A stretch of 64,000 nt of DNA, from contig JAQCGX010000005.1 in assembly GCA_027619975.1 (NCBI GenBank), forward strand, positions 1-64,000, written 5' to 3'. The stretch's first letter is position 1; every line of letters begins with the position of its first letter. Positions 1-64,000 of the stretch are shown here, in pieces. The notes beneath the pieces are model-generated. The model was given only the letters and a program-made list of their open reading frames with translations, ran no database searches and was not told the DNA's origin. Origin of the DNA: Nitrospinota bacterium. Its GTDB lineage: Bacteria; Nitrospinota; Nitrospinia; Nitrospinales; VA-1. The position numbers and the translations under genes are program-made.

Positions 1-156
1 TGGCACGGGCTTTCCAGCCCGTGCGGACAGGCTGGAAAGGCGGAATTAAATTCCGCACTTCCGTATAACCTTTAAGGGCAGGTCGCCTGTCCCACTGAAA
101 CAAAGCCATCTCCTTAAGTTGACGACTAGGAGCGTTTAGTCAATTTAGAGATATCC
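1..156. repeat. MITE-like repeat family I, right part (copy A)
   Basis: The first 156 bases match the interior and right end of the elements at 14788-15009, 31886-32061 and 58285-58460. They share the internal palindrome GCACGGGCTTTCCAGCCCGTGC, the segment ending in AACAAAGCCATCTCCTTAAG, and a terminal AGAGATATCC. The left end lies outside the window, so target duplication cannot be tested. It is non-coding. Confidence 0.75.
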
Positions 157-261
157 TAAATTAATTTTAATCTCTACATAAAACGGATTGCGGTTTACGT
201 CAAATAATGGTGTGATAGAGTAGACTGTATTCTATTAAAAATTCTTAAGAAAAGGCAAGTT

Positions 262-789
262 ATGCGAATTTACACAAAGTGGTTGTGCTTGGTCCAGGTG
301 GCAGTATTTTTGTTCGCGGGTTTTGGTGGAAATTCCCAGGTGCTAGCAGACGGTGGTTCCGCCGCCAAAAAAGGGGACAAAGTCACTTTGGAATATACCG
401 GTACACTTGATGATGGAACGGTATTCGATAGTTCGGAAAAACATGAAACCCCTTTGGAGTTTGAAGTAGGCTCTGGACAAGTGATTCCCGGATTCGACCA
501 GGCCGTGACGGGCATGAAAAAAGGCGAGGAAAAGAAGTTCACTCTTCAGCCTTCCGAAGCCTATGGCGGCCGCAACCCTGAACTGACGCATGTCGTGCCA
601 CGAGACCAGCTTCCCAAGGATCATGAGCCGAAAACAGGAATGATGCTTGCTGTGGGTACACCGGATGGAAGACAGATTCCCGCCACCATCACTGAAGTGA
701 AGGACGGAAATGTCACGCTTGACATGAACCACCCCTTAGCCGGCAAAGCTCTCACCTTCAAAATCAAAGTGGTTGGTATTGCAAATTAA
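262..789 (+). CDS. Secreted FKBP-type peptidyl-prolyl cis-trans isomerase, SlyD-like
   Basis: This 175-residue protein should catalyse proline cis-trans isomerisation during folding outside the cytoplasm. A Sec signal peptide covers about residues 1-29, with a hydrophobic core and an ALAD-type cleavage region. The FKBP fold begins near residue 40 with VTLEYTGTLDDGTVFDSS and continues through VIPGFDQAVTGMKKGE. The segment after about residue 98 (the AYGGRNPEL region) resembles the insert-in-flap chaperone domain of SlyD, but the C-terminal metal-binding His/Cys tail of SlyD is absent. The ATG is preceded by AAGGCAAG. The gene stands alone and converges with the peptidase gene downstream. SlyD proteins are normally cytoplasmic, so the export signal is the notable feature. 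Confidence 0.85.
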   Translation: MRIYTKWLCLVQVAVFLFAGFGGNSQVLADGGSAAKKGDKVTLEYTGTLDDGTVFDSSEKHETPLEFEVGSGQVIPGFDQAVTGMKKGEEKKFTLQPSEAYGGRNPELTHVVPRDQLPKDHEPKTGMMLAVGTPDGRQIPATITEVKDGNVTLDMNHPLAGKALTFKIKVVGIAN

Positions 790-810
790 ATCCCACCAGT
801 GGGTTTTATT
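788..810 (+). terminator. Probable terminator after the FKBP gene
   Basis: A short dyad CCCACCAGTGGG directly follows the stop codon and is followed by TTTTATT. The stem is only four or five GC-rich pairs with flanking A/T pairs, so strength is moderate. Confidence 0.4.
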
Positions 811-907
811 CCCCCTGGCTGGCCGCGTCTTTAAAATAAAAATGCTTGTCGGAATCCCCTTCCGCTTGCGGCGCGGTCGTTCACTTTAGTCCCTGTTCAT
901 TCCGCGT

Positions 908-3133
908 TTAAAAATTGGGGTGAACAGGGGCATCGGTCTGGATGGGGGTGTAATTCACCAACGGCGGCTGAGGTGGCAGAGTGTAGTCCCCCGGATGAAA
1001 AACTTTCATCAAACCTGAAGGTTGAAACGGCCAGATGTTCTTGAGTTGGTTTTCAGGTTGCTTGCCTTTAAAAACCAGAGCCCCGTATTTTCCATAATGA
1101 GGCAGCTTACGGATCAATCCCGGAATGCTTTCGCCTGAACTGACGATCACCCAGGTGATGGAGCCCGCAATCTTACCGGGACTGCGAACGGTAAATACAA
1201 AACTGTGGTCCTCCCACGGAAACGATTCACCGGCAATGACTATCTTATCCTCAAAAAACTCCACACCATAATCTTCCAATTGCGGTTGCAGGTGTTTCGC
1301 GTATGCATTTTTCCGGCCAAAAATCCAGAGACCCCCTTTAGGGAGGGGAGTGGATTTTGCATCGTCCAGCAAATATCCCGATGATTTGTTGTCCTCAACA
1401 AGGGACAATGAAAACTGATGATAGCCCAAAAGGACATCTGGAAAATCTTCCTGGATCGGCAAAATCCGTGAGGGGAGGGGGTAGCCGTAGGTTTGCCCGA
1501 TGGAGGGAGGAACTTCCTCGTGATCCAGTTTTCGAAAAATTTCCGTGTAAGGGTCGATCAGTACCTTGCCAGGTTCATCAGGCAAATGAAAGGAGTGCGT
1601 GAGAGTTTTCTGCGTCATGTCCAATTGTTTGATTTGTGGCGCCAGGGACCCTTTTGTCCAAACAGCTACCGGCAGGGTGAGAGGAAACGCCGGGCCGGAC
1701 TGCTTTTGTTGAACTTCGATTTGCAGGCGATGTTGTCCGTCCTCGAAAGTATGTGTCGCGGATATCAGTTCCAACTCAGGCGCTTCTCTACGGTACGTCC
1801 AATGATCGAAAAAAAGTGACAGGTCTTTTCCCGAAGCGGATTCAAACGATTGTCTCAGATTCGACAATCCTGCATGTCGAAACTGGTTGTCGCGGTAGAA
1901 TTCGCGCAGGGCTTGTAGAAAAGCCGCATCGCCCACCTGCAATCGCACCATGTGGAGCATCATCAACATCTTGCCATAACCTATCGCCTGAGAGGCCATG
2001 CTGGTGCGCGATTTAAAGCTGATCAAGGGAAAATCATTGGCCTTGTTTACGTAACTCAAAAAATTCATCAATTGTTGCAATCGGTACTGGTTGCCTTGTC
2101 CCTGCAATTCTGTCAGTAAATGGTCGGACAGGTATGCGGTCAACCCCTCCGCCCAGTTGCCGCTATCGGGGTCTATGTAGACACTGTTTCCCCACCAGTT
2201 GTGCAAGATTTCATGGGGGTAGGAGGTGTTCAGTATAAACGGAAAACGAATGACCTGGGAGCCGAGCAAAGTGAAAGAAGCCATTCCGTAACCGGTTTGC
2301 ATTGCATTTTCAATCAAGGCAAATTTGGGATAGGGATAGGGGCCTATCAGCTTTGCATAGAAATCCAGATACTTTTTGGCGGCGGAAAAATAGGTTTCGG
2401 CCAGGTCGGGGTCCTCTTTTAAAAGATAAGCATAGAAGAGAATGCCGCCGTGTTGTCTCTCGTATTCTTTAAACCGATTGGCGATTAAAAAAATTTCTTC
2501 CATCGGGTCGGTGGTTTCCCAAACGACCTGATTGCCGTTTTTGGATTCCGATATTTTTCGTCCCTGGCTCACCACCTTCCACCCGTCGGGGTGGAGCACG
2601 GTGAGTTGAAAGGTCATGAGGTCCGGGGCCTCTTTTTGCCGCAGAGTTTGCGGATAAAAATAGCTGGCTCCGTTCAGGAATATTCCCTCCCCGGAGCTTT
2701 CAGTGTTTTCCGGGTTTTGTGGATCAAATATTCTGCCACCATACTGAAACTCAATTTTTAAATACTCGGGCCAGGGGTGATCGGTAATTTTTCGAATGGA
2801 TATTTTTGTGAGCGGTGGGTCTTCCTCGGCATTCCGGGCCGGTGTGGTTTCAATTATAAAATCCTTGTTATCGGGAATTTTGATTTCAGCCAGCCCGAAA
2901 TTGGCGTGCAGAAAAAGTTCCAGGACGAAATCATTTTCCTGCTTCAGATGGAGGATCAGGGTGTCCTTGATCTGAGCGGATTTTTGGACGGGGTCCAGAT
3001 TCACCATGACATTGTGATGGTGAGGAATGGGATTGGCGAAGGAACTCCCGGACAATGTGATGACCAGCCAAAAAGCGCCTAAAGCAAGTCGGCAAATGGG
3101 TTTCAAAAATTTTATTTTATCCAACGATTGCAT
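908..3133 (-). CDS. M1-family (gluzincin) metallopeptidase-like protein, secreted
   Basis: A 741-residue exported protein starting at the ATG at 3133 behind a G-rich Shine-Dalgarno; a TTG codon directly upstream is less likely. A hydrophobic signal segment spans about residues 12-33. The zinc motif HEILH lies near residues 307-311 and is followed by NWAEGLTAY, supplying the downstream glutamate ligand, the HExxH-x18-E pattern of the M1 family. The usual GAMEN substrate motif is replaced by GYGMA, so it may not act as a typical aminopeptidase. The C-terminal 200 residues resemble no domain I recognise. Its start overlaps the end of the upstream NusG-II gene by 17 bases, so the two are probably co-translated as part of the recG group. 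Confidence 0.8.
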   Translation of the reverse strand: MQSLDKIKFLKPICRLALGAFWLVITLSGSSFANPIPHHHNVMVNLDPVQKSAQIKDTLILHLKQENDFVLELFLHANFGLAEIKIPDNKDFIIETTPARNAEEDPPLTKISIRKITDHPWPEYLKIEFQYGGRIFDPQNPENTESSGEGIFLNGASYFYPQTLRQKEAPDLMTFQLTVLHPDGWKVVSQGRKISESKNGNQVVWETTDPMEEIFLIANRFKEYERQHGGILFYAYLLKEDPDLAETYFSAAKKYLDFYAKLIGPYPYPKFALIENAMQTGYGMASFTLLGSQVIRFPFILNTSYPHEILHNWWGNSVYIDPDSGNWAEGLTAYLSDHLLTELQGQGNQYRLQQLMNFLSYVNKANDFPLISFKSRTSMASQAIGYGKMLMMLHMVRLQVGDAAFLQALREFYRDNQFRHAGLSNLRQSFESASGKDLSLFFDHWTYRREAPELELISATHTFEDGQHRLQIEVQQKQSGPAFPLTLPVAVWTKGSLAPQIKQLDMTQKTLTHSFHLPDEPGKVLIDPYTEIFRKLDHEEVPPSIGQTYGYPLPSRILPIQEDFPDVLLGYHQFSLSLVEDNKSSGYLLDDAKSTPLPKGGLWIFGRKNAYAKHLQPQLEDYGVEFFEDKIVIAGESFPWEDHSFVFTVRSPGKIAGSITWVIVSSGESIPGLIRKLPHYGKYGALVFKGKQPENQLKNIWPFQPSGLMKVFHPGDYTLPPQPPLVNYTPIQTDAPVHPNF

Positions 3134-3482
3134 CAACCCCCCGTTGGCTTTTTCCGATCACGCGAACAACGACGCGGTTGGGAATGCAGGCGATCAACCG
3201 GTCGGCATATTGAATATCGCCCGACTTGATGCAGATTTTATTGGTGCAGGGGGAATGTCGAATGCGGGCTTTTCCCTTTTCAATCGCAACTTCCGTGATC
3301 CCCAGCCTGCCCTTGACCGGGATCACCCGGTCCTCTGAAAGGGGGTAGCGGGATATTTCCTTCTGATCGACTTCGATGGTCACCCAATCCCCTGTCGTAC
3401 CGATCCCCATTTTAAGAAAAAGGACAGCATTCAGGAAAATAAATGCCACGATCAAAATTTTATCGCCCAGGGTCGTTCGCAT
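3117..3482 (-). CDS. NusG domain II (NGN-II) containing membrane-anchored protein
   Basis: A 121-residue protein with one N-terminal membrane segment (about residues 10-26) and an exported small domain. The C-terminal part contains RHSPCTNKICIKSGDI and LIACIPNRVVVRV, the pattern of the NusG_II family, often found near electron-transport or thiamine-related genes in Firmicutes and deltaproteobacteria. Three cysteines are conserved, two in CTNKIC and one in ACIP. The ATG at 3482 has GGAG seven bases upstream; the GTG just before it is too close. It lies between recG and the M1-like peptidase, overlapping the latter. The molecular role of this family is not established. Confidence 0.75.
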   Translation of the reverse strand: MRTTLGDKILIVAFIFLNAVLFLKMGIGTTGDWVTIEVDQKEISRYPLSEDRVIPVKGRLGITEVAIEKGKARIRHSPCTNKICIKSGDIQYADRLIACIPNRVVVRVIGKSQRGVDAIVG

Positions 3483-3544
3483 CACGCGCTCCGATGACTC
3501 AATTTACGAGGGCATAAGATTATCATAACGAGAAAGCCAGCATA

Positions 3545-5689
3545 TCAGATGATGTTTAAAAGATTCAGCTTGTCGCCAAGATACTGATGCATTGTTTGCT
3601 TGAGGTTTTGATGCTCGGGGTTTTCCAGATGCGGGTCCCGGTCGATCAGGGCAAAAGCTTCTTTTCTCGCCGCTTCGAGAATTTTAATATCGCGGATCAG
3701 ATTTGCCACCCGCAGGATCGGTATGCCGGACTGGCGGGTTCCCATGAAATCTCCGGGGCCACGGATTTTGAGATCCTCCTCGGCGATCACGAACCCGTCA
3801 TTGGATTTTTGGATGGCGTCCAGACGCGCCCTGCCATTTTCGGAACTGGAAGGGTAGGCGATCAGCAGGCATTGCGAGGCGTGTTCGCCCCGGCCCACCC
3901 GTCCCCGGAGCTGGTGCAACTGAGAAAGGCCGAAGCGTTCCGCATGCTCGATGATCATCAACGTGGCGTTTGGAACATCGATTCCCACTTCAATGACCGT
4001 GGTGGCGACCAGAACGTGGATCTCGCCTTTTAGAAATTCGACCATGATCTGTTGACGTTCCTCCTTTTTCATTTTTCCGTGGATCAGGCGAATCGTCAGA
4101 TCGGGGAACTGTTCATTTTGCAGGGACTCCTGCACTTCCATCGCGGTTTTAAGGTCCAGGGTTTCAGATTCTTCAATGAGCGGGCAAACGACAAACGCCT
4201 GTCTGCCTTTATCGGCTTCCTGCCGTAAAACGGCATAAGCCTGACTCCGTTTGGACGCAAAAAAGAGCCGGGTGACGATGGGCTGTCTTCCGGGCGGGAA
4301 TTCATCCAGAAAAGAAACATCCATCTCGCCATACAGGGTGAGGGCCAGTGACCGGGGGATGGGGGTGGCGGTCATGACCAGGATATGCGGGTGTCCGCCT
4401 TTCTTGCCGATGGCCTCCCTTTGCAAAACCCCAAACCGGTGTTGTTCGTCGATGACTGCCAGGCCCAGTTTGTGGAATTCGATGGTTTTCTGGATCAGGG
4501 CGTGGGTGCCAATGACGATCTGTATTTTCCCTTCCTGGATCTGTTGCTGGATGATTTTTTTTTCCTTGGCGGGCAGGGCGCTGGTCACCAATTCGATGGA
4601 TATCCCCAATTGCTGGCAAAAGGGCTGGATATTCAGGAAATGTTGTTCGGCCAAAATTTCTGTCGGAACCATGAGCGCGGCCTGCGTATTGTTTTCTACC
4701 GCTGTGAGAAGGCAGATCAGAGCCACCACGGTTTTTCCGCTACCGACATCGCCCTGGATGAGGCGGTTCATGGGAGTGTCCTGTTCCAGATCATCCATGA
4801 TCTCCCCCAAAATTCTTTTCTGCGCCTGGGTGAGTTCGAATTTCAAAAGTTTCATGAATTTTCGGATCAGCGGCCCGCGTGTGGCGAACGCCTTTGATAT
4901 GCGAGCCGGTTTCCGCGCGACCTGTCTTTTATAGGCGAGTCCTATCTGGATGAGAAAAAATTCTTCAAAGATGAGCCGTTTTTGCGCCGGGGTGCGGAAA
5001 TTGTCGAGATCCTTGACCGAAAAATCATTGGCAGGCAAATGGACCTGTTGAATCGCCTGGGCTCTGGTGGGGAATTTGTGTCGACTGAGGATTTCCTCGG
5101 GGAGGATTTCTTTTAGTAGTCCGGCATAGTTCTCAGTTACCCGGTTCAGGATAGCCCGCAGGGGTTTTACCGGCAGCCCATCCGTTGAATGGTAGATGGG
5201 GTTAATTTTCCCAAGTTCCAGCGATTCTTTGTTTTCTATATCGGCGGGTTCCTTGCCAGCATTTTCCATATCCGGGTGAATGAGTTCCAGCCCCCCCTGA
5301 TAACGGCTCAACTCGGGTTTGCCGGACAGGATGACATGCGAGCCGACGGGGTATTTCCCCATCATGTAAGACTCGTTGCATCGAAACCATTTTACGGGGA
5401 TGGTTCCGGTTTCGTCTTTTATGAGCGCCTCAAAAATCTTTTTCCGGTGACCGATGCGCTGAACGCCCGCAGTCACGATTTCCCCGAGGAAAGTGACTCT
5501 CTCGCCGGGAATCAGTTCCGAAATTTTTTTGACCAGAGTCCTGTCCTCGTAGCGGAAGGGAAGAAAAAACAGGCAGTCCTCAATCGTTTTCAGGCCCAGT
5601 TTTTCCAGCAGTAGGGCTCGTTTTGGGCCGACCCCCTTAATGTACTGGAGCGGATCGTCGAGTGAATGTTTTTTTTGTGGAGGTGCCAT
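3545..5689 (-). CDS. recG: ATP-dependent DNA helicase RecG
   Basis: RecG remodels stalled replication forks and Holliday junctions. The order is an N-terminal helix-hairpin-helix (DPLQYIKGVGPKRALLLEK), an OB-fold wedge domain (around RVTFLGEIV), then two helicase lobes. Walker A reads GDVGSGKT, motif II is DEQH (typical of RecG), and motif VI is QLRGRVGRG. I place the start at the ATG at 5689 (MAPPQKKH), giving 714 residues, close to the family's usual length. The open frame extends 33 codons upstream, but that part is hydrophobic and unrelated to RecG. Genes for a NusG-II protein and an M1-like peptidase follow on the same strand after 62 bases. Confidence 0.95.
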   Translation of the reverse strand: MAPPQKKHSLDDPLQYIKGVGPKRALLLEKLGLKTIEDCLFFLPFRYEDRTLVKKISELIPGERVTFLGEIVTAGVQRIGHRKKIFEALIKDETGTIPVKWFRCNESYMMGKYPVGSHVILSGKPELSRYQGGLELIHPDMENAGKEPADIENKESLELGKINPIYHSTDGLPVKPLRAILNRVTENYAGLLKEILPEEILSRHKFPTRAQAIQQVHLPANDFSVKDLDNFRTPAQKRLIFEEFFLIQIGLAYKRQVARKPARISKAFATRGPLIRKFMKLLKFELTQAQKRILGEIMDDLEQDTPMNRLIQGDVGSGKTVVALICLLTAVENNTQAALMVPTEILAEQHFLNIQPFCQQLGISIELVTSALPAKEKKIIQQQIQEGKIQIVIGTHALIQKTIEFHKLGLAVIDEQHRFGVLQREAIGKKGGHPHILVMTATPIPRSLALTLYGEMDVSFLDEFPPGRQPIVTRLFFASKRSQAYAVLRQEADKGRQAFVVCPLIEESETLDLKTAMEVQESLQNEQFPDLTIRLIHGKMKKEERQQIMVEFLKGEIHVLVATTVIEVGIDVPNATLMIIEHAERFGLSQLHQLRGRVGRGEHASQCLLIAYPSSSENGRARLDAIQKSNDGFVIAEEDLKIRGPGDFMGTRQSGIPILRVANLIRDIKILEAARKEAFALIDRDPHLENPEHQNLKQTMHQYLGDKLNLLNII

Positions 5690-5798
5690 TGTTTGACAGA
5701 ACCGAAGTTTATATGGGATTTTGGCTGCAAATAAGCGAGAGAAAATGATTAAAAGCACCATCATAATCAGGTTAACCATGGAAGCCAAGGAAAGATTA

Positions 5799-5828
5799 TT
5801 GACAAGGGGATAGGGGGGGAAGTATTCT
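5799..5828 (+). promoter_or_regulatory. Candidate sigma-70 promoter for rel
   Basis: TTGACA at 5799-5804 is followed after 18 bases by TATTCT at 5823-5828 in the gap between divergent recG and rel. The -35 is perfect and the -10 matches at four of six positions. A second AT-rich hexamer GATAAT lies eight bases further on. This would leave a leader of about 100 bases before rel. Confidence 0.45.
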
Positions 5829-5935
5829 TGATAATGAGATAAACCGTCTATTTGCTAATATAGATTTCGGAAACATTTAATTTATAATCAGTTACGAAAA
5901 TTCAGACCTAAACCATAAATGTTGATGGCTCAGTT

Positions 5936-8167
5936 ATGTTAACTATTCAGGATCTTACAGATGCCGTATTGGAGTACCACGCCGATGCGGATGTGGATGT
6001 GATTCTGGATGCCTACCTGTATTCAGTGAAAGCTCATAGGGGGCAAAGCCGAAAATCCGGCGAAGCGTATATCTCGCATCCCATGCGAGTTGCTTTCAAC
6101 CTGACGCTTCTGAAAATGGATGAGCAGACTGTTGCTGCCGGTTTACTGCACGACACGATTGAAGACACCCTCGCCACTCCTGAAGAAATTCAAGTTTTGT
6201 TCGGTGATGAAATCTATCAGCTGGTTGATGGCGTGACCAAGATCAGCAAGATGGAATTTTCCAGCCGCGAGGAAAGTCAGGCGGAGAATTATCGCAAGAT
6301 GATCCTTGCTATGGCCCGGGACATCCGGGTTGTATTGATAAAACTGGCAGACCGGGCTCATAATCTTAAAACCTTAGGCTCTCTCTCTGAAGAGCGACAA
6401 CGCCGAATCGCCCGTGAAACACTGGATATTTATGCTCCGCTGGCCAATCGACTGGGAATCGGCTGGTTGAGAGCTGAACTTGAGAATGGCGCTTTTCGTT
6501 ATCTGCACCCGGAGGAATATAAGGCGATTCAAGAAAAGGTGGCCAAGGGACAGGAACAGCAAGACAATTATGTCGAAAATGTGTGCGACATCATTACGCG
6601 AGAGCTCAAAGAGGCAGAAGTTGCCGGAACGGTTGCCGGGCGGTCCAAGCATTACTACAGTATTTATAAAAAAATGGTGAGTCAGAATATCGCCTTTGAG
6701 GATGTTTATGATCTCATCGGAGTGCGTATTTTAACGGAGTCAGTTAAAGATTGTTATGCTGTTTTAGGCTTGATCCATTCCTTGTGGAAACCGATTCCAG
6801 GTCGGTTCAAGGATTATATCGCGATGCCCAAGCCGAATATGTACAAGTCTCTTCACACCACCGTCATCGGCCCCAAAGGCGAACGCGTGGAAGTCCAGAT
6901 CCGCACTCGTGAAATGCACAAAGTTTGTGAAGAAGGCATTGCCGCTCACTGGCAATATAAGGAGGAAGGGAAAGCCAGAAGTAAAGAAACTAACAACCAA
7001 CTGGTGTGGGTGCGTCACTTGCTCGAATATCAGAAAGAGCTTAAAAACCCCAAAGAATTTCTCAACGCTTTTAAAGTTAATCTGTTTCCAGATGAAGTGT
7101 ATGTTTTCACTCCCGAGGGGGATGTGATCGCCCTTCCCTATGGCGCGACCCCTGTCGATTTCGCCTATTCCGTTCATACGGATATCGGCACGCATTGCAC
7201 GACGGCGAAGGTGGACGGAAAAATTGTTCCCTTGAAATTCAAACTGCGAAACGGCAATCGGGTCGAAATATTAACTTCCAAACAGAAATACCCCAACCGC
7301 GACTGGTTGGCTTTTGTAAAGACATCCAAGGCCAGAAGCCGAATCTCAAATTATATTAACAGTCAGGAACGCGAGAAAAGCCTGCGCCTGGGTCAGGGGT
7401 TATTGGAAAAGGAAATCCGGGAATATGATCTGGCCCCTGATTTGGTCCTGAAGGGAAAGGCACTTGAGGAAGCGATTCATTCCTGTGGGTATAATAATTT
7501 AAATACGCTTTATATGGGGATTGGAGTCGGCAAGGTTTCTGTCCACTCCGTTATCGAGAAACTTTTACCGAAAGCGAAGCTGGAAGAAAAGCACCGGAAA
7601 GATGAATCAACCCATATTAAACTGAAGGAGAATAAGCCGCAAAGGACCCGTGAAAGCGCGATCAAAGTTAAATGCTTTAACGATGATATCCTTCTACGCG
7701 TAGGCAAATGCTGTAATCCTCTTCCTGGAGACCCCATTTGTGGATATATCACTCGCGGCCGGGGGGTAACGGTTCACCATATGGATTGCCCCGGTATCGG
7801 TCAATTGAGCGATGCCTCGGAGCGGTTGGTAGAGGTGGAATGGGATACCGGCCAGAAAACCATTTATTCTACAAAAATCCATATTGTCACCGAGGACAGG
7901 CCGGGACTTCTAGCCAGTATCAGCAGTGTGTTTGCCAAATGCGATATCAATATCATTCAGGCGAATGTTCAGCAGGGCGCCCATAAGAGGGCGTACTTCG
8001 ATCTCTCAATTGAGATCGAAGACCTTGCACAACTAAACCAGACTTTGGAGAAAGTTCGGAAAGTGGATGGTATCATTCACCTGGAAAGGGTCAAGGAGTA
8101 CAAAAAGAAGACAAAACCACTTCAAAGCCACGCTAAAAATACGGAAGGAGCCGGGAGCGCGGCGTAA
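5936..8167 (+). CDS. rel: Bifunctional (p)ppGpp synthetase/hydrolase, RelA/SpoT family
   Basis: This 743-residue enzyme makes and degrades the stringent-response alarmone. An HD hydrolase domain carries HDTIED (H72, D73, E76, D77), so hydrolase activity should be intact. The synthetase domain contains RFKDYIAMPKPNMYKSLH; the RxKD form (rather than ExDD of RelA) is typical of bifunctional Rel/SpoT enzymes. A TGS domain follows (VFTPEGDVIALPYGATPVDFAY region), then a zinc-finger-like segment (KCCNPLPGDP) and a C-terminal ACT domain (DRPGLLASISSVFAKCDINI). The ATG has only a weak upstream Shine-Dalgarno (GATGG). It appears to be the only long RelA/SpoT homologue in the window and is monocistronic, ending in a hairpin. 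Confidence 0.95.
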   Translation: MLTIQDLTDAVLEYHADADVDVILDAYLYSVKAHRGQSRKSGEAYISHPMRVAFNLTLLKMDEQTVAAGLLHDTIEDTLATPEEIQVLFGDEIYQLVDGVTKISKMEFSSREESQAENYRKMILAMARDIRVVLIKLADRAHNLKTLGSLSEERQRRIARETLDIYAPLANRLGIGWLRAELENGAFRYLHPEEYKAIQEKVAKGQEQQDNYVENVCDIITRELKEAEVAGTVAGRSKHYYSIYKKMVSQNIAFEDVYDLIGVRILTESVKDCYAVLGLIHSLWKPIPGRFKDYIAMPKPNMYKSLHTTVIGPKGERVEVQIRTREMHKVCEEGIAAHWQYKEEGKARSKETNNQLVWVRHLLEYQKELKNPKEFLNAFKVNLFPDEVYVFTPEGDVIALPYGATPVDFAYSVHTDIGTHCTTAKVDGKIVPLKFKLRNGNRVEILTSKQKYPNRDWLAFVKTSKARSRISNYINSQEREKSLRLGQGLLEKEIREYDLAPDLVLKGKALEEAIHSCGYNNLNTLYMGIGVGKVSVHSVIEKLLPKAKLEEKHRKDESTHIKLKENKPQRTRESAIKVKCFNDDILLRVGKCCNPLPGDPICGYITRGRGVTVHHMDCPGIGQLSDASERLVEVEWDTGQKTIYSTKIHIVTEDRPGLLASISSVFAKCDINIIQANVQQGAHKRAYFDLSIEIEDLAQLNQTLEKVRKVDGIIHLERVKEYKKKTKPLQSHAKNTEGAGSAA

Positions 8168-8174
8168 CCTGCAC

Positions 8175-8197
8175 GCCAGTTAAATTAACTGGCTTTT
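8175..8197 (+). terminator. Rho-independent terminator of rel
   Basis: GCCAGTTAAATTAACTGGC forms a seven-pair stem with an AT loop and is followed by TTTTG on the plus strand. It sits between the convergent rel and rpmB stop codons and overlaps the rpmB stop. Confidence 0.6.
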
Positions 8198-8376
8198 GCG
8201 ACTTTTCCTGCCTTCAAACAGCGAGTGCAAACCTTCATTGTTCGAATGGCGCCCAAATAAATAACACGCAGTTTTTTCAGATTAGGCTCCCAACGTCGCC
8301 GCGTCTTATTGTTGGCATGACTGACATTATTGCCAAACATCGGCCCTTTGTCGCAAACACCACATATCTTCGACAT
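8185..8376 (-). CDS. rpmB: 50S ribosomal protein L28
   Basis: A 63-residue large-subunit protein. The sequence opens [16 protein letters not shown] and contains the conserved [11 protein letters not shown] segment. Two CxxC pairs (CGVC and CTRC) make this the zinc-binding (C+) form. The start is the ATG at 8376 with AGGAG eight bases upstream; the TTG immediately before is ignored. It converges with rel and is divergent from the DUF1858 gene. No rpmG partner is adjacent. Confidence 0.95.
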
Positions 8377-8462
8377 CAAATACTCCTCACAAAAAGCATT
8401 GTTTCAAGAAAATTTAGATGCTAACATACTCAATTATCCTGAGCAAGTAAATTAGGTGTCTT

Positions 8463-8693
8463 ATGGTTATAAAAAAAGATACTAAAATCAATGAAATAAT
8501 CAGTGCCTACCCTGAAGTGGTCAAGTTTTTTACGGACCTGAACATGAGTTGTGGTCAATGTTTTGCAGTGAATTTCGATACCATTGAAAACGGGGCTCTC
8601 ATGCACGGTATGGATGTGAGTAAATTTATCGATCAGCTCAATCAATACCTTGCCACTCTCCCAACTCCCACCGTTTCGCCCCTCCAGAAATGA
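8463..8693 (+). CDS. DUF1858 (ScdA/Hcp-associated redox disulfide) protein
   Basis: A 76-residue soluble protein. The segment MVIKKDTKINEIISAYPEVV followed by a CGQC motif matches the DUF1858 family ('hybrid cluster protein-associated redox disulfide domain'), also found as the N-terminal part of ScdA/RIC iron-sulfur repair proteins. The CxxC could serve as a redox switch or bind metal. AGGTG lies ahead of the start. The gene is divergent from rpmB across an 86-base gap and has no co-transcribed neighbour, so its partner is unknown. Confidence 0.75.
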   Translation: MVIKKDTKINEIISAYPEVVKFFTDLNMSCGQCFAVNFDTIENGALMHGMDVSKFIDQLNQYLATLPTPTVSPLQK

Positions 8694-8888
8694 TATATTG
8701 TAATTTCCTGGCAGTAACGCATCTAATGAGATTAGATTTGAAAACGTTTTGATTTTTCTGTGTAAATTTAAGGGAAAGTACGCGGGGACGAGTTCTAAGA
8801 GGCTCCAACAAGCAGTTTTTCGAAGGAAGTGCAACCAACTCATTGAGAGGAGGGTGCAGAGGGGCTGGAAATCAGGGGTGCTCTATCC

Positions 8889-9212
8889 TTACGACCCCAG
8901 GGAGATGGATTCGGTGATGATGTCTGTCAGTAGTTTTTCCGCCACTTTGTGGCTGTCTACCTGGAACCGACCTTCTTCGATTTCTTGTTTGATACGGGCG
9001 ACTTTCTCCGATTGAGTTATGCTGGGCCCTTCTTTAACAGAAGAGATGGCATTTTGAATGGCAACCGCTTCTGCAGAAAAGGCGGTTTTGTCCGCTCTCT
9101 GAGCCGAGCTGGAAGTTGAAGAGGTGCCACTACCCCCTTTAGTTACCGGGGCTTTGTTGGCCACTTTGATATTATTTTGAATGGCTTTGTTCTTTATTTC
9201 AGGAATTTCCAT
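8889..9212 (-). CDS. flgM: Anti-sigma-28 factor FlgM
   Basis: FlgM holds the flagellar sigma factor FliA inactive until the hook is complete and FlgM is exported. The 107-residue protein has a low-complexity, Ser/Thr/Lys-rich first half, expected to be disordered. The conserved C-terminal sigma-binding part reads KVARIKQEIEEGRFQVD and HKVAEKLLTDII. GAGGA lies nine bases ahead of the ATG. It is separated here from other flagellar genes (flgN, flgK), and no flagellar gene is adjacent. It still indicates that the organism makes a flagellum. Confidence 0.88.
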   Translation of the reverse strand: MEIPEIKNKAIQNNIKVANKAPVTKGGSGTSSTSSSAQRADKTAFSAEAVAIQNAISSVKEGPSITQSEKVARIKQEIEEGRFQVDSHKVAEKLLTDIITESISLGS

Positions 9213-9566
9213 CGCTTAGATCCTCACCCCATCGTATCAAAAAGATTAAACTTTTCAATAGGTTGCGCTATTTTACGCCCATTGTCACCCCAGGGAGGCA
9301 AAACTTCTTAATAATCAAGGCCTCCTTGCATTCCTATTTATCGGACAAATAAAGGGAAACTTAAGAGCCTCAATCACAATTTATGTGATTTTAAATTTTT
9401 GATTGTTATCTAAAATAACTATTAATTAAGGGTTTGTCAAGCCTTCAGCCCTCTTTTTAGGAGCAATATGAGGGGGATTAAAATAAGGTTTTTCTTGATA
9501 AAATTCTTTCCAGGCCTGCGATTGGGGTAGAATAAATGATTTTTTGGGCAAGGTTTGGAGTATCAA
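9213..9566. other. Intergenic gap between flgM and the Nudix gene
   Basis: About 350 bases between divergent flgM and the Nudix gene. It is AT-rich with no convincing open frame, RNA or repeat. It should carry both promoters, but I could not single out a good sigma-70 or sigma-28 box. Confidence 0.5.
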
Positions 9567-10010
9567 ATGATGAAATTTCGCAATCCGGTTCCTACCGTCG
9601 ATATCATTATACAATTGGCAGACGGTTCTATTGTATTGATTGAAAGGGCCAATCCTCCTTATGGATGGGCCTTGCCGGGGGGCTATGTGGACTATGGGGA
9701 ATCTTTGGAAGATGCCGCGATTCGTGAAGCCAGGGAAGAAACTTCACTGGATATTGAATTGCTGGGCCAATTTCACACCTATTCGGACCCTAAGCGAGAT
9801 TCGCGGCAACATAATATTTCCACGGTTTTCATCGCTCGGTCTTTCGGGGCCCCAAAAGGTGCCTCGGACGCTCGGCGGGCGGATGTGTTTTTTGAAAATT
9901 CCCTGCCCACGCCTTTAGTTTTTGACCACAGTCAGATCCTGAAAGACTATTTTCAAGCTATCCGCGACAATGCAGACGTAAAACTGCCCACGAAACAGGT
10001 CAAACCCTGA
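9567..10010 (+). CDS. Nudix hydrolase
   Basis: A 147-residue Nudix protein that should cleave a nucleoside diphosphate linked to another group. The Nudix box spans residues 39-58: G39, E45, R53-E54 and E57-E58 fit GX5EX7REUXEE. The context [19 protein letters not shown] and the short length resemble ADP-ribose pyrophosphatase-like members, but the substrate cannot be assigned. The start is the ATG at 9567 (or the next codon), with TTGGAG at 9555-9560; a TTG start at 9555 would overlap that site. It lies 28 bases ahead of the M28 peptidase-like gene and probably shares its transcript. Confidence 0.88.
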
Positions 10011-10038
10011 TTCTCACCACTTGGATAGGACAAAATAT

Positions 10039-10962
10039 ATGCGAAAAATTTGGCAATTGGCTTTATTGACGGGGATACTGATTTGTCAGGGGGGCATCGA
10101 CTCCAGGCCGGTTGGAGCGCAGGAATTGCAGGTCCATTCTGAGAGTGCCTGGAGCTATTTAAAGACGCTGACCGGGTTTGGACCTAGAAATCCTGGCAGT
10201 CCGGGTTATCTCAAAACGATGGAGTTGATCAAGCGGGTGGGCAGAAAATATGCGGATGAGATTGACGAACAGGTTTTCTTTTTCCCGGTAGGCAACGGAA
10301 AAAAGTTGAAGATGTCCAATTTTCGTTTGCAATTCAAGGGCAACCGCAAAGGTGCTCCCATTTTGATCGGAGCTCATTTTGACACCCGGCCCTATGCCGA
10401 CGAAGAGTCCAGTCCCTCCCTGCAATCACGGCCGATTTTAGGGGCCAACGATGGCGGGTCCGGGACTGCGGTGTTGCTGGCTTTGGCAGAGTACCTGAAG
10501 CAAAACCGGGACCGCAGGTCGGTGGAGATGGTTTTTTTCGATGGTGAAGATTATGGCAGGAAGGGTTCCGGGGAAAATTTACTGGGGTCCACCCATTACG
10601 CCAGTCAATTGAGAGAATCCAGTCCCGATACCTGGCCCTATTGCGTGATCGTTATCGATATGATCGGCGACCGGGATCTGCAAATTTTTAGAGAAACGCA
10701 TTCGGTGAAAAGCGCATCCTGGCTGGTGGATCTTATTCATGATAGCGCTGACGCAAAGAAAGTTTCGCAGTTCATCAATAAAAGTAAATACACCATCTTT
10801 GACGATCATTACCCGTTCATAGGTCTTGGAATTCCGTCCGTGGTGTTGATCGACTTTGATTACCCGCATTGGCACAAAATGACGGATACCCTGGACAAAT
10901 GTTCTCCAGAGAGCCTGTTTTCGGTATTTTCGGTGGTGGTGGAAGCGTTGGGGAAAATTTAA
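10039..10962 (+). CDS. M28-family peptidase / glutaminyl-peptide cyclotransferase-like, secreted
   Basis: A 307-residue exported zinc protein. The signal peptide covers about residues 1-29. Metal-site motifs of the M28/glutaminyl cyclase family are all visible: AHFDTRPYAD, ILGANDGGSGTAVLL, FFDGEDYG, DMIGDRD and DYPHWHKMTDTLDKCS. The pattern GANDGGSG with FDYPHWHKMTDT is closer to glutaminyl cyclases, which form N-terminal pyroglutamate, than to aminopeptidases. The start is the ATG at 10039 with GGATAGGA eight bases upstream; a TTG 18 bases earlier is part of that site. It follows the Nudix gene closely and converges with the trypsin-TPR gene 11 bases after its stop. Confidence 0.82.
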   Translation: MRKIWQLALLTGILICQGGIDSRPVGAQELQVHSESAWSYLKTLTGFGPRNPGSPGYLKTMELIKRVGRKYADEIDEQVFFFPVGNGKKLKMSNFRLQFKGNRKGAPILIGAHFDTRPYADEESSPSLQSRPILGANDGGSGTAVLLALAEYLKQNRDRRSVEMVFFDGEDYGRKGSGENLLGSTHYASQLRESSPDTWPYCVIVIDMIGDRDLQIFRETHSVKSASWLVDLIHDSADAKKVSQFINKSKYTIFDDHYPFIGLGIPSVVLIDFDYPHWHKMTDTLDKCSPESLFSVFSVVVEALGKI

Positions 10963-10973
10963 GCGCGGCCCGG

Positions 10974-12338
10974 CTATCTGACGGCGGCGGGAGAGAGTTT
11001 CGCCAGCGCTTGCTGGGCTTCCTGATTTTCGGGGTCCATTTGTAAAATGATTTCGAGTTGTTTTTTGGCTTCCTGATTTTTTCCCAAACGGTGGGTGGTC
11101 TGGTACAGCTTCCAATGCAGGGAAAGAAAATCCAACCCCAGTTCCTCCGACTTGCCATAAGTTTTTTGCGCCTCTTCCAGCTGGTTCAGAGAGAAATAAG
11201 AATTCCCTAGATTATAATAGGCGATGGCAAATTCCGGATCGAGCCGGATGGTTTTTTGCAGGTGAGGAACCGCCTCGGCGGCCCGGTCGAGTTTATTGAG
11301 AGCGGCTCCCAGATTGGACAGGGCCTGGGTAAAATTGGGATAATTTTGAACGGCTTGCTCAAACATGGAAACGGCTTTTTCCAGTTTTCCGGCGCGGAAA
11401 TAATAGCCTCCCAGGTTTGACAGAGCTTCCGGGAAATTGGGATTGATCTTGATAATTTTTTCATAGTCAGCAATGGTTTCATCGATCAAACCTTGATCCC
11501 GCTTTGCCGCCGCCAGGTCATAAAGAGCCAGCACAAAATTGGGATCTACTTTTAATACCTTTTGAAAGTTCAGGATGGCCTCGTCCAGGTCGCCCTTGCC
11601 ATAAAGCGAAAAATTTCCCCGGTAATACATGGCTTCCTTGGAATCGCGATCTTCCTGCAAAAGCTGGTCAAGGGTCATACCTTTTTTTTGATCCAGGAAG
11701 GGCTCGACCTCATGAATGGGCAAGGCTAGGTTGATCCCCCGGCCTTCCAGGGTCGCAATGCCGATCACTTTATTTTCCTTATCCACAACCGGTCCGCCGC
11801 TGAAGCCGGGTCCAAAGGTGGTGGAGTTGTATATGTAAGAGAAATTCGGGTCCGCCTGCGGGTGGACGCCCAGAACAAAACCGAAGGTTTGCAGAAGGTC
11901 GCCTTTTAAACTGCCTTCATCCTCCCTTACGCTTTGAGACAAATACCCCAAGGCGCTGGAATAATCGTAGGCCTGGACTTGACGCGAATCCCCAATTTCC
12001 AGAGTGGAATAAAACCCTTCTCTAAGTTTCAATACCGCAAAGTCTTTGATGCGGTCTACTTTTAAAACCTGCCGAACGGGAACCTGGGACCCATTTGAGA
12101 AAACAGCGTTTACAGAAACCGCATCGACAAGAACATGGTAATTGGTGATGAGGGTTCCATCCGGTTTGACGATGAAACCGGTTCCCGTGCCAATCATCTC
12201 TCCTTTTTTATCCTTACAGGTCAACAGAACAATGGCGCTTTTGTTGACCTCGTGACCCAATGCCTGGGAATACAGACCCGCAACCAGCAGGGCGGCGATC
12301 AGAAATAGAACGATTTTCTTCAACAGTATCTTTTGCAT
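10974..12338 (-). CDS. Secreted trypsin-like serine protease with C-terminal TPR repeats
   Basis: A 454-residue protein with a signal peptide (about residues 1-28), an S1C-type trypsin domain and a TPR array. The triad is visible: H68 in TNYHV, D99 in IKDFAVLKL and S180 in GPGFSGGPV. From about residue 230 to 440 there are five or six TPR units, for example NFVLALYDLAAAKRDQGL and FPEALSNLGGYYFRAGKLE. Unlike DegP/HtrA there is no PDZ domain; the TPRs take that place and may recruit substrates. It is a single gene facing the M28 gene. The protease class is clear; the target is unknown. Confidence 0.87.
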   Translation of the reverse strand: MQKILLKKIVLFLIAALLVAGLYSQALGHEVNKSAIVLLTCKDKKGEMIGTGTGFIVKPDGTLITNYHVLVDAVSVNAVFSNGSQVPVRQVLKVDRIKDFAVLKLREGFYSTLEIGDSRQVQAYDYSSALGYLSQSVREDEGSLKGDLLQTFGFVLGVHPQADPNFSYIYNSTTFGPGFSGGPVVDKENKVIGIATLEGRGINLALPIHEVEPFLDQKKGMTLDQLLQEDRDSKEAMYYRGNFSLYGKGDLDEAILNFQKVLKVDPNFVLALYDLAAAKRDQGLIDETIADYEKIIKINPNFPEALSNLGGYYFRAGKLEKAVSMFEQAVQNYPNFTQALSNLGAALNKLDRAAEAVPHLQKTIRLDPEFAIAYYNLGNSYFSLNQLEEAQKTYGKSEELGLDFLSLHWKLYQTTHRLGKNQEAKKQLEIILQMDPENQEAQQALAKLSPAAVR

Positions 12339-12570
12339 AAATGGGCTGTCTCTGACGCAACCTGTTTGCTGGATTGGGCTCCAACACCCGCCCCAGACAC
12401 CTTATTGAAAAAACTTTGGATAGAAATTATTTTATAAGTTAAAAATGGATATTACAACTCATTTCGGTTGAGAAATGGGATGCGATCTGCATGCAAAACA
12501 GAGGCTTAAAAGGGGGGGGCGTGCTTCCGGGCTTTGCTTGGATGAGGGTGGAGAAGTTGGTATGCAGGAT

Positions 12571-12603
12571 AAAAAAATGCCGCCCCATATTGGAGCGGCA
12601 TTT
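12571..12603 (-). terminator. Rho-independent terminator of the DUF4399 gene
   Basis: On the minus strand ATGCCGCTCCAATATGGGGC and its complement form a strong GC stem followed by seven T residues, 20 bases after the DUF4399 stop codon. Confidence 0.8.
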
Positions 12604-12622
12604 AATACGAAACTGTCAGACC

Positions 12623-13036
12623 TTATTTTACTGTGATTTCGATTTTAGTCGTGATCGCAGGGTCATAAGGAACATGGTTTCCCTTGGCGAACAAAGCGCT
12701 GATGCTGTGCTTGCCAGCGTCTAACGTAAGCTCTTTGCAGGTGGAACCATCGCCCATGTGAACATGCTGAGCATCTTTTCCAATGGGTTTGCTGAGGTCA
12801 CTGGGAAGCTCAGTGTCAATCAGTAAATGATGGTGGCCTTTACCGTCATTGACGCCGTTTTTAGCCGGTTCAACCTCAACGCCATGAGTTTCCATGCAAA
12901 CTTTAACAGGGCTTGAAACGACAGCGCCGTTAGGGGGTTCAGTGATTTTTACCGAATTGCCCGCAGAGGCCGCTGTAATGCCAAAAACGAAAAGAATTAC
13001 CAGGATTGTGAAAAATTTAACTGAAAAATTACGCAT
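12623..13036 (-). CDS. DUF4399 periplasmic protein
   Basis: A 137-residue secreted protein whose signal peptide ends near the GITAASAG region. The rest matches the DUF4399 family: KITEPPNGAVVSSPVKVCMETHGVEVEPA, GHHHLLID and QHVHMGDGSTC. The clustered histidines suggest metal binding, though this has not been shown. It has two cysteines in the mature part. The start is the ATG at 13036, ten bases after AGGAG; an upstream in-frame codon lacks a signal. It is monocistronic, with a strong terminator. The biological role of DUF4399 is unknown; an Ig-like surface or periplasmic binding domain is likely. Confidence 0.78.
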   Translation of the reverse strand: MRNFSVKFFTILVILFVFGITAASAGNSVKITEPPNGAVVSSPVKVCMETHGVEVEPAKNGVNDGKGHHHLLIDTELPSDLSKPIGKDAQHVHMGDGSTCKELTLDAGKHSISALFAKGNHVPYDPAITTKIEITVK

Positions 13037-13632
13037 AATGCCAAGACTCCTTAAAATCAATATTATTAGGACCTCCCAACGATACTAAGTCAAATGCAAC
13101 TTCGTATTCAAAAAAGTACTTTAACTCATATTATAAAAAAAATTCAGAAAGTGAACCCATAAAACCCATCCTTTATCACGTTCATAAAAACAAAGAATTT
13201 CTTGCCGGGGAGCTTTGCGGACGAAGACAATTTTCTCTAAGATTAAAAAAACATACAAAAGATTCGAGAAAGTAAAAATATTTTGTGCATGTTAAAAATG
13301 ACTTATTTCTATTGCAGAGGTTATTTCTGGAAAAAATATCGTTTTAACGATATGGGCGATCTGCAAGCATTGCCTTTTGAAGAGTTCGGGGTTATGTTTG
13401 AAATATCTAAGATAAGCAGGTGTGTCAGTTTGTTTGGCAAAGTACTCGGCGGTGGAAGGCAATAAACGGCAACCTGAAATTAAAAATTCTTCTATTTCCC
13501 TTGACATAAAAATAATTGTTAAATAACCTCGTTAATTAACCTATTAGTTTCGCTACATACAAAGAATAATCAAAAGGTTGGAAAACAAGATTGTTTGTTC
13601 CGGCTTGCGTATTGAACCCTTAGGAGGTCGTG
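13037..13632. other. AT-rich gap upstream of DUF4399 and mrp
   Basis: Nearly 600 bases of AT-rich DNA between the divergent DUF4399 and Mrp genes. Short overlapping frames exist on both strands (about 13283-13507) but lack ribosome sites. It contains the candidate mrp promoter at 13501-13529; otherwise I see no RNA gene or repeat. Confidence 0.45.
13501..13529 (+). promoter_or_regulatory. Candidate promoter for the Mrp gene
   Basis: TTGACA at 13501-13506 with a 17-base spacer to TAACCT. The -35 is perfect, the -10 weak (three of six). It would leave a leader of roughly 95 bases. Confidence 0.35.
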
Positions 13633-14538
13633 ATGGTAGTAACAGGAGAATGCAGGCTCCTTCACACATGCGAGATGTGTGAGTTTAATAATGATACCGA
13701 TTGCAAAGCCGACAAAAATGAACACAACCGCTGGCTTGTTAATAAGCGGATGGGTGATATTAAGTTCAAATTGATTGTCGGCAGTAATAAAGGCGGCGTT
13801 GGGAAAAGCACGGTGACAACCAACCTCGCCATTGCCCTTCAGGAAAAAGGCTTCAAGGTGGGTCTTGCCGATGCCGATTTACACGGTCCCAACGTTCCCA
13901 AGTTATTAAACGCCGAAAATATCCGCCTGAAGTCTACCGAGGAAGGCATTGATCCTTACGAAACACGCAACGGCCTCAAAGTCGCCTCATTAGGTTTTCT
14001 GATTGAAGATCCCAATATGCACATCGCCTGGCGCGATGCTGTCAAATACGATTTTATTATAGAATTGCTGGGCAATATCAATTGGGGGACACTGGACTAT
14101 TTGCTCTTCGACCTTCCGCCTGGAACCGGGAACGAACAGATCACCATCATCGATTTTATCGGAGACGTCGATGGGGCGGTCATCGTGACCACTCCACAGG
14201 ATATGGCTCTGCTGGACGCCAGAAAGATGATCTCTTTCGCCAGAGACAGTAATGTCCCGATCGTGGGTGTGGTCGAAAATATGAGCACACTCATCTGTCC
14301 TCATTGTGAAAAAGATATTGACGTGTTTAAAAAGGGCGGGGGAGAAAGACTTGCGCAGGAGCTGGTGCTTCCCTATCTGGGGAAAATTCCGCTGGATTTG
14401 GAAATCACCAAATGCTCGGACAGCGGGGAACCGATTGTTCTATCGAAACCCGACTCTGTCGCCGCCAAAGCCTTCTTGCAACTGGCGGACAACTGCCATA
14501 AATTTCTTAACCCAGAGGCTTCAGTAACCGCAGGTTAA
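13633..14538 (+). CDS. mrp: Mrp/NBP35-family P-loop ATPase, iron-sulfur cluster carrier
   Basis: A 301-residue protein expected to bind and transfer a [4Fe-4S] cluster in the cytoplasm. The deviant Walker A GSNKGGVGKST starts near residue 50 and the switch region reads LLFDLPPGTGNEQ. The dimer-bridging CxxC (CPHC) lies in the C-terminal half. The N-terminus has an additional cysteine cluster, C7-x5-C13-x2-C16-x7-C24, reminiscent of the N-terminal cluster site of eukaryotic Nbp35 and uncommon in bacterial Mrp. The start is the ATG at 13633, five bases after TAGGAGG; the GTG just before is too close. It is followed by two repeat elements, so it is probably monocistronic. Confidence 0.9.
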   Translation: MVVTGECRLLHTCEMCEFNNDTDCKADKNEHNRWLVNKRMGDIKFKLIVGSNKGGVGKSTVTTNLAIALQEKGFKVGLADADLHGPNVPKLLNAENIRLKSTEEGIDPYETRNGLKVASLGFLIEDPNMHIAWRDAVKYDFIIELLGNINWGTLDYLLFDLPPGTGNEQITIIDFIGDVDGAVIVTTPQDMALLDARKMISFARDSNVPIVGVVENMSTLICPHCEKDIDVFKKGGGERLAQELVLPYLGKIPLDLEITKCSDSGEPIVLSKPDSVAAKAFLQLADNCHKFLNPEASVTAG

Positions 14539-14561
14539 TTTTCGCGACGAATGCAAATTAG

Positions 14562-14750
14562 CAGGTTGCTGAAAAAGTCCCAAACACGAGGGTTTCCACT
14601 GTTGTCATGCTGAGCTTGTCGAAGTATGACCTTGATGTAAGGGCTGTTTTCACATTTCGACATACCCCTCTGGGGCATGAAGGCAATTGTCGAATATCAC
14701 AAGCTCAGTGTGACAGTTGTGGCTAGCAAGAATAGTTTTTCAGCGACCTG
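14562..14750. mobile_element. MITE-like element, family II copy 1
   Basis: A 189-bp non-coding element bounded by imperfect inverted repeats, CAGGTTGCTGAAAAAG at the left and TTTTTCAGCGACCTG at the right. It is flanked by direct TTAG repeats at 14558-14561 and 14751-14754. The interior holds divergent palindromic arms (TGAGCTTGTCGAAG type). It matches the element at 54870-55014. It encodes no transposase, so it would need one supplied in trans. Confidence 0.8.
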
Positions 14751-14787
14751 TTAGGGAGTTTCAATTTGTATGATGAACCAATCTTAA

Positions 14788-15009
14788 AGGCATCTCTAAA
14801 AATTGACTAAATGCTCCTAATCGTCAATTTAAGGAGATGGCTTTGTTTTAGTGGGACAGGCTTTCCAGCCTGTCCGCACGGGCTGGAAAGGCGGAATTAA
14901 ATTCCGCACTTCCGCATAAACTTTAAGGATAGGTCGCCCGTGCCACTGATATATGAAATCCTTGTACAATGTTCAATTTCCTGTAATAAAATAATTTTTA
15001 GAGCCAACC
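14788..15009. mobile_element. MITE-like element, family I copy B
   Basis: A 222-bp element inverted relative to the other copies. The left end is AGGCATCTCTAAAAATT; the right end, AATTTTTAGAGCCAACC, is diverged in its last bases. TTAA lies on both sides (14784-14787 and 15010-15013). The interior holds the shared palindromes built on GCACGGGCTGGAAAG, plus an extra TTAAATTCCGCACTTCCG segment also seen in copy A. It lies 38 bases after the family II element, forming a two-element cluster between mrp and the DsbA-like gene. Confidence 0.75.
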
Positions 15010-15130
15010 TTAATTAAATTGGCGGTTGCAAAGGTTTAAACGTATCCTACATAGGAGGTCTCACTAAGTTATACAGGTGACCCCGGTAGGGAATTCATAT
15101 TTAAAACTGACTCTAAGGTGATTTCTGATT

Positions 15131-16234
15131 GTGATCTTCAAAAATTATATTTTTTCTAAAAAAAGCAACAGACTTTTGACCCTTAGTTTACTCCTTGTTC
15201 TATTTGGAGTCTTCCCTGCAACAACACTGTATGCCGATCCTTCTCCGGTTCAGATCTATTCCAATAATCCCGTCGTGGCCACAGTCGACGGGGAGCCCCT
15301 TATGATGGATGATCTGAAAAATGCCCAGATCCATGACGCCATGTCCCAGCTTCACAGCATGCAATCCGTGGTATTGAAAGAGAAAATACTCGATCAGCTC
15401 GTTAAAAAGCACCCTGATTTTTTGGATGACGGCGCTGTAAAAGTTACGGATAAGCAGATCGCTGAATTTTATGAAAATACCCCTGGCGTCAAGCAACTGG
15501 GCAATCCTGAAAAAATGAAAGATGAGATTCGCGAGTATCTCGAAAGAGTTACCAGGGATTCTTATATTGAAAAAAAATATCAGTATGCTCTTAATAAGAA
15601 ATGGGTCCAAATTTACTTAAAACCTCCCAGTGAGTTCAGGGTGGTCGCAGAGTTGGGAACCGCGTCTTTGTGGAACCGCTCGGATGTGAAAAAAGACAGA
15701 AAAGTTTTAATCCTGGAATATTCAGATTTTCAATGTCCTTTTTGCAAACGGGTGCAGAAGACTCTCGACGAGTTGCGTAAAAAATATTCCGAACAGGTTG
15801 AGTTTGGTTACCGTCATTTCCCACTGCCGTTTCATAAAGAAGCAACAACCCTTGCGGAAGCTGTAGAGTGCGCGAGGGATCAGGGACGATTTTGGGAGCT
15901 TCAGTCCATCTTGTATGAAAAAACCGATGATGCTCAAGCGCTGACCGAGACCGACATCATTCAATTAGCCCGGCAAGCAGGGGTCAAGGAATTAAAGGAT
16001 TTTCAAACCTGTTGGAAGGAAAGAAAATATAAAACCCGGGTAACGGACGATATCCGCGATGGGGCTCAGCTGGGCATTCAGGGAACGCCAACGTTTGTTG
16101 TTGGGCTTTACGATTCGGAAAGCGGGACGGTTTCAGGGGAGATGTTTTCTGGAGCGGTTTCCCAGGATAAGTTTGTTCAAACCATCGAGAAATATCTCGC
16201 CTTATCTCGTGCCGAGGCAAAACTGGTTCGGTAA
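15131..16234 (+). CDS. Periplasmic DsbA-like thioredoxin protein with SurA-N-like region
   Basis: A 367-residue exported protein. A signal segment (about residues 14-35) is followed by a helical stretch of 130 residues starting VVATVDGEPLMMDDLKNA, similar to SurA-type N-terminal chaperone regions. From about residue 190 there is a DsbA/thioredoxin_4 fold with the active site C202-PF-C205 and a cis-proline loop GIQGTPTF. The likely role is oxidising or isomerising disulfides in secreted proteins. The start is GTG at 15131, ten bases after AAGGTG; there is no ATG nearby in frame. The DsbD-N-like gene follows after 63 bases, making this a thiol-redox pair. Confidence 0.83.
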   Translation: MIFKNYIFSKKSNRLLTLSLLLVLFGVFPATTLYADPSPVQIYSNNPVVATVDGEPLMMDDLKNAQIHDAMSQLHSMQSVVLKEKILDQLVKKHPDFLDDGAVKVTDKQIAEFYENTPGVKQLGNPEKMKDEIREYLERVTRDSYIEKKYQYALNKKWVQIYLKPPSEFRVVAELGTASLWNRSDVKKDRKVLILEYSDFQCPFCKRVQKTLDELRKKYSEQVEFGYRHFPLPFHKEATTLAEAVECARDQGRFWELQSILYEKTDDAQALTETDIIQLARQAGVKELKDFQTCWKERKYKTRVTDDIRDGAQLGIQGTPTFVVGLYDSESGTVSGEMFSGAVSQDKFVQTIEKYLALSRAEAKLVR

Positions 16235-16297
16235 CGATCTCAACCGATTCCACCCGCTTGCCTTCCCAGGGAAGCCGTGTTGAAGTGAGCGATCCAC

Positions 16298-16861
16298 ATG
16301 TTCTTGATCCGTCCTTTTCAGAGATCCGTTTTATATTTATTGACCGGGTTGAGTGTGCTGATCGTTGCCGCATTGATTTTCCCAGCCTCTTCAACTTTTG
16401 CTTTCCAGTCTTTTGAAGAGTTTTCCCGATCCAAGAACAATATTTCCAGCATCAATGTTACCCCTTCCACTGACCCTGTCGAGGCGAAACCGGGCGAGAA
16501 TTTTGACCTGCATCTATGGGTGCAGTTGTCCGAGGGATGGCATATTTATTCCCTGGAATCCCAAGGCAAGGACGAAACCCTGGCCACGCAAATTCATTTC
16601 CGCGAAAATATTTTTCAGCCGAAAGATCATTGGATAGAACCTGAGCCCATCATTACCTTGGATGGGGCTTTAGACAAAGTGGTTAAAGTTCATCAAAACG
16701 CAGTCCGGTTCAGCCGCAGACTGAGGGTTCCGAGTCATCTCAAACCCGGAACGCATGCCATTTCCGGGACCATCGAGTTTCGAGCCTGCGATAATAAAAT
16801 ATGTTCCCTGCCCAGAGAAGTTGGTTTTCAAACAAAACTCCGGGTGCTGGGAGACGAATAA
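16298..16861 (+). CDS. Stand-alone DsbD N-terminal (alpha) domain protein
   Basis: A 187-residue exported protein with an N-terminal hydrophobic segment (about residues 12-36). The remainder matches the periplasmic N-terminal domain of DsbD: LWVQLSEGWHIYSLES early, and ACDNKICSLPREVGF late, where C164 and C169 form the C-x4-C redox pair. The transmembrane electron-carrying domain and the C-terminal thioredoxin domain of DsbD are missing, so it must receive electrons from another protein. It follows the DsbA-like gene and precedes the DHH-CBS-CCA gene by 28 bases; the three probably share a transcript. Confidence 0.82.
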   Translation: MFLIRPFQRSVLYLLTGLSVLIVAALIFPASSTFAFQSFEEFSRSKNNISSINVTPSTDPVEAKPGENFDLHLWVQLSEGWHIYSLESQGKDETLATQIHFRENIFQPKDHWIEPEPIITLDGALDKVVKVHQNAVRFSRRLRVPSHLKPGTHAISGTIEFRACDNKICSLPREVGFQTKLRVLGDE

Positions 16862-16889
16862 GTTTTTAAGCTAAAAAGATGAGTTGTCA

Positions 16890-19520
16890 ATGCAAGTGAT
16901 CACAACACATTTAAATGCCGATTTTGACTGCCTGGCTTCCATGGTGGCGGCGAAAAAACTATATCCTCAGGCGAAAATGGTTTTTTCCGGTTCCGCCGAG
17001 AAAATGGTGCATCGCTATTTGCAGGAGATGAATTCGGCGTTGGAGATTACGAAGATCAAAGAAATCGATCTTGATAAGGTCTCTTTATTGATTCTGGTGG
17101 ATACTCAGAACCCCGCCCGCATTGGTGTATTTCAATCCCTGATCAATAAACCGGACGTGGAAGTTCACATCTACGATCATCATCCTGAAGTGGGGAAGGA
17201 AATTCAAGCCGCCAAGGCCGTCGTGAAAAAAAGGGGCGCCGCGACCACGATCCTGATGGAAATCCTGGCAGAAAATAAGATCACTTTAACCAGTCAAGAA
17301 AGCACGCTCATGGCTTTGGGGATTTACGAAGATACGCATTCCCTGATCTCCATTTCCACAACCCCGGAAGATTTTCATGCTGTGGCAAACCTAGTCCAAA
17401 CGGGCGCTGATTTGAATGTGGTGGACGAGTATGTCCAGACGCGGTTGAACCGCGAACAGCTGGATGTGCTCAACGAGCTTATCCGCAATATTGAATCGTT
17501 GCATATTAATGGGGTGGAAATAACGCTGGCCACGGCAACGGTGGATTATTTTGTCGAGGATCTTGCTTACGTGGTAAGCCGAATGATGGACTTGGAAAAT
17601 CTCTCCGCATTATTGATTCTTGTGCAAATGGATCGGCGCGTTTATTTTATCGGGCGTAGCCGCACCAAGGCCATTGATCTCGCTCAGGTTGCCCGAGAGT
17701 TTGATGGGGGAGGGCACGCCAATGCGGCGGCTGCGAGTATTCGCGAGATGACTCTGGTTCAGGCCAAGGAAGAGTTGTTTCGCGTTCTGGAGGAAAAAGT
17801 AGAACCGCTTTGTCGGGTCAGGGATATCATGCATTTTCCCGTTGTCTGTGTCCAAAAGGAAGATTCGATTCAAGCGGTTGAAAAAAAATTGACCTTATTC
17901 AATCTGAATACGCTTCCGGTTATGGTTAAAAATGTGCCTGTGGGGTTGATCACCCGGCAAATTGTGGAAAAAGCCCTGCACCATAAACTGGGAAAAACCA
18001 GTGCCGAGGATCTGATGATTCAGGAGTTTTCCGTAACATCCCCTGACTCCTATTTTAGAACCATCGTTCCCATGATTATTGAAGAGAAGCAAAAACTCAT
18101 TCCCGTGGTCGATGTAAAAAGCGGCGAGTTGGAGGGTATCGTCAGCCGTGGAGACCTGCTCCGCGTTTTGCAAGGCGATTTGATTTCCGAAGAAGAATCA
18201 AGGAAAACAGGAGGTCTCGGGGGGAGGGGCGGGCATAAAAATGTCAAGAGTGTGATGAAAGAACGGCTCGATAAAAAAGTGATGGGTCTTTTTGAATGCA
18301 TCACCAAAATGGCCGACGGGGATCATTGTTCCGTTTATGTCGTCGGCGGATTTGTCCGCGATTTACTGCTGGGTATTCCCAACCTCGACGTTGATATTGT
18401 GGTCGAAGGCGACGGGATTGACTTTGCCAGGAAGTTGGCGGCAGAGCTGAAGGGGAGGGTGAAAACTCATGCCAAATTTGGCACGTCTGTCATCATTCTG
18501 GAGGATGGGTTTCGTGTCGACGTGGCCACGGCGCGGATGGAATTTTACAAACATCCCGCCGCGCTGCCAACAGTTGAGAGAAGTTCTGTCAAGGCGGATC
18601 TGTTTCGCCGCGACTTTACAGTCAACAGCCTGGCCATTCAGTTGACTGGCAAAGACGCCTTCAAGCTCATGGACTATTTTAATGGAGAAAAGGACCTTAA
18701 GGACAAGATGATCCGGGTGCTCCATAATTTAAGTTTTATCGAAGATCCCTGCCGGATCTTCCGCGCCATTCGGTTTGAGCAACGGCACGGTTTTCAAATT
18801 GGCAAGCAAACGGAAGCGTTCATGAAGACCGCCGTTAAAAAGAGGCTGGTGGATAAATTGAGCGGTTCCCGGTTTTTGAACGAACTCTTCCTCATTTTGA
18901 AAGAGGACCAGCCGGTGCCCTGCATTCGGCGTATGATGGAGTTTTCCCTGTTGCAGTTCATTTCCCCTGGGATGCTTGCGGATGTTTCCGGCATGAAAAC
19001 TCTGGAACGGGTGAGGGAAGTCTTATCCTGGGCAAAAATGGTTCCCTTTGTTAAAACGCCGGAGGCCTGGTTTATTTATTTTATGGGTTTGTTTTATGAT
19101 CTGGATGACCAGGCGGTCCCGCAAGCGGTGGAACGATTACGTCTGCCGATGCGATTGCAAAAACGGCTGGAAACAGATCTGGAAAATTGCAAAGAAGCCA
19201 TAGAGCATTTGGCCAGGAAAAAGGAGTTGGGGCCTGCTGAAATTTATGAAATTTTTTCTCCGCTATCCCCGGAAGCAATTGTTTTTATGCTGACGCTGTT
19301 GGACGACGATAGGGTCAATCACTATGCCACCCTTTACCTCACTCAGTATCACGATCTTGGTAAATTATTTCTTACGGGAGACGATCTGATACGCATGGGG
19401 GTGAAACCCGGTCCCATATTCCAAACCGTTTTCAAGACCTTGCGAGATGCCAGGGTCGATGGCAAGGTGAAAACCAGGCAGGATGAAATGGCGCTGGTGC
19501 AAAAACAGTTTCTGCAATAA
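16890..19520 (+). CDS. DHH/DHHA1 - CBS pair - tRNA nucleotidyltransferase fusion protein
   Basis: An 876-residue protein joining three activities. Residues 1-310 form a DHH phosphoesterase with HLNADFDCLASM, LVDTQNP, YDHHPE, GIYEDTHSL and the DHHA1 motif GGGHANAAA. Two CBS domains follow (about 315-430), likely binding an adenine nucleotide. From about 460 there is a class II CCA/A-adding nucleotidyltransferase: GGFVRDLLLGIPNLDVDIVV with the catalytic DxD, then RRDFTVNSLA and the RFIEDPCRIFRAIRF-type region. Such fusions occur in deltaproteobacteria and Nitrospinota; related proteins add A or CC to tRNA 3' ends, and the DHH part may act as a nuclease. The ATG at 16890 was chosen over a TTG six bases earlier; the ribosome site is weak. 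Confidence 0.88.
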   Translation: MQVITTHLNADFDCLASMVAAKKLYPQAKMVFSGSAEKMVHRYLQEMNSALEITKIKEIDLDKVSLLILVDTQNPARIGVFQSLINKPDVEVHIYDHHPEVGKEIQAAKAVVKKRGAATTILMEILAENKITLTSQESTLMALGIYEDTHSLISISTTPEDFHAVANLVQTGADLNVVDEYVQTRLNREQLDVLNELIRNIESLHINGVEITLATATVDYFVEDLAYVVSRMMDLENLSALLILVQMDRRVYFIGRSRTKAIDLAQVAREFDGGGHANAAAASIREMTLVQAKEELFRVLEEKVEPLCRVRDIMHFPVVCVQKEDSIQAVEKKLTLFNLNTLPVMVKNVPVGLITRQIVEKALHHKLGKTSAEDLMIQEFSVTSPDSYFRTIVPMIIEEKQKLIPVVDVKSGELEGIVSRGDLLRVLQGDLISEEESRKTGGLGGRGGHKNVKSVMKERLDKKVMGLFECITKMADGDHCSVYVVGGFVRDLLLGIPNLDVDIVVEGDGIDFARKLAAELKGRVKTHAKFGTSVIILEDGFRVDVATARMEFYKHPAALPTVERSSVKADLFRRDFTVNSLAIQLTGKDAFKLMDYFNGEKDLKDKMIRVLHNLSFIEDPCRIFRAIRFEQRHGFQIGKQTEAFMKTAVKKRLVDKLSGSRFLNELFLILKEDQPVPCIRRMMEFSLLQFISPGMLADVSGMKTLERVREVLSWAKMVPFVKTPEAWFIYFMGLFYDLDDQAVPQAVERLRLPMRLQKRLETDLENCKEAIEHLARKKELGPAEIYEIFSPLSPEAIVFMLTLLDDDRVNHYATLYLTQYHDLGKLFLTGDDLIRMGVKPGPIFQTVFKTLRDARVDGKVKTRQDEMALVQKQFLQ

Positions 19521-19620
19521 TTCTATTCGTCCCGCACCAGCTTTCGGGCTGGAGCGAGTTTGCGGCAAACGCTCGCTTCGCTCACGAACCGCTTTTGGCT
19601 GGCGATAAGCTAAAAATTAA

Positions 19621-19718
19621 GGGCATCTCTACAAATGATTCCGGGCCATGAGCGGGCCTTATGAAATAAGGGTCCGCGAGTTGCTTGACATAAAAATACC
19701 GGATTAGTAGAGATCCAC
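19621..19718. mobile_element. 98-bp TTAA-flanked element related to family I ends
   Basis: The segment starts GGGCATCTCTAC and ends GTAGAGATCCAC, an inverted pair sharing ATCTCTAC. Direct TTAA repeats flank it (19617-19620 and 19719-19722). Its interior differs from family I, but the end sequence and flank are alike, so it may be mobilised by the same enzyme. It carries TTGACA at 19686 and lies just upstream of the purine permease. Confidence 0.55.
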
Positions 19719-19745
19719 TTAAATCACTTGCTGAAAGATAAGCAC

Positions 19746-21083
19746 ATGGCCCGTCTCATTGCCCTCCTCGATCGCTATTTCCAGCTGAGTGAAAATCAAA
19801 CAGACATCGTGACGGAACTCAGGGCAGGGGTTGTCACTTTTTTCACCGCCTCCTACATCATTTTTGTGCAACCGGCGGTGTTGTCGCAAGCGGGCATGGA
19901 TTTTGGGGCCGTCATGACAGCTACCTGCATTTCATCCGCCATTGGCTGTTTGATCATGGGGCTATGGGCCAATTACCCCATCGCTCTGGCGCCGGGGATG
20001 GGGCTCAATTTTTATTTCACCTTTACAGTGGTGGTGGGTCTTGGCATTTCCTGGCAGGTGGCGTTAGGGGCTATTTTCATTTCCGGCGTGGTTCTTGTCC
20101 TGCTCACCGTCACCAGGGTTCGCGAATCTCTCATCAATATCATCCCCGGCAATCTCAAAAGCGGGATTGCCGCGGGGATCGGTCTTTTCATCACCTTTAT
20201 CGGCTTTGTCCAGGGAGGCCTTGTGACCGCCAATCCGGCTACTCTGGTGCAGTTGGGAGACCTTAAGAGCCTGCCAGCATTATTTTCGATTCTGGGTTTG
20301 ATCCTCATCGGCGCCCTCCTGCAAAAAAAAGTCAATGGCGCCATACTGATCGGGATGCTGACTCTCAGTGTTCTTGCGATTCCCTTCGGCATGGCCGAGT
20401 TTCAGGGCGTTTTTTCCACCCCGCCCAGCTTGGCCCCTGTCTGGATGAAGCTGGATATTCCGGGGGCGCTGGACTTGGGAATATTGACCGTCGCAGCGGT
20501 TTTTGTGTTCGTCGATCTGTTCGATACTGCGGGAACCCTGGTGGGTGTGGGACAGCAAGGTGGGTTTTTAAGAGAGGGAAAATTGCCCAGGGCCACCCGG
20601 GCGTTGTTGCCCGATGCGGTGGCCACCACAGCCGGCTCCTTGCTCGGAACCTCCACGGTGACCTGTTATATTGAAAGCGCCGCAGGGGTGGCGGAAGGGG
20701 GGCGGACAGGGCTTACCAGCGTGGTCACGGCGATGCTTTTTCTGCTGGCGCTTTTGTTTTCTCCCATCGCGCAAATGATCGGAGGCGGGGTGGTTGTGGA
20801 TGAAAAGACCACCCTCTATCCTATCACCGCACCTGTTTTGATTATTGTCGGATGCCTGATGGCCGGGAATCTGACCCAAATCAATTGGCGGCAATGGGAT
20901 GAGTGCCTGCCCGCTTTTCTTATCCTTGTGGGAATGCCTCTGACCTACAGCATTGCCGATGGCATGGCGCTGGGGTTTATCGCTTATCCAATAATAAAAG
21001 TCTTGAGTGGCAAAGCTAAAGAGGTCCACTGGGGCATGTATATGATAGCCGTGCTTTTTATCGGGCGCTATTGGGGCTTATAA
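19746..21083 (+). CDS. NCS2/AzgA-type purine permease
   Basis: A 445-residue inner-membrane transporter with about 12-14 predicted segments, likely importing adenine, guanine or hypoxanthine by proton symport. The N-terminus TDIVTELRAGVVTFFTASYI is a hallmark of the AzgA (GHX) branch, as are the GMGLNFYF and DLFDTAGTLVGVGQ motifs. The ATG at 19746 is preceded by GAAAGATAAG; the upstream TTG lies before this site. The gene stands alone after the DHH-CBS-CCA gene, separated by a short repeat element that may supply a -35 box. Purine salvage would complement the purA gene near the far end of the window. Confidence 0.88.
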   Translation: MARLIALLDRYFQLSENQTDIVTELRAGVVTFFTASYIIFVQPAVLSQAGMDFGAVMTATCISSAIGCLIMGLWANYPIALAPGMGLNFYFTFTVVVGLGISWQVALGAIFISGVVLVLLTVTRVRESLINIIPGNLKSGIAAGIGLFITFIGFVQGGLVTANPATLVQLGDLKSLPALFSILGLILIGALLQKKVNGAILIGMLTLSVLAIPFGMAEFQGVFSTPPSLAPVWMKLDIPGALDLGILTVAAVFVFVDLFDTAGTLVGVGQQGGFLREGKLPRATRALLPDAVATTAGSLLGTSTVTCYIESAAGVAEGGRTGLTSVVTAMLFLLALLFSPIAQMIGGGVVVDEKTTLYPITAPVLIIVGCLMAGNLTQINWRQWDECLPAFLILVGMPLTYSIADGMALGFIAYPIIKVLSGKAKEVHWGMYMIAVLFIGRYWGL

Positions 21084-21181
21084 AGGATACGGGAAGGTTT
21101 TTTGATGAACCGCTCGTGTGATATACTTTTGAGTGATAGAGAGCGACCATTCTTTTTGGGATTTTTTTTAAAGGGGTTCTA

Positions 21182-21763
21182 GTGGCCAGTGTAGATTATT
21201 TGATCAAACAATTTTTGACTCCAGACCGAAAGCATCTCGATCTGAGCAATCAGAATATCGGGGACAAGGGAGCCGTTACCCTGTCCAAGTCTAAAATTCT
21301 CAGACGGCTCACCCGGCTCAGTCTGCCGAACAACAATATCAGTGACGAGGGAGCGATCGCGATTGCTGAGTCAGAGAATCTCAAGAACCTTACCGATCTT
21401 GATTTTTATGGCAACGTGATCGGGGATGAAGGAGTCAAGGTGATTGCTTCTTCCGAATATATGGCTAAATTAAAGAAGCTGAGCCTTTATGGAAATCTGG
21501 TGGAAGACGAAGGAGCCATTGCCCTTGCGGAGTCCAAGACCTTATCTAAGCTGAGGCATCTTTTTCTGACCTCGAACCGGATTCGCCGAATAGGTTTGGA
21601 GGCGTTGCAACAACATAAATCCCGGACCCGCTTGTGTCACCTGTACATTGATGATGTCGAAGACTTTATGTACCCGGAAGATTTTGAAGATGACGAGCCT
21701 TCTGGATGGGATGAACTGGAAGCGCAGAGCAATAAAGCCGGAAAGGACGACTCTGAAAATTGA
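21182..21763 (+). CDS. Leucine-rich repeat protein, cytoplasmic
   Basis: A 193-residue protein without a signal peptide. It carries four or five ribonuclease-inhibitor-type leucine-rich repeats, about 28 residues each, for example LTRLSLPNNNISDEGAIAIA and LTDLDFYGNVIGDEGVKVIA. An acidic tail follows from about residue 160 (the YPEDFEDDEPSGW region). Such horseshoe folds bind other proteins. The GTG start at 21182 has AGGGG ten bases upstream. Its stop overlaps the start of the next LRR gene (TTGA), so the two are translationally coupled. The partner and the function are unknown. Confidence 0.8.
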   Translation: MASVDYLIKQFLTPDRKHLDLSNQNIGDKGAVTLSKSKILRRLTRLSLPNNNISDEGAIAIAESENLKNLTDLDFYGNVIGDEGVKVIASSEYMAKLKKLSLYGNLVEDEGAIALAESKTLSKLRHLFLTSNRIRRIGLEALQQHKSRTRLCHLYIDDVEDFMYPEDFEDDEPSGWDELEAQSNKAGKDDSEN

Positions 21764-22338
21764 GACTCAGAATTGGGGAGAGATTGAATTTTATATTCCT
21801 TCTATTTCTGTATTTTGTTCTGTCCTTGGCTTTGTCCCCGGCCAACGCCCAGCATCTGGATCAAAAAGAACCTCTCGATCTCGAAAAGGTTTTTAAGGAA
21901 GGCCTGAAAAGAGGAGGGAAATACCTCGATTTAAAAGGCAAAAAAATCGGGGATGTGGGGCTCAAAAAGTTGGGTCAGCAGGAGTGGTTAAAAAAAGTAA
22001 CAAAGATCGAATTGAGGTACAACGACCTCACTGAAGAAGGCGCAAAAATTCTCTCCCAATTTCCTCTTCTGCCCAACCTGAAGGTTCTGATCTTAAGGCA
22101 CAACTTCCTGAGCGACCCCGGAGCCGTCACTCTTTCGAAAAATAGTAATTTCCCCAACCTTACGGAAATGCAACTGGGATGGAACGAAATAAGGGATGCG
22201 GGGGCAGTCGCTTTCGCGGAGTCGAAAGCGTTTCCGAAATTGCAAAATCTGGATCTGAGGGGTAATTTTTTATCGGATCAAACTAAAGAAGAGTTGAAGA
22301 AAACTCTGGCTCATCTGAAATCTCTTCAACTATACTGA
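21760..22338 (+). CDS. Leucine-rich repeat protein, secreted
   Basis: A 192-residue paralogue of the preceding gene but with a signal peptide: RLNFIFLLFLYFVLSLALS followed by a PANAQ cleavage site. The mature part has about four leucine-rich repeats, such as VTKIELRYNDLTEEGAKILS and LTEMQLGWNEIRDAGAVAFA. It starts with TTG overlapping the previous stop codon; there is no clear ribosome site of its own, consistent with coupling. The pair presumably arose by duplication, with one product kept inside the cell and one exported. No catalytic domain is visible. Confidence 0.8.
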   Translation: MRLRIGERLNFIFLLFLYFVLSLALSPANAQHLDQKEPLDLEKVFKEGLKRGGKYLDLKGKKIGDVGLKKLGQQEWLKKVTKIELRYNDLTEEGAKILSQFPLLPNLKVLILRHNFLSDPGAVTLSKNSNFPNLTEMQLGWNEIRDAGAVAFAESKAFPKLQNLDLRGNFLSDQTKEELKKTLAHLKSLQLY

Positions 22339-22465
22339 CCAGCGTGCCGCTGGACCCAACCAGCCGAGGGCTGGACCCAATATCTACGTGCGATGGGTTT
22401 ATGGCAGGCCGAACCTTCTTCTGCGCGGAATTTTTCTCTCCGTGGAGCGGATTTTCGAGCCATCC

Positions 22466-22708
22466 CTAAAAACCCATGACCCCGGATTCTTCATCGTAGA
22501 AAAACTTTTCTCCATTGGGTCCGTGATAAGAAATCTCTTTGACTTCCCAAAGGTGTTTCTTTTTGACGTCCGCCTCGGCGGCGCGAAACCTGCCATTATC
22601 CTCACGTTGCACCAATAGGAACTTATTCTGGTTGTTGGAAACGATGTTCCATACATAGAAATCGCTCTCGACGGTTCCTTTATCATAATCAATGTTAATT
22701 ATATTCAT
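22466..22708 (-). CDS. Small hypothetical protein
   Basis: An 80-residue soluble protein that I do not recognise. It is rich in charged and aromatic residues (for example YVWNIVSNNQNKFLLVQRED and HGPNGEKFFYDEESG) and looks like a small beta-rich domain. TGGAG lies nine bases ahead of the ATG, supporting translation. It is 44 bases downstream of ctpA on the same strand's transcript side and may be cotranscribed with a separate promoter. No cysteine, signal peptide or membrane segment is present. An overlapping frame on the same strand extends upstream but lacks a start signal. Confidence 0.55.
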   Translation of the reverse strand: MNIINIDYDKGTVESDFYVWNIVSNNQNKFLLVQREDNGRFRAAEADVKKKHLWEVKEISYHGPNGEKFFYDEESGVMGF

Positions 22709-22752
22709 AGATTGAACTCCAAAATAGCGACAAAAACTGTAACCGTATTTAT

Positions 22753-24321
22753 TTAATAATGAATATTTGCCGCAATTTGCCTGGCTTTGTCAAGTGTTTG
22801 CTTTTTGTTAGCAATCGTCAAGTTTTTAAGAACTCTATGAGCGAATTGCAGGTTGACGTCATTATCAGCATTTTTCACTCCATTTTCCTTGAAATATTTT
22901 TTCAAATCCGATTCCTTGAGCTGGATGGAAGGGGTTTGAATGCCTTGCTTGTCGGGGATCAAGTTTTCCGGTCCCACTGCTTCCCTGGGGTCAATTTCCT
23001 TGACGATCTTGATTTCGGGGACGATGCCATGTTCGGTAATATCGATTCCCGAAGGCGTGAAGTATTTTGAAGTGGTGAGCCTGAGGCCGGACCCATCGCT
23101 GATCCGGAAAATAGTTTGCACCGACCCCTTGCCGTAAGAATTTTCCCCGATGATCAACGCCTTTCCGGAATCTCGCAAGGCTCCGGCAACGATCTCCGAA
23201 GCGCTGGCGCTGTGTCGGTTGACGAGGATAACGACCGGCATATGCAACAGACTGTCTTTGTATTCCGCCCGGTATTCTTTGTAGTCGCCCTTTCGTCGTC
23301 CCTGAGTATAGACGATCATGCGACCGCGATAAAGGAAATGGCTGGCTACCTTGACAGACTGATTCAGCAGACCGCCGGGATTGTCTCGCAAATCCAGGAT
23401 GAAAGCTTTCACGCCGTCACTTTTTGCCTGGGCCAGGGCCTCTTTTAATTGGTCATCCGTTTGTTTGGAAAAACTTGATATTTTAATGTAACCGATCCCT
23501 TCATCAAGGGTTTCGTAATTTACGGTTTCAATGGAAATGATTTCCCGGGTCAGGGTATAAGTTTTTTCTTTATTTTCGCTGGGGCGAGTCAAAGAGAGGG
23601 TCACCTTGGTATTGGGATATCCCCGCAGCATTTCAGCCAGCTCATGGATTTGTATCCCGTTCACATCCTGACCATTGACCTTTATGAAAGTATCCTGGGG
23701 AAGAATTCCCGCCCGATGCGCCGGTCCATTTTTCATGGTTTTGATGACCCGGAGTTGCTCGTCCTTTTGAGTGACGATCATTCCCAGCCCACCATATTTA
23801 CCTTCCGTATCGCGCATGGATTTGTCAAAAGCGCTTTCGTCCAGATACTGTGAGTAGGGATCGAGGGAATTCATAATTCCGACGACTGCGGCAGTTTCCA
23901 ATGCCTGTTTGGAAAATTTTCCTTGCACCTCATCCTGGAGGAAGTAATAGACCTTTCTAAAAGAGGCCATGTCGTGTGACGGGTCATAATTCAGATCGTA
24001 TTGGACTTGCAATTTACGACCCTGGATTTTTTGGCCATCGGAGGTTTTTTGCAAAACGAGGCTTCCCTGATCTGCAGTGGCCAGCATTTCATCAATGGCT
24101 ACGGAGAATAATTTTTTGAAATTGGGCGGGTAGACATATTTGTCGGCTATCAAATCAATGACTTCATCAAATAACTCGAGATCGTCGTTGAAAAAGCCCG
24201 CATGCGCGTCCGGTACCATGAGTTTCCCCACCCTGGGGAGCCCCGACGGGAAAACGAACAGGACGGTCAAAAGAACGACAGCCAACCCACCTAAAAACCT
24301 CTTATTGATTGCTTTGGACAT
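22753..24321 (-). CDS. ctpA: S41-family C-terminal processing peptidase
   Basis: A 522-residue periplasmic serine protease that trims the C-termini of envelope proteins. A signal anchor spans about residues 10-40. A PDZ domain (KYGGLGMIV to about residue 250) is followed by the S41 domain with the Ser-Lys dyad S373 (in NRHSASASEIV) and K398 (in NSYGKGSVQ), the 25-residue spacing seen in Prc. It is flanked by the small hypothetical gene and by dsbA, all on the minus strand. The family is certain; the exact member (CtpA or CtpB type) is less so. Confidence 0.9.
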   Translation of the reverse strand: MSKAINKRFLGGLAVVLLTVLFVFPSGLPRVGKLMVPDAHAGFFNDDLELFDEVIDLIADKYVYPPNFKKLFSVAIDEMLATADQGSLVLQKTSDGQKIQGRKLQVQYDLNYDPSHDMASFRKVYYFLQDEVQGKFSKQALETAAVVGIMNSLDPYSQYLDESAFDKSMRDTEGKYGGLGMIVTQKDEQLRVIKTMKNGPAHRAGILPQDTFIKVNGQDVNGIQIHELAEMLRGYPNTKVTLSLTRPSENKEKTYTLTREIISIETVNYETLDEGIGYIKISSFSKQTDDQLKEALAQAKSDGVKAFILDLRDNPGGLLNQSVKVASHFLYRGRMIVYTQGRRKGDYKEYRAEYKDSLLHMPVVILVNRHSASASEIVAGALRDSGKALIIGENSYGKGSVQTIFRISDGSGLRLTTSKYFTPSGIDITEHGIVPEIKIVKEIDPREAVGPENLIPDKQGIQTPSIQLKESDLKKYFKENGVKNADNDVNLQFAHRVLKNLTIANKKQTLDKARQIAANIHY

Positions 24322-24405
24322 AAAAATGGATTCCCAATTCAGGCCTCAGGAGAGGACCCTGCGTGAGTGAATGAAACCACCAGCCAACCGGCTATTTTTG
24401 AAAGA

Positions 24406-25032
24406 TTATTTATTATAACCCAAAACGTCTTGAAAAATAAGGTCTAAATTTTTAGTCATTACATCCACATCCCCTTTCGAGATACTGGGAGTCACTTTTA
24501 GAACATCGTTGATAATGAGAGTAGGGGTTTCATTGGCGTTGTACTTTTTGGCTAATTCCAGGCATTCCTGGGCTTTAGCCTTGATTTTTGGAGACAGCAT
24601 GCCGGCTTCCATTTCCTTTTCGATGCCGTGGTCCTTGGCCAGAAACTTTATCACTTTTGACTGAAAAACATTGATATTCAGCTTGAAATTGGTATCGAAA
24701 AGGTCCTGAGTGAACTTTTCCTCCATGCCCAGTCCGTCAGCGATATAGAAGGCCATCGATGGGTAAGGGGTTTGACTGCCCCAGTAGATGGGGAATTTGA
24801 TGTGATGCAATTTATCCTTATATTTTTCCTTGAGTCCTTTGGAGGTTTCCAGAAACTTATAGCAATGGCCGCAGGAATAGTTAAAAAATTCTTTTAGCTC
24901 AATGCTTGTAGCGCCTTTCAATTTTTCCAGGTCGCCGATCACTTCATAGTTGCCACGGATTTTATTGTCCGCAAACGAAGGCGCTGGGATCAGGAAAGCG
25001 AGTGCAAGCAGAATGGCGAAAATGTGTTTCAT
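24406..25032 (-). CDS. dsbA: Thiol:disulfide oxidoreductase DsbA
   Basis: A 208-residue periplasmic thioredoxin-fold oxidase that introduces disulfides into secreted proteins. The signal peptide ends at the PAPSFA cleavage site. The active site C54-GH-C57 lies in FFNYSCGHCYKF and the cis-proline loop reads NETPTLIIN. The helical insert between them has the usual DsbA length. AGGAG lies ahead of the ATG. It is upstream of ctpA on the same strand with an 84-base gap. Together with the pair at 15.1-16.9 kb it gives this window two independent disulfide systems; no dsbB was seen. Confidence 0.9.
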   Translation of the reverse strand: MKHIFAILLALAFLIPAPSFADNKIRGNYEVIGDLEKLKGATSIELKEFFNYSCGHCYKFLETSKGLKEKYKDKLHHIKFPIYWGSQTPYPSMAFYIADGLGMEEKFTQDLFDTNFKLNINVFQSKVIKFLAKDHGIEKEMEAGMLSPKIKAKAQECLELAKKYNANETPTLIINDVLKVTPSISKGDVDVMTKNLDLIFQDVLGYNK

Positions 25033-25194
25033 GAGTATCTCCTCAAGATCTTCAAAATTAATATATAGAATTATAACTTAAAATTTTACATTAAGGGCGC
25101 CAGGATAAGCTCAATTGGGACAAAGGGCCAGGCGCTTACTTTAAGCTGTTGATACGCTAAATCCAAAAAAACAATTGATAAGGCCCCCGTGCTG

Positions 25195-26634
25195 TTAATG
25201 TTTAATTTTTTCCCAGTATGTATCGAAGTTGAACCGGGGACTATGGTTTTTGACGTGGCAGTTTTTGCAGGCTTGCCGAGCATTCTGGCCGAATCCCGCC
25301 GCCGGGGCTTCGGAGTGGTTCAACGCCGGCCCATGACAAACCTCGCATTGAACGTTTTCAAGCTCGGGCGTGTCGATTTCACTGATAAACCCTCCCGCTT
25401 GATTCCACCCGGTGACGTGACACGCGAGGCATTCAGGGTCAAAAGCCTTGTTGACCTTTCTCAGCGTATTATAAGCCTTTCCGTGGCGGGAATGTTGCCA
25501 GGTTTTATGGGCTTTGGGATGACAGGTTTTGCATACCGTTTCCGTCGCAAACAATTTTTTCTTATTATTCTTGCGTTGGGATAAGGAGGTGAAGAACAGT
25601 TCCTCGACCTCTTGGTTGTAGACTTCGTATAATGCGGTCATTTTCGGGCTGATGGCAACCCTGGAACCCAGGGGGATCATTTTTTGTGCAAACGATTTTT
25701 GTCCCTGCGAGTCCACTCCTTCGCGGAGGGCGGGTTTACTCACGCCAGACAACGTTTTCTGGTTGTCATGCGAACCTTTTCGCTGAACCTCAAAGGTGAC
25801 CAGCAGTTCGCCCATTTTTTGTCCTCTGGGACCCGGCTGGACAAAAATTTTACCGTTTTTAAGCACTGGGTTCATGTCAATGGCATCTGTATCTTTTTCT
25901 ATATGGCCGTTGATCACCACATCGACACCTTCAATATCCAGATAGCGCAGGGCCTTGTCCCGGTCCATATGGGTGAGAAGCACGATAAGATCAGGGGTTT
26001 TTGTTTTTGCAAGCGCACGGATTTGTGATTCCACCGCTTCTTTGGGATTTGTCACCTGCATCTCTGAATGATGGCTTCCGTAAAGCAGATCCGGGTCGGC
26101 GACAGCGATCACTGCCGCGTTTAAATTTTCACCGAAAGCTTTGACCCGTACCTTGGCGATGGGCAGGGAGGACTCCATATTACTCAAAACCCAGGGAATT
26201 CCTTCCTGCTCGCTGATAAAAGCATTCCCGTAAACGAAATCGTGATCGCCAAAAGTCACTGCGTCATATTTCATCTCACTCATGGCTTGCATCAGGTACT
26301 TGGCTTTAATTTTTCCCTGGCGGGTGGGTTCCTTGAAGTTGTCACCGGTATCAACGATCAGTGTGTTTTTTGCGCGGGTTCGGACCGCTTCCATATAACC
26401 CATCCGGCGCTCGATGCCCCCCTGATCTTCCTCCTTGGAACAACCGCAGGGTTTCAATTCACCGAGGGTATTGCCTGAATAAACGATGAGGATCTGTCGG
26501 GGCTCATTTTCAGGATCAGTTGCCTTTGAAGCGGCCATGCCCGATCCAGAAACGGTCACAACGGCCCAAAAAAGCAGGACGTTCATTTTTCTTGTCAGAG
26601 GGTTCAAAGGGAGGAGAGTCTTAAAAATATTCAC
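25195..26634 (-). CDS. Metallophosphoesterase-like domain fused to tetraheme cytochrome c (c554-like)
   Basis: A 479-residue exported protein. A signal segment is followed by a 5'-nucleotidase (UshA)-type fold containing VDTGDNF, TFGDHDFVYG, LLTHMD and INGHIE. The first metal motif of the family (DxH) is replaced by SGNTLGELKPCGC, with CGC and GGIERR as seen in a cysteine-bearing subgroup, so hydrolase activity is uncertain. The C-terminal 110 residues carry four heme sites: CKTCH, CLACH, CEVCH and CKNCH. A redox role in the periplasm is likely. I start at GTG 26634, six bases after AAAGGA; an ATG at 26586 is possible but lacks a ribosome site. Confidence 0.8.
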   Translation of the reverse strand: MNIFKTLLPLNPLTRKMNVLLFWAVVTVSGSGMAASKATDPENEPRQILIVYSGNTLGELKPCGCSKEEDQGGIERRMGYMEAVRTRAKNTLIVDTGDNFKEPTRQGKIKAKYLMQAMSEMKYDAVTFGDHDFVYGNAFISEQEGIPWVLSNMESSLPIAKVRVKAFGENLNAAVIAVADPDLLYGSHHSEMQVTNPKEAVESQIRALAKTKTPDLIVLLTHMDRDKALRYLDIEGVDVVINGHIEKDTDAIDMNPVLKNGKIFVQPGPRGQKMGELLVTFEVQRKGSHDNQKTLSGVSKPALREGVDSQGQKSFAQKMIPLGSRVAISPKMTALYEVYNQEVEELFFTSLSQRKNNKKKLFATETVCKTCHPKAHKTWQHSRHGKAYNTLRKVNKAFDPECLACHVTGWNQAGGFISEIDTPELENVQCEVCHGPALNHSEAPAAGFGQNARQACKNCHVKNHSPRFNFDTYWEKIKH

Positions 26635-26691
26635 AAATGATCCTTTAATCAAAAGAATTCCTCGTAGCTCTGCTACGGGGTTTCCTTTCAC

Positions 26692-26780
26692 ATTCCCCTC
26701 CTTTGCAAGGAGGGGTTAGGGGAGGTTATAAAAAAACTACCTTTAAATACCCCGCCCCTTGGGGCGGGGATCATTTATTT
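26692..26780. repeat. Palindromic intergenic repeats
   Basis: Two nested GC-rich palindromes, CTCCTTTGCAAGGAG (about 26699-26713) and CCCCGCCCCTTGGGGCGGGG (26750-26769), resembling the short repeats at 37.8 and 38.6 kb. They lie upstream of both divergent genes, so they are unlikely to be terminators for either. The remaining gap to 27021 is AT-rich without further features. Confidence 0.55.
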
Positions 26781-27021
26781 TTTCCATGAGCTTATCATTT
26801 ACAAGATTATCTAAAATCATCAGGCAAAGCAATGTATCTTAACCCGCCATTTCTTTGGATTTTTATTGACCTAATGCCTCTATGAGGATGTTCAAAAAAT
26901 CATATTTAAGAGATTTTGCAATTAAAAACACTCAATAATGACAGGGGGGGACCCGAGCCAATAATGAAAATCCCGAAAAGCTTTGGATACTTCAATCATC
27001 CCTGATAAAATCTAAGGACTC

Positions 27022-27897
27022 ATGAGAAAATCTGAAATCCACATGCATTCGACATTTTCGGACGGGGAGTTTACTCCCACCGAACTGGTCCGCATCGCCC
27101 GGACAAATGGCGTTTCCATTCTTTCCCTGACCGACCACGACACTTTTTCGGGGATTGAGGAATTTATCCAGGCGGCGGAGGGCACCGGTATTTCCGCTTT
27201 TCCGGGGATAGAGATCACCACCCGGTACCGTGACTTCAACATTCATCTCCTGGCCTATTTTAAATCTCTGGAATCCATTGATGCAGAGCTGTTGAAAATA
27301 GTTGCCGCGATGTCGGAAAAACGTGAACGACGGATGCTGGAAATGGTGGATCGCATCAACGAAGTGGTGCCGGAGCGGTTCAAGGGAAAAATCCTGTTTG
27401 AGAATGTCAGAAAAGCGGCGGAGGGTGTGCTGGCAAGACCGCATCTGGCAAGGGAAATGGTGCGTCTGGGGATCGTTTCCTCGACCGGGCAGGCGTTTGA
27501 GAAATATCTGGTTGAATATAACGTGGAACGCCAGAACCTCGATGCTAAAACCGCCATCGCTTTGATCCGAAAAAGTGAGGGTATTCCCGTTGTGGCGCAC
27601 CCAGGGGAGAGGACCTATTCCCTGTACAATCCAGGCAAGGGAAGGGATTATGAGGATGTCCCCGGTCAAGTGGAAGAATTGAAATCGTTTGGCCTGCTGG
27701 GATTGGAATGCCTTTACCCCTACCATGAAAAAACCCACCAGGTCGAGTTTTACACGGATCTTGCCAACCAGTTTGGTTTGATCGTGACTGGTAGCCGTGA
27801 TTTTCATGGTTTTAGCACCTACCAAAAACCCTCCCTCCTCGGCACAACTCCCCTCAATGACGAATTTTTTGACCGCTTCCAGGAAGTCTGGGGCTGA
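27022..27897 (+). CDS. PHP-domain phosphoesterase (RNase AM / YciV-like)
   Basis: A 291-residue cytoplasmic metal-dependent phosphoesterase. The PHP motifs are complete: EIHMHSTFSDGEFTP, LTDHDTFSG, PGIEIT, a C-terminal VVAHPGE and GSRDFHG. This arrangement matches the YciV/TrpH group, which includes 3',5'-nucleoside bisphosphate phosphatase and the 5'-3' exoribonuclease RNase AM. The precise substrate cannot be read from the sequence. The ATG at 27022 lacks a strong Shine-Dalgarno. It lies 108 bases upstream of the bufferin operon on the same strand but is probably independent. Confidence 0.85.
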   Translation: MRKSEIHMHSTFSDGEFTPTELVRIARTNGVSILSLTDHDTFSGIEEFIQAAEGTGISAFPGIEITTRYRDFNIHLLAYFKSLESIDAELLKIVAAMSEKRERRMLEMVDRINEVVPERFKGKILFENVRKAAEGVLARPHLAREMVRLGIVSSTGQAFEKYLVEYNVERQNLDAKTAIALIRKSEGIPVVAHPGERTYSLYNPGKGRDYEDVPGQVEELKSFGLLGLECLYPYHEKTHQVEFYTDLANQFGLIVTGSRDFHGFSTYQKPSLLGTTPLNDEFFDRFQEVWG

Positions 27898-28005
27898 GCA
27901 TAAATAATCGCAAACAAAACTGTAAGGATGGCGAAACCCTCCCGACTTGACTCCAGTTCGATAGTTCACGGTTTTTTTATAAATCTGTAAATTGATGGAG
28001 GTCTC

Positions 28006-28284
28006 ATGAAAAAAAATATTGCTCTGCGCTCGGCAGTTGCAGGGGTGGTCGCTCTTGGATTCCTGGTCGCTGGAACCCCTTCCATGGCTGGTGACAAGCA
28101 TGAAAAAATGAAGATGGAAGGCGAGCATTGCTATGGTATTGCCAAGGCAGGAATGAATGATTGCAAAAGCGGAATACATGGATGCAAGGGAAAAGCCAAA
28201 GCCGATGGCGAGAAGGATTCCTTCCTCGTGGTTCCTCACGGGACCTTCGCCAAAATCGTGGGCGGTTCCACCAAGGCGGGATGA
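28006..28284 (+). CDS. bufA: Bufferin-type RiPP precursor (DUF2282 / BufA1-like), three-cysteine variant
   Basis: A 92-residue exported precursor. The signal peptide ends near GTPSMAGD. The mature part matches the DUF2282 (BufA1) family: EHCYGIAKAGMNDCKSGIHG then VPHGTFAKIVGG. Cysteines are C42, C53 and C60. The fourth cysteine, which family members carry in a VPxGTC motif, is Phe81 here (codon TTC). Bufferins are copper-binding peptides in which MNIO enzymes modify cysteines. TGGAGG lies seven bases before the ATG. The stop overlaps the start of the MNIO gene (ATGA), fixing the operon order precursor-enzyme-partner. No metal-responsive operator could be recognised in the 108-base leader. Confidence 0.85.
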   Translation: MKKNIALRSAVAGVVALGFLVAGTPSMAGDKHEKMKMEGEHCYGIAKAGMNDCKSGIHGCKGKAKADGEKDSFLVVPHGTFAKIVGGSTKAG

Positions 28285-29135
28285 ACGATTTCGACACAAA
28301 ATTCCCAGGCCCGATTCCGGCGAAAGCCGGAATCGGGTTGCGGGCCCGGCATTACCGGGAAATTCTTGAAACCCTGCCCCCGATAGGATGGCTGGAGGTT
28401 CACAGCGAAAATTTTTTCAGCGACGGCGGTCAACCGCTTTTCTACCTGGAAAAAATTCGCCCTCACTATCCCCTGAGCCTGCACGGTGTGGGTCTGTTTC
28501 TTGGGTCTACAGACCCACTGAATCGGGTTCATCTGGGCCATCTCAAATCTCTCATCGAACGATTTGAACCGGATCTGGTTTCCGAGCATTTATGCTGGGG
28601 GTCGGTGAACGGTCGCTTTTTAAACGACCTGTTGCCGTTGCCTTATACGGAGGAGGCCCTGGATCATTTCTGTACGCGCGTTGATCAGGCGCAGGAATTT
28701 CTAGGCCGCGCCCTTTTGATCGAAAATGTTTGCAACTACCTGCAATACAAGCATTCCACCATTGCCGAGTGGGATTTCATCGCCGAAGTCTCCCGCCGTA
28801 CAGGTTGCGGAATTTTGCTGGATGTGAATAACATTTATGTGAATGCGATGAACCAAAAATTTGACTCGGCAAGTTATTTCCTGTCTATTCCGATAGACGC
28901 AGTCCGGGAAATTCACCTGGCCGGGTTTGACTCTAATGGCGATTGTTTGATCGACACCCACGGCCAACCGGTCTGGGAAGAGGTGTGGGATCTGTATCGG
29001 CAAACGCTGAAATGGTTTGGCAATGTTCCCACCCTGATCGAGTGGGATACGGATGTCCCGGAGCTGTCCGTATTGTTTGCCGAAGCGGGTAAGGCCGATG
29101 CCATCCTGAGGGAGAATCATGCCTGCTCTCAGTGA
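28281..29135 (+). CDS. bufB: MNIO-family (DUF692) RiPP-modifying enzyme, BufB-like
   Basis: A 284-residue TIM-barrel multinuclear non-heme iron oxidase. These enzymes oxidise cysteine side chains in RiPP precursors; in bufferins the product is a thiooxazole. Family motifs with the metal ligands are present: LEVHSENFF, SLHGVGLFLGS, SEHLCW, LIENVCNYL, LLDVNNIYVNAMN, EIHLAGF, DTHGQPV and EWDTDVP. The open frame continues 40 codons upstream through bufA in another frame, but the ATG at 28281, overlapping the bufA stop, matches the start of the family. It overlaps bufC by 17 bases. Confidence 0.9.
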   Translation: MNDFDTKFPGPIPAKAGIGLRARHYREILETLPPIGWLEVHSENFFSDGGQPLFYLEKIRPHYPLSLHGVGLFLGSTDPLNRVHLGHLKSLIERFEPDLVSEHLCWGSVNGRFLNDLLPLPYTEEALDHFCTRVDQAQEFLGRALLIENVCNYLQYKHSTIAEWDFIAEVSRRTGCGILLDVNNIYVNAMNQKFDSASYFLSIPIDAVREIHLAGFDSNGDCLIDTHGQPVWEEVWDLYRQTLKWFGNVPTLIEWDTDVPELSVLFAEAGKADAILRENHACSQ

Positions 29136-29889
29136 ACTGCAATTGGGGTTTGCTGAAGCCATATTCAGCGGCGATGGGGCGAAATTTTTGCTGAACCTTG
29201 TGCCGGGGGAGTTGAGCCCCGAGCGCCGGGTGGATATCTACCGCAATAATGTTTTCGGATGCCTGACCGATGCCCTTAAAATGGCTTATCCGGTGATTGT
29301 CAAACTTGTCGGCGCCGATTTTTTTGAGTACCTGGCGGCAGAATTTATTCGTCAAACTCCATCCAAAAGCGGAAACCTGCATAATTTTGGCCGGGAAATG
29401 GCCGAATTTTTGCCGAATCTGCCTGAGGCCGCGAAATTGACCTATCTGCCCGATGTGGCTCGACTGGAGTGGGCCTGCAATGAGGTGTTTTTTTCTGCGG
29501 ATCATCCACCCCTGAAACTTAATCGTCTGGCCGAGGTTCCCGAAGACCAGATCGGACATTTGAAATTTCATCTGCATCCCGCCACCCGCTTGATTTTCTC
29601 AGATTACCCCGTCCATTTAATTTGGCAAACCAACCAGGAGGATTATTCCGGTGATCCTGTCATCGACCTGGATCAGGGTGGGGTGGCCATTCTGGTGAGG
29701 AGAGAAGCGTATCAAGCGGTTCTTCAGCCGGTGACAGCGGCGGAATGGGCTTTTTTGACCTCCCTGCGGGTCGGGAGAGATTTGTCATCCGCGAGCGATG
29801 CCGCGCTTTCAGCGGACCCGAAATTTGATGTTGCGGCGGCATTGAGACAGTTTGCGGCCGATGCCATTCTCGTGGATTTTTCCCTGTAG
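29119..29889 (+). CDS. bufC: DUF2063 protein, BufC/HvfC-like partner of the MNIO enzyme
   Basis: A 256-residue cytoplasmic protein. The N-terminal part (LSELQLGFAEAIFSGD, VDIYRNNVFGCLTDALKMAYPV) is the DUF2063 domain found next to DUF692 enzymes; it serves as the substrate-recognition partner, presenting the precursor to the MNIO enzyme. The C-terminal half (from about residue 150) is the more variable domain seen in longer BufC proteins, with two predicted strands around IWQTNQEDYSGDPVIDLDQG. It overlaps the bufB stop by 17 bases and ends the operon. I found no DoxX-type membrane gene (bufD) after it. Confidence 0.88.
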   Translation: MPALSELQLGFAEAIFSGDGAKFLLNLVPGELSPERRVDIYRNNVFGCLTDALKMAYPVIVKLVGADFFEYLAAEFIRQTPSKSGNLHNFGREMAEFLPNLPEAAKLTYLPDVARLEWACNEVFFSADHPPLKLNRLAEVPEDQIGHLKFHLHPATRLIFSDYPVHLIWQTNQEDYSGDPVIDLDQGGVAILVRREAYQAVLQPVTAAEWAFLTSLRVGRDLSSASDAALSADPKFDVAAALRQFAADAILVDFSL

Positions 29890-29978
29890 TTGGCGGGAAG
29901 GAAGGTTTTTCCCAGGGACGGGGGGCCTGCAAAATTAAAAACTTTATCCCCTCAATTGCATCCAATACCATAATAAAA

Positions 29979-30001
29979 GCTCCTGATCTGGCTTCAGGAG
30001 C
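29979..30001 (+). terminator. Possible terminator after the bufferin operon
   Basis: GCTCCTGA and TCAGGAGC form an eight-pair stem with a seven-base loop. The plus-strand T tract after it is interrupted by G; the minus strand carries a better T run, so orientation is uncertain. Confidence 0.35.
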
Positions 30002-30115
30002 GGGGGTTGTTGTTTTATCAAGGCAGGTGAAAGAGTGTGAGCAGGACCGATTTTGCTGTTTCAGTAACATTATTTTATTGTTGCATGGTTTCTCCCGTTA
30101 AATAGCAATCCCCAG

Positions 30116-30143
30116 GGCCGCCCATTCGGGTGGCCTTTTTTTT
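30116..30143 (+). terminator. Rho-independent terminator
   Basis: GGCCGCCC-ATTC-GGGTGGCC gives an eight-pair stem (one G-T wobble) followed by eight T residues. It would end plus-strand transcription from the bufferin operon about 230 bases after bufC. Confidence 0.7.
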
Positions 30144-30350
30144 ATCCCGCAAATATACGAAAATTCTCTTTTAACTTTTACTTTTCCCAGCCTGATGCCC
30201 TTAATAATCGTGGCAAGAAAAAACTGTTTTTTTGAAAGGAGAAATGAGTAATCTGCTAATGTCTTACGATGATGAGCTAGAGAGTTGGCTTTAAATTCCA
30301 AAATGGGCGTTCGCCCAACATAATTAGTCATTTTTAACTTGAGGGAGAAA
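30144..30350. other. Leader region of mscS
   Basis: It contains a 17-codon open frame (30244-30294, MSNLLMSYDDELESWL) behind AAAGGAG, and a 14-base dyad TGGGCGTTCGCCCA at 30304-30317, just upstream of mscS. Either may be regulatory, but neither has independent support. Nothing else was recognised. Confidence 0.35.
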
Positions 30351-31169
30351 ATGAATCTACTTGAATCATTCGATTTGGAAAAACTCACAAACACCTACAT
30401 CGTTCCCTGGGGCATAAACATTTCTTTGGCACTGGCGGTATTTATTATCGGACGAATGGTAGCCGGTATCATCGTGTCCTTGGTGGAAAAACTGCTGGCC
30501 AAAGCTAAAATGGAAGAAATTTTAATCAATTTCATCAGTTCGATTGTCAGTGCCGTTTTAACTCTATTCATAATCGTTGCGGCTCTGGATAGACTGGGAG
30601 TTGACACCACTTCATTGATTGCCTTAATGGGGGCGGCAGGTTTGGCGGTCGGTCTGGCTCTGCAAGGTTCTTTGCAGAATTTTGCCGCCGGCGTCATGCT
30701 GATTATTTTTCGTCCGTTTAAGGCTGGTGATTATGTGGATGCGGGCGGAACGTCGGGAACGGTTGAGACCATAAAAATATTTAATACCGTATTGAAGACT
30801 CCAGATAACCGGGAAGTGATCGTTCCCAACGGAGCTATTTACGGCGGAACGATCACTAACTTCTCGGCGCGGGCGACGCGACGCATCGATATGGTATTTG
30901 GTATTGGCTATGGCGATGACATCCGCAAGGCAAAGGAAGTTATCAAGGCTATCCTGGAATCCGATGAGAGGATTTTGAAAGATCCCGAACCTCTGATAGC
31001 CGTGGGTGAACTGGGAGACAACAGCGTCAACTTCAACGTGCGTCCCTGGGTCAATAGCGGTGACTACTGGCCCGTCAAGTTTGATTTGAACGAAAGGATC
31101 AAGCTGGCCTTTGACGAGAATGGGATTTCCATTCCTTATCCGCAGATGGATGTCCATATGGCCAAATGA
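30351..31169 (+). CDS. mscS: Small-conductance mechanosensitive channel, MscS family
   Basis: A 272-residue inner-membrane channel that releases solutes on hypo-osmotic shock. Three membrane segments cover about residues 18-110. The pore-lining third helix reads MGAAGLAVGLALQGSLQNFAA, with the Gly-Ala packing pattern and the following NFAAGVMLIIFRPF typical of E. coli MscS. The soluble beta and alpha/beta domains follow (AGGTSGTVETI, VPNGAIYGGTITNFS). Length is close to E. coli MscS. The ATG at 30351 has GAGGGAG upstream; the TTG at 30339 is within the site. It stands alone. Confidence 0.93.
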   Translation: MNLLESFDLEKLTNTYIVPWGINISLALAVFIIGRMVAGIIVSLVEKLLAKAKMEEILINFISSIVSAVLTLFIIVAALDRLGVDTTSLIALMGAAGLAVGLALQGSLQNFAAGVMLIIFRPFKAGDYVDAGGTSGTVETIKIFNTVLKTPDNREVIVPNGAIYGGTITNFSARATRRIDMVFGIGYGDDIRKAKEVIKAILESDERILKDPEPLIAVGELGDNSVNFNVRPWVNSGDYWPVKFDLNERIKLAFDENGISIPYPQMDVHMAK

Positions 31170-31226
31170 TGAAATGATTTGCCATTCACTTGTGCGAGGT
31201 AGGCCGTAAGTTAAAGGATGGCCATT

Positions 31227-31805
31227 TCAATTGTCAGACTCACTGGTTTTTAATTTTTCCAGGATGACTTCCACCTTGTCTGAGAAAAGACGGGCTTTGT
31301 CGTATTTTTTGATAAAGCCCGGTAAACGCGAAAGAGGAATCACGTTTGCGCCGAAATTACTTTTCAGCTTCGCCTGCGTGAACACCACCACGGGGATGAA
31401 GGGGTTTTTTCCGAGATGTTTTTCCAGAGCGTTCACCCATTTTCTGTTTTCCCAGAGAGGGTTGTATAGTGCGCCCTGTTGTCTCCCGGACTTAATTTCC
31501 CACATTTCGTCGTTGACTCTGCCCCGGACCCGGCCCGGTTCATTCTGGACGGTCAGGACAAAAATTCCGTAACAGGAAACGATGACGTGATCGATGCGAC
31601 TCATTCCTCTAAGCGCCGGAACCACAACGCCGCTCAATAGAGTGTAGTCCTCTCCCAGCTTTTCGACTTTGGATCGTATGGAAGCTCCACCGTTCCCCTC
31701 AGCCTGCTTCCGGCTTTGCCGGAAAAACAGACCCATCAAGCCAATGAATATCAGGAGAGAAGCGCCGATTTTTATCCAGTACAAATTAAGAATAGTGAGG
31801 TCCAT
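31227..31805 (-). CDS. Membrane-anchored NERD-domain protein
   Basis: A 192-residue protein with one N-terminal membrane segment (about residues 11-28) and a nuclease-related (NERD) domain. The pattern GVVVPALRGMSRIDHVIVSC, GIFVLTVQNE, WENRKWVNALEKHL and IPVVVFTQ fits NERD, an endonuclease-like fold distantly related to restriction nucleases. The usual acidic active-site residue may be lost (VLTVQNEPG), so nuclease activity is unproven. AAAGGACAG lies ahead of the ATG. It converges with mscS and is separated from the flavoprotein gene by a family I element. Confidence 0.75.
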   Translation of the reverse strand: MDLTILNLYWIKIGASLLIFIGLMGLFFRQSRKQAEGNGGASIRSKVEKLGEDYTLLSGVVVPALRGMSRIDHVIVSCYGIFVLTVQNEPGRVRGRVNDEMWEIKSGRQQGALYNPLWENRKWVNALEKHLGKNPFIPVVVFTQAKLKSNFGANVIPLSRLPGFIKKYDKARLFSDKVEVILEKLKTSESDN

Positions 31806-31885
31806 GATTCAAGCTGTCCTTTAAGAGAACGGACGGGGCGCAGTAAATTTGGATAGTTAGAATTTTCCTTGAGAGAGTTCCTTAA

Positions 31886-32061
31886 GGGCATCTCTAAAAA
31901 TTAGTTTATTACAGGAAATCGAACACTGTACAAGGATTTCTTATATTGGTGGCACGGGCTTTCTAGCCCGTGCGAACAGGCTGGAAAGCCTGTTCCACTA
32001 AAACAAAGCCATCTCCTTAAGTTGACGATTAGGAGCATTTAGTCAATTTTTAGAGATACCC
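31886..32061. mobile_element. MITE-like element, family I copy C
   Basis: A 176-bp element with near-perfect inverted ends: GGGCATCTCTAAAAATT at the left and AATTTTTAGAGATACCC at the right (one mismatch). TTAA repeats flank both sides (31882-31885 and 32062-32065). The interior has two palindromes based on GCACGGGC and GAACAGGC. It is the cleanest copy in the window and lies 11 bases beyond the stop of the flavoprotein gene. Confidence 0.85.
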
Positions 32062-32072
32062 TTAAGAAAATT

Positions 32073-33764
32073 TTATCCCCATTTCCCGGCAAAAGGATCG
32101 GGCGGTTCGAATTTTTTTTTCTCCGATGTGGCATCCGCTAGATACGACTCTTTTTTTTCTTTCGAGGTTTCTTCCGTCAGTTGAAACTTCATATTGGATG
32201 CCAGCGGGAAAAATTGCGGTGCGGTTGTTTCGGGGGCGTGGGGAATTTTTTTCAGTTCTTGCCGATACTTGTTCAGCGCTGAAAGAGTTACAGCCCGCCG
32301 TTCAGGAATCTCCTGTAATACGGATTGCGCGGCGCGGCGGCCAAATACAGTGATGTCCAGCAGTGAATTTCCCATCAGGCGATTGCTTCCGTGCAGACCT
32401 CCCGTCACTTCGCCTGCGGCCCACAACCCTTTTGCCTCCGTTTGGCAGCAGGGGTCTATTTTGATGCCGCCGTTCTGATAATGCAGGGTGGGGTAGACTA
32501 AAATCGGGTCGATGGCCGGGTCGATGCCATAACGCTCAAAACGGTGGATGAGGCCCGGAAATTGACGGCGCAAGGTTCCTTGCCCTTTATTCAACTCGAT
32601 GAGCGGTGTGTCCAGCCAGACCCCGGCCCGTTTGGTCGGGGTTTGCACGCCCCTGTTTTCCGCCACTTCCCGGATGATGGCTCCCGCCACGACATCCCGG
32701 TAGGTCATCTCGTCGATGAACCTTTGCCCATGAACGTTGAGCAGTTGAGCGCCGATGGAGCGGATGGATTCAGTGACCAACTGCCCGGCCAAGGCTTCCG
32801 GGTAACAGGAACCGGAAGGATGGTACTGGAAACTGTCGGTGTGGATCAATTGACAGCCCTGGCGGTAGGCTAAGATTAACCCGTCGCCGGTGGCTCCGAG
32901 GTGGTTGCTGGTGGGGAATCCTTGCAGGCGCAACTGGCCACTGCCGCCAGTGGCCAAAATGACCGCGCGGGCGGAGACCGTTACCAGTTTTCCTGAAGCC
33001 CGGTCCCAGAGCACCGCGCCTGTGACCTGGCCCTTGCCGTCGTCTAAAAGTTCCACCGCCGCATGGTCTTCGAGAAATTGGGTCGGGGTTAGCCGCACCG
33101 CGTCTTTTAAGACGCGCATGATTTCAAGCCCGGTGTAGTCCCGGCAGGCCAGCACTCGGGGGATGGAGGTGCCGCCTCCAGACCGGAACCGAAAGGTTCC
33201 GTTTTCATTTTGATCGAACAGGCACCCGAGGCGACTCAGCCAGCGGATACTTGCCGGCCCCTCTCCGCAAAGAAAGCGCAGCAATTCCGGGTCGTTGTTG
33301 CCGTGTCCGCCCACATAGGAATCCGCAAAATGCCGACGCGGGGAATCCTTTGGTCCTATAGCCGCCTGAATGCCGCCTTCGGCCATGACTGTGTTGGCGT
33401 CGCCCAGACGCAATTTGGTGGCCAGATGAACGGAAAGACCGGATTCCGCCAAGGTAAGCGCCGCCGAGACACCGGCTCCGCCGCCACCCAGAATCAATAC
33501 ATCGGTGGTGATGTCGATGACGGGTTCAAAATTCGCGGGCAGGGGGCTGTCCGACTCCAGAAGCTCCGCCAGTTCCAGGGGAAATTTCTGTGTTCCCGCG
33601 TTGGGACCCACACCCACCGTTCGTTCCATGCCAAGATAATCAGGATGAAATTCATTGAGCAGAGCTTCCGCTTCCTGTTCCGAGAGTTTTGGGGCAGGTT
33701 GTTGGGAACGTTCTTGCCGGGTCGCCGTAATTTTTTCCAGAGAATCTTTGGCCCACTCCATCAT
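32073..33764 (-). CDS. FAD-dependent fumarate reductase/succinate dehydrogenase-like flavoprotein
   Basis: A 563-residue soluble flavoprotein. After about 80 extra N-terminal residues the Rossmann motif VLILGGGGAGVSAALTLAES appears. The active-site elements FQYHPSG and GGLHGSNRLMGNSLLDITVFG match the FrdA/SdhA/NadB family. The region that carries the FAD-linking histidine in SdhA (SHT) is DANTVMAEGG here, so FAD is probably bound non-covalently. The start is the ATG at 33764, overlapping the stop of the iron-sulfur subunit gene (ATGA). There are no membrane-anchor genes, suggesting a soluble enzyme. A fumarate reductase would fit a reductive TCA cycle, but the direction is not provable from sequence. 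Confidence 0.8.
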   Translation of the reverse strand: MMEWAKDSLEKITATRQERSQQPAPKLSEQEAEALLNEFHPDYLGMERTVGVGPNAGTQKFPLELAELLESDSPLPANFEPVIDITTDVLILGGGGAGVSAALTLAESGLSVHLATKLRLGDANTVMAEGGIQAAIGPKDSPRRHFADSYVGGHGNNDPELLRFLCGEGPASIRWLSRLGCLFDQNENGTFRFRSGGGTSIPRVLACRDYTGLEIMRVLKDAVRLTPTQFLEDHAAVELLDDGKGQVTGAVLWDRASGKLVTVSARAVILATGGSGQLRLQGFPTSNHLGATGDGLILAYRQGCQLIHTDSFQYHPSGSCYPEALAGQLVTESIRSIGAQLLNVHGQRFIDEMTYRDVVAGAIIREVAENRGVQTPTKRAGVWLDTPLIELNKGQGTLRRQFPGLIHRFERYGIDPAIDPILVYPTLHYQNGGIKIDPCCQTEAKGLWAAGEVTGGLHGSNRLMGNSLLDITVFGRRAAQSVLQEIPERRAVTLSALNKYRQELKKIPHAPETTAPQFFPLASNMKFQLTEETSKEKKESYLADATSEKKKFEPPDPFAGKWG

Positions 33765-34606
33765 TGCGCGATACTCCCGTGTTCTCTGAAATGTTTTGCC
33801 CGCTCCAGCCGTTCCTGATGATCTCCCGTGAAAAGGTAACTCCACTCCCGTTCGGCTTTGTCATCGTTTGGAGAGGAGACAATTGCAGATGCGGGAGAGC
33901 CCCTCATTCCAGCCTTCTCCCCTCCTTCGACAGGCTCAGGATGACAAGGGAGAAAGGGGTTTTTCCTCTCCCCCAATGGGGGAGAGGATTCAGGTGAGGG
34001 GGAATTTTGATCTTCTTCTATGTTATGAAGAGACATTTTTTGTGAAAGAAAATTTTGATCCAAAGACGGGTTGTCGCGGCTCATTCCCAGCGATCGTCGT
34101 ACCCACAGGCCCATATTGTGCGGCTGGACCTTGTCTTCACAGACGAAACGGCACAACCCGCAATGGATGCAGGTGGTGAAATCCTCTGATACGTCGTCAA
34201 ATTTGCCGTCCTGCATTCTCAGTACCGAGTCCATCACCGGGATGCTCATCGGGCAGGCGGAGGTACAGCTTCCGCATTTGGTGCAACGGTTGAGAGTTGG
34301 AAACGCCGCCTGTAAATTCTCCACTGTGGGGTCCAGAGACGGGGCGATGGGGGCAATGGATTCCACCGGGCAGGGGAATATCTCCATGCCTTCTTCCACA
34401 GGCCGAAGACAGGCGAGGTCGGTTCCACCGGGTCGCCCGTCTTGAAATCGTATGGTGACGGTGCAAGCGCCGCAGACGCCACCGACACAGCCGGTCTTGA
34501 CGGCATCTCCCATTTTGGCCGCCCAAAGCGCATGCACGATGGTTTCCCCGGCACGGGCTTTGATTGTTTTTCCTGAAACGGATATTTCTACGGGTTCTGG
34601 TTCCAA
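33761..34606 (-). CDS. Iron-sulfur subunit of fumarate reductase-like enzyme, with in-frame repeat insertion
   Basis: A 281-residue electron-transfer subunit. An N-terminal [2Fe-2S] domain uses C40, C45, C48 and C67 (TGCVGGVCGACTV). The C-terminal domain has two complete four-cysteine sites: CTKCGSCTSACP (C108-C118) and CIHCGLCRFVC (C146-C156). Classical SdhB uses a three-cysteine site for [3Fe-4S], so two [4Fe-4S] clusters are predicted here. Residues about 201-247 are not enzyme sequence: they are a translated intergenic repeat (SPPLGERKNPFLPCHPEPVEG). The reading frame stays open through it. A short stretch after it (YLFTGDHQERLERAKHFREH) resembles the native C-terminus. It overlaps the flavoprotein gene. 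Confidence 0.8.
   Translation of the reverse strand: MEPEPVEISVSGKTIKARAGETIVHALWAAKMGDAVKTGCVGGVCGACTVTIRFQDGRPGGTDLACLRPVEEGMEIFPCPVESIAPIAPSLDPTVENLQAAFPTLNRCTKCGSCTSACPMSIPVMDSVLRMQDGKFDDVSEDFTTCIHCGLCRFVCEDKVQPHNMGLWVRRSLGMSRDNPSLDQNFLSQKMSLHNIEEDQNSPSPESSPPLGERKNPFLPCHPEPVEGGEKAGMRGSPASAIVSSPNDDKAEREWSYLFTGDHQERLERAKHFREHGSIAQ
33866..34006. repeat. Dispersed palindromic repeat inserted in frame in an iron-sulfur gene
   Basis: The segment contains CCCCAATGGGGGAGAGGATT-type sequence and CCTTCGACAGGCTCAGGATG-type sequence, both of which recur in the intergenic repeats near 37.9, 38.7, 48.7 and 48.9 kb. It accounts for residues 201-247 of the iron-sulfur subunit. Its length preserves the frame. 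Confidence 0.7.
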
Positions 34607-34693
34607 TTTTTACTCCTTAAGGAGGCCGTTTGAAGGAAAGTCACTTTATCATAGCCATTTTTTCATGGTATGTCATCAGGGCCGGTCCTGCGC

Positions 34694-34722
34694 TTGTCCA
34701 TAAAATGATTCTATGCTAAATT
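34694..34722 (+). promoter_or_regulatory. Candidate promoter of yebC-ruvCAB
   Basis: TTGTCC (34694-34699) and TAAATT (34717-34722) separated by 17 bases, each matching consensus at four positions, 38 bases before yebC. Confidence 0.4.
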
Positions 34723-34759
34723 ATCCCCAGAATCATTAACTTCAAGGGTTTTAAGAGCT

Positions 34760-35515
34760 ATGTCCGGACATTCCAAGTGGGCCAGTATCAAGCACAAAAA
34801 AGGCGCGACTGACGCCAAGCGCGGCAAGATATTCACCAAGATCATCAAGGAAATCACCGTTGCGGCACGCATGGGCGGCGGCGACCCTGAAGGCAACCCG
34901 CGTCTTCGCACTGCGATCCTGACAGCCAAAGGCGCCAACATGCCGGCAGACAACATCACCCGCGCCATCAAAAAAGGCACCGGCGAGCTGGAAGGCGTCC
35001 ACTATGAGGAATTGACCTATGAAGGTTACGCCCCTGGCGGGACGGCGATTTTTATGGAAGTGATGACCGACAATAAAAACCGCACCGTCAGTGAACTCCG
35101 GGCTATACTTGGCAAGCGTGGCGGCAATATGGGCGAAAATGGATGCGTCGCCTGGATGTTCGAGCGCAAGGGATTTATCTCCGTTGCTAAAAGTGAAAAA
35201 AATGAGGATGAATTATTTGAACTGGCTCTTGACGCCGGCGCGGAGGATATGAAAACCACCGATGCGCATTATGAAATCATCACCTCGGTGGAGAGTTTGG
35301 AAGAGGTTCGCAAAGCTCTCGAGGATAAAGGCGTCGCAATGGAAGTTTGCGAGTTGACTCGCATTCCGCAAAACACCATTTCTGTGGACGAAAAAAACTG
35401 CAAGCAGGTGTTGCGTTTGATCGATGCCCTGGAAGACAACGACGACGTGCAAAAGGTTTACTCCAATTTCGATATCTCGGATGAGGTCATGGCGGCCATC
35501 GAAAACGATCTGTAA
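34760..35515 (+). CDS. yebC: YebC/PmpR-family protein
   Basis: A 251-residue cytoplasmic protein. The opening [20 protein letters not shown] and the segments [17 protein letters not shown] and [17 protein letters not shown] are the family signature. Members have been described as DNA-binding regulators and, more recently, as factors that help ribosomes through difficult sequences. The length is standard. The gene precedes ruvC-ruvA-ruvB, a widespread arrangement, with a 141-base gap before ruvC. Confidence 0.93.
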
Positions 35516-35656
35516 CGGCTCAAGGACGAGAGGGTAGGCCAGGAACTTTTCCACTCTGAAATTCGATTTAAAAATTGCATCCACCTTCTTCACCGGCGGA
35601 ATCATCCCGCACTTTTTTTACATTCACTTCGATACATCACACTCAGGTTAAATAGT

Positions 35657-36160
35657 ATGCGCGTCATGGGAATCGACCCCGGAAGCAACTGCACCGGCTA
35701 CGGCCTGGTCGAAGAGATCAAGGGGCAACCGCGTGTCGTTCACTGGGGGGCCGTGCGCACTAAAGCCAAACAGGCGTTCCCGGAACGGCTGAAATTGATT
35801 TACAATGAACTGGTCACTGTGATCCTGGAGTTTTCGCCGGACGTGGTGGCGGTTGAGGATTTATTCTTCGCCAACAACGTAAAGTCGGCTCTCAAACTGG
35901 GGCAGACGCGCGGCGTCACCCTGCTTGCCGCCGCCAACCAGAATATCGCCATTGCCGAATACAGCCCACTGGAGGTCAAGCAGTCCGTGGTCGGTTACGG
36001 TCGCGCCGACAAAATCCAGGTGCAGGACATGGTGACGGCCCTGCTCGGACTCAAAGAGAAACCCGAGCCTTTCGATGCCTCGGACGCTCTGGCCGTGGCC
36101 ATCTGCCATTTGCACACCGGGCAAAGCCAAAATCGCCTGCAAATGCACCGCTCCCGATGA
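35657..36160 (+). CDS. ruvC: Crossover junction endodeoxyribonuclease RuvC
   Basis: RuvC resolves Holliday junctions by paired nicks. The 167-residue protein opens with MRVMGIDPGSNCTGYGLVE, providing the first catalytic Asp (D7). The second acid is in VAVEDLFFANNVKSALKLGQ and the last pair in EPFDASDALAVAICH. The fold and length are standard. Its stop codon overlaps the ruvA start (ATGA), coupling the two. Confidence 0.95.
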   Translation: MRVMGIDPGSNCTGYGLVEEIKGQPRVVHWGAVRTKAKQAFPERLKLIYNELVTVILEFSPDVVAVEDLFFANNVKSALKLGQTRGVTLLAAANQNIAIAEYSPLEVKQSVVGYGRADKIQVQDMVTALLGLKEKPEPFDASDALAVAICHLHTGQSQNRLQMHRSR

Positions 36161-36756
36161 TTGCACACCTGAAAGGAACGCTCAGCTACAAATCTCCGGT
36201 TTACGTGGTGGTGGATGTGAACGGCGTCGGCTATCAGGTGTTCGTGTCGCTTTCCACGTTTTACGCCCTGCCCGAATCAGGGGGAGCGGTTTTTCTGAAA
36301 ATCCACACCCATGTGCGTGAGGATGCCTTCAAACTGTTTGGCTTTCTCACCAGTGAAGAGCAGTTGATTTTTGAAAAACTGATCTCCATCAGTAAAGTCG
36401 GGCCCAAGCTGGCCCTGTCCATACTTTCGGGAATGCAGCCTGTGGATTTTATGACCGCCATCCTGGAAAACGATGTCGCCAGAATATCCACCATCCCTGG
36501 AGTGGGGAAGAAGACCGCCGAACGGCTGACCCTGGAATTGAAAGACAAGTTGAAAGATATTACGATTGAATTTTTTCCCGATGGGGAGCAAGCTATACCC
36601 ACAGGAGGGGTTGTGGACGATGCGGTGTCGGCCCTCGTCAACCTGGGATACAAGAAACCGCAAGCCGAAAAAACCGTTAAATCCATTTGGGAAAAGAACG
36701 GGAAATCCTGCGAGTTGGAAAATTTGATCAAAGAAAGCCTAAACGTCCTGTCCTGA
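36157..36756 (+). CDS. ruvA: Holliday junction branch migration protein RuvA
   Basis: RuvA binds the four-way junction and loads RuvB. The 199-residue protein has an OB-fold N-terminus ([20 protein letters not shown]), a double helix-hairpin-helix centre ([18 protein letters not shown] and [20 protein letters not shown]) and a C-terminal RuvB-binding domain ([18 protein letters not shown]). Its start overlaps ruvC and it is followed by ruvB after 16 bases. Confidence 0.95.
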
Positions 36757-36772
36757 AAACCGAGAAGAAGTT

Positions 36773-37798
36773 ATGAACGAAGACCGCGTCCTCGATTCCA
36801 GCATCGAAATAGAAGAAACTCAATACGACAACAAACTGCGTCCGTCCAGTTTCGACGACTACGTCGGGCAGGAGAAGGTCAAGGAGAACCTGAAAATTTT
36901 CATCTCCGCCGCCCGCATGCGCGGCGATGCGCTCGACCACGCCCTGTTTTACGGGCCACCGGGGCTTGGCAAAACGACGATCGCCAACATCATCGCCGTC
37001 GAGATGGGGGCGAATCTAAAAAGCACGTCGGGTCCGGTGATCGAAAAATCCGGCGACCTCGCCGCTCTGCTCACCAACCTCAAGGAAGGTGACATTTTAT
37101 TCATCGACGAAATTCATCGCCTGTCCAACGTCATCGAAGAGGTGTTGTACTCGGCGATGGAAGATTTCAAGCTGGATATCATGATAGGGCAGGGGCCGAG
37201 TGCGCGGTCCATCAAGCTGGACTTGCCGCCATTCACCCTGGTTGGCGCCACCACACGGGCGGGCCTCTTGACATCCCCACTGCGCGACCGCTTTGGTGTC
37301 GTGCATCGGCTGGACTATTACACTGAGCAGGAGCTGGAAATCATCGTCACACGCTCTGCCGCCATCCTAGACATCCCCATTCAACCGGATGGAGCCAGGG
37401 AAATCGCCCGCCGGTCACGCGGCACACCGCGCATCGCCAACCGCCTGCTACGCCGGGTACGGGACTACGCTCAGGTCAGGGCCGATGGCGTGATCGTCCG
37501 CGACGTGGCGCAAAAATCACTGGCAATGCTGGAAGTTGATGCCAAGGGGTTAGACAAAATGGACCACAAACTGCTTCTCACCCTGATCGAGAAATTCAAC
37601 GGCGGTCCCGTGGGCATCGAAAGCCTGGCGGCCTCCATCAGCGAAGAAAAAGACACCATAGAAGACGTGCTGGAACCCTATCTCATGCAATCCGGCTTCA
37701 TCCACCGCACCCCAAGAGGACGCGTCGCCACCCAAATGGCCTACGAACATTTTGGCATCCTGCCACCGCAACAAGGCTCGCAAGAGAAGTTGTTTTAA
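36773..37798 (+). CDS. ruvB: Holliday junction branch migration ATPase RuvB
   Basis: RuvB is the AAA+ motor that drives branch migration. The 341-residue protein shows [18 protein letters not shown], Walker [11 protein letters not shown], Walker [10 protein letters not shown], sensor 1 [18 protein letters not shown], arginine finger and sensor 2 ([20 protein letters not shown]), and a winged-helix C-terminus ending [15 protein letters not shown]. It completes a contiguous yebC-ruvC-ruvA-ruvB set. No terminator is obvious, but a repeat-rich gap follows. Confidence 0.96.
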
Positions 37799-38110
37799 AT
37801 AACCTCCCTTGACCCCTCCTTCGTTAGGAGGGGAATTTTATAACTCCTCCCCGTATGAAGGGGAGGTCGGGAGGGGTAAAATGAATCCACAGATGAACAT
37901 TATGCACACAAATTAAAAACTCCCCCTTCTATGAAGGGGGCCGGGGGGATTTTCTTTGTCACACTGAGCCTGTCGAAGTGTGGTGGGGTAAAAAAAATTG
38001 ACAGGATGAACAGGATAAAATCCTTTTTCACCGCAACACCTAAGGGATGACGGCGCAAAGGGCGCAGAGAAAAAGAATCTCCCACAACACAGGGTTGACA
38101 CTCCCTATTA
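37799..38110. repeat. Palindromic repeat cluster after ruvB
   Basis: At least three short palindromic units: CCCCTCCTTCGTTAGGAGGGG, CTCCCCGTATGAAGGGGAG and CCCCCTTCTATGAAGGGGG. They are followed by a CACTGAGCCTGTCGAAGTG arm and an ACCGCAACACC...GGCGCAAAGG-type unit. The same units recur at 38.5-38.9 and 48.5-49.1 kb. No gene is present. The stretch from 38111 to 38220 is AT-rich leader of the parvulin gene. Confidence 0.65.
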
Positions 38111-38220
38111 TGATGGGTAAAATTATGGAATAATTCAAACTAGTTTGTTAATCAGTGACGTTGGGCAATTCTATCAAATGTTGCGCTTGCTCAACGTTTC
38201 GTAATTGAAAGGAAACAATC

Positions 38221-38502
38221 ATGGCTTCCGCCAGTGCCCGTCACATCCTTGTTAAATCCGAAGATGAATGCAATAAATTGAAACAGGAAATTGAAGGCGG
38301 TTTGGATTTCGCCGATGCCGCCAAGCAGCATTCTAAATGTCCGTCCGGTAATGACGGCGGCGGGTTGGGCGAGTTCCGCCCCGGTCAGATGGTTCCTGAA
38401 TTTGACGCAGTGGTTTTCAAAGACGAAGTGGGCAAAGTGCATGGTCCGGTGAAAACCCAGTTCGGCTACCACCTGATTGAAATCACAGAGCGCAACGACT
38501 GA
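38221..38502 (+). CDS. ppiC: Parvulin-type peptidyl-prolyl isomerase, PpiC-like
   Basis: A 93-residue stand-alone rotamase without a signal peptide, so cytoplasmic. The parvulin core is complete: ASARHILVKSEDECNKLK, CPSGNDGGGLGEFRPGQMVP, EFDAVVF and TQFGYHLIEI. Length and sequence match E. coli PpiC. GAAAGGAAA lies ahead of the ATG. It is flanked by repeat clusters and ends in a strong hairpin, so it is monocistronic. Confidence 0.92.
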   Translation: MASASARHILVKSEDECNKLKQEIEGGLDFADAAKQHSKCPSGNDGGGLGEFRPGQMVPEFDAVVFKDEVGKVHGPVKTQFGYHLIEITERND

Positions 38503-38526
38503 TTCTGCTGACGTGAGACTCTTATA

Positions 38527-38556
38527 AACCCTCTCCCTTCTAAGGGGAGAGGGTTT
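38527..38556 (+). terminator. Terminator-like repeat hairpin after ppiC
   Basis: AACCCTCTCCC and GGGGAGAGGGTT form a long stem followed by TTATTTT. The hairpin belongs to the NCCCTCTCC-type repeat seen elsewhere in the window but is positioned to terminate ppiC. Confidence 0.6.
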
Positions 38557-38888
38557 TATTTTGCCCTGGGTTTCTTTGTGCCGTTACCCTGCGGGTGTTG
38601 CGCCTTTGCGGTAGAAACGGATATTTTTTTCTACCATGTTTTAACAGGCTATTCACGACCCCTCACCTAGCCTCTCCCCTGCCAGGGGAGAGGGATTAAA
38701 TTTATCTCTTGGTTTTTCTGTGTTCTTTACGGCGTCACCCTTAGGGTGTTGCTGTGGAAAGGTTTTCATAAGTATTTCCTCTCCTCTGAGAGGAGAGGAT
38801 TGAGGTGAGGAGGGATTCAAATTTTCTTTCCTTTGCGGTTTCCTAATTTTCCCAGATTTTATCCTGTCAATCCTGTCAAGTTCTTCTT
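38557..38888. repeat. Palindromic repeat cluster between ppiC and the SpeE-like gene
   Basis: Repeated GC hairpins (CTCTCCCCTGCCAGGGGAGAG and CTCTCCTCTGAGAGGAGAG) alternate with GTTACCCTGCGGGTGTTGCG and GGCGTCACCCTTAGGGTGTT units. These resemble the segments at 37.8 and 48.9 kb. No gene or RNA was recognised. Confidence 0.6.
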
Positions 38889-41570
38889 TTAATCCTTCCA
38901 TGTTGCGTCTTTCAAACTGATGGGCGCATCTTTTTTTCCATCCAGATAAATACGTAGGGCCTCCATGCCTGCCGGATAATTTCTCGTGGCGAACGCTTCT
39001 TCGCCGGGGCCGTGGTAGCGGCGGGAAAACACCGAGAACCGTTGCGCCGTCCGGGTTGCAAAATCTCTCTGTAATGCCTCCTTCTCTATCGAGGACAAGC
39101 CGGTGACAGGCGGGGGTTGGTCGGCCCGGTAGCGCAGGAGGTTGAGAAAACTTTCATCGGTCTCCCACTTGAGCGGCGGAAGCAAAGTGACTGGAGAAAA
39201 TTCCAGAAGAGGGTGGTTGTCGGTTATCACAGGCGATCCTTCAAGCAAAGGTTTCAGCCGCTCGCCATCGGTGATGAAAAAATCCGTCAGGTCGATCAAG
39301 GAACGGACGCCCATTTGAGCGGCGGATTCTTTCAATGCGGGCACTTGCATCAGGTCATCAAAACGGTGTTTGTCCAACCGAATGGGTTGCCGGGACCCCA
39401 CCAGCAGAACGATGCGCGTTAAAAAACTGTTCCACACCGATGTATGAGGATACACTTCTTGAAAAGTTTTGATGATCGCCTGCGCGTCTTCCGGCCCGAC
39501 CAGATGCAGAGGGAGCCATTGCATCATGAGCCCATCCGGGTTCAACCGGTCCAGCGCCTGCTCGTAAAATTCTTTTGAATACAGATTAACCACACCCGCC
39601 TGAACGGGCGACATCGGTTCCAGAGTGATCACGTCGTATTTAGATTCCGTCCAACGGGTAAAAGTGCGTCCGTCCTGCACAATGATGCGGGTATTTGGTT
39701 TCTCCAGCACGTTGTGGTTCCAGCGGGAAAACCATTTAGCGAACGACAGAACGTTGCGGTCGATCTCGACGCCATCGACTTTCACGCCGGGGAATAAAGA
39801 CACTGTGCCCAACGTGTTGCCGGTCCCGAAACAAACCACCAGCGCGCGTTTAGGATTAGGGTGCAACGCCATCGGCACGAATCCCATCGCCTGCATATAT
39901 GCGCTGCCGCCGATGGATTCGGACACCGTTGCCGTACTGAAGCCGTTCACATAAAGCGTGCGCGCGCCCGACTTCACATCCTCAACGACACTGAGTGTGG
40001 TGAAATCGCCTTCCTTGTAATCCAGAAGACGCATCTGATCCTTGGGAACGTTAATCTCCGTCCGCGCCAGATTGTGTTCGCCCAAACGCCCAGTCGATAC
40101 GGTCGGTTGCGACCAGGAGTAACCGCCGGTAACCAGGAGCACGGACACGGACAGCGCGACGGCGTATTGTGCCGGGCGTCCGCCCCTGTGGAGCGCCAGC
40201 GCCACCGCAGACAAAAGGATGAGCAGGGCAAAAATAAGGAACAATGAGTATCGGATGCCGAACAGGGGAATGAACACGAAAGGGGTCAAAACCGTTCCCA
40301 GAACCGCGCCCATGGTGTTGAAAGCATAGCTGTTGCCCAAGGTGCCTGTGACCGTGCCGAACAGTGATAAATGAATGCGGTTGGCGAGCGGAAACAGCAT
40401 GCCGAACCCGAGAGTGGGCGGCAGCATCAGCGCGAAGGCAAACAGTGAACGGACAAACAGCGTTCGTCCCGCTGTGTTTTCCAGGTCGTAAAATAAAGTG
40501 TCGGCTTGTGCCGTCCATTCGGGAATCTGCTCAAGCAAAGGAAGAATGCCAATCGCCAGAATGCCGATGGCCATCTCGATCAGCAGGAATTTTAAAACCC
40601 AACGGGAGTTGCCCAGTAGTTTTTCAGCGATCAAACTGCCGAGAGCGATGCTGAAAAGAAACGTCGCCAGGATCAAGGCGAAGGAATAAAGCGTGCTTCC
40701 CATGGGGAAGACCAATACCCGCGTCCACAGAATTTCGCTGGAGAGAGAGACCATTCCCGAATAGATGAAGATTCCGAGAAGCAGTAGGCTGAGGGCTCGC
40801 GTCGGAGCCGGTTCGTCATCTTGAACTTTCCGTTGATCCACCTTTTTAACGGGTTGAGATGATTTTTTGCTTTCTATCGTTTCTCCCCGGTAGGCATAGC
40901 AGAGGAAAAATACCAGGGCATTCATGGCGACTGCCGACCAGTTCGTGGCCCGGATTCCAAAATGCTCGATGGCGAACAGTTGCGTGTACAGACAGCCGAC
41001 GACCGCGCCGAAGGTGTTCAGGCTGTAGAGCAGGGACATGCGTGAAAAAATCCTATGTGCTTTATCGCCAATCGACCAACTGCCGATGAGAGGGAGCGTT
41101 GCGCCCATCAGCAGAGTGGGCGGCAACATGAGCAGGGTGCTGAGGAAAAATTCGATGAGGTGCAGAAACGTACCGGACTCAACAGCACCTGCCAGAGCCA
41201 GGGGATATATTTTTTCCAGAAGTCCCAGTCCGAGAGGAAAGCCCAGGCCGTAGAGCCCGATCAAGCCTTCCAGAATTCCGTACAGAAGTATCGGGTTGAT
41301 GTTTTTTCCACGCTGTTTTTGCCAATTGAGAAAACGAACGATTCCCCAGGCTCCCAGGGCAAGGCCCAGCATGAAGGCACACAATACGGCGCTGATAGCA
41401 AACAACGTGCCGCCAAAGATCAAGGTCAACTGTCGTATCCAGACCAGTTCGTAGATCAGGCTCGCCATCCCGGAGATGAACAGGCAAAGGTACGGAATTT
41501 TTATGAAAATGGGATTACGAGTGAAATTCATGTAGGAAACATTACGCTGGATTTGCAGGGATTGTCCCAT
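38889..41570 (-). CDS. Membrane-fused spermidine synthase-like protein
   Basis: An 893-residue protein with an MFS-like membrane half and a spermine/spermidine synthase-like C-terminal domain. About 12-14 membrane segments cover residues 25-480, in two related blocks (each opening with SGMASLIYELVWIRQ and YSGMVSLSSEILWTRV). The soluble domain begins around residue 510; its cofactor motif is ALVVCFGTGNTLGTVSLFPG followed by VDGVEID. The catalytic Asp segment of SpeE (DSTDP) is LEPMSP here, so polyamine synthesis is doubtful. The start at 41570 has GAGGG just upstream. It is monocistronic between repeat clusters; the substrate is unknown. Confidence 0.78.
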   Translation of the reverse strand: MGQSLQIQRNVSYMNFTRNPIFIKIPYLCLFISGMASLIYELVWIRQLTLIFGGTLFAISAVLCAFMLGLALGAWGIVRFLNWQKQRGKNINPILLYGILEGLIGLYGLGFPLGLGLLEKIYPLALAGAVESGTFLHLIEFFLSTLLMLPPTLLMGATLPLIGSWSIGDKAHRIFSRMSLLYSLNTFGAVVGCLYTQLFAIEHFGIRATNWSAVAMNALVFFLCYAYRGETIESKKSSQPVKKVDQRKVQDDEPAPTRALSLLLLGIFIYSGMVSLSSEILWTRVLVFPMGSTLYSFALILATFLFSIALGSLIAEKLLGNSRWVLKFLLIEMAIGILAIGILPLLEQIPEWTAQADTLFYDLENTAGRTLFVRSLFAFALMLPPTLGFGMLFPLANRIHLSLFGTVTGTLGNSYAFNTMGAVLGTVLTPFVFIPLFGIRYSLFLIFALLILLSAVALALHRGGRPAQYAVALSVSVLLVTGGYSWSQPTVSTGRLGEHNLARTEINVPKDQMRLLDYKEGDFTTLSVVEDVKSGARTLYVNGFSTATVSESIGGSAYMQAMGFVPMALHPNPKRALVVCFGTGNTLGTVSLFPGVKVDGVEIDRNVLSFAKWFSRWNHNVLEKPNTRIIVQDGRTFTRWTESKYDVITLEPMSPVQAGVVNLYSKEFYEQALDRLNPDGLMMQWLPLHLVGPEDAQAIIKTFQEVYPHTSVWNSFLTRIVLLVGSRQPIRLDKHRFDDLMQVPALKESAAQMGVRSLIDLTDFFITDGERLKPLLEGSPVITDNHPLLEFSPVTLLPPLKWETDESFLNLLRYRADQPPPVTGLSSIEKEALQRDFATRTAQRFSVFSRRYHGPGEEAFATRNYPAGMEALRIYLDGKKDAPISLKDATWKD

Positions 41571-41852
41571 ATTCCCTCGTCTGCGTCAACGAGGAGAGAT
41601 TGGCCAAAGCTAATGAAAAAATGGTCTTTATTGTTGAACTGTTAAAAGGTGTATTCAGTTTTAAAGGGTTTGCCGATGAAAGCTTCGCTGGTCTGAATTA
41701 CCAGATTGAGAACGGGTTCAAATATTAACGCATCCTGTTTCTCTTGGCATTGCAAGGTTTCGCCAACAATGGTAATCTTTCCTTATAATCATACGTTTTA
41801 CTTGGCTTAAGGCCGGATTGTTTCATTTACCATATTATGTTGGAGGTTGTGG

Positions 41853-42890
41853 ATGCCCGTAACAATGCAAAGAGGGCTGGTAGTGGCTCTTACCCTGTTC
41901 GTTCTTGGTTTGACGCCGGTGATTGTTTTCGCAGAAGCGGATTCTAAAAAAGCAGATGGCGAAGTTTCTCTTCCAAAGGTAGTCGCAACTGTCAATGGAG
42001 TGGAAATCGAATCTAAAATCATTGCTTTTCAATTGAATCGCGCCATGCGGGAAAACCAGAAAAATTTCTCCCCGGACGAACAACGTACGATCATCATGGC
42101 CATCATCGACAAGGAAATCGTCCGCGAGCTGGTTAACCAGGAAGGAAAATCCCAACAGGTAAAAGTGGACCCGGAATTGGTGGATAAAGAATTAATGGGC
42201 ATTAGGGAACCTTATAAGGATAAAGAAGAGTTCGATAAGGCTCTCAAGGCCAGGGGATTGACCGAGGACGAATTGAAGGAATCCATTAAAGTGGACCTCA
42301 CGGCGAAAAAATTGATCGACGATCAGGTCCGTGGGAAAGTTAAAATTACGGACGAGGACGTTAAAAAATATTATGAGGGTAATAAGGAAAAGTTTTTCCG
42401 GCCCGACGCCTTTCGCGCCAGTCATATTTTCATTGCTGTTTATCCGCCGGAACTGGTTAAGAAATCCACCGAAAAAGAATTGCATGCACGCCAGGAAGAA
42501 TTGGATAAGGTAGCGGAAAAGAAGATCAATGACATCCTTAAGGAATTGAAAGCGGGCGGCGATTTTTCGGAGCTGGCGAAAAAATACTCGCACGATGCCG
42601 GTAGCGCCCCAAATGGCGGCGACCTCGATTTTATCTATAAGGGAGTGTTCGACCCGGAATTTGATGCCGCCATTTCAAAGATGAAGGCAGGGGATACCAG
42701 CGATGTTGTGAAAACGTCTTATGGTTATCACTTGATCAAACTCGTCGAAATCAAACCTGCGGAACAGGCGCCTTATGCTGAAATGGAAGTGGCCATTCAG
42801 AAACATTTGTTCATGGAAAAAGCACAGGAAAAGGTAGGGCGCTATTTACAGGGGTTGAGGAAAAAAGCTAAAATTGAAATCCTCTTATGA
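41853..42890 (+). CDS. Periplasmic SurA/PrsA-like peptidyl-prolyl isomerase
   Basis: A 345-residue exported chaperone-isomerase. The signal peptide (MPVTMQRGLVVALTLF to about residue 28) precedes a SurA-N domain (ATVNGVEIESKIIAFQLN) and one parvulin domain around residues 195-310 (RASHIFIAVYP, SHDAGSAPNGGDLDFIYKG, TSYGYHLIKL). It has a single parvulin domain, unlike E. coli SurA with two, closer to PrsA-type organisation. TGGAGG lies six bases before the ATG at 41853; a TTG upstream is not needed. The DUF3386 gene follows after 52 bases. Confidence 0.85.
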   Translation: MPVTMQRGLVVALTLFVLGLTPVIVFAEADSKKADGEVSLPKVVATVNGVEIESKIIAFQLNRAMRENQKNFSPDEQRTIIMAIIDKEIVRELVNQEGKSQQVKVDPELVDKELMGIREPYKDKEEFDKALKARGLTEDELKESIKVDLTAKKLIDDQVRGKVKITDEDVKKYYEGNKEKFFRPDAFRASHIFIAVYPPELVKKSTEKELHARQEELDKVAEKKINDILKELKAGGDFSELAKKYSHDAGSAPNGGDLDFIYKGVFDPEFDAAISKMKAGDTSDVVKTSYGYHLIKLVEIKPAEQAPYAEMEVAIQKHLFMEKAQEKVGRYLQGLRKKAKIEILL

Positions 42891-42942
42891 AGCCATAAGA
42901 ATTTCAATTCCAAAAAAATAACTCATCAGGAGAGAAGAATTA

Positions 42943-43617
42943 ATGGCAACCTATACCAAAGAAAAAGATGTAGAAACAACTCAGGATGACAATGCCGATG
43001 CTCGCGCGGCGCTGAAGGAAGTTTTCGGAAACACCGCCCGCTGGCCGGCTGGGTTTCCCGGCTTCACGGCGGATGTCACGGTGAACATCAACGGCAAGGA
43101 AGAAAAAGGAACCGTCACCGCAAAAAATGTCAAGGAAATCGAAACCACGATTCAGGATGAAAAAGCCAAGGGGTTTCTTGTTGAAAACATGACCTCCATT
43201 GTCAGCCATCGCGGGCCCAGAACGTTTGAAGAGTCCGATGGTAAATACCAGTTGTCTTTTGGCGATGAGGGAACTCATCCCCTGGGCCGTATTGTCAGCA
43301 TGGGCGGAGATGGAATGAAATCATTTTACCGTATTAAGGATGGGCGGATTCAGCAGATCAACCGCACCACGCCGCGCATGGCTTTTACCATCAATATAGA
43401 AGAAAGCGTGAAAAACCCGGATGATAAATATCTCACGCATAAATACACGGTGTATTATTTTAATCAAGAAAAAGGCATCAAGGATGTGGAAAGCTACACC
43501 GATGATTATGTCCGTGTGGGCGATGCCGACTTGCCTCAGTACCGCAGAATCATCAACAGCGAAAGCGGGGCCATCGAAGTCAACAGCATGACCTTGAGCA
43601 ACCATAAAACGCTGTAG
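42943..43617 (+). CDS. DUF3386 protein
   Basis: A 224-residue soluble protein without signal peptide. The sequence pattern (ARWPAGFPGFTADVTVNING, TSIVSHRGPRTFEESDGKY, PLGRIVSMGGDGMKSFYRIK, YVRVGDADLPQYRRIIN) matches DUF3386, best known from cyanobacteria. The role is unknown; the beta-rich pattern suggests a small-molecule or protein-binding barrel. AGGAGAG lies ahead of the ATG. It may be cotranscribed with the SurA-like gene upstream and ends at a strong terminator. The presence of a largely cyanobacterial family here is notable. Confidence 0.72.
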   Translation: MATYTKEKDVETTQDDNADARAALKEVFGNTARWPAGFPGFTADVTVNINGKEEKGTVTAKNVKEIETTIQDEKAKGFLVENMTSIVSHRGPRTFEESDGKYQLSFGDEGTHPLGRIVSMGGDGMKSFYRIKDGRIQQINRTTPRMAFTINIEESVKNPDDKYLTHKYTVYYFNQEKGIKDVESYTDDYVRVGDADLPQYRRIINSESGAIEVNSMTLSNHKTL

Positions 43618-43633
43618 CAGAACTGAAAAGCAA

Positions 43634-43677
43634 AAACCCGCGCAAGGTTATCATGACCCTGTGCGGGTTTTTTTTAT
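43634..43677 (+). terminator. Rho-independent terminator after the DUF3386 gene
   Basis: AACCCGCGCAAGG and CCTGTGCGGGTT form a long GC stem followed by eight T residues. Confidence 0.85.
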
Positions 43678-43703
43678 TGGAGAATGGTTGCTGAAAGAAT
43701 CTG

Positions 43704-44726
43704 TCAGGCGTTTAAGGACTGATTAATGATTTCTGCCTTGTCGGAAACGGTCACTCCCTTGCCAAGGATCGATTGTTTCACCACGCAGCCTGAGCCCACC
43801 GTTACCCCATCCCATAAAACAGAATTTTCAATCACAGCATTGGCTTTCACCCTGCATCCATTTCCAAGAACTGCGTAAGGCCCGATTCTGGCATCCGGCT
43901 CGATGAGACAATCATCCCCAATAATTACCGGGGGGATAATGGATGATCCTTCGGGTGTTTTTAGGTGCTCATTTTTAAAAAGGATTTTTCCATCCAGCGC
44001 GTCTTTGTGGACTTTAAGATATTGCTCGCGGTTTCCCATGTCGATCCAGTAATCGTCATGCAGATAGCCAAAGACGGGAAGTCCTTCCTGGATCATTTCA
44101 GGAAAGATGTGTTCGGTGGTTCCGCAGAATTGCCCGGTTGGTATGCGGGGAAAAATTTCCGGTTCCATGATCTGGATGCCGGTGAACATGACCCGCCGGG
44201 TATTATCAGGAAGCTCCATCGAAGACGCTCCGACAAAATGGACGATGCGCCCGTCATCCTGAATCTCGATAGGGTCATATTTTTCAGGGGAAGCGTCCTC
44301 CCGCACCACCAGTGTCAAGCAGGACTGCTGTCTACGATGAAATTCGAAGACCCGGTTCAGATCGATATTGACGATGATATCGCTGTTGATGACCAAAAAA
44401 GGCCCACTTTCAAGAAATCCCTGAGCCGCTTTAATCCCTCCTGCCGTTCCCAGGATTTTTTCTTCCCTAAAAAAATGCAGGTTGACGCCCAGTTGTGACC
44501 CGTCCCCAAAGGGTTCTATCACTTGGTCCGGCAGGTGATGCACGTTGACCGCGATGTCTGTAATGTTAAAGGAACGCAACAACTCGATGGTGTGTTCAAG
44601 CAGGGGCCGGTTCAATACGGGAACCATGGGCTTGGGAACGGTTTTCGTCAAGGGCAATAGCCGGGTACCAAACCCTGCGGCCAGTATCATGGCCTTGAGA
44701 GGTTTTTGGGAGTTTAAAATATTCAT
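43704..44726 (-). CDS. Sugar-1-phosphate nucleotidyltransferase with hexapeptide domain
   Basis: A 340-residue cytoplasmic enzyme that activates a sugar-1-phosphate with an NTP. The nucleotide site is MILAAGFGTRLLPLTKTVPK, followed by LGTAGGIKAA and INSDIIVNIDL (metal-binding Asp). The C-terminal 100 residues form a left-handed beta-helix with hexapeptide repeats (GDDCLIEPDARIGPYAVLGN). The pattern is closest to mannose-1-phosphate guanylyltransferase or glucose-1-phosphate thymidylyltransferase-like enzymes; the base specificity is not determined. It is the last gene of the five-gene operon starting at yggT, 42 bases after mtnA. Confidence 0.85.
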   Translation of the reverse strand: MNILNSQKPLKAMILAAGFGTRLLPLTKTVPKPMVPVLNRPLLEHTIELLRSFNITDIAVNVHHLPDQVIEPFGDGSQLGVNLHFFREEKILGTAGGIKAAQGFLESGPFLVINSDIIVNIDLNRVFEFHRRQQSCLTLVVREDASPEKYDPIEIQDDGRIVHFVGASSMELPDNTRRVMFTGIQIMEPEIFPRIPTGQFCGTTEHIFPEMIQEGLPVFGYLHDDYWIDMGNREQYLKVHKDALDGKILFKNEHLKTPEGSSIIPPVIIGDDCLIEPDARIGPYAVLGNGCRVKANAVIENSVLWDGVTVGSGCVVKQSILGKGVTVSDKAEIINQSLNA

Positions 44727-44768
44727 TAATAAGAGGATGACATTCGGTTTAAATATTTCTTGTAGTAG

Positions 44769-45809
44769 CTAATCTTTGCCCGCCAGTTTTTTCAACGATT
44801 CAGTGAAGGGCGGCAGGGCGATGCCTTTATCGGTGATGATGGCCGTGACCAGATGGTTTGGGGTCACGTCGAAAGCCGGATGAGCCACCACAGCGCCTTC
44901 AGGAGCCATGCGTTTGTTGTTGATGACGGTCACTTCATCGGCGGAGCGCTGTTCGATGGGAATTTCCTCGCCTGTGGCCAGAGACAGATCGAGCGTGGAT
45001 ATCGGCGCCGCCACGTAAAAAGGTATATTATGATTTTTCGCCAGATTGGCCACCATATACGTGCCGATTTTATTGGCCACATCTCCATTGGCCGCAATGC
45101 GGTCGGCTCCCACCACGACCACGTCCACTTGGCTTTGCTGCATGAAATATCCCGCCATGCTGTCGGTGATCAATTTGACAGGGATATTATCTTCCATCAA
45201 TTCCCAGACCGTGAGCCGGGCACCTTGCAGGAAGGGGCGGGTTTCATTGGCCAGGACGTTTATTTTCTTGCCTGCGTTCACAGCGGCGCGGATGACCCCG
45301 AGAGCCGTCCCGAACCCCGCAGTCGCCAGGGCCCCTGCGTTGCAATGAGTTAGAATATTGTTGCCATCGGCAATCAGTGTTTGGCCGAAATCGCCCATCG
45401 CCTGATTGGCGGCGATATCTTCATCGCAGATTGTCTGCGCTTCGGCCCGTAAACGTTTTTTCACATCGGCAAGACTTTGGTCTTTGCAATCCCGCGCTAC
45501 CCGTTTCATCCGTTCAATGCCCCAGGCCAGGTTGACGGCAGTCGGGCGGGATTGAGCCAGCACATCGCATTTAGCTTCCAGTTGCGAATAGAAGTTATCG
45601 AAATCCTCAGCTTCGATGGCATCCGCGCCCAGGCTCACGCCCATTGCGGCGGCCACGCCGATGGCGGGGGCACCCCTTATGATCATGGTTTTAATGGCAT
45701 GGCCGACTTCTTCAATCGTTCTGCAATCGACAAAAACTTTTTCCGTGGGCAACCGGGTTTGATCGATCATGCGTGCGGCGCCATCGATGAGTTCGACTGT
45801 TTTGATCAT
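44769..45809 (-). CDS. mtnA: S-methyl-5-thioribose-1-phosphate isomerase
   Basis: MtnA converts 5-methylthioribose-1-phosphate to the ribulose form in methionine salvage. The 346-residue protein has the eIF2B-like fold with [39 protein letters not shown] (catalytic Cys), [20 protein letters not shown] (catalytic Asp) and [19 protein letters not shown]. Length matches the family. It lies in an operon between yggU and the sugar nucleotidyltransferase. The nucleoside phosphorylase at 50.7 kb could supply methylthioadenosine breakdown, though it is not adjacent. Confidence 0.95.
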
Positions 45810-45833
45810 GGAAAATTTTTCACTTTCAATGTT

Positions 45834-46133
45834 TTAGGATTCGTTGGGGAGGAGTATTTTCAAAAACTCAGCTTCGTTCATACCCCCGATGCGGATGATT
45901 TTATTTTTGCTGGTCAGCCCGCCGACGATATCCACGCGGGATGGGCTGATACCCAACGATTTAGCGAGGAACTTGATGCAGGTGCGGTTGGCAGCACCTT
46001 CCACCGGCGGCGAGGTCAGGCGGATTTTCAAGGCTCCATTCATCACGCCGGATATTTCATTTTTGGAGGCTCTGGGCTGAATAGCGGCGGAAAATTGAAT
46101 TCCCTCGTTATGCCTGGTAATTTTCAAAGCCAT
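45834..46133 (-). CDS. yggU: DUF167 / YggU-family protein
   Basis: A 99-residue cytoplasmic protein with the YggU pattern: IQPRASKNEISGVMNGALKI, RLTSPPVEGAANRTCIKFLA and GGLTSKNKIIRIGG. The biochemical role is unknown. The start is ATG at 46133 with a poor ribosome site, so translation probably depends on the upstream divIVA-like gene, which ends 21 bases earlier. YggT-YggU adjacency is widespread, here interrupted by the DivIVA-like gene. Confidence 0.85.
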   Translation of the reverse strand: MALKITRHNEGIQFSAAIQPRASKNEISGVMNGALKIRLTSPPVEGAANRTCIKFLAKSLGISPSRVDIVGGLTSKNKIIRIGGMNEAEFLKILLPNES

Positions 46134-46154
46134 GCCGGTCAAGGAGTCCGCGCG

Positions 46155-46559
46155 TTATTTTTTAAACTGTTCGAGATGGTCCAAGGCGGATTTTTTAATG
46201 TTTTGGATCAGACTGGATTTATCCTGCGTGAGTTTATGAATGTCTTTTTTCAATGCGTTCAGTTCCTGTTCCGCCTTTTTTTTATGACTCTCTGCCTGTT
46301 CCCGCGCCACGCGAATAATCTGCTTGGCTTTTTCCTTTAACATTTCCGGGGTGATCTGCGGGTTGCTATTGGCTTCAGAACCGGCGGGATTGTGATTTTT
46401 TAATTTTTCGATTTCATTTTTTAGCTGCTTGATTTCCTCGGACATTTCCTTGAAGTCATCCGCGACAAGGTGTAAAAATGTATCCACCTCCTGTTTGTTG
46501 TAGCCTCTGAATTTCTCGCGAAAACATTGTTCCAGGATGTCGAGATGATTTAATCTCAT
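46155..46559 (-). CDS. DivIVA-domain protein
   Basis: A 134-residue protein. The N-terminus MRLNHLDILEQCFREKFRGY plus NKQEVDTFLHLVADDF is the DivIVA lipid-binding and crossover region. A long coiled coil follows (residues about 30-130), including KEMSEEIKQLKNEIEKLKN. In Gram-positives DivIVA marks poles and division sites; in Gram-negatives related proteins of unknown role occur with YggT. The start is ATG at 46559, seven bases after the yggT stop; the open frame extends 25 codons upstream inside yggT but is not DivIVA-like. Co-operonic with yggT and yggU. Confidence 0.83.
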   Translation of the reverse strand: MRLNHLDILEQCFREKFRGYNKQEVDTFLHLVADDFKEMSEEIKQLKNEIEKLKNHNPAGSEANSNPQITPEMLKEKAKQIIRVAREQAESHKKKAEQELNALKKDIHKLTQDKSSLIQNIKKSALDHLEQFKK

Positions 46560-46566
46560 AGCCGGC

Positions 46567-46866
46567 TCATTGCAATTGAATGGCAAACATTCCCAAAGAT
46601 TTGACCACGAATTCCTGGAGAAAAATGATGCCAAGAATCACTATAATGGGAGAAAAGTCGATGCCGATACCAGACATGGGCAACAATTGCCGCACCTTGT
46701 TCATGACCGGTTCCGTGATGCTGTAAAGAAACTGTACAATTGGATTATTCGGATCGGGATTGACCCAGGACAACAACGCCCGGATAATGATGATCCACAT
46801 ATAAATACCGAGTGCGATGTCTAAAATTTTGGCGGTTGCCCCTAGAAGGTTTCCTATAATATACAT
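46567..46866 (-). CDS. yggT: YggT-family integral membrane protein
   Basis: A 99-residue protein with two membrane helices and the conserved WIIIIRALLSWVNPDPNNPI and PVMNKVRQLLP core of the YggT family. The family is linked to cell division and shape and to osmotic homeostasis. The start is ATG at 46866: this gives the family's usual length, and a promoter at 46954-46982 would place the transcript start downstream of the earlier in-frame starts. First gene of the five-gene minus-strand operon. Confidence 0.85.
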   Translation of the reverse strand: MYIIGNLLGATAKILDIALGIYMWIIIIRALLSWVNPDPNNPIVQFLYSITEPVMNKVRQLLPMSGIGIDFSPIIVILGIIFLQEFVVKSLGMFAIQLQ

Positions 46867-46953
46867 AAGTGTCCGTTTGAATTGTCTGGGATGAGCAAAA
46901 CGCTTTCCGACCAAAAATTGGAAATCAATAAAATCCTTGATTTTAACCCGCTT

Positions 46954-46982
46954 AAAGTAACGAACTTCCATTATATTGTCAA
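46954..46982 (-). promoter_or_regulatory. Candidate promoter of the yggT-mtnA operon
   Basis: On the minus strand TTGACA (46982-46977) and TACTTT (46959-46954) are 17 bases apart. The -35 is perfect, the -10 weak. Confidence 0.4.
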
Positions 46983-47070
46983 TTGGAAGTCCCTGCTTGG
47001 ATATTTTCAGGAATAGGACTGAATACACTGGCGATGAACTGTTTTTTTAACCGAAACTCAAGGACCCAAC

Positions 47071-48471
47071 ATGGCAAAAAAAATGCGCGACAAAGTAAAA
47101 GATCTTCTAAAGAGTGATGAGGAGCTGGAAAACGCCATCGTCAAGGGATGGGTGCGTACCCGGCGGGATTCCAAGGGAGGCTTTTCTTTTATCGAAATCA
47201 ACGACGGCTCCTGCCTGTCCGGCATCCAGGTGGTGGCGGATCATAATATAGAGGGTTTTCAAGAAGCCGCGCCAAACTTGCACACCGGAAGCTGTGTCGC
47301 CGTTCAGGGCAAGCTGGTGGCATCCCCGGCGAAGGGGCAGAAGTGGGAATTGCACGCCACGGAGATCACAGTTTACGGAGGGGCGGATGCGGAAAAATAT
47401 CCGTTACAGAAGAAACAACATTCCTTTGAGTTTTTGCGCGAGATCGCGCATTTGCGTCCGCGCACCAACACCTTTGGCGCGGTCATGCGTGTTCGCAACC
47501 GATTGGCCTATTCCATACACAAATTTTTCAACGACCGGGGCTTCGTATACCTGCACACCCCCATCATCACCACCAGCGATTGCGAAGGCGCGGGAGAAAT
47601 GTTTCAGGTGACGACGCTGGATATGGATCAACCACCCCGGAAAGATGGGAAAGTCGATTACAATCAGGATTTTTTTGGTAAGAAGACGGGGCTCACCGTC
47701 AGCGGTCAACTGGAAGGTGAAATCTATGCGATGGCGCTCTCCGACATCTACACATTTGGCCCTACGTTCCGAGCGGAAAATTCCAACACCAGCCGCCATC
47801 TGGCGGAGTTCTGGATGGTCGAACCGGAAATGGCATTTTACGATCAGGATGACAATATGGACCTGGCGGAGGAGTTCATCACCTATTTAATAAAAGACGT
47901 GCTGGAAAACTGCCAGGAGGACATGGAGTTTTTCAACCAGCGCATCGACAAGACCATTCTCGAAACGTTAACCAATATTGTCGAGCACCAATTCGAACGC
48001 ATCCATTACAGCGAGGCGATCCATTTGCTGGAAAAATGCGAGAAAAAATTCGTGTACTCCGTGGAATGGGGCTGCAACCTGCAATCCGAACACGAACGCT
48101 ATCTGAGCGAAAAGGTCTTCAAAAAACCCGTCATCATTTACAACTATCCCGAAGCCATCAAACCGTTTTACATGAAACTGAACGAGGACAGAGAAACCGT
48201 TCGGGCGATGGATGTTCTATTGCCGAAGCTGGGTGAGATCATCGGCGGCAGTCAGCGCGAGGACGATCTCGCTGTACTGGAAGCCCGGATGAAGGAGAAA
48301 GAACTGGACCCCGCCGAGTACTGGTGGTACCTCGATCTCAGGCGTTACGGCTCTGCTCCGCATTCCGGCTTTGGGCTGGGCTTTGAGCGGCTGGTGCAGT
48401 TTGTGACCGGCATGGAAAACATTAGAGATGTGATCCCCTTCCCGCGCACGCCCAAGCATGCGGGGTTTTAA
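47071..48471 (+). CDS. asnS: Asparaginyl-tRNA synthetase
   Basis: AsnS charges tRNA-Asn. The 466-residue class IIb enzyme has an OB-fold anticodon domain ([20 protein letters not shown]), motif 1 region, motif 2 ([21 protein letters not shown]) and motif 3 ([21 protein letters not shown]). The [11 protein letters not shown] sequence and the ending [17 protein letters not shown] separate it from aspartyl-tRNA synthetases. Its presence suggests direct Asn-tRNA formation rather than reliance on transamidation only. It is divergent from yggT and monocistronic. Confidence 0.96.
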
Positions 48472-48494
48472 CTGTCACCCTGAGCCTATCCGAT

Positions 48495-48614
48495 ACGTCA
48501 TCGCGAGCCACGAAGTGGCGTGGCCATGATAATATTCCCAAGCATTTGTGCCCCGGAGGGGTAGATCCAGGCTTTCTGGAGTGCTTCGTCGCCGTTGGCT
48601 CCTCGCAATGACGA
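48495..48614. repeat. Palindromic repeat, family III (GTCATYGCGAG ends)
   Basis: A roughly 120-bp unit bounded by CGTCATCGCGAG and CTCGCAATGACG, with internal GCCACGAAGTGGCG and CCGGAGGGG palindromes. Repeats with GTCATTGCGAG ends occur in many bacteria. No direct repeat flanks could be confirmed. Confidence 0.55.
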
Positions 48615-49163
48615 CTAATGCAAAACTCCCTTCATCGAGAGATGATAGGTGAAACGTTGTCATCCTGAGCCTGTGATATTTTACCTTTGCCTTCATGCCC
48701 CTGTTATATCCCTTCCATAAATTTCATGCCCCGGAGGGGTAGAAGGGGTATGTCGAAGGGTGGCAAAAACAACAAAATCATTTTTCACCGCAGAGGGCGC
48801 CGAGGGCGCTGAGGACGCAGAGAAAACCTTAAATAATAAGGGAAGAGAATATTAACGGACCCTCTCCTCTTCAAGGGGAGAGGGCTGGGTGAGGGAATGG
48901 TTGGAACCACAGATTAAGAAAGTTAAAAAGGAAAAGGTTTAAATCCCTCCTCACCTTAATCCTCTCCTCCTTTGAGGAGAGGAAATACTTATGAAAACCT
49001 TATGTGTAAGGTTTTCTTCGCGACCTTTGCGTCTTTGCGGTGAAATTAAATCCCCCCAACCCCCTTCATGGAAGGGGGAGCAGGTTTTCCCCCCTTTTTT
49101 AAAGGGGGGGGGTAGGGGGAGTTTTAAAAATCCTGTCAATCCTGTCCAAACTATCTTGCTGTC
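48615..49163. repeat. Repeat-rich gap between asnS and rlmD
   Basis: About 550 bases of mixed repeat units: a decayed family II-like arm (CATCCTGAGCCTG with CCCCGGAGGGGTAG), a CACCGCAGAGGGCGCCGAGG unit, CTCTCCTCTTCAAGGGGAGAG and CCTCTCCTCCTTTGAGGAGA palindromes, and CCCCCTTCATGGAAGGGGG. They recur at 33.9, 37.8 and 38.6 kb. No gene is apparent. Confidence 0.6.
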
Positions 49164-50534
49164 TCACTTCCTGAGCAGTACCGCCGTCTCCACATGGTGC
49201 GTCTGCGGGAACATATCGACGACCACCATGTCCTCGATATGATAAGGCTCCATATTTTTGAGATCGCGCGCCAGGGTCGCAGGGTTGCAGGAAACATAGA
49301 TGATCTGTTCGGGCGCAATTTTCAGGATGGATTGCAGCACCTCATCCGAACAGCCTTTGCGCGGTGGATCGACGATCACCGTGTCGATGTTTTCCGCTTC
49401 AACGATTTTCGGCAGATGCTTTTCCACCGTTCCCTGTAAAAACTCGCAGGAGTCGATGCCGTTCAGTTGGGCGCTTTCCTTGGCGTTTTCGATCGCGTCC
49501 GGGAATTCTTCGATGCCGATCACCGACAATCCCGCGCGCGCCAGCCACAGGCTGATGCCGCCCGACCCACAGTAGGCGTCCAGCACTTTGCCTTTGCCCG
49601 GCGTCACCCATTGGCGGATGGTTTCATACAGAGTGACCGCTTGTTGCGAATTGACCTGCATGAACGAACCCAATGACAGGTTAAATTTCAAGCCGTCCAG
49701 TTCATCGGAAAAACGGTCCTTGCCCCACAGGGTCCGGGTGTTTTTACCGAAGATGGCGTTGGTGTCCCGGTCGTTGAGGTTTTGCACGATGCCGGTGACG
49801 TGGAAGCGTTCCACAAATTCAGGGTGGGTCAATTCCTTCATGAACGGGTTGGGAAGCCGGCCCTTGGTGGTGACGAAGCCGATGAGCGTTTCAGAAGTCG
49901 CTTCCGAATGGCGGACGATGATACCGCGCAGAAATCCCTTTTTCCATTTTTCGCTGTAAATGAGGACCTTGTGTTTTTCCACCAGCCCGCGAATGTGTTC
50001 CTTCACTTCGTTGATGGGGGATAGCAGGATGTCGCAGGTGGAAGAATTGGCCACCTCATGCGTGCCTTGCTGGTAGAAACCGACTTGCAGTTTTTTCTCC
50101 TTGAGCGCCACCGCAAAGCTTCCCTTGTTGCGGTAGTTGTAGGGGCGCTCGGCAGGCAGAGTTTTGATGGGGGCCTGGGGCGTGATCTTGCCGATGTGCT
50201 CAAGAGCCTCGGTCACCACTTGTACCTTGAACGCCATCTGCTGATCGTAATGCAAGTCTTGCAATTTACAGCCGCCGCATTCTAAGAACACGGGGCAGGG
50301 GGGGGCAACGCGGTGCGGGGAAGCCTCCAACCGCTCCACCACCTGTGCAACCCCAAAACGTGGAGTGACTTTGCTGATCTCGCCCATCACCCGGTCGCCG
50401 GGCAGGCCATCGGGAACGAACAGGGTGTATCCCTCATGACGGCAGATGCCATCGCCGCTCGAACCCTGGGTTTCAACCGTCAGCTCCAACTGGTCGCCGA
50501 CTTTAACTGGAATGGTGTGACTGGGCTTTGCCAT
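49164..50534 (-). CDS. rlmD: 23S rRNA (uracil-5-)-methyltransferase, RlmD/RumA-like
   Basis: A 456-residue SAM-dependent methyltransferase that makes 5-methyluridine in 23S rRNA. An N-terminal TRAM domain (about residues 7-65) is followed by the cluster-binding cysteines PPCPVFLECGGCKLQDL and TCDILLS, expected to hold a [4Fe-4S] centre. The methyltransferase core has DAYCGSGGISLWLA, VIVDPPRKGCSDEV and the catalytic region YVSCNPATLARDL. Whether it targets U1939 (RlmD) or another uridine (RlmC, TrmA types) cannot be fixed. GAGG lies ahead of the ATG. Confidence 0.87.
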   Translation of the reverse strand: MAKPSHTIPVKVGDQLELTVETQGSSGDGICRHEGYTLFVPDGLPGDRVMGEISKVTPRFGVAQVVERLEASPHRVAPPCPVFLECGGCKLQDLHYDQQMAFKVQVVTEALEHIGKITPQAPIKTLPAERPYNYRNKGSFAVALKEKKLQVGFYQQGTHEVANSSTCDILLSPINEVKEHIRGLVEKHKVLIYSEKWKKGFLRGIIVRHSEATSETLIGFVTTKGRLPNPFMKELTHPEFVERFHVTGIVQNLNDRDTNAIFGKNTRTLWGKDRFSDELDGLKFNLSLGSFMQVNSQQAVTLYETIRQWVTPGKGKVLDAYCGSGGISLWLARAGLSVIGIEEFPDAIENAKESAQLNGIDSCEFLQGTVEKHLPKIVEAENIDTVIVDPPRKGCSDEVLQSILKIAPEQIIYVSCNPATLARDLKNMEPYHIEDMVVVDMFPQTHHVETAVLLRK

Positions 50535-50741
50535 AGTGCCTCAAAAGATAAAATTTCCCCCTGTAACAAGGGGATCATGGAGATTTAACAGGCTATCGGG
50601 GGGACGAACTCAAAGGTCGCAGAAAATATATTTTGCCGGTCCTGTGTCAAACCTTTTACTAAGATGTAATATGGTATCGCAATTTTCAGCGAAAATTACA
50701 AATTTAAAATATTCACGACCCAACAATTCCTAAAAAATAGC

Positions 50742-51497
50742 ATGAAACCCAGCATCTGCATACTCGGGGCAGTCAAAGAAGAGATCGCCGGCATCAAAGG
50801 CCGGATGACGATCGAGAGCACGCGCCGGTTCGGTAAAACCGATGTCTGGCGCGGTATCTGGGAGGGGAGACGCATCACCCTGGTGCGCACCGGAATCGGC
50901 AAAAAACGGGCGGCAGAGGCCCTGCTCCAGGTGCTGAACAATTTCCCCATCTCGACGGTGATCTCCATAGGGTACGCAGGCGGAACCCATGCCGACCTCA
51001 AAACCGGGGACCTGTTAATCGCCGATAAGATTCTAGCCGCCTCCAAAGACGGCAACCCCCCGGAGGAAATCCCGATAACGTCCACATTGGCGGAAAAACT
51101 GGCGAACCTGCAAAAATCGGATAAATTCGCCATATTCACAGGCTGTCTGCTGACGGTGGGGGAGGTCGTCCATCGACCCGAGGACAAAAAAGCCCTGGGC
51201 GAGAAATATGGTGCGCTGGCCCTCGACATGGAAACATCCGTTTTGGCCCAAATAGCGGCGGTGAAGGATGTCCCGTTTTTATCCGTTCGCGCCATCAGCG
51301 ATACCGTCGAGGAGGAACTGGTGGACGTTTCGTCATTCGTGGAGCCGAATGGGGAAATCTCCAAACTGAAAGCCGGGTGGTACGTCCTCACCCATCCCGC
51401 GTCGCTCAGGAAGTTCATCAATCTGAAAGACATCGCCCAGCAGGCCACAAAAAACCTGACGGAGTTTTTGATGGTTTTCTTGAAAGCAAAAAGCTGA
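50742..51497 (+). CDS. Nucleoside phosphorylase/nucleosidase family protein
   Basis: A 251-residue PNP/UDP-family enzyme that cleaves an N-glycosidic bond. Core motifs are IGYAGGTHADLKTGDLLIAD and DMETSVLAQIAA followed by FLSVRAISDT, aligned with the MEG/MET and RAISD motifs of methylthioadenosine/SAH nucleosidases and hopanoid-associated phosphorylases. The exact substrate is open. If it acts on methylthioadenosine, it would connect to mtnA at 44.8 kb. It has no close operon partner and its stop is 14 bases from the stop of the convergent HTH gene. Confidence 0.8.
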   Translation: MKPSICILGAVKEEIAGIKGRMTIESTRRFGKTDVWRGIWEGRRITLVRTGIGKKRAAEALLQVLNNFPISTVISIGYAGGTHADLKTGDLLIADKILAASKDGNPPEEIPITSTLAEKLANLQKSDKFAIFTGCLLTVGEVVHRPEDKKALGEKYGALALDMETSVLAQIAAVKDVPFLSVRAISDTVEEELVDVSSFVEPNGEISKLKAGWYVLTHPASLRKFINLKDIAQQATKNLTEFLMVFLKAKS

Positions 51498-51511
51498 TTC
51501 AGGCAAATACT

Positions 51512-52021
51512 TTATGCTTCCAAAGCGGGCTTCAATTTTTTCGTCGAAATTTTCCTTTTGGTTTTCTTAGCAGGCTTGGCCTCATCCGAATGACCGTAAA
51601 GTATCCTGGCTTTTGAGCCTTTGTCTAAATCAAAATTCAAAGTCTTGGAGATATCCAATAGGGTTCCAAAACTGACTCGCCGATAATTCTCGGATTCATA
51701 GCGTTGAATCTGTTGAGCGGGCATTCCTAACTTGTCCGCCAATTGCTTTTGGGTCAACCCTTGAGAAATTCGAGAACGCACCAGCACGTCTGGAAGATCT
51801 GCCAAAGAACCAATTTTTAAAGTGGGAGCTTTTTTATTTTTAAGGTTCTCATATTCCCGGATTTCATTTTCAAGGTCACCCATTAAAGACTTGAGAGAAT
51901 CCGCCATTGCTTTATGAATGGTCTTATCTGGAAAAGTCCCTTCCTTGCAGACTTTTAAAGACCGTTCCAAATCTTTAAACTTTGATTTTGTAATCTTGTA
52001 TTGTTTTTCGTTTTTGATCAT
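51512..52021 (-). CDS. XRE-type helix-turn-helix protein, likely antitoxin or regulator
   Basis: A 169-residue protein. A coiled N-terminal region (residues 1-75) is followed by an XRE HTH domain (RISQGLTQKQLADKLGMPAQ, QIQRYESENYRRVSFGTLLD). The C-terminus is a lysine-rich tail (AKKTKRKISTKKLKPA). It lies 26 bases downstream of the nucleotidyltransferase-like gene, the order and spacing typical of toxin-antitoxin pairs. Promoter operators could not be picked out. Confidence 0.78.
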   Translation of the reverse strand: MIKNEKQYKITKSKFKDLERSLKVCKEGTFPDKTIHKAMADSLKSLMGDLENEIREYENLKNKKAPTLKIGSLADLPDVLVRSRISQGLTQKQLADKLGMPAQQIQRYESENYRRVSFGTLLDISKTLNFDLDKGSKARILYGHSDEAKPAKKTKRKISTKKLKPALEA

Positions 52022-52047
52022 TTTCTTGACCCTCCTACGAGGGATAA

Positions 52048-52470
52048 TTAATCGAATTTTATTTTAATAATTCCTTGACGGTTACCATCGCGGTCGGTCT
52101 GGAAAAATTCCAAAAACGGTTCACCGCTGGAACCTTCAATGACATTTGCCAGAAAGAAATCGACTCCATATTTTTCTTTCATTTTTTTCCGACCATTGGA
52201 GAAATCCAGTAAAACGGGATCAAGCTTTTTCGTGTTCATGGATGCAGTGGGCATCCAGCAACCGTCTATGTCATTGGGCAGTTCTTTATCGCTCACAAAA
52301 CTGCCATCAATGTAAATATCTTTAATGCCAGCCGACTTTAAATTTTTAACAACCTCTTTCAAGCCCTTAAAAAGGGTCTGCCGTTGAGGGTTGAAACCAA
52401 ATTTCTTTTTAATTTCTAGCAATGAAAACTCATGAATCCCCTGACGGAGCTTCAAATTTTTCTGGTTCAT
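52048..52470 (-). CDS. Nucleotidyltransferase-like protein (DUF6932-like), putative toxin of a pair
   Basis: A 140-residue protein. The motif IYIDGSFVSDKELPNDIDGC has the GS-x9-D-x-D form of minimal nucleotidyltransferases, and ELPNDIDGCWM resembles DUF6932 proteins. Such proteins can act as toxins that modify RNA or proteins. It is the first gene of the two-gene operon with the XRE regulator. AT-rich DNA precedes it. Activity as a toxin is inferred only from context. Confidence 0.62.
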   Translation of the reverse strand: MNQKNLKLRQGIHEFSLLEIKKKFGFNPQRQTLFKGLKEVVKNLKSAGIKDIYIDGSFVSDKELPNDIDGCWMPTASMNTKKLDPVLLDFSNGRKKMKEKYGVDFFLANVIEGSSGEPFLEFFQTDRDGNRQGIIKIKFD

Positions 52471-52759
52471 AAAGGATTGACTCCAGTAAACAGGCCATTT
52501 GGCCTTTTATTTTTATAATTCCCAACATTTTTTACCTCCTGCTTTTAAGTAGAATTTATCCTTTCTGGCGCATCGGAATCCTGTTTAAATACAATAATAA
52601 TGATGTTTTGCGTGAAAAGCAATATATTTATTATGTTGTGAGTTTTTTTTGATTAAAGCGCCTATGGAGTTTTAATTCATTGAATTAAAACCCCATTCCG
52701 AAATGATGTATAATCCCCTCCTTATTTCAAAATAATCAAAACTCTTAGAGTCAAAACTA

Positions 52760-53617
52760 ATGCAATGGACCAACGAAAGCCCCTGGCACGGAACGGGTGT
52801 GGACATCGAGACCAACCTGTCCCCGCGTGAGATCATGATCCGGGCGGATCTTGATCAACCGCTCTCCAAAAACAAAAAGCTCAAATCCCGCGCCAATGAC
52901 AAGGCGGTGCGTTTCTTTAAAGCCTTCGCCGATTTCGGCAAGGCGCGACTCGTGGCCTTTGGCAACCTGGAAGAAGAATCCATTCTCTGGGCGCTGACCG
53001 ATCTGGACGCGGATTTCACCTTGCCGGGTGGGGATACGTTAAAAGGTTGTCTCCTGCTGTATTCCAAGAATGATAAACGGGAAAAGGTGCAAGTCCAGTT
53101 CATGACCCTGAGAGTGGCCTGCAACAGCACCCTGCCTGTCCCTTTTAAAGGCAGAGCCATTTTTTCAAATATCCTTCTGGACGCGTTAAAATTTGACGAG
53201 GTCATGACCCAAAAAGCGGTCGACACCTGCGCCCTTGGCCGGGAAGCGATTGCCGCGTTTGCGGTCTCAGCCGGGCGGCTGGCGGAATACAAAGTGGACG
53301 ATGAAACGGCTATCCGTTTTATGTTTGATGTCTTCCAGCCGGAGGATTCCCTGCAACTGTCCTCCATTAGCGAAACGGAGATTGTGGAAAAAGCCGAGGA
53401 TAAAACCAAAAAGGCCATTGCGGCCATTAAGAATGCTCCGGGACAGGAGTTGGAATCCGCACAAATGACGGCGTGGGGATTGGTGAACGCTGTGGCTTAT
53501 ATTGTGGATCATCATATGGGTAAAAATCCGGATTTCCGTTTGCGGCAGGCCTGGTTTGCGTTCAACGCCACGGTCAAGAAACGGGCGCTCGACTTGGCGC
53601 TGGGGCTGTTGAAATGA
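52760..53617 (+). CDS. DUF932 (phage/plasmid-like) protein, copy 1
   Basis: A 285-residue protein of the DUF932 family (phage/plasmid-like proteins). Family elements are ESPWHGTGVDIETNLSPREI at the start, LRVACNSTLPVPF in the middle, and AWGLVNAVAYIVDHHMG with RQAWFAFNATVKKRALDLAL at the end. No catalytic residues are known for the family, which occurs on phages, plasmids and islands. A tandem paralogue begins 19 bases after its stop. It is divergent from the nucleotidyltransferase gene, giving a compact accessory block. Confidence 0.75.
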   Translation: MQWTNESPWHGTGVDIETNLSPREIMIRADLDQPLSKNKKLKSRANDKAVRFFKAFADFGKARLVAFGNLEEESILWALTDLDADFTLPGGDTLKGCLLLYSKNDKREKVQVQFMTLRVACNSTLPVPFKGRAIFSNILLDALKFDEVMTQKAVDTCALGREAIAAFAVSAGRLAEYKVDDETAIRFMFDVFQPEDSLQLSSISETEIVEKAEDKTKKAIAAIKNAPGQELESAQMTAWGLVNAVAYIVDHHMGKNPDFRLRQAWFAFNATVKKRALDLALGLLK

Positions 53618-53636
53618 AATAACGGGGGCGACACGA

Positions 53637-54497
53637 ATGGAATGGACCCATGAAAAACCCTGGCAGAGATTGGGCGTGGAAATCGAGTCCACCCTGTCGG
53701 CCCGCGAGATGTCGGTCAAGCTGCAACTCGACTGGGAGGTGGTCAAAACCCCGTCGCAACGACCGAAATCCCCCGCCAATCAGGAGACGTTCCGTTTCTT
53801 TAAAGCCTTTGTCGAAGCCGGGGACACGCGCATCGAATCCTACGGCAGTCTGGACGCGGGACGCATCCTCTGGGCTCTTGCCCCGGTGAACGCGGAATTC
53901 ACCCTGCAAGCGACGGACACGATGAAAGCTTACCTGTTGATGGCATCCCGCCATGAGGACCGGCAGTCCATTGAATTTCAGTTCCTGACTGTTCGGGAGG
54001 CTTGTCACAATATGTTTCAAGTTCCTGTCAAGGTGAGGAGCACCTTCACCAACAGCTTCCGCAAGCCCTTCACTACCCGGTTTCCATTTCTGAATCAGAA
54101 CCCGCAGAAGTTTGACGAGTCCATGACTCAAAAAGCACAAAAATACTTCGCCGCAGGCCGGGAAGCAATATCCGCGTTTGCCATCGATGCCGAACGCCTG
54201 GCAAGCCACAAAGTGGGTTCAGATACGGTCAACCGTTTCATGTCCGATGTTTTTCAGCAGGAGGGTGATGATAAAGCCGAGGAGAGCATTAAAATTGCCA
54301 TTGAAGCGATGGGCAAGGCTCCGGGTCACGACATGGAAACCGCACAAATGACGGCCTGGGGATTGCTTAACGCCGTGACTTACACGGTCGACCATCATCT
54401 CGGCAAAAATCCGGATATCCGTTTGCGGCAGGCCTGGTTTGGAGCCAACGCGAAAGTCAAGAAACGGGCGTTCGATCTGGCGCTGGCGTTGTTGTGA
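53637..54497 (+). CDS. DUF932 (phage/plasmid-like) protein, copy 2
   Basis: A 286-residue paralogue of the preceding protein. Shared segments include EKPWQRLGVEIESTLSAREM, REACHNMFQVPVK, AQMTAWGLLNAVTYTVDHHL and RLRQAWFGANAKVKKRAFDL. Similarity runs over the full length but is moderate, so the duplication is not recent. The WHGxG of copy 1 is WQRLG here. The two are probably cotranscribed. A family II element lies 372 bases downstream, before kdsA. Confidence 0.75.
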   Translation: MEWTHEKPWQRLGVEIESTLSAREMSVKLQLDWEVVKTPSQRPKSPANQETFRFFKAFVEAGDTRIESYGSLDAGRILWALAPVNAEFTLQATDTMKAYLLMASRHEDRQSIEFQFLTVREACHNMFQVPVKVRSTFTNSFRKPFTTRFPFLNQNPQKFDESMTQKAQKYFAAGREAISAFAIDAERLASHKVGSDTVNRFMSDVFQQEGDDKAEESIKIAIEAMGKAPGHDMETAQMTAWGLLNAVTYTVDHHLGKNPDIRLRQAWFGANAKVKKRAFDLALALL

Positions 54498-54869
54498 GGA
54501 GAGGGGCACAACCTTTACAGTTAGGGCGGCAATTTTTGACGAACCCGGCAAATTTTGCTTTGCATCCGTGTGGTTTTTGACGATACATAAAGTAGAGATG
54601 AACCTTTAAATTATTGGATTTAAAACGATTTTTCAGTAAGTTTGAAGGCTCGTCACTTTTGGCATAGAGTTTGCTTTTTAAAGAAGTGAAGATTCGAAAT
54701 GGCATCGCCTCCTCCAACGAATTGGGTCCTCCAAGACCCAATTCGTGGCGTGCCTAACCCTCCAAAGAATCGTCTCCCCTAAAATTTTTTCAAAATAATC
54801 CGGTTGGCTACTATTCTCTAAATATTTTTTGAGTGGCGCTGGGAGGGGTTTATTCTTCCTGAATATCAG
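54498..54869. other. Intergenic stretch after the DUF932 pair
   Basis: About 370 bases with low coding potential, ending at the TCAG flank of the family II element. It contains a direct ATTGGGTCCTCCAAGACCCAAT palindrome around 54720-54742, possibly a terminator-like hairpin without a T tract. No gene was recognised. Confidence 0.4.
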
Positions 54870-55014
54870 CAGATTGCTGAAAAACTATTTTTGCTAGCTG
54901 TCACACTGAGCTTGTCGAAGTGTGAAAAAAGCTATTGTTATCAAAGTCATACTTCGACAAGCTCAGCATGACAACAGTGGAAACCCTCGTGGTTGGGATT
55001 CTATCAGCAACCTG
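54870..55014. mobile_element. MITE-like element, family II copy 2, inserted at the kdsA stop codon
   Basis: A 145-bp element with ends CAGATTGCTGA and ATCAGCAACCTG, flanked by direct TCAG repeats at 54866-54869 and 55015-55018. Its right flank TCAG contains the complement of the kdsA stop codon (TGA at 55017-55015). Internal arms resemble those of copy 1 at 14562-14750 (TGAGCTTGTCGAAG palindrome). Non-coding. Confidence 0.82.
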
Positions 55015-55872
55015 TCAGGAGGACACGGGTTTCTGGCCCCGCACCACCTGGCTGATGGGTTGAATCTGCCTGAGCAGTTCCGGCAGGGTTTCGATTTTCA
55101 GCATATTGGGTCCATCGGACAGGGCATTGTCCGGGTCGGTATGGATTTCCATGAACAACGCATCGCATCCCACCGCCACCGCCCCACGAGTGATATCGGG
55201 GATGAGTTCCCGCTGGCCATCGCTCTTGGTGCCTTTGCCGCCCGGCAATTGCAGGCTGTGCGTGGCGTCATAAATAATGGGATAGCCGTATTCCCGCATC
55301 AAGGTCAAGGAACGCATGTCCACCACCATGTTGTTGTAGCCGAACATGAACCCGCGCTCGGTCAGCAAAATTTCCTGACAGCCGCCTTGTTCCACTTTGT
55401 GGACCACATTTTTCATGTCCCAGGGGGCCATGAACTGTCCTTTTTTGATGTTGACAGGCTTGCCCGATTGGGCGGCCTTGACCAGAAGGTCCGTCTGCCG
55501 GCACAGGAAAGCCGGAATCTGTAAGACGTCCAGCACCTCGGCGGCAGGGCCGATTTCTTCTTCCTTATGAATGTCGGACAGCACGGGGACTTGCAGCTCA
55601 TCCCGGATTTTCTTGAGCACAGCCAGACCGGCTCGAAGCCCCGGTCCGCGAAATGAGTCGATGGAGGAGCGGTTCGCCTTGTCGTAAGAGGCCTTGAAGA
55701 TGAAGGGCACGCCTTGATCGCTGGTGATGCGTTTGAGTTTTTCCGCAATCTCCATCGCGTTCTTTTCCGATTCAATCACGCAGGGACCGCCGATCAAGGC
55801 CAGGGGATTGTCGCCGCCGATGGTAACGGAGCCAATTTTTACACCTTTGGTGCGTTTGAGTGAAAGGCTCAT
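55015..55872 (-). CDS. kdsA: 3-deoxy-8-phosphooctulonate synthase
   Basis: KdsA condenses phosphoenolpyruvate with arabinose-5-phosphate to make KDO-8-phosphate for lipopolysaccharide core. The 285-residue barrel shows ALIGGPCVIESEKNAMEIAE, FKASYDKANRSSIDSFRGPG and YDATHSLQLPGG. The N-terminal PCVIESE and KANRSS motifs are diagnostic. The ATG overlaps the stop of the upstream receiver-like gene by one base (TAATG). Its TGA stop lies in the target duplication of a family II element, which may also remove any downstream terminator. It proves the cell makes LPS with KDO. Confidence 0.95.
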   Translation of the reverse strand: MSLSLKRTKGVKIGSVTIGGDNPLALIGGPCVIESEKNAMEIAEKLKRITSDQGVPFIFKASYDKANRSSIDSFRGPGLRAGLAVLKKIRDELQVPVLSDIHKEEEIGPAAEVLDVLQIPAFLCRQTDLLVKAAQSGKPVNIKKGQFMAPWDMKNVVHKVEQGGCQEILLTERGFMFGYNNMVVDMRSLTLMREYGYPIIYDATHSLQLPGGKGTKSDGQRELIPDITRGAVAVGCDALFMEIHTDPDNALSDGPNMLKIETLPELLRQIQPISQVVRGQKPVSS

Positions 55873-56312
55873 TATCGCAGGGGCTGGGGCGGCCCCAGTT
55901 CGATGCCAATGGGAACGGGGTGCGGTACTTCGGTGCGCGGCGGCAACCCTTCCGGAGCCAGCAGGTTCAGTGCCAGCTCCCGCAATTTTTCATTGCTGGT
56001 GGCTTTTTGAATGGCAGTGAATCCGCTTTCTACTAACTGCGCCATGTCCGGCTCCGGTGAATTATCCGTGACCATGAGGATGAAGTTGAGTCCCTTATAC
56101 TTCTTTTTAATGTTTAACAGATGCTTGGTCTCGTTCTTATCTTTTTTCAGGACATAAATCACCAGGTCGCAATGAACCAATTGCGACTGTTTGAAACAAT
56201 CCGCAATGGAAACAAAGCTCATGAGGGTGAAAAATTCCTGTTTGATGAATTTCGAGAGTTGGATTCGATCACTGCGGATCGGGTCAACGAGAAAAATGGT
56301 CTTATATTGCAT
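55872..56312 (-). CDS. Degenerate response-regulator receiver (pseudo-receiver) protein
   Basis: A 146-residue protein starting at ATG 56312, six bases after AAGGA. The first 115 residues follow the receiver fold: MQYKTIFLVDPIRSDRIQLS, DLVIYVLKKDKNE, FILMVTDN and AIQKATSNEKLRE. The conserved phosphoacceptor aspartate at the end of strand 3 is missing (YVLKK), and only one of the acidic-pocket residues is kept, so phosphorylation is unlikely. The proline-rich tail (PPRTEVPHPVPIGIELGPPQ) is unstructured. It is one base from kdsA and probably cotranslated with it. Function unknown. Confidence 0.6.
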   Translation of the reverse strand: MQYKTIFLVDPIRSDRIQLSKFIKQEFFTLMSFVSIADCFKQSQLVHCDLVIYVLKKDKNETKHLLNIKKKYKGLNFILMVTDNSPEPDMAQLVESGFTAIQKATSNEKLRELALNLLAPEGLPPRTEVPHPVPIGIELGPPQPLR

Positions 56313-56478
56313 CGGGATTCCTTCGCTAAAGATTACTCTGCTTGAGTCTACCACCAAAAATGCAACGGTTGAACCCAAAAATGGCGTTTGCTTCTTATTG
56401 GGTTTTGGTTTGACTTTGTCCGAAGCTCTATGAAAAGATGAAAGTTGAATCGATTCCTCCGCAGTGAGGCCGTGTGCT

Positions 56479-57786
56479 ATGACCTGGATACAAAAGACTC
56501 TATTAACCGTTCTTGTTCTCTTTCTGATGCCCTTTCAGGCATTTGCCGAGGGGAGAATTGTCGTCGTCGAAATATCCGGGGCGATCAATCCTGTTGTCGC
56601 CGAATTCGTCACCGATGAAATCATAGAGGCCAACCTGGCCGGGGAAGAATTAATCGTGATTCGGATGGACACCCCCGGCGGACTCGACACCTCCATGCGG
56701 CAGATCATCAAGGGAATACAGAATTCCCGCATCCCAGTTGCCAGCTTTGTCGGTCCCAGCGGTTCCAGGGCCGCATCGGCGGGAACGTTTATCACCATCG
56801 CCTCACATATAGCGGCCATGGCCCCAGGGACAAACATCGGCGCCGCCCACCCGGTCAACCTGATGGGGGGAGGTGGCGGGGAACAAGCCAAAACCATGGA
56901 AGGCAAGGTCGTTCAGGATGCTTCGGCCTACATCCGCTCTCTGGCGGAAAAGCGCGGGCGTAATGCGCATTGGGCGGAACTGGCTGTGACCAAAAGCCTT
57001 TCCATTTCTGCCGAAGAGGCGAAGAAATTGGCCGTCATCGATCTGGTCGCCTTCAATGTGGAAGCCCTGGTCCTGGCTTTGGATGGGCGCGAGGTAAACG
57101 TCGATTCCAAAACCGTTACCCTGAAGACCGCTGGTAAAGAGATCGTTTATCATGCAATGGATAAACGGCAGCAGATTCTGGACACCATTTCCAATCCCAA
57201 TGTGGCCTATATCCTGATGATGCTGGGTCTTGTCGGGTTGTATTTTGAATTGTCCAATCCGGGACTGATTTTACCGGGTGTGGTCGGCGGCATCAGCATG
57301 ATCCTCGCCTTGTACGCCATGCAGACCCTGCCGATCAATTATGCCGGTCTGCTGTTGATCGTTCTGGGGCTGGTGTTGTTTATTGTGGAAATCAACGTGA
57401 TGAGTTTTGGTCTCTTGTCGGCGGGCGGGGTGATCTCCATTTTATTGGGGTCCTTGATGCTCATCGACAGCGAAGATCCGGCGATGCAGATTTCCAAAAC
57501 CGTTCTCCTGCCAACACTGGGAGTATTCACCCTGATTTCCCTGGGGATATTGTATCTTGCGGCGAAGTCTCAAAGACACCGCGCAGTTTCCGGAGTGGAA
57601 GGGTTGATCGGGGCTCAGGGTATTGTGAAAGCGGATCTGGATCTTTCCGGCAGTGTCCTCATTCATGGGGAGATATGGAATGCGGAAAGCGATGTTAAAG
57701 TTCAGGCCGGGGAAAAAGTGATCGTGAATTCAGTACAGGGCCTCAAGCTCAAGGTGAAACCGGCGCCAGAGCTTCCTCCAGAGTGA
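56479..57786 (+). CDS. NfeD-family membrane serine protease (ClpP class)
   Basis: A 435-residue membrane protease. The signal peptide is followed by a ClpP-like domain: VEISGAINPV, RMDTPGGLDTSMRQIIKG and GPSGSRAASAGTFITIA (catalytic Ser in AASAG), with the likely general-base Lys in GKVVQDASAY. Four or five membrane segments follow (about 235-350) and an OB-fold NfeD domain closes the protein. This is the long NfeD form, often paired with stomatin genes, though none is adjacent here. The start is ATG at 56479, with GTGAGG upstream. It is divergent from the receiver-kdsA pair. Confidence 0.87.
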   Translation: MTWIQKTLLTVLVLFLMPFQAFAEGRIVVVEISGAINPVVAEFVTDEIIEANLAGEELIVIRMDTPGGLDTSMRQIIKGIQNSRIPVASFVGPSGSRAASAGTFITIASHIAAMAPGTNIGAAHPVNLMGGGGGEQAKTMEGKVVQDASAYIRSLAEKRGRNAHWAELAVTKSLSISAEEAKKLAVIDLVAFNVEALVLALDGREVNVDSKTVTLKTAGKEIVYHAMDKRQQILDTISNPNVAYILMMLGLVGLYFELSNPGLILPGVVGGISMILALYAMQTLPINYAGLLLIVLGLVLFIVEINVMSFGLLSAGGVISILLGSLMLIDSEDPAMQISKTVLLPTLGVFTLISLGILYLAAKSQRHRAVSGVEGLIGAQGIVKADLDLSGSVLIHGEIWNAESDVKVQAGEKVIVNSVQGLKLKVKPAPELPPE

Positions 57787-57853
57787 GTTTGCAGGCGCAA
57801 TTCCAAATTTTCCGGAAAACTCCCTTGTCCCTAAAATTAAGTGACCCTCACCG

Positions 57854-58259
57854 ATGAAATGGATGTCCGTATTGCAAACGGCGGGCTGTGTCCTGGTTCT
57901 TGTGGTGCTCTGTGCCGTGCTTCTGGTGGCTTGCGAGAGCAAAATTATCTACCATCCTTACAAGTATCCCCAGGGCATTTTGGACCCGTCTTCATATGAT
58001 ATACAGGTAGAAGATGTTTTTTTTTAGGCCAGGGATGGCACCAATGAAACTGCCCAAACTGTTTCTGCACGGGACGGAGGATGAGGTGGTTCCTTATGAG
58101 TTGGGAAGAAAACTGTATTCTGCGGCGGCGGACCCCAAGGAGTTTTATGATATCGAAGGCGCTGGTCACAACGATACCTATATCATGGGAGGCCGGGAAT
58201 ATTACACCGAGTTGAATCGGTTTATCACAAAGACGTTGAAGGAAATGAAAAACCAATAA
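57854..58259 (+). pseudogene. Alpha/beta hydrolase lipoprotein gene, internally deleted
   Basis: The first part (57854-58027, 57 codons) encodes a lipoprotein-type start: signal segment, lipobox LVAC at residue 27, then YHPYKYPQGILDPSSYDIQ, and stops at TAG after nine T residues. From 58014 another frame encodes the C-terminal end of an alpha/beta hydrolase: LPKLFLHGTEDEVVPYELG (acid residue) and GAGHNDTYIMGGREY (catalytic His). The central part with the nucleophile (GxSxG) is missing. An internal deletion of several hundred bases plus a frame change explains both halves. It follows nfeD by 67 bases and ends before a family I element. Confidence 0.72.
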
Positions 58260-58284
58260 AGTATGTTAAAGGTTATTAACCGAA

Positions 58285-58460
58285 GGGCACCTCTAAAAAT
58301 TAGTTTTTAAAAGAGAATCGAACATTGTAAAGAGTTTCTTAAATCAGTGGCACGGGCTTTCCAGCCCGTGCGAACAGGCTGGAAAGCCTGTTCCACTATA
58401 ACAAAGACACCTCTTTGAATTGACGACATAAGAACATTTAGTCAATTTTTGGAGATGCCC
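58285..58460. mobile_element. MITE-like element, family I copy D
   Basis: A 176-bp element with ends GGGCACCTCTAAAAATT and AATTTTTGGAGATGCCC. Direct CGAA repeats flank it (58281-58284 and 58461-58464). The interior matches copy C almost throughout. It separates the broken hydrolase from proB. Confidence 0.82.
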
Positions 58461-58495
58461 CGAATTAAATATTCTGAATATTGTTGTAAGAGGCT

Positions 58496-59668
58496 ATGGA
58501 GCATACAGTCAGGGAACAAATAATCAAACGCCTCAAGCGGGTGGTGATCAAGATCGGCAGTAGCGTCATTTCTCACCGCGAACCCGGTAAAGCTCCCTTG
58601 GTGCAAGGGCTCAGTCAGGAGATGGTCCGGCATTACGCCCAGCAGATCAAGCGCATCGTTGATAGCGGGTGCGAGGTGGTTCTGGTGTCGTCCGGCGCCA
58701 TCATGGCGGGCCGGAACCGGCTGGGGCTGACCCGAAGCAATCTGAGCATCCCGGAAAAACAGGCCTGTGCCGCCATCGGTCAAAGTTTTCTCATGCACGC
58801 TTACGAAAAAAAATTCGAGAAGCAGGGGTTGAAAGTCGCCCAGATCCTGTTGAGTAGCGACGATTTGGACAACCGCCGCCGCTATCTGAACGCCAAGCAC
58901 ACCATCGAAGCGCTTCTCAGTTACGGCGTCATTCCCATCATCAACGAAAACGATTCGGTCACAGTGGACGAAATCAAGATCGGCGACAACGACACGCTTT
59001 CGGCGACCGTGGCCTGTCTTGCGGACGCGCAACTGCTGATCATCCTGTCCGATGTGGAGGGGCTTTATTCCAGAGACCCGACGCTGAAAGCCAGGAAGGG
59101 CGAGGAACCGCCTGAATTGATCCATCATATTAACAAGGTGACTCCGGACGTGGAGAAACTTGCCGGGAAAAGCAACAACCTGGTGACCGTGGGCGGAATG
59201 ATTACCAAAGTCCTCGCCGCCAAAAAGACCATGAGTTTTGGCATTCCCACACTTCTGCTCAACGGGCTGGATAAAAAGGTGATGGAAAAGGCGCTGCAAG
59301 GTGAAATGGTGGGAACCTTGTTCTGGTCGGACGATGAGAAAATCCGCAACCGCAAACACTGGATCGCGCATACGTTGAAACCCAAGGGGACGATCACCAT
59401 CGATGCCGGGGCGAAAAAAGCCCTTGTTGAGGGCCGGAAAAGTCTGCTTCCCGCTGGAGTGGTAAAGGTAGAGGGAAGCTTCGAGTTTGGTAATTCTGTC
59501 TGCGTGGTGGATGAAAACTCCGGCGAGATCGCCCGCGGATTGGTCAACTACAACACCCGGGATCTGGAAAAAATCAAGGGACTGAAAACTTCAGATGTGA
59601 GGGACCTCCTTGGCAGTAATTATTATGAAGAAGTGATCCACCGCGACGACATGGTGGTGTTTTATTGA
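58496..59668 (+). CDS. proB: Glutamate 5-kinase
   Basis: ProB phosphorylates glutamate in the first step of proline synthesis. The 390-residue protein opens with the kinase motif RVVIKIGSSVISHREPG, continues with VLVSSGAIMAGRNRLG, INENDSVTVDEIKIGDNDTLS and TVGGMITKVLAAKK, and ends with a PUA domain (about 295-390, GTITIDAGAKKALVEGRKSL). The PUA domain places it with the long ProB form. AAGAGG lies ahead of the ATG. It starts 36 bases after a family I element. The YkgJ-type gene begins two bases after the stop; proA is not adjacent. Confidence 0.94.
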   Translation: MEHTVREQIIKRLKRVVIKIGSSVISHREPGKAPLVQGLSQEMVRHYAQQIKRIVDSGCEVVLVSSGAIMAGRNRLGLTRSNLSIPEKQACAAIGQSFLMHAYEKKFEKQGLKVAQILLSSDDLDNRRRYLNAKHTIEALLSYGVIPIINENDSVTVDEIKIGDNDTLSATVACLADAQLLIILSDVEGLYSRDPTLKARKGEEPPELIHHINKVTPDVEKLAGKSNNLVTVGGMITKVLAAKKTMSFGIPTLLLNGLDKKVMEKALQGEMVGTLFWSDDEKIRNRKHWIAHTLKPKGTITIDAGAKKALVEGRKSLLPAGVVKVEGSFEFGNSVCVVDENSGEIARGLVNYNTRDLEKIKGLKTSDVRDLLGSNYYEEVIHRDDMVVFY

Positions 59669-59670
59669 CT

Positions 59671-60078
59671 ATGACTAAATGGTGGGAAAAAGAACCTCTG
59701 CGTTTCGAATGCCAAACCGATTGCTTCAAGTGTTGTTGCAAGCCGGGTCTGGTTTATTTCGACTCCGAAGATATCCGCAAAATATCGACTCATTTCGATA
59801 CCACCCCAAAAGATTTCAAAACTTCCTACCTCAAACGGGACGATGCGTATTGGGTGCTGGAAGTCGAGGACGATGCGCCCTGTCCATTTTTATCCACTGA
59901 GGGTTGCGGCATTCATGAAGCCAAACCCAAACAATGCCAGACCTACCCGTTCTGGGAGGAAAACCTGGATTCTAAAAATATGTGGCGCATGGTGGGCGGG
60001 TTCTGCCCCGGCATCGATAAAGGCCCGATGGTCATGATCGAAACCATTAAGGAATTTTTGAAGAAGTTCAGGCTGTAA
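59671..60078 (+). CDS. YkgJ-family cysteine cluster protein
   Basis: A 135-residue protein of the YkgJ (zinc/iron-chelating cysteine cluster) family. Conserved cysteines occur as FECQTDCFKCCCKPGLVYF, PCPFL, GCGIHEAKPKQCQTYPFW and GFCPG. The pattern fits binding of Zn or an Fe-S cluster; no reaction is known. The start is ATG at 59671, two bases after the proB stop; a TTG overlapping that stop is also possible. It is translated together with proB, but the functional link is unclear. Confidence 0.83.
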   Translation: MTKWWEKEPLRFECQTDCFKCCCKPGLVYFDSEDIRKISTHFDTTPKDFKTSYLKRDDAYWVLEVEDDAPCPFLSTEGCGIHEAKPKQCQTYPFWEENLDSKNMWRMVGGFCPGIDKGPMVMIETIKEFLKKFRL

Positions 60079-60165
60079 ATGTGTAAAAAGATTTGGTTTA
60101 TAATGTTTCATTGAAAATGTCGGGAAAGTAAAAAGCATATTGGGAAATATCCAGAATTTGAATTG

Positions 60166-60194
60166 TTGACATCAGCTTATTCCGCAAGGATAAT
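60166..60194 (+). promoter_or_regulatory. Strong sigma-70-type promoter of purA
   Basis: TTGACA (60166-60171), a 17-base spacer, then GATAAT (60189-60194). The -35 is perfect and the -10 matches five of six. It would give a leader of about 110 bases before purA. Confidence 0.65.
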
Positions 60195-60266
60195 GCCCAG
60201 TTGGCCCCGCCGCCTGTCAATAATTCCAATCGCCGAGTGATCGATTTTTAATATTTAGTCAACGCT

Positions 60267-60303
60267 CCACGTGTGCACTAATTTTACGTGGGTCTGTTTT
60301 TTT
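60267..60303 (+). promoter_or_regulatory. Hairpin with T-tract in the purA leader (possible attenuator)
   Basis: CCACGT (60267-60272) and ACGTGG (60286-60291) form a stem with a 13-base loop, followed by GTCTGTTTTTTT ending just before the purA ribosome site. The position between promoter and gene suggests premature termination, but the six-pair stem is modest and no competing structure was worked out. Confidence 0.35.
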
Positions 60304-60313
60304 GAGGAGTGTT

Positions 60314-61600
60314 ATGCCTGTAGCTATTGTTTTGGGAATGCAATGGGGGGATGAAGGAAAGGGGAAGATCATTGATCTTCTTTCCGAGGAAGTGGATATC
60401 GTGGCTCGTTACCAAGGGGGCCATAACGCGGGCCATACCATCTGTTTCGACGATCATGAGTTTGTCCTGCATCTGATTCCTTCCGGAATTTTCCATCAGG
60501 GAAAGTTATGTGTGATTGGCAACGGCGTGGTCATCGACCCTGCCGCACTCATTCAGGAAATGGAGGAACTGAAAAAAACGGGAATTGACTTGAAAGACCG
60601 GTTGGTGTTGAGCGATCGAGCGAACATCATCCTGCCGTATCACACCACATCTGACAAAGGCCGTGAAAGTGATGGCAAGTTTCAGAAGATTGGCACGACC
60701 GGTCGGGGGATTGGCCCGTCTTACGCAGACAAGATCGCCCGTACAGGCATTCGTACCTGCGACTTTCTCGATGAGGACCGTTTGCGTGAACAATTCCACG
60801 CCAACTATCAGGAGAAGAAACAGATTCTAAAAAATCTATACGACCACGACCTGCCCGAATTCGAAACCATGTTTAAGGATCTGCTGAGTTTTCGGGATAC
60901 CATCCTCGAGTTTATAGATGACACGCACTCCCTGTTGCGGGACGCTATCGGCGAAAATAAAAAAATATTGTGTGAAGGGGCGCAAGGCACGATGCTCGAT
61001 GTGGATCATGGCACCTATCCTTTTGTGACCTCTTCCAGCTCGACGGCTGGAGGTGCTTGCACGGGACTTGGAATTCCACCGACGAAAATCGACCGGGTGG
61101 TGGGTGTTGTCAAAGCCTACACCACGCGAGTGGGAGAGGGACCGTTCCCCACGGAGTTGAACAACGATTGCGGCAACCTTCTGCGTGAAGAGGGCCATGA
61201 ATTCGGTGCGACTACGGGCCGTCCTAGGCGGTGTGGCTGGTTCGACGCTGTTATCGCCAGGTATGCCATCGCTGTCAACGGCATCGAATCGATGGTGCTG
61301 ACCAAGATCGACGTTCTTGACAAGTTTAAAACCATCAAGGTGTGCACCGGCTATGAGCATAAAGGAGTTGTTTATGATGAGATGCCTGCGGATCTTGAAC
61401 GGTTGGAAAATTGCGAACCCGTGTATACCGAATACGAAGGATGGATGGAAAATACGGTGGGCATCACCGATTATGATAAATTACCCGAAAAGGCAAAATT
61501 ATACATCGAAAGCCTGAGCCAATTATTGAAAACGCCGTTTCTGATGATTTCCACCGGACCCGAAAGAAAACACACCATCTGTTTGGGAAAATTATTCTGA
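60314..61600 (+). CDS. purA: Adenylosuccinate synthetase
   Basis: PurA joins IMP and aspartate with GTP to make adenylosuccinate in AMP synthesis. The 428-residue protein has the signature GMQWGDEGKGKIIDLLSEEV near the start, GGHNAGHTI, the IMP-site QKIGTTGRGIGPSYADK and the C-terminal GTP-site region LTKIDVLDKFKTIKVCTGY. The start is ATG at 60314 with GAGGAG seven bases upstream; a TTG at 60302 lies before that site. A strong promoter and a leader hairpin precede it. It is monocistronic. Confidence 0.96.
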   Translation: MPVAIVLGMQWGDEGKGKIIDLLSEEVDIVARYQGGHNAGHTICFDDHEFVLHLIPSGIFHQGKLCVIGNGVVIDPAALIQEMEELKKTGIDLKDRLVLSDRANIILPYHTTSDKGRESDGKFQKIGTTGRGIGPSYADKIARTGIRTCDFLDEDRLREQFHANYQEKKQILKNLYDHDLPEFETMFKDLLSFRDTILEFIDDTHSLLRDAIGENKKILCEGAQGTMLDVDHGTYPFVTSSSSTAGGACTGLGIPPTKIDRVVGVVKAYTTRVGEGPFPTELNNDCGNLLREEGHEFGATTGRPRRCGWFDAVIARYAIAVNGIESMVLTKIDVLDKFKTIKVCTGYEHKGVVYDEMPADLERLENCEPVYTEYEGWMENTVGITDYDKLPEKAKLYIESLSQLLKTPFLMISTGPERKHTICLGKLF

Positions 61601-62003
61601 AAGACAGATAAAAATCTCCTTTAAAATAGGGTTTGGGGAGGTTTTACCTCCTCGGGTTCCCCCTTGACCGGGAGGAGAATCTCTAAACTCCTGCCCATTC
61701 CATTAAAAGAATAAACGCCTCGTATCTAAACAGTTGCAACCCGAAGACACTCCCACCTTCACTTTTTTCCGACTTTCAAACTTGATTCAATTAGAAACTC
61801 AACCCCACCCATATTTACTGGTGGGGATCAACAATGGTTAGATTTGTTGCCTTAAAAGTGCTATAAGAATGCCGTATTTATGGTTTTTTTCGAATAAAAG
61901 AGCCAATTTAAAAGATCTCTTTGAAGAAAGTAGGTTGGAAAGCCGCCTATTCTCTTTTTAAACAATATGTTCAATTAGTTCAAAAAAATGAGAAGGCTGA
62001 GAT
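61601..62003. other. Intergenic gap between purA and the lipoprotein cluster
   Basis: About 400 bases. It holds GC hairpins (GAGGTTTTACCTC around 61640, and CCCCACC-GGTGGGG at 61803-61827) but no T-tract terminator. The rest is AT-rich, probably promoter DNA of the following gene. No RNA or protein gene was recognised. Confidence 0.45.
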
Positions 62004-62753
62004 ATGAAATTAGTATTATCAAAAAATATATCTGAGAAAAATACTTCATTCACATCTGGGATTAAAATTCTTTCCTTTTTGGTCCTATTGATATTGTTTT
62101 CTGCTTGTGCGGGCAGTTCTGCAAAGTATTCAATTGATACGCTAGAAAGAAATCGCGGGCAAACCAAAATAGTCTTTATGCCTTTAGATTTGCAACTTTA
62201 TGAAATTTCTGTCGGTGGAGTTCCTGAATTAAAAGCTGAGTGGACTGAAAAAGGCAAAAAGAATGTTAGTGGCGCGGTTCAGGAATTTCTTGGGGATAAG
62301 CAGAATATTTCCCTTGCTCAATACAATTCAAGCGACAATGAAACGGAGGCTCAATCTCAACTTTTTAGACTGTTTGGCGTGGTGGGAGAAGCTATCTTTT
62401 TGCATTACCACAGTCCAGTAAACACCTTGCCCAGTAAAAAAGAATTTCAATGGTCCTTGGGCGATACTACAGATGTAGTTCGCAATGAATATGATGCAGA
62501 TTATGCCTTTTTTATTCGCATGAGCGATCAATTTTCAAGTGGGGGGCGTGTCGCTCTTGGAATCGTTACGGCGGTATTGTTTAATTATGTTCCCCCTACG
62601 GGGCTACAAACAGGATATGCATATGTAGTTGATCTAAACACAGGCGAAGTGGTTTGGTTTAATTTTCTGCAAAGCGGAAATTTTGGAGATGTACGGGAGC
62701 CGGAATCTGCCAAGAAAGCTATTAGCACTCTCTTGGCTGAATTTCCCAAATGA
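62004..62753 (+). CDS. Lipoprotein of unknown function
   Basis: A 249-residue lipoprotein. The N-terminus (LSFLVLLILFSACAGSS) has a lipobox with the acylated Cys near residue 35. The mature part is mixed alpha/beta (for example QTKIVFMPLDLQLYEISVGG and ADYAFFIRMSDQFSSGGRVALG) and ends with TGYAYVVDLNTGEVVWFNFL, reminiscent of small outer-membrane assembly lipoproteins. I do not recognise a family. Base composition is more AT-rich than most genes here. The stop overlaps the M48 peptidase start. Confidence 0.62.
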   Translation: MKLVLSKNISEKNTSFTSGIKILSFLVLLILFSACAGSSAKYSIDTLERNRGQTKIVFMPLDLQLYEISVGGVPELKAEWTEKGKKNVSGAVQEFLGDKQNISLAQYNSSDNETEAQSQLFRLFGVVGEAIFLHYHSPVNTLPSKKEFQWSLGDTTDVVRNEYDADYAFFIRMSDQFSSGGRVALGIVTAVLFNYVPPTGLQTGYAYVVDLNTGEVVWFNFLQSGNFGDVREPESAKKAISTLLAEFPK

Positions 62754-63910
62754 TGTTCTTTAAGAGAAGATTATTCGTTTTATTTTTATTTATTGTTGCC
62801 GGTTGTGCCTCTATTCAAGAAACCTCCTCTCTTGCACCGGGTGAGCAGCCAGAAAAGGCTTCCATTGAAGCGGGTCTTTGGATGCAGGTAGAAAAAATTG
62901 AAAGGGAAACTCAGCGCTCTGGCCGGTTGGTTAAAGATCCAAAATTGAATGATTATGTTAAAAAAATTGTTTGTGATCTGGCAGGCGAATACTGTTCGGA
63001 CATTCGAGTTTATATCCTCGATCTAAACTTTTTTAATGCCGGTATGTACCCCAATGGAATGATGCATGTCAATACAGGATTATTGCTCCGTACCCAAAGT
63101 GAAGCTCAACTGGCGGCGGTATTGGGTCATGAAATAACCCATTATGTCAAACAGCACAGTTTAAAACGTTTTGTGGATTCACAAACGAAAGCCGATGCAC
63201 TGGCTGTTTTAAGCGTTCCGTTGGGTGGCGTAGGACTTGGCGGTGTAACGCCTCTTATAGGTTTGGCAACCATGGGAACTATAGCTGCTTACAGCCGGGA
63301 TCATGAACGGGAGGCGGATATGGGAGGATTAGAGTTTCTTGTGAAATCGGGCTATTCTCCTGGTGGTGCTCCTGAGATTTGGGAAAATATCATTAAAGAA
63401 AATGAAGTTGAGAGTGAAGGGGCCACGAGCTTTTTTTTTGCATCGCATCCTCAGCCTGAAGAACGGATCGAAAATTTGCGCAAACAGGCTAAGGAAATGT
63501 CTCTAAAGGGGACACCCAAAATTGGAGAAAAGGAACATTTAGAAGTCATTTCCGAATTGCGCGGCGAATGGTTCAATCAGGAATTATTGAGACGCAAGTT
63601 TAAGCAAAGTGAATTGGTTTTGCAAAACCTGTCCTCTTCCAAAATTTATCCCGGCGAGCTTCATTTTTTCAAGGGCGAATTAATACGGATGCAGGCAGAG
63701 GAAGACTATGTCTCTCGATCCATTGAATATTATCAAAAAGCGATTGAAATGGACGGTTCCGATCCTCGGCCCCGGCAAGCAATTGGCTTGATGCTGATGA
63801 AAACGGATCAAAAAGTTCGAGCGGCGGAAAATTTGGAGATGTACTTAAAGCTCAAGCCTAACGCTGATGATGCTTCTATTATTAAAAGTTATCTAACACG
63901 CCTGAGGTGA
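62750..63910 (+). CDS. M48-family metallopeptidase lipoprotein with C-terminal TPR-like region
   Basis: A 386-residue envelope zinc peptidase. The signal ends in a lipobox (FIVAGC, C19). The catalytic motif LGHEITHYVKQH has HEITH at residues 127-131, and the third ligand Glu is in DHEREADMGGLEFL. The FFASHPQPEERI segment is typical of the M48 (BepA/LoiP-type) periplasmic quality-control proteases. The last 130 residues look TPR-like. The start overlaps the preceding stop (ATGATG); there is no separate ribosome site. The cluster of lipoproteins around it suggests an outer-membrane quality-control group. Confidence 0.82.
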   Translation: MMFFKRRLFVLFLFIVAGCASIQETSSLAPGEQPEKASIEAGLWMQVEKIERETQRSGRLVKDPKLNDYVKKIVCDLAGEYCSDIRVYILDLNFFNAGMYPNGMMHVNTGLLLRTQSEAQLAAVLGHEITHYVKQHSLKRFVDSQTKADALAVLSVPLGGVGLGGVTPLIGLATMGTIAAYSRDHEREADMGGLEFLVKSGYSPGGAPEIWENIIKENEVESEGATSFFFASHPQPEERIENLRKQAKEMSLKGTPKIGEKEHLEVISELRGEWFNQELLRRKFKQSELVLQNLSSSKIYPGELHFFKGELIRMQAEEDYVSRSIEYYQKAIEMDGSDPRPRQAIGLMLMKTDQKVRAAENLEMYLKLKPNADDASIIKSYLTRLR

Positions 63911-63918
63911 AGTAAAGG

Positions 63919-64000
63919 ATGTCTAAAACAAAAATATGTTGCGTCTTAATTTTTTTACTTTCCCTCACCGGTTGTATGGTGAAATATAATTTTGTGGAAA
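63919..64000 (+). CDS. Lipoprotein gene, 5' part only (runs off the window)
   Basis: The first 27 codons read MSKTKICCVLIFLLSLTGCM and continue VKYNFVE. This is a lipoprotein signal with lipobox LTGC and acylated Cys19. AAAGG lies directly before the ATG; an alternative site GAGGTGAAG sits ten bases upstream. It starts eight bases after the M48 gene and belongs to the same operon. The mature part is beyond the window, so nothing can be said about function. Confidence 0.6.
   Translation, partial: MSKTKICCVLIFLLSLTGCMVKYNFVE

Follow-up and report, generated by a model that had tools for sequence, protein, structure and literature searches.

The bufABC operon and its neighborhood

Within the window (the whole 64,000-nucleotide stretch of Nitrospinota DNA analyzed here), we find three overlapping genes on the plus strand that make up a bufferin-type operon. 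The first, bufA (28006-28284), encodes a 92-aa bufferin precursor of the DUF2282 (Buf1) family (PF10048, 66.6 bits, E = 1.9e-18, cut-off 22.4). The second, bufB (28281-29135), encodes a 284-aa MNIO enzyme (DUF692; Pfam MbnB_TglH_ChrH; PF05114, 357 bits, E = 7.6e-107), and the third, bufC (29119-29889), a 256-aa DUF2063 partner protein (PME type 1; PF09836, 79 bits, E = 3.1e-22); both matches lie above their cut-offs. The overlaps are 4 bp between bufA and bufB and 17 bp between bufB and bufC. Coordinates, overlaps, and Pfam assignments all bear out the three-gene operon proposed in an initial annotation of this DNA, and the Buf1 order of precursor, MNIO, and DUF2063 partner recurs unchanged in the orthologous loci.

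The BufA N terminus has a basic start, a hydrophobic stretch, and SMA-GD, which by eye suggest a putative Sec-type signal sequence. No relatives of the precursor were found in viral contigs, and no solved structure matched it at E values up to 1. The genome has one DUF2282 match and one MNIO match, bufB being the sole MNIO gene found. BufB retains all 49 of the positions that are >90% conserved among 167 homologs, i.e., the signature positions of bufferin MNIOs, and BufC is without deviation at its eight most conserved positions (8/8). As initially claimed, no bufD-type (DoxX) gene adjoins the operon; a search of the rest of the assembly (96.6% complete) likewise gave no DoxX match.

A few kilobases upstream of the operon, on the minus strand, lies a gene for a DsbA-like periplasmic thioredoxin-fold protein with a CGHC motif (24409-25032), which also occurs in a congener (G001, locus L008). 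The gene is intact, so a missing oxidase is no evident cause of the cysteine loss described below. Also on the minus strand (25195-26691) is a gene for a 5′-nucleotidase-like protein with a C-terminal cytochrome c-type multiheme region (several CxxCH motifs); it adjoins a PHP-domain gene both here and in G001.

A putative promoter element

Upstream of bufA we note a putative ECF-sigma-type promoter element, GTAAGG-N15-CGAC (27922-27946, plus strand), its function being predicted from the motif. All six Nitrospinota bufA genes (including loci L002-L012) have GTAAGG-N15/16-CGAC in the corresponding upstream position, and the 64-kb window contains two matches where 0.10 would be expected by chance. 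The element resembles the Caulobacter sigma-F promoter motif GTAACC-N16-CGAA, which drives DUF2282 operons (PMC3511200). A scan for sigma-70 promoters gave nothing above chance on the strand of the operon.

The motif is also seen outside these loci. Exact matches occur in some non-Nitrospinota bufferin loci (e.g., L021, L063, and L312), and a looser form occurs in the window at 14637-14661. In the same genome there is a match in contig C26 (G000:C26, L331) and another in contig C12 (G000:C12:39674-39699; L330, 1501-1526), the latter directly preceding what by eye are an AhpD-like (CxxC) gene and, after it, a DUF3179-like gene. It is possible that this AhpD-like/DUF3179-like locus and bufABC form a shared stress regulon.

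The fourth cysteine and adjoining residues

Buf1 bufferins, which belong to the proposed captophorin class (PMC12452194, PMC13097082), in general have four conserved cysteines (PMC12452194). It is the central cysteines that are modified, and a disulfide joins the first to the last (PMC12452194, Fig. 3 legend); the modification is a 5-thiooxazole, which binds copper (PMC12452194; PMC13097082).

The BufA described here has cysteines at positions 42, 53, and 60 and, within a VPHGTF motif, phenylalanine at position 81 (TTC, 28246-28248), just as the initial annotation read them. Both central cysteines are present, although presence is not modification: C53 (28162-28164, plus strand), in NDCKS, and C60 (28183-28185, plus strand), in GCKGK, are the predicted MNIO targets. 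With Phe at position 81 the set of four conserved cysteines with a first-to-last disulfide is incomplete, and we therefore file the peptide as a Buf1-type variant and not as a canonical Buf1. The substitution makes the C42-C81 disulfide impossible and leaves C42 partnerless.

The syntenic operons of two congeners (G001 and G004) encode VPHGTC, which marks the loss as lineage-specific. Two further changes, on which the initial annotation was silent, accompany it. Residue 41, directly before the first cysteine, is His here (H41, CAT, and C42, TGC; 28126-28131, plus strand), whereas Lys is conserved at this position in 95 of the 97 nearest homologs; the five Nitrospinota relatives all encode it with AAA or AAG. 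At codons 81 and 82 (TTC and GCC; 28246-28251, plus strand) those five relatives have TGC or TGT at the first and GAC, GAT, or AAC at the second, so that residue 82 has gone from Asp/Asn to Ala. Differences from the common state amount to two bases in codon 41 and one each in codons 81 and 82, four in total.

When the 49-residue core is compared with the five Nitrospinota orthologs, three changes alone are peculiar to this species: K41H, C81F, and D82A. None of the three is more than one residue away from C42 or C81, and the remaining core is unchanged; the probability of three randomly placed core changes all falling so close to these two cysteines is 0.0011, a value computed post hoc.

These data bear on whether codon 81 reflects an artefact of sequencing, assembly, or strain mixture in a metagenome-assembled genome. 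The species is represented by a single assembly (72 contigs, 1.05% contamination), the congener G001 is itself a MAG, and the step from TGC to TTC is one base. The initial annotation had linked a sequencing error to the presence of cysteine in close relatives, and the congeners do have the cysteine. We do not take this as a sign of error, however: codon 82 and, by two bases, codon 41 also differ from every Nitrospinota relative, at structurally adjoining sites, and both the frame and the gene overlaps are intact. Errors falling at random would not gather around one structural site, as these four base differences in three codons do in an otherwise unchanged core. We consider an artefact improbable, but with one genome to represent the species, a change confined to the strain or the assembly is the weakest point of the case.

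Loss of the fourth cysteine across the family

An alignment of the 97 nearest homologs agrees with the earlier claim that the family carries Cys at position 81: The fourth cysteine is present in all 97. We extended the DUF2282 set with further genomes, including two samples of ~400 genomes each from one class and its phylum, and also collected lower-scoring matches to avoid missing degenerate members. This gave 313 near-complete domains (~259 clusters at 90%). The central cysteines C53 and C60 are replaced in none of them (Cys in 313/313 at each site). Genuine replacement of the fourth is seen in two, this BufA and that of locus L107, a rough frequency only, as the sample is nonrandom with respect to score.

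L107 (genome G280) belongs to a distant lineage, in whose class DUF2282 was found in just one of nine genomes. Its precursor (ORF 1471-1773, minus strand) has Val at the first cysteine and Ser at the fourth, keeps the central pair, and sits in a complete bufABC operon. The outer pair can thus be lost while the modified pair is kept. Retention of C42 without its partner, as seen here, is unusual; L107 has lost both outer cysteines.

Several apparent losses were rejected on inspection: In L149, L224, and L151 the fourth cysteine is shifted by a few residues, in L228 the first is displaced, L148 and L322 are split rows, and L225 and L085 are fragments. The DUF2282 frame of L322 (G1066:C6) is broken by a TAG stop and is probably a bufferin pseudogene.

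Distribution and selection

Among the 77 Nitrospinota genomes searched, DUF2282 is present in six and MNIO in seven, one of the MNIO matches being weak and partial. Of the named relatives, a Nitrospinaceae MAG (JAJDAZ010000059.1) comes closest; it matches G001, which belongs to the same genus. In both G001 and G004 the operon lies behind the same PHP-domain gene, and the order 5′-nucleotidase-like gene, PHP gene, bufABC is common to this genome and its congeners, whose four-cysteine orthologs are 79%-80% identical to this BufA. The genus counts five genomes, and two of them are without the DUF2282 operon.

All three genes are under purifying selection. Compared with the two congeners (Nei-Gojobori), dN/dS is 0.08-0.09 for bufA, 0.10-0.13 for bufB, and 0.16-0.19 for bufC, against 0.07-0.08 for the neighboring PHP gene in the same comparison; these values are approximate, since synonymous divergence is >1, and as averages over the whole divergence they are blind to recent loss of function.

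The patchiness of the operon in the phylum and its absence from part of the genus would fit functional decay, in which this species has lately ceased to need the peptide and C81F is a first step toward loss of function; so would the loss of a near-universal residue whose partner is kept. Against this, the frames are open, dN/dS is low in all three genes, the BufB signature residues are fully conserved, and so is the promoter motif, while the changes in BufA cluster at one site and are not scattered. On balance, decay seems unlikely.

Interpretation of the three-cysteine precursor

Judged from sequence comparison, then, what we have is a lineage-specific loss that goes with intact central cysteines and enzyme, purifying selection, and a retained promoter motif. 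Although a single assembly represents the species, this looks like a real variant, not like an error or a gene in decay. The observation itself is confirmed: in a known RiPP family, this is a rare variant that looks functional.

Our preferred reading, to which we give a probability of roughly 0.6, is that of a real, natural Buf1 variant in which C53 and C60 are still converted to copper-binding thiooxazoles, the C42-C81 disulfide is gone, and C42 is free. With the central pair, the enzyme, and its partner all intact, unchanged modification without the disulfide is the simplest reading. BufB, together with BufC, would oxidize C53 and C60 of BufA to thiooxazoles, and these would bind copper in the periplasm. 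Without C81 the C42-C81 disulfide cannot form, and C42 would remain a free thiol, enter an intermolecular disulfide, or become a metal ligand; the neighboring residues 41 and 82 have changed along with the loss of C81. That this BufA is modified, that it serves in copper binding, and what becomes of C42 are inferences.

The first of the two interpretations offered in the initial annotation (modified pair intact, disulfide lost, one cysteine left free) is thus the best reading. Its account of a Buf1 operon whose fourth, disulfide-partner cysteine is lost while the central pair is intact and C42 is partnerless holds on sequence and literature; the oxidation of the pair stays a prediction.

The position of H41 directly before the freed cysteine could point to a retuned metal site, the kind of change in metal preference raised by the second interpretation, in which C42 and H41, perhaps with H78, form a new ligand set with changed stoichiometry or preference. 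H78, three positions ahead of F81, is shared with the disulfide-bearing congeners. The only other His before the first cysteine among the 97 homologs, in L079, occurs with an intact fourth cysteine, however, which indicates that His at this position is not tied to the loss, and we regard retuning as improbable. A related sequence of events, in which the fourth cysteine was lost first and adaptation at the same site followed, with C42 and H41 as an extra metal ligand or C42 as a third heterocycle that alters metal stoichiometry or preference, is likewise improbable.

Returning to the variant with unchanged modification and no disulfide, we note that the family can shed a cysteine described as general to it and still keep the modified pair and the enzyme intact. 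Together with L107, which lacks both outer cysteines, and the four-cysteine congeners, this one-loss form makes up a natural series in which to ask what the outer disulfide does in Buf1. For the wider picture this matters only modestly, since the chemistry has probably stayed the same.

Comparison with known bufferins

With Buf1 bufferins such as bufferin 1 of Caulobacter vibrioides, this locus shares the bufA-bufB-bufC order with overlaps, a DUF2282 precursor with a putative signal sequence and both central cysteines, the MNIO and its DUF2063 partner, and an ECF-type promoter motif upstream. Unlike them, it has Phe for the fourth cysteine, which rules out the first-to-fourth disulfide, and His in place of Lys before the first cysteine; no DoxX gene is linked to it or found in the genome. 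The two-cysteine precursor of L107 has in common with it a complete bufABC, retained central cysteines, and the lost fourth cysteine, but differs in the loss of the first and in having Ser at the fourth, and comes from a different, distant lineage. The Buf_EGKCG oxazolins/fontiphorins also pair an MNIO with a DUF2063 partner, which in their case makes 5-thiooxazoles on Lys-Cys motifs; by description, they differ in having EGKCG repeats without the DUF2282 fold.
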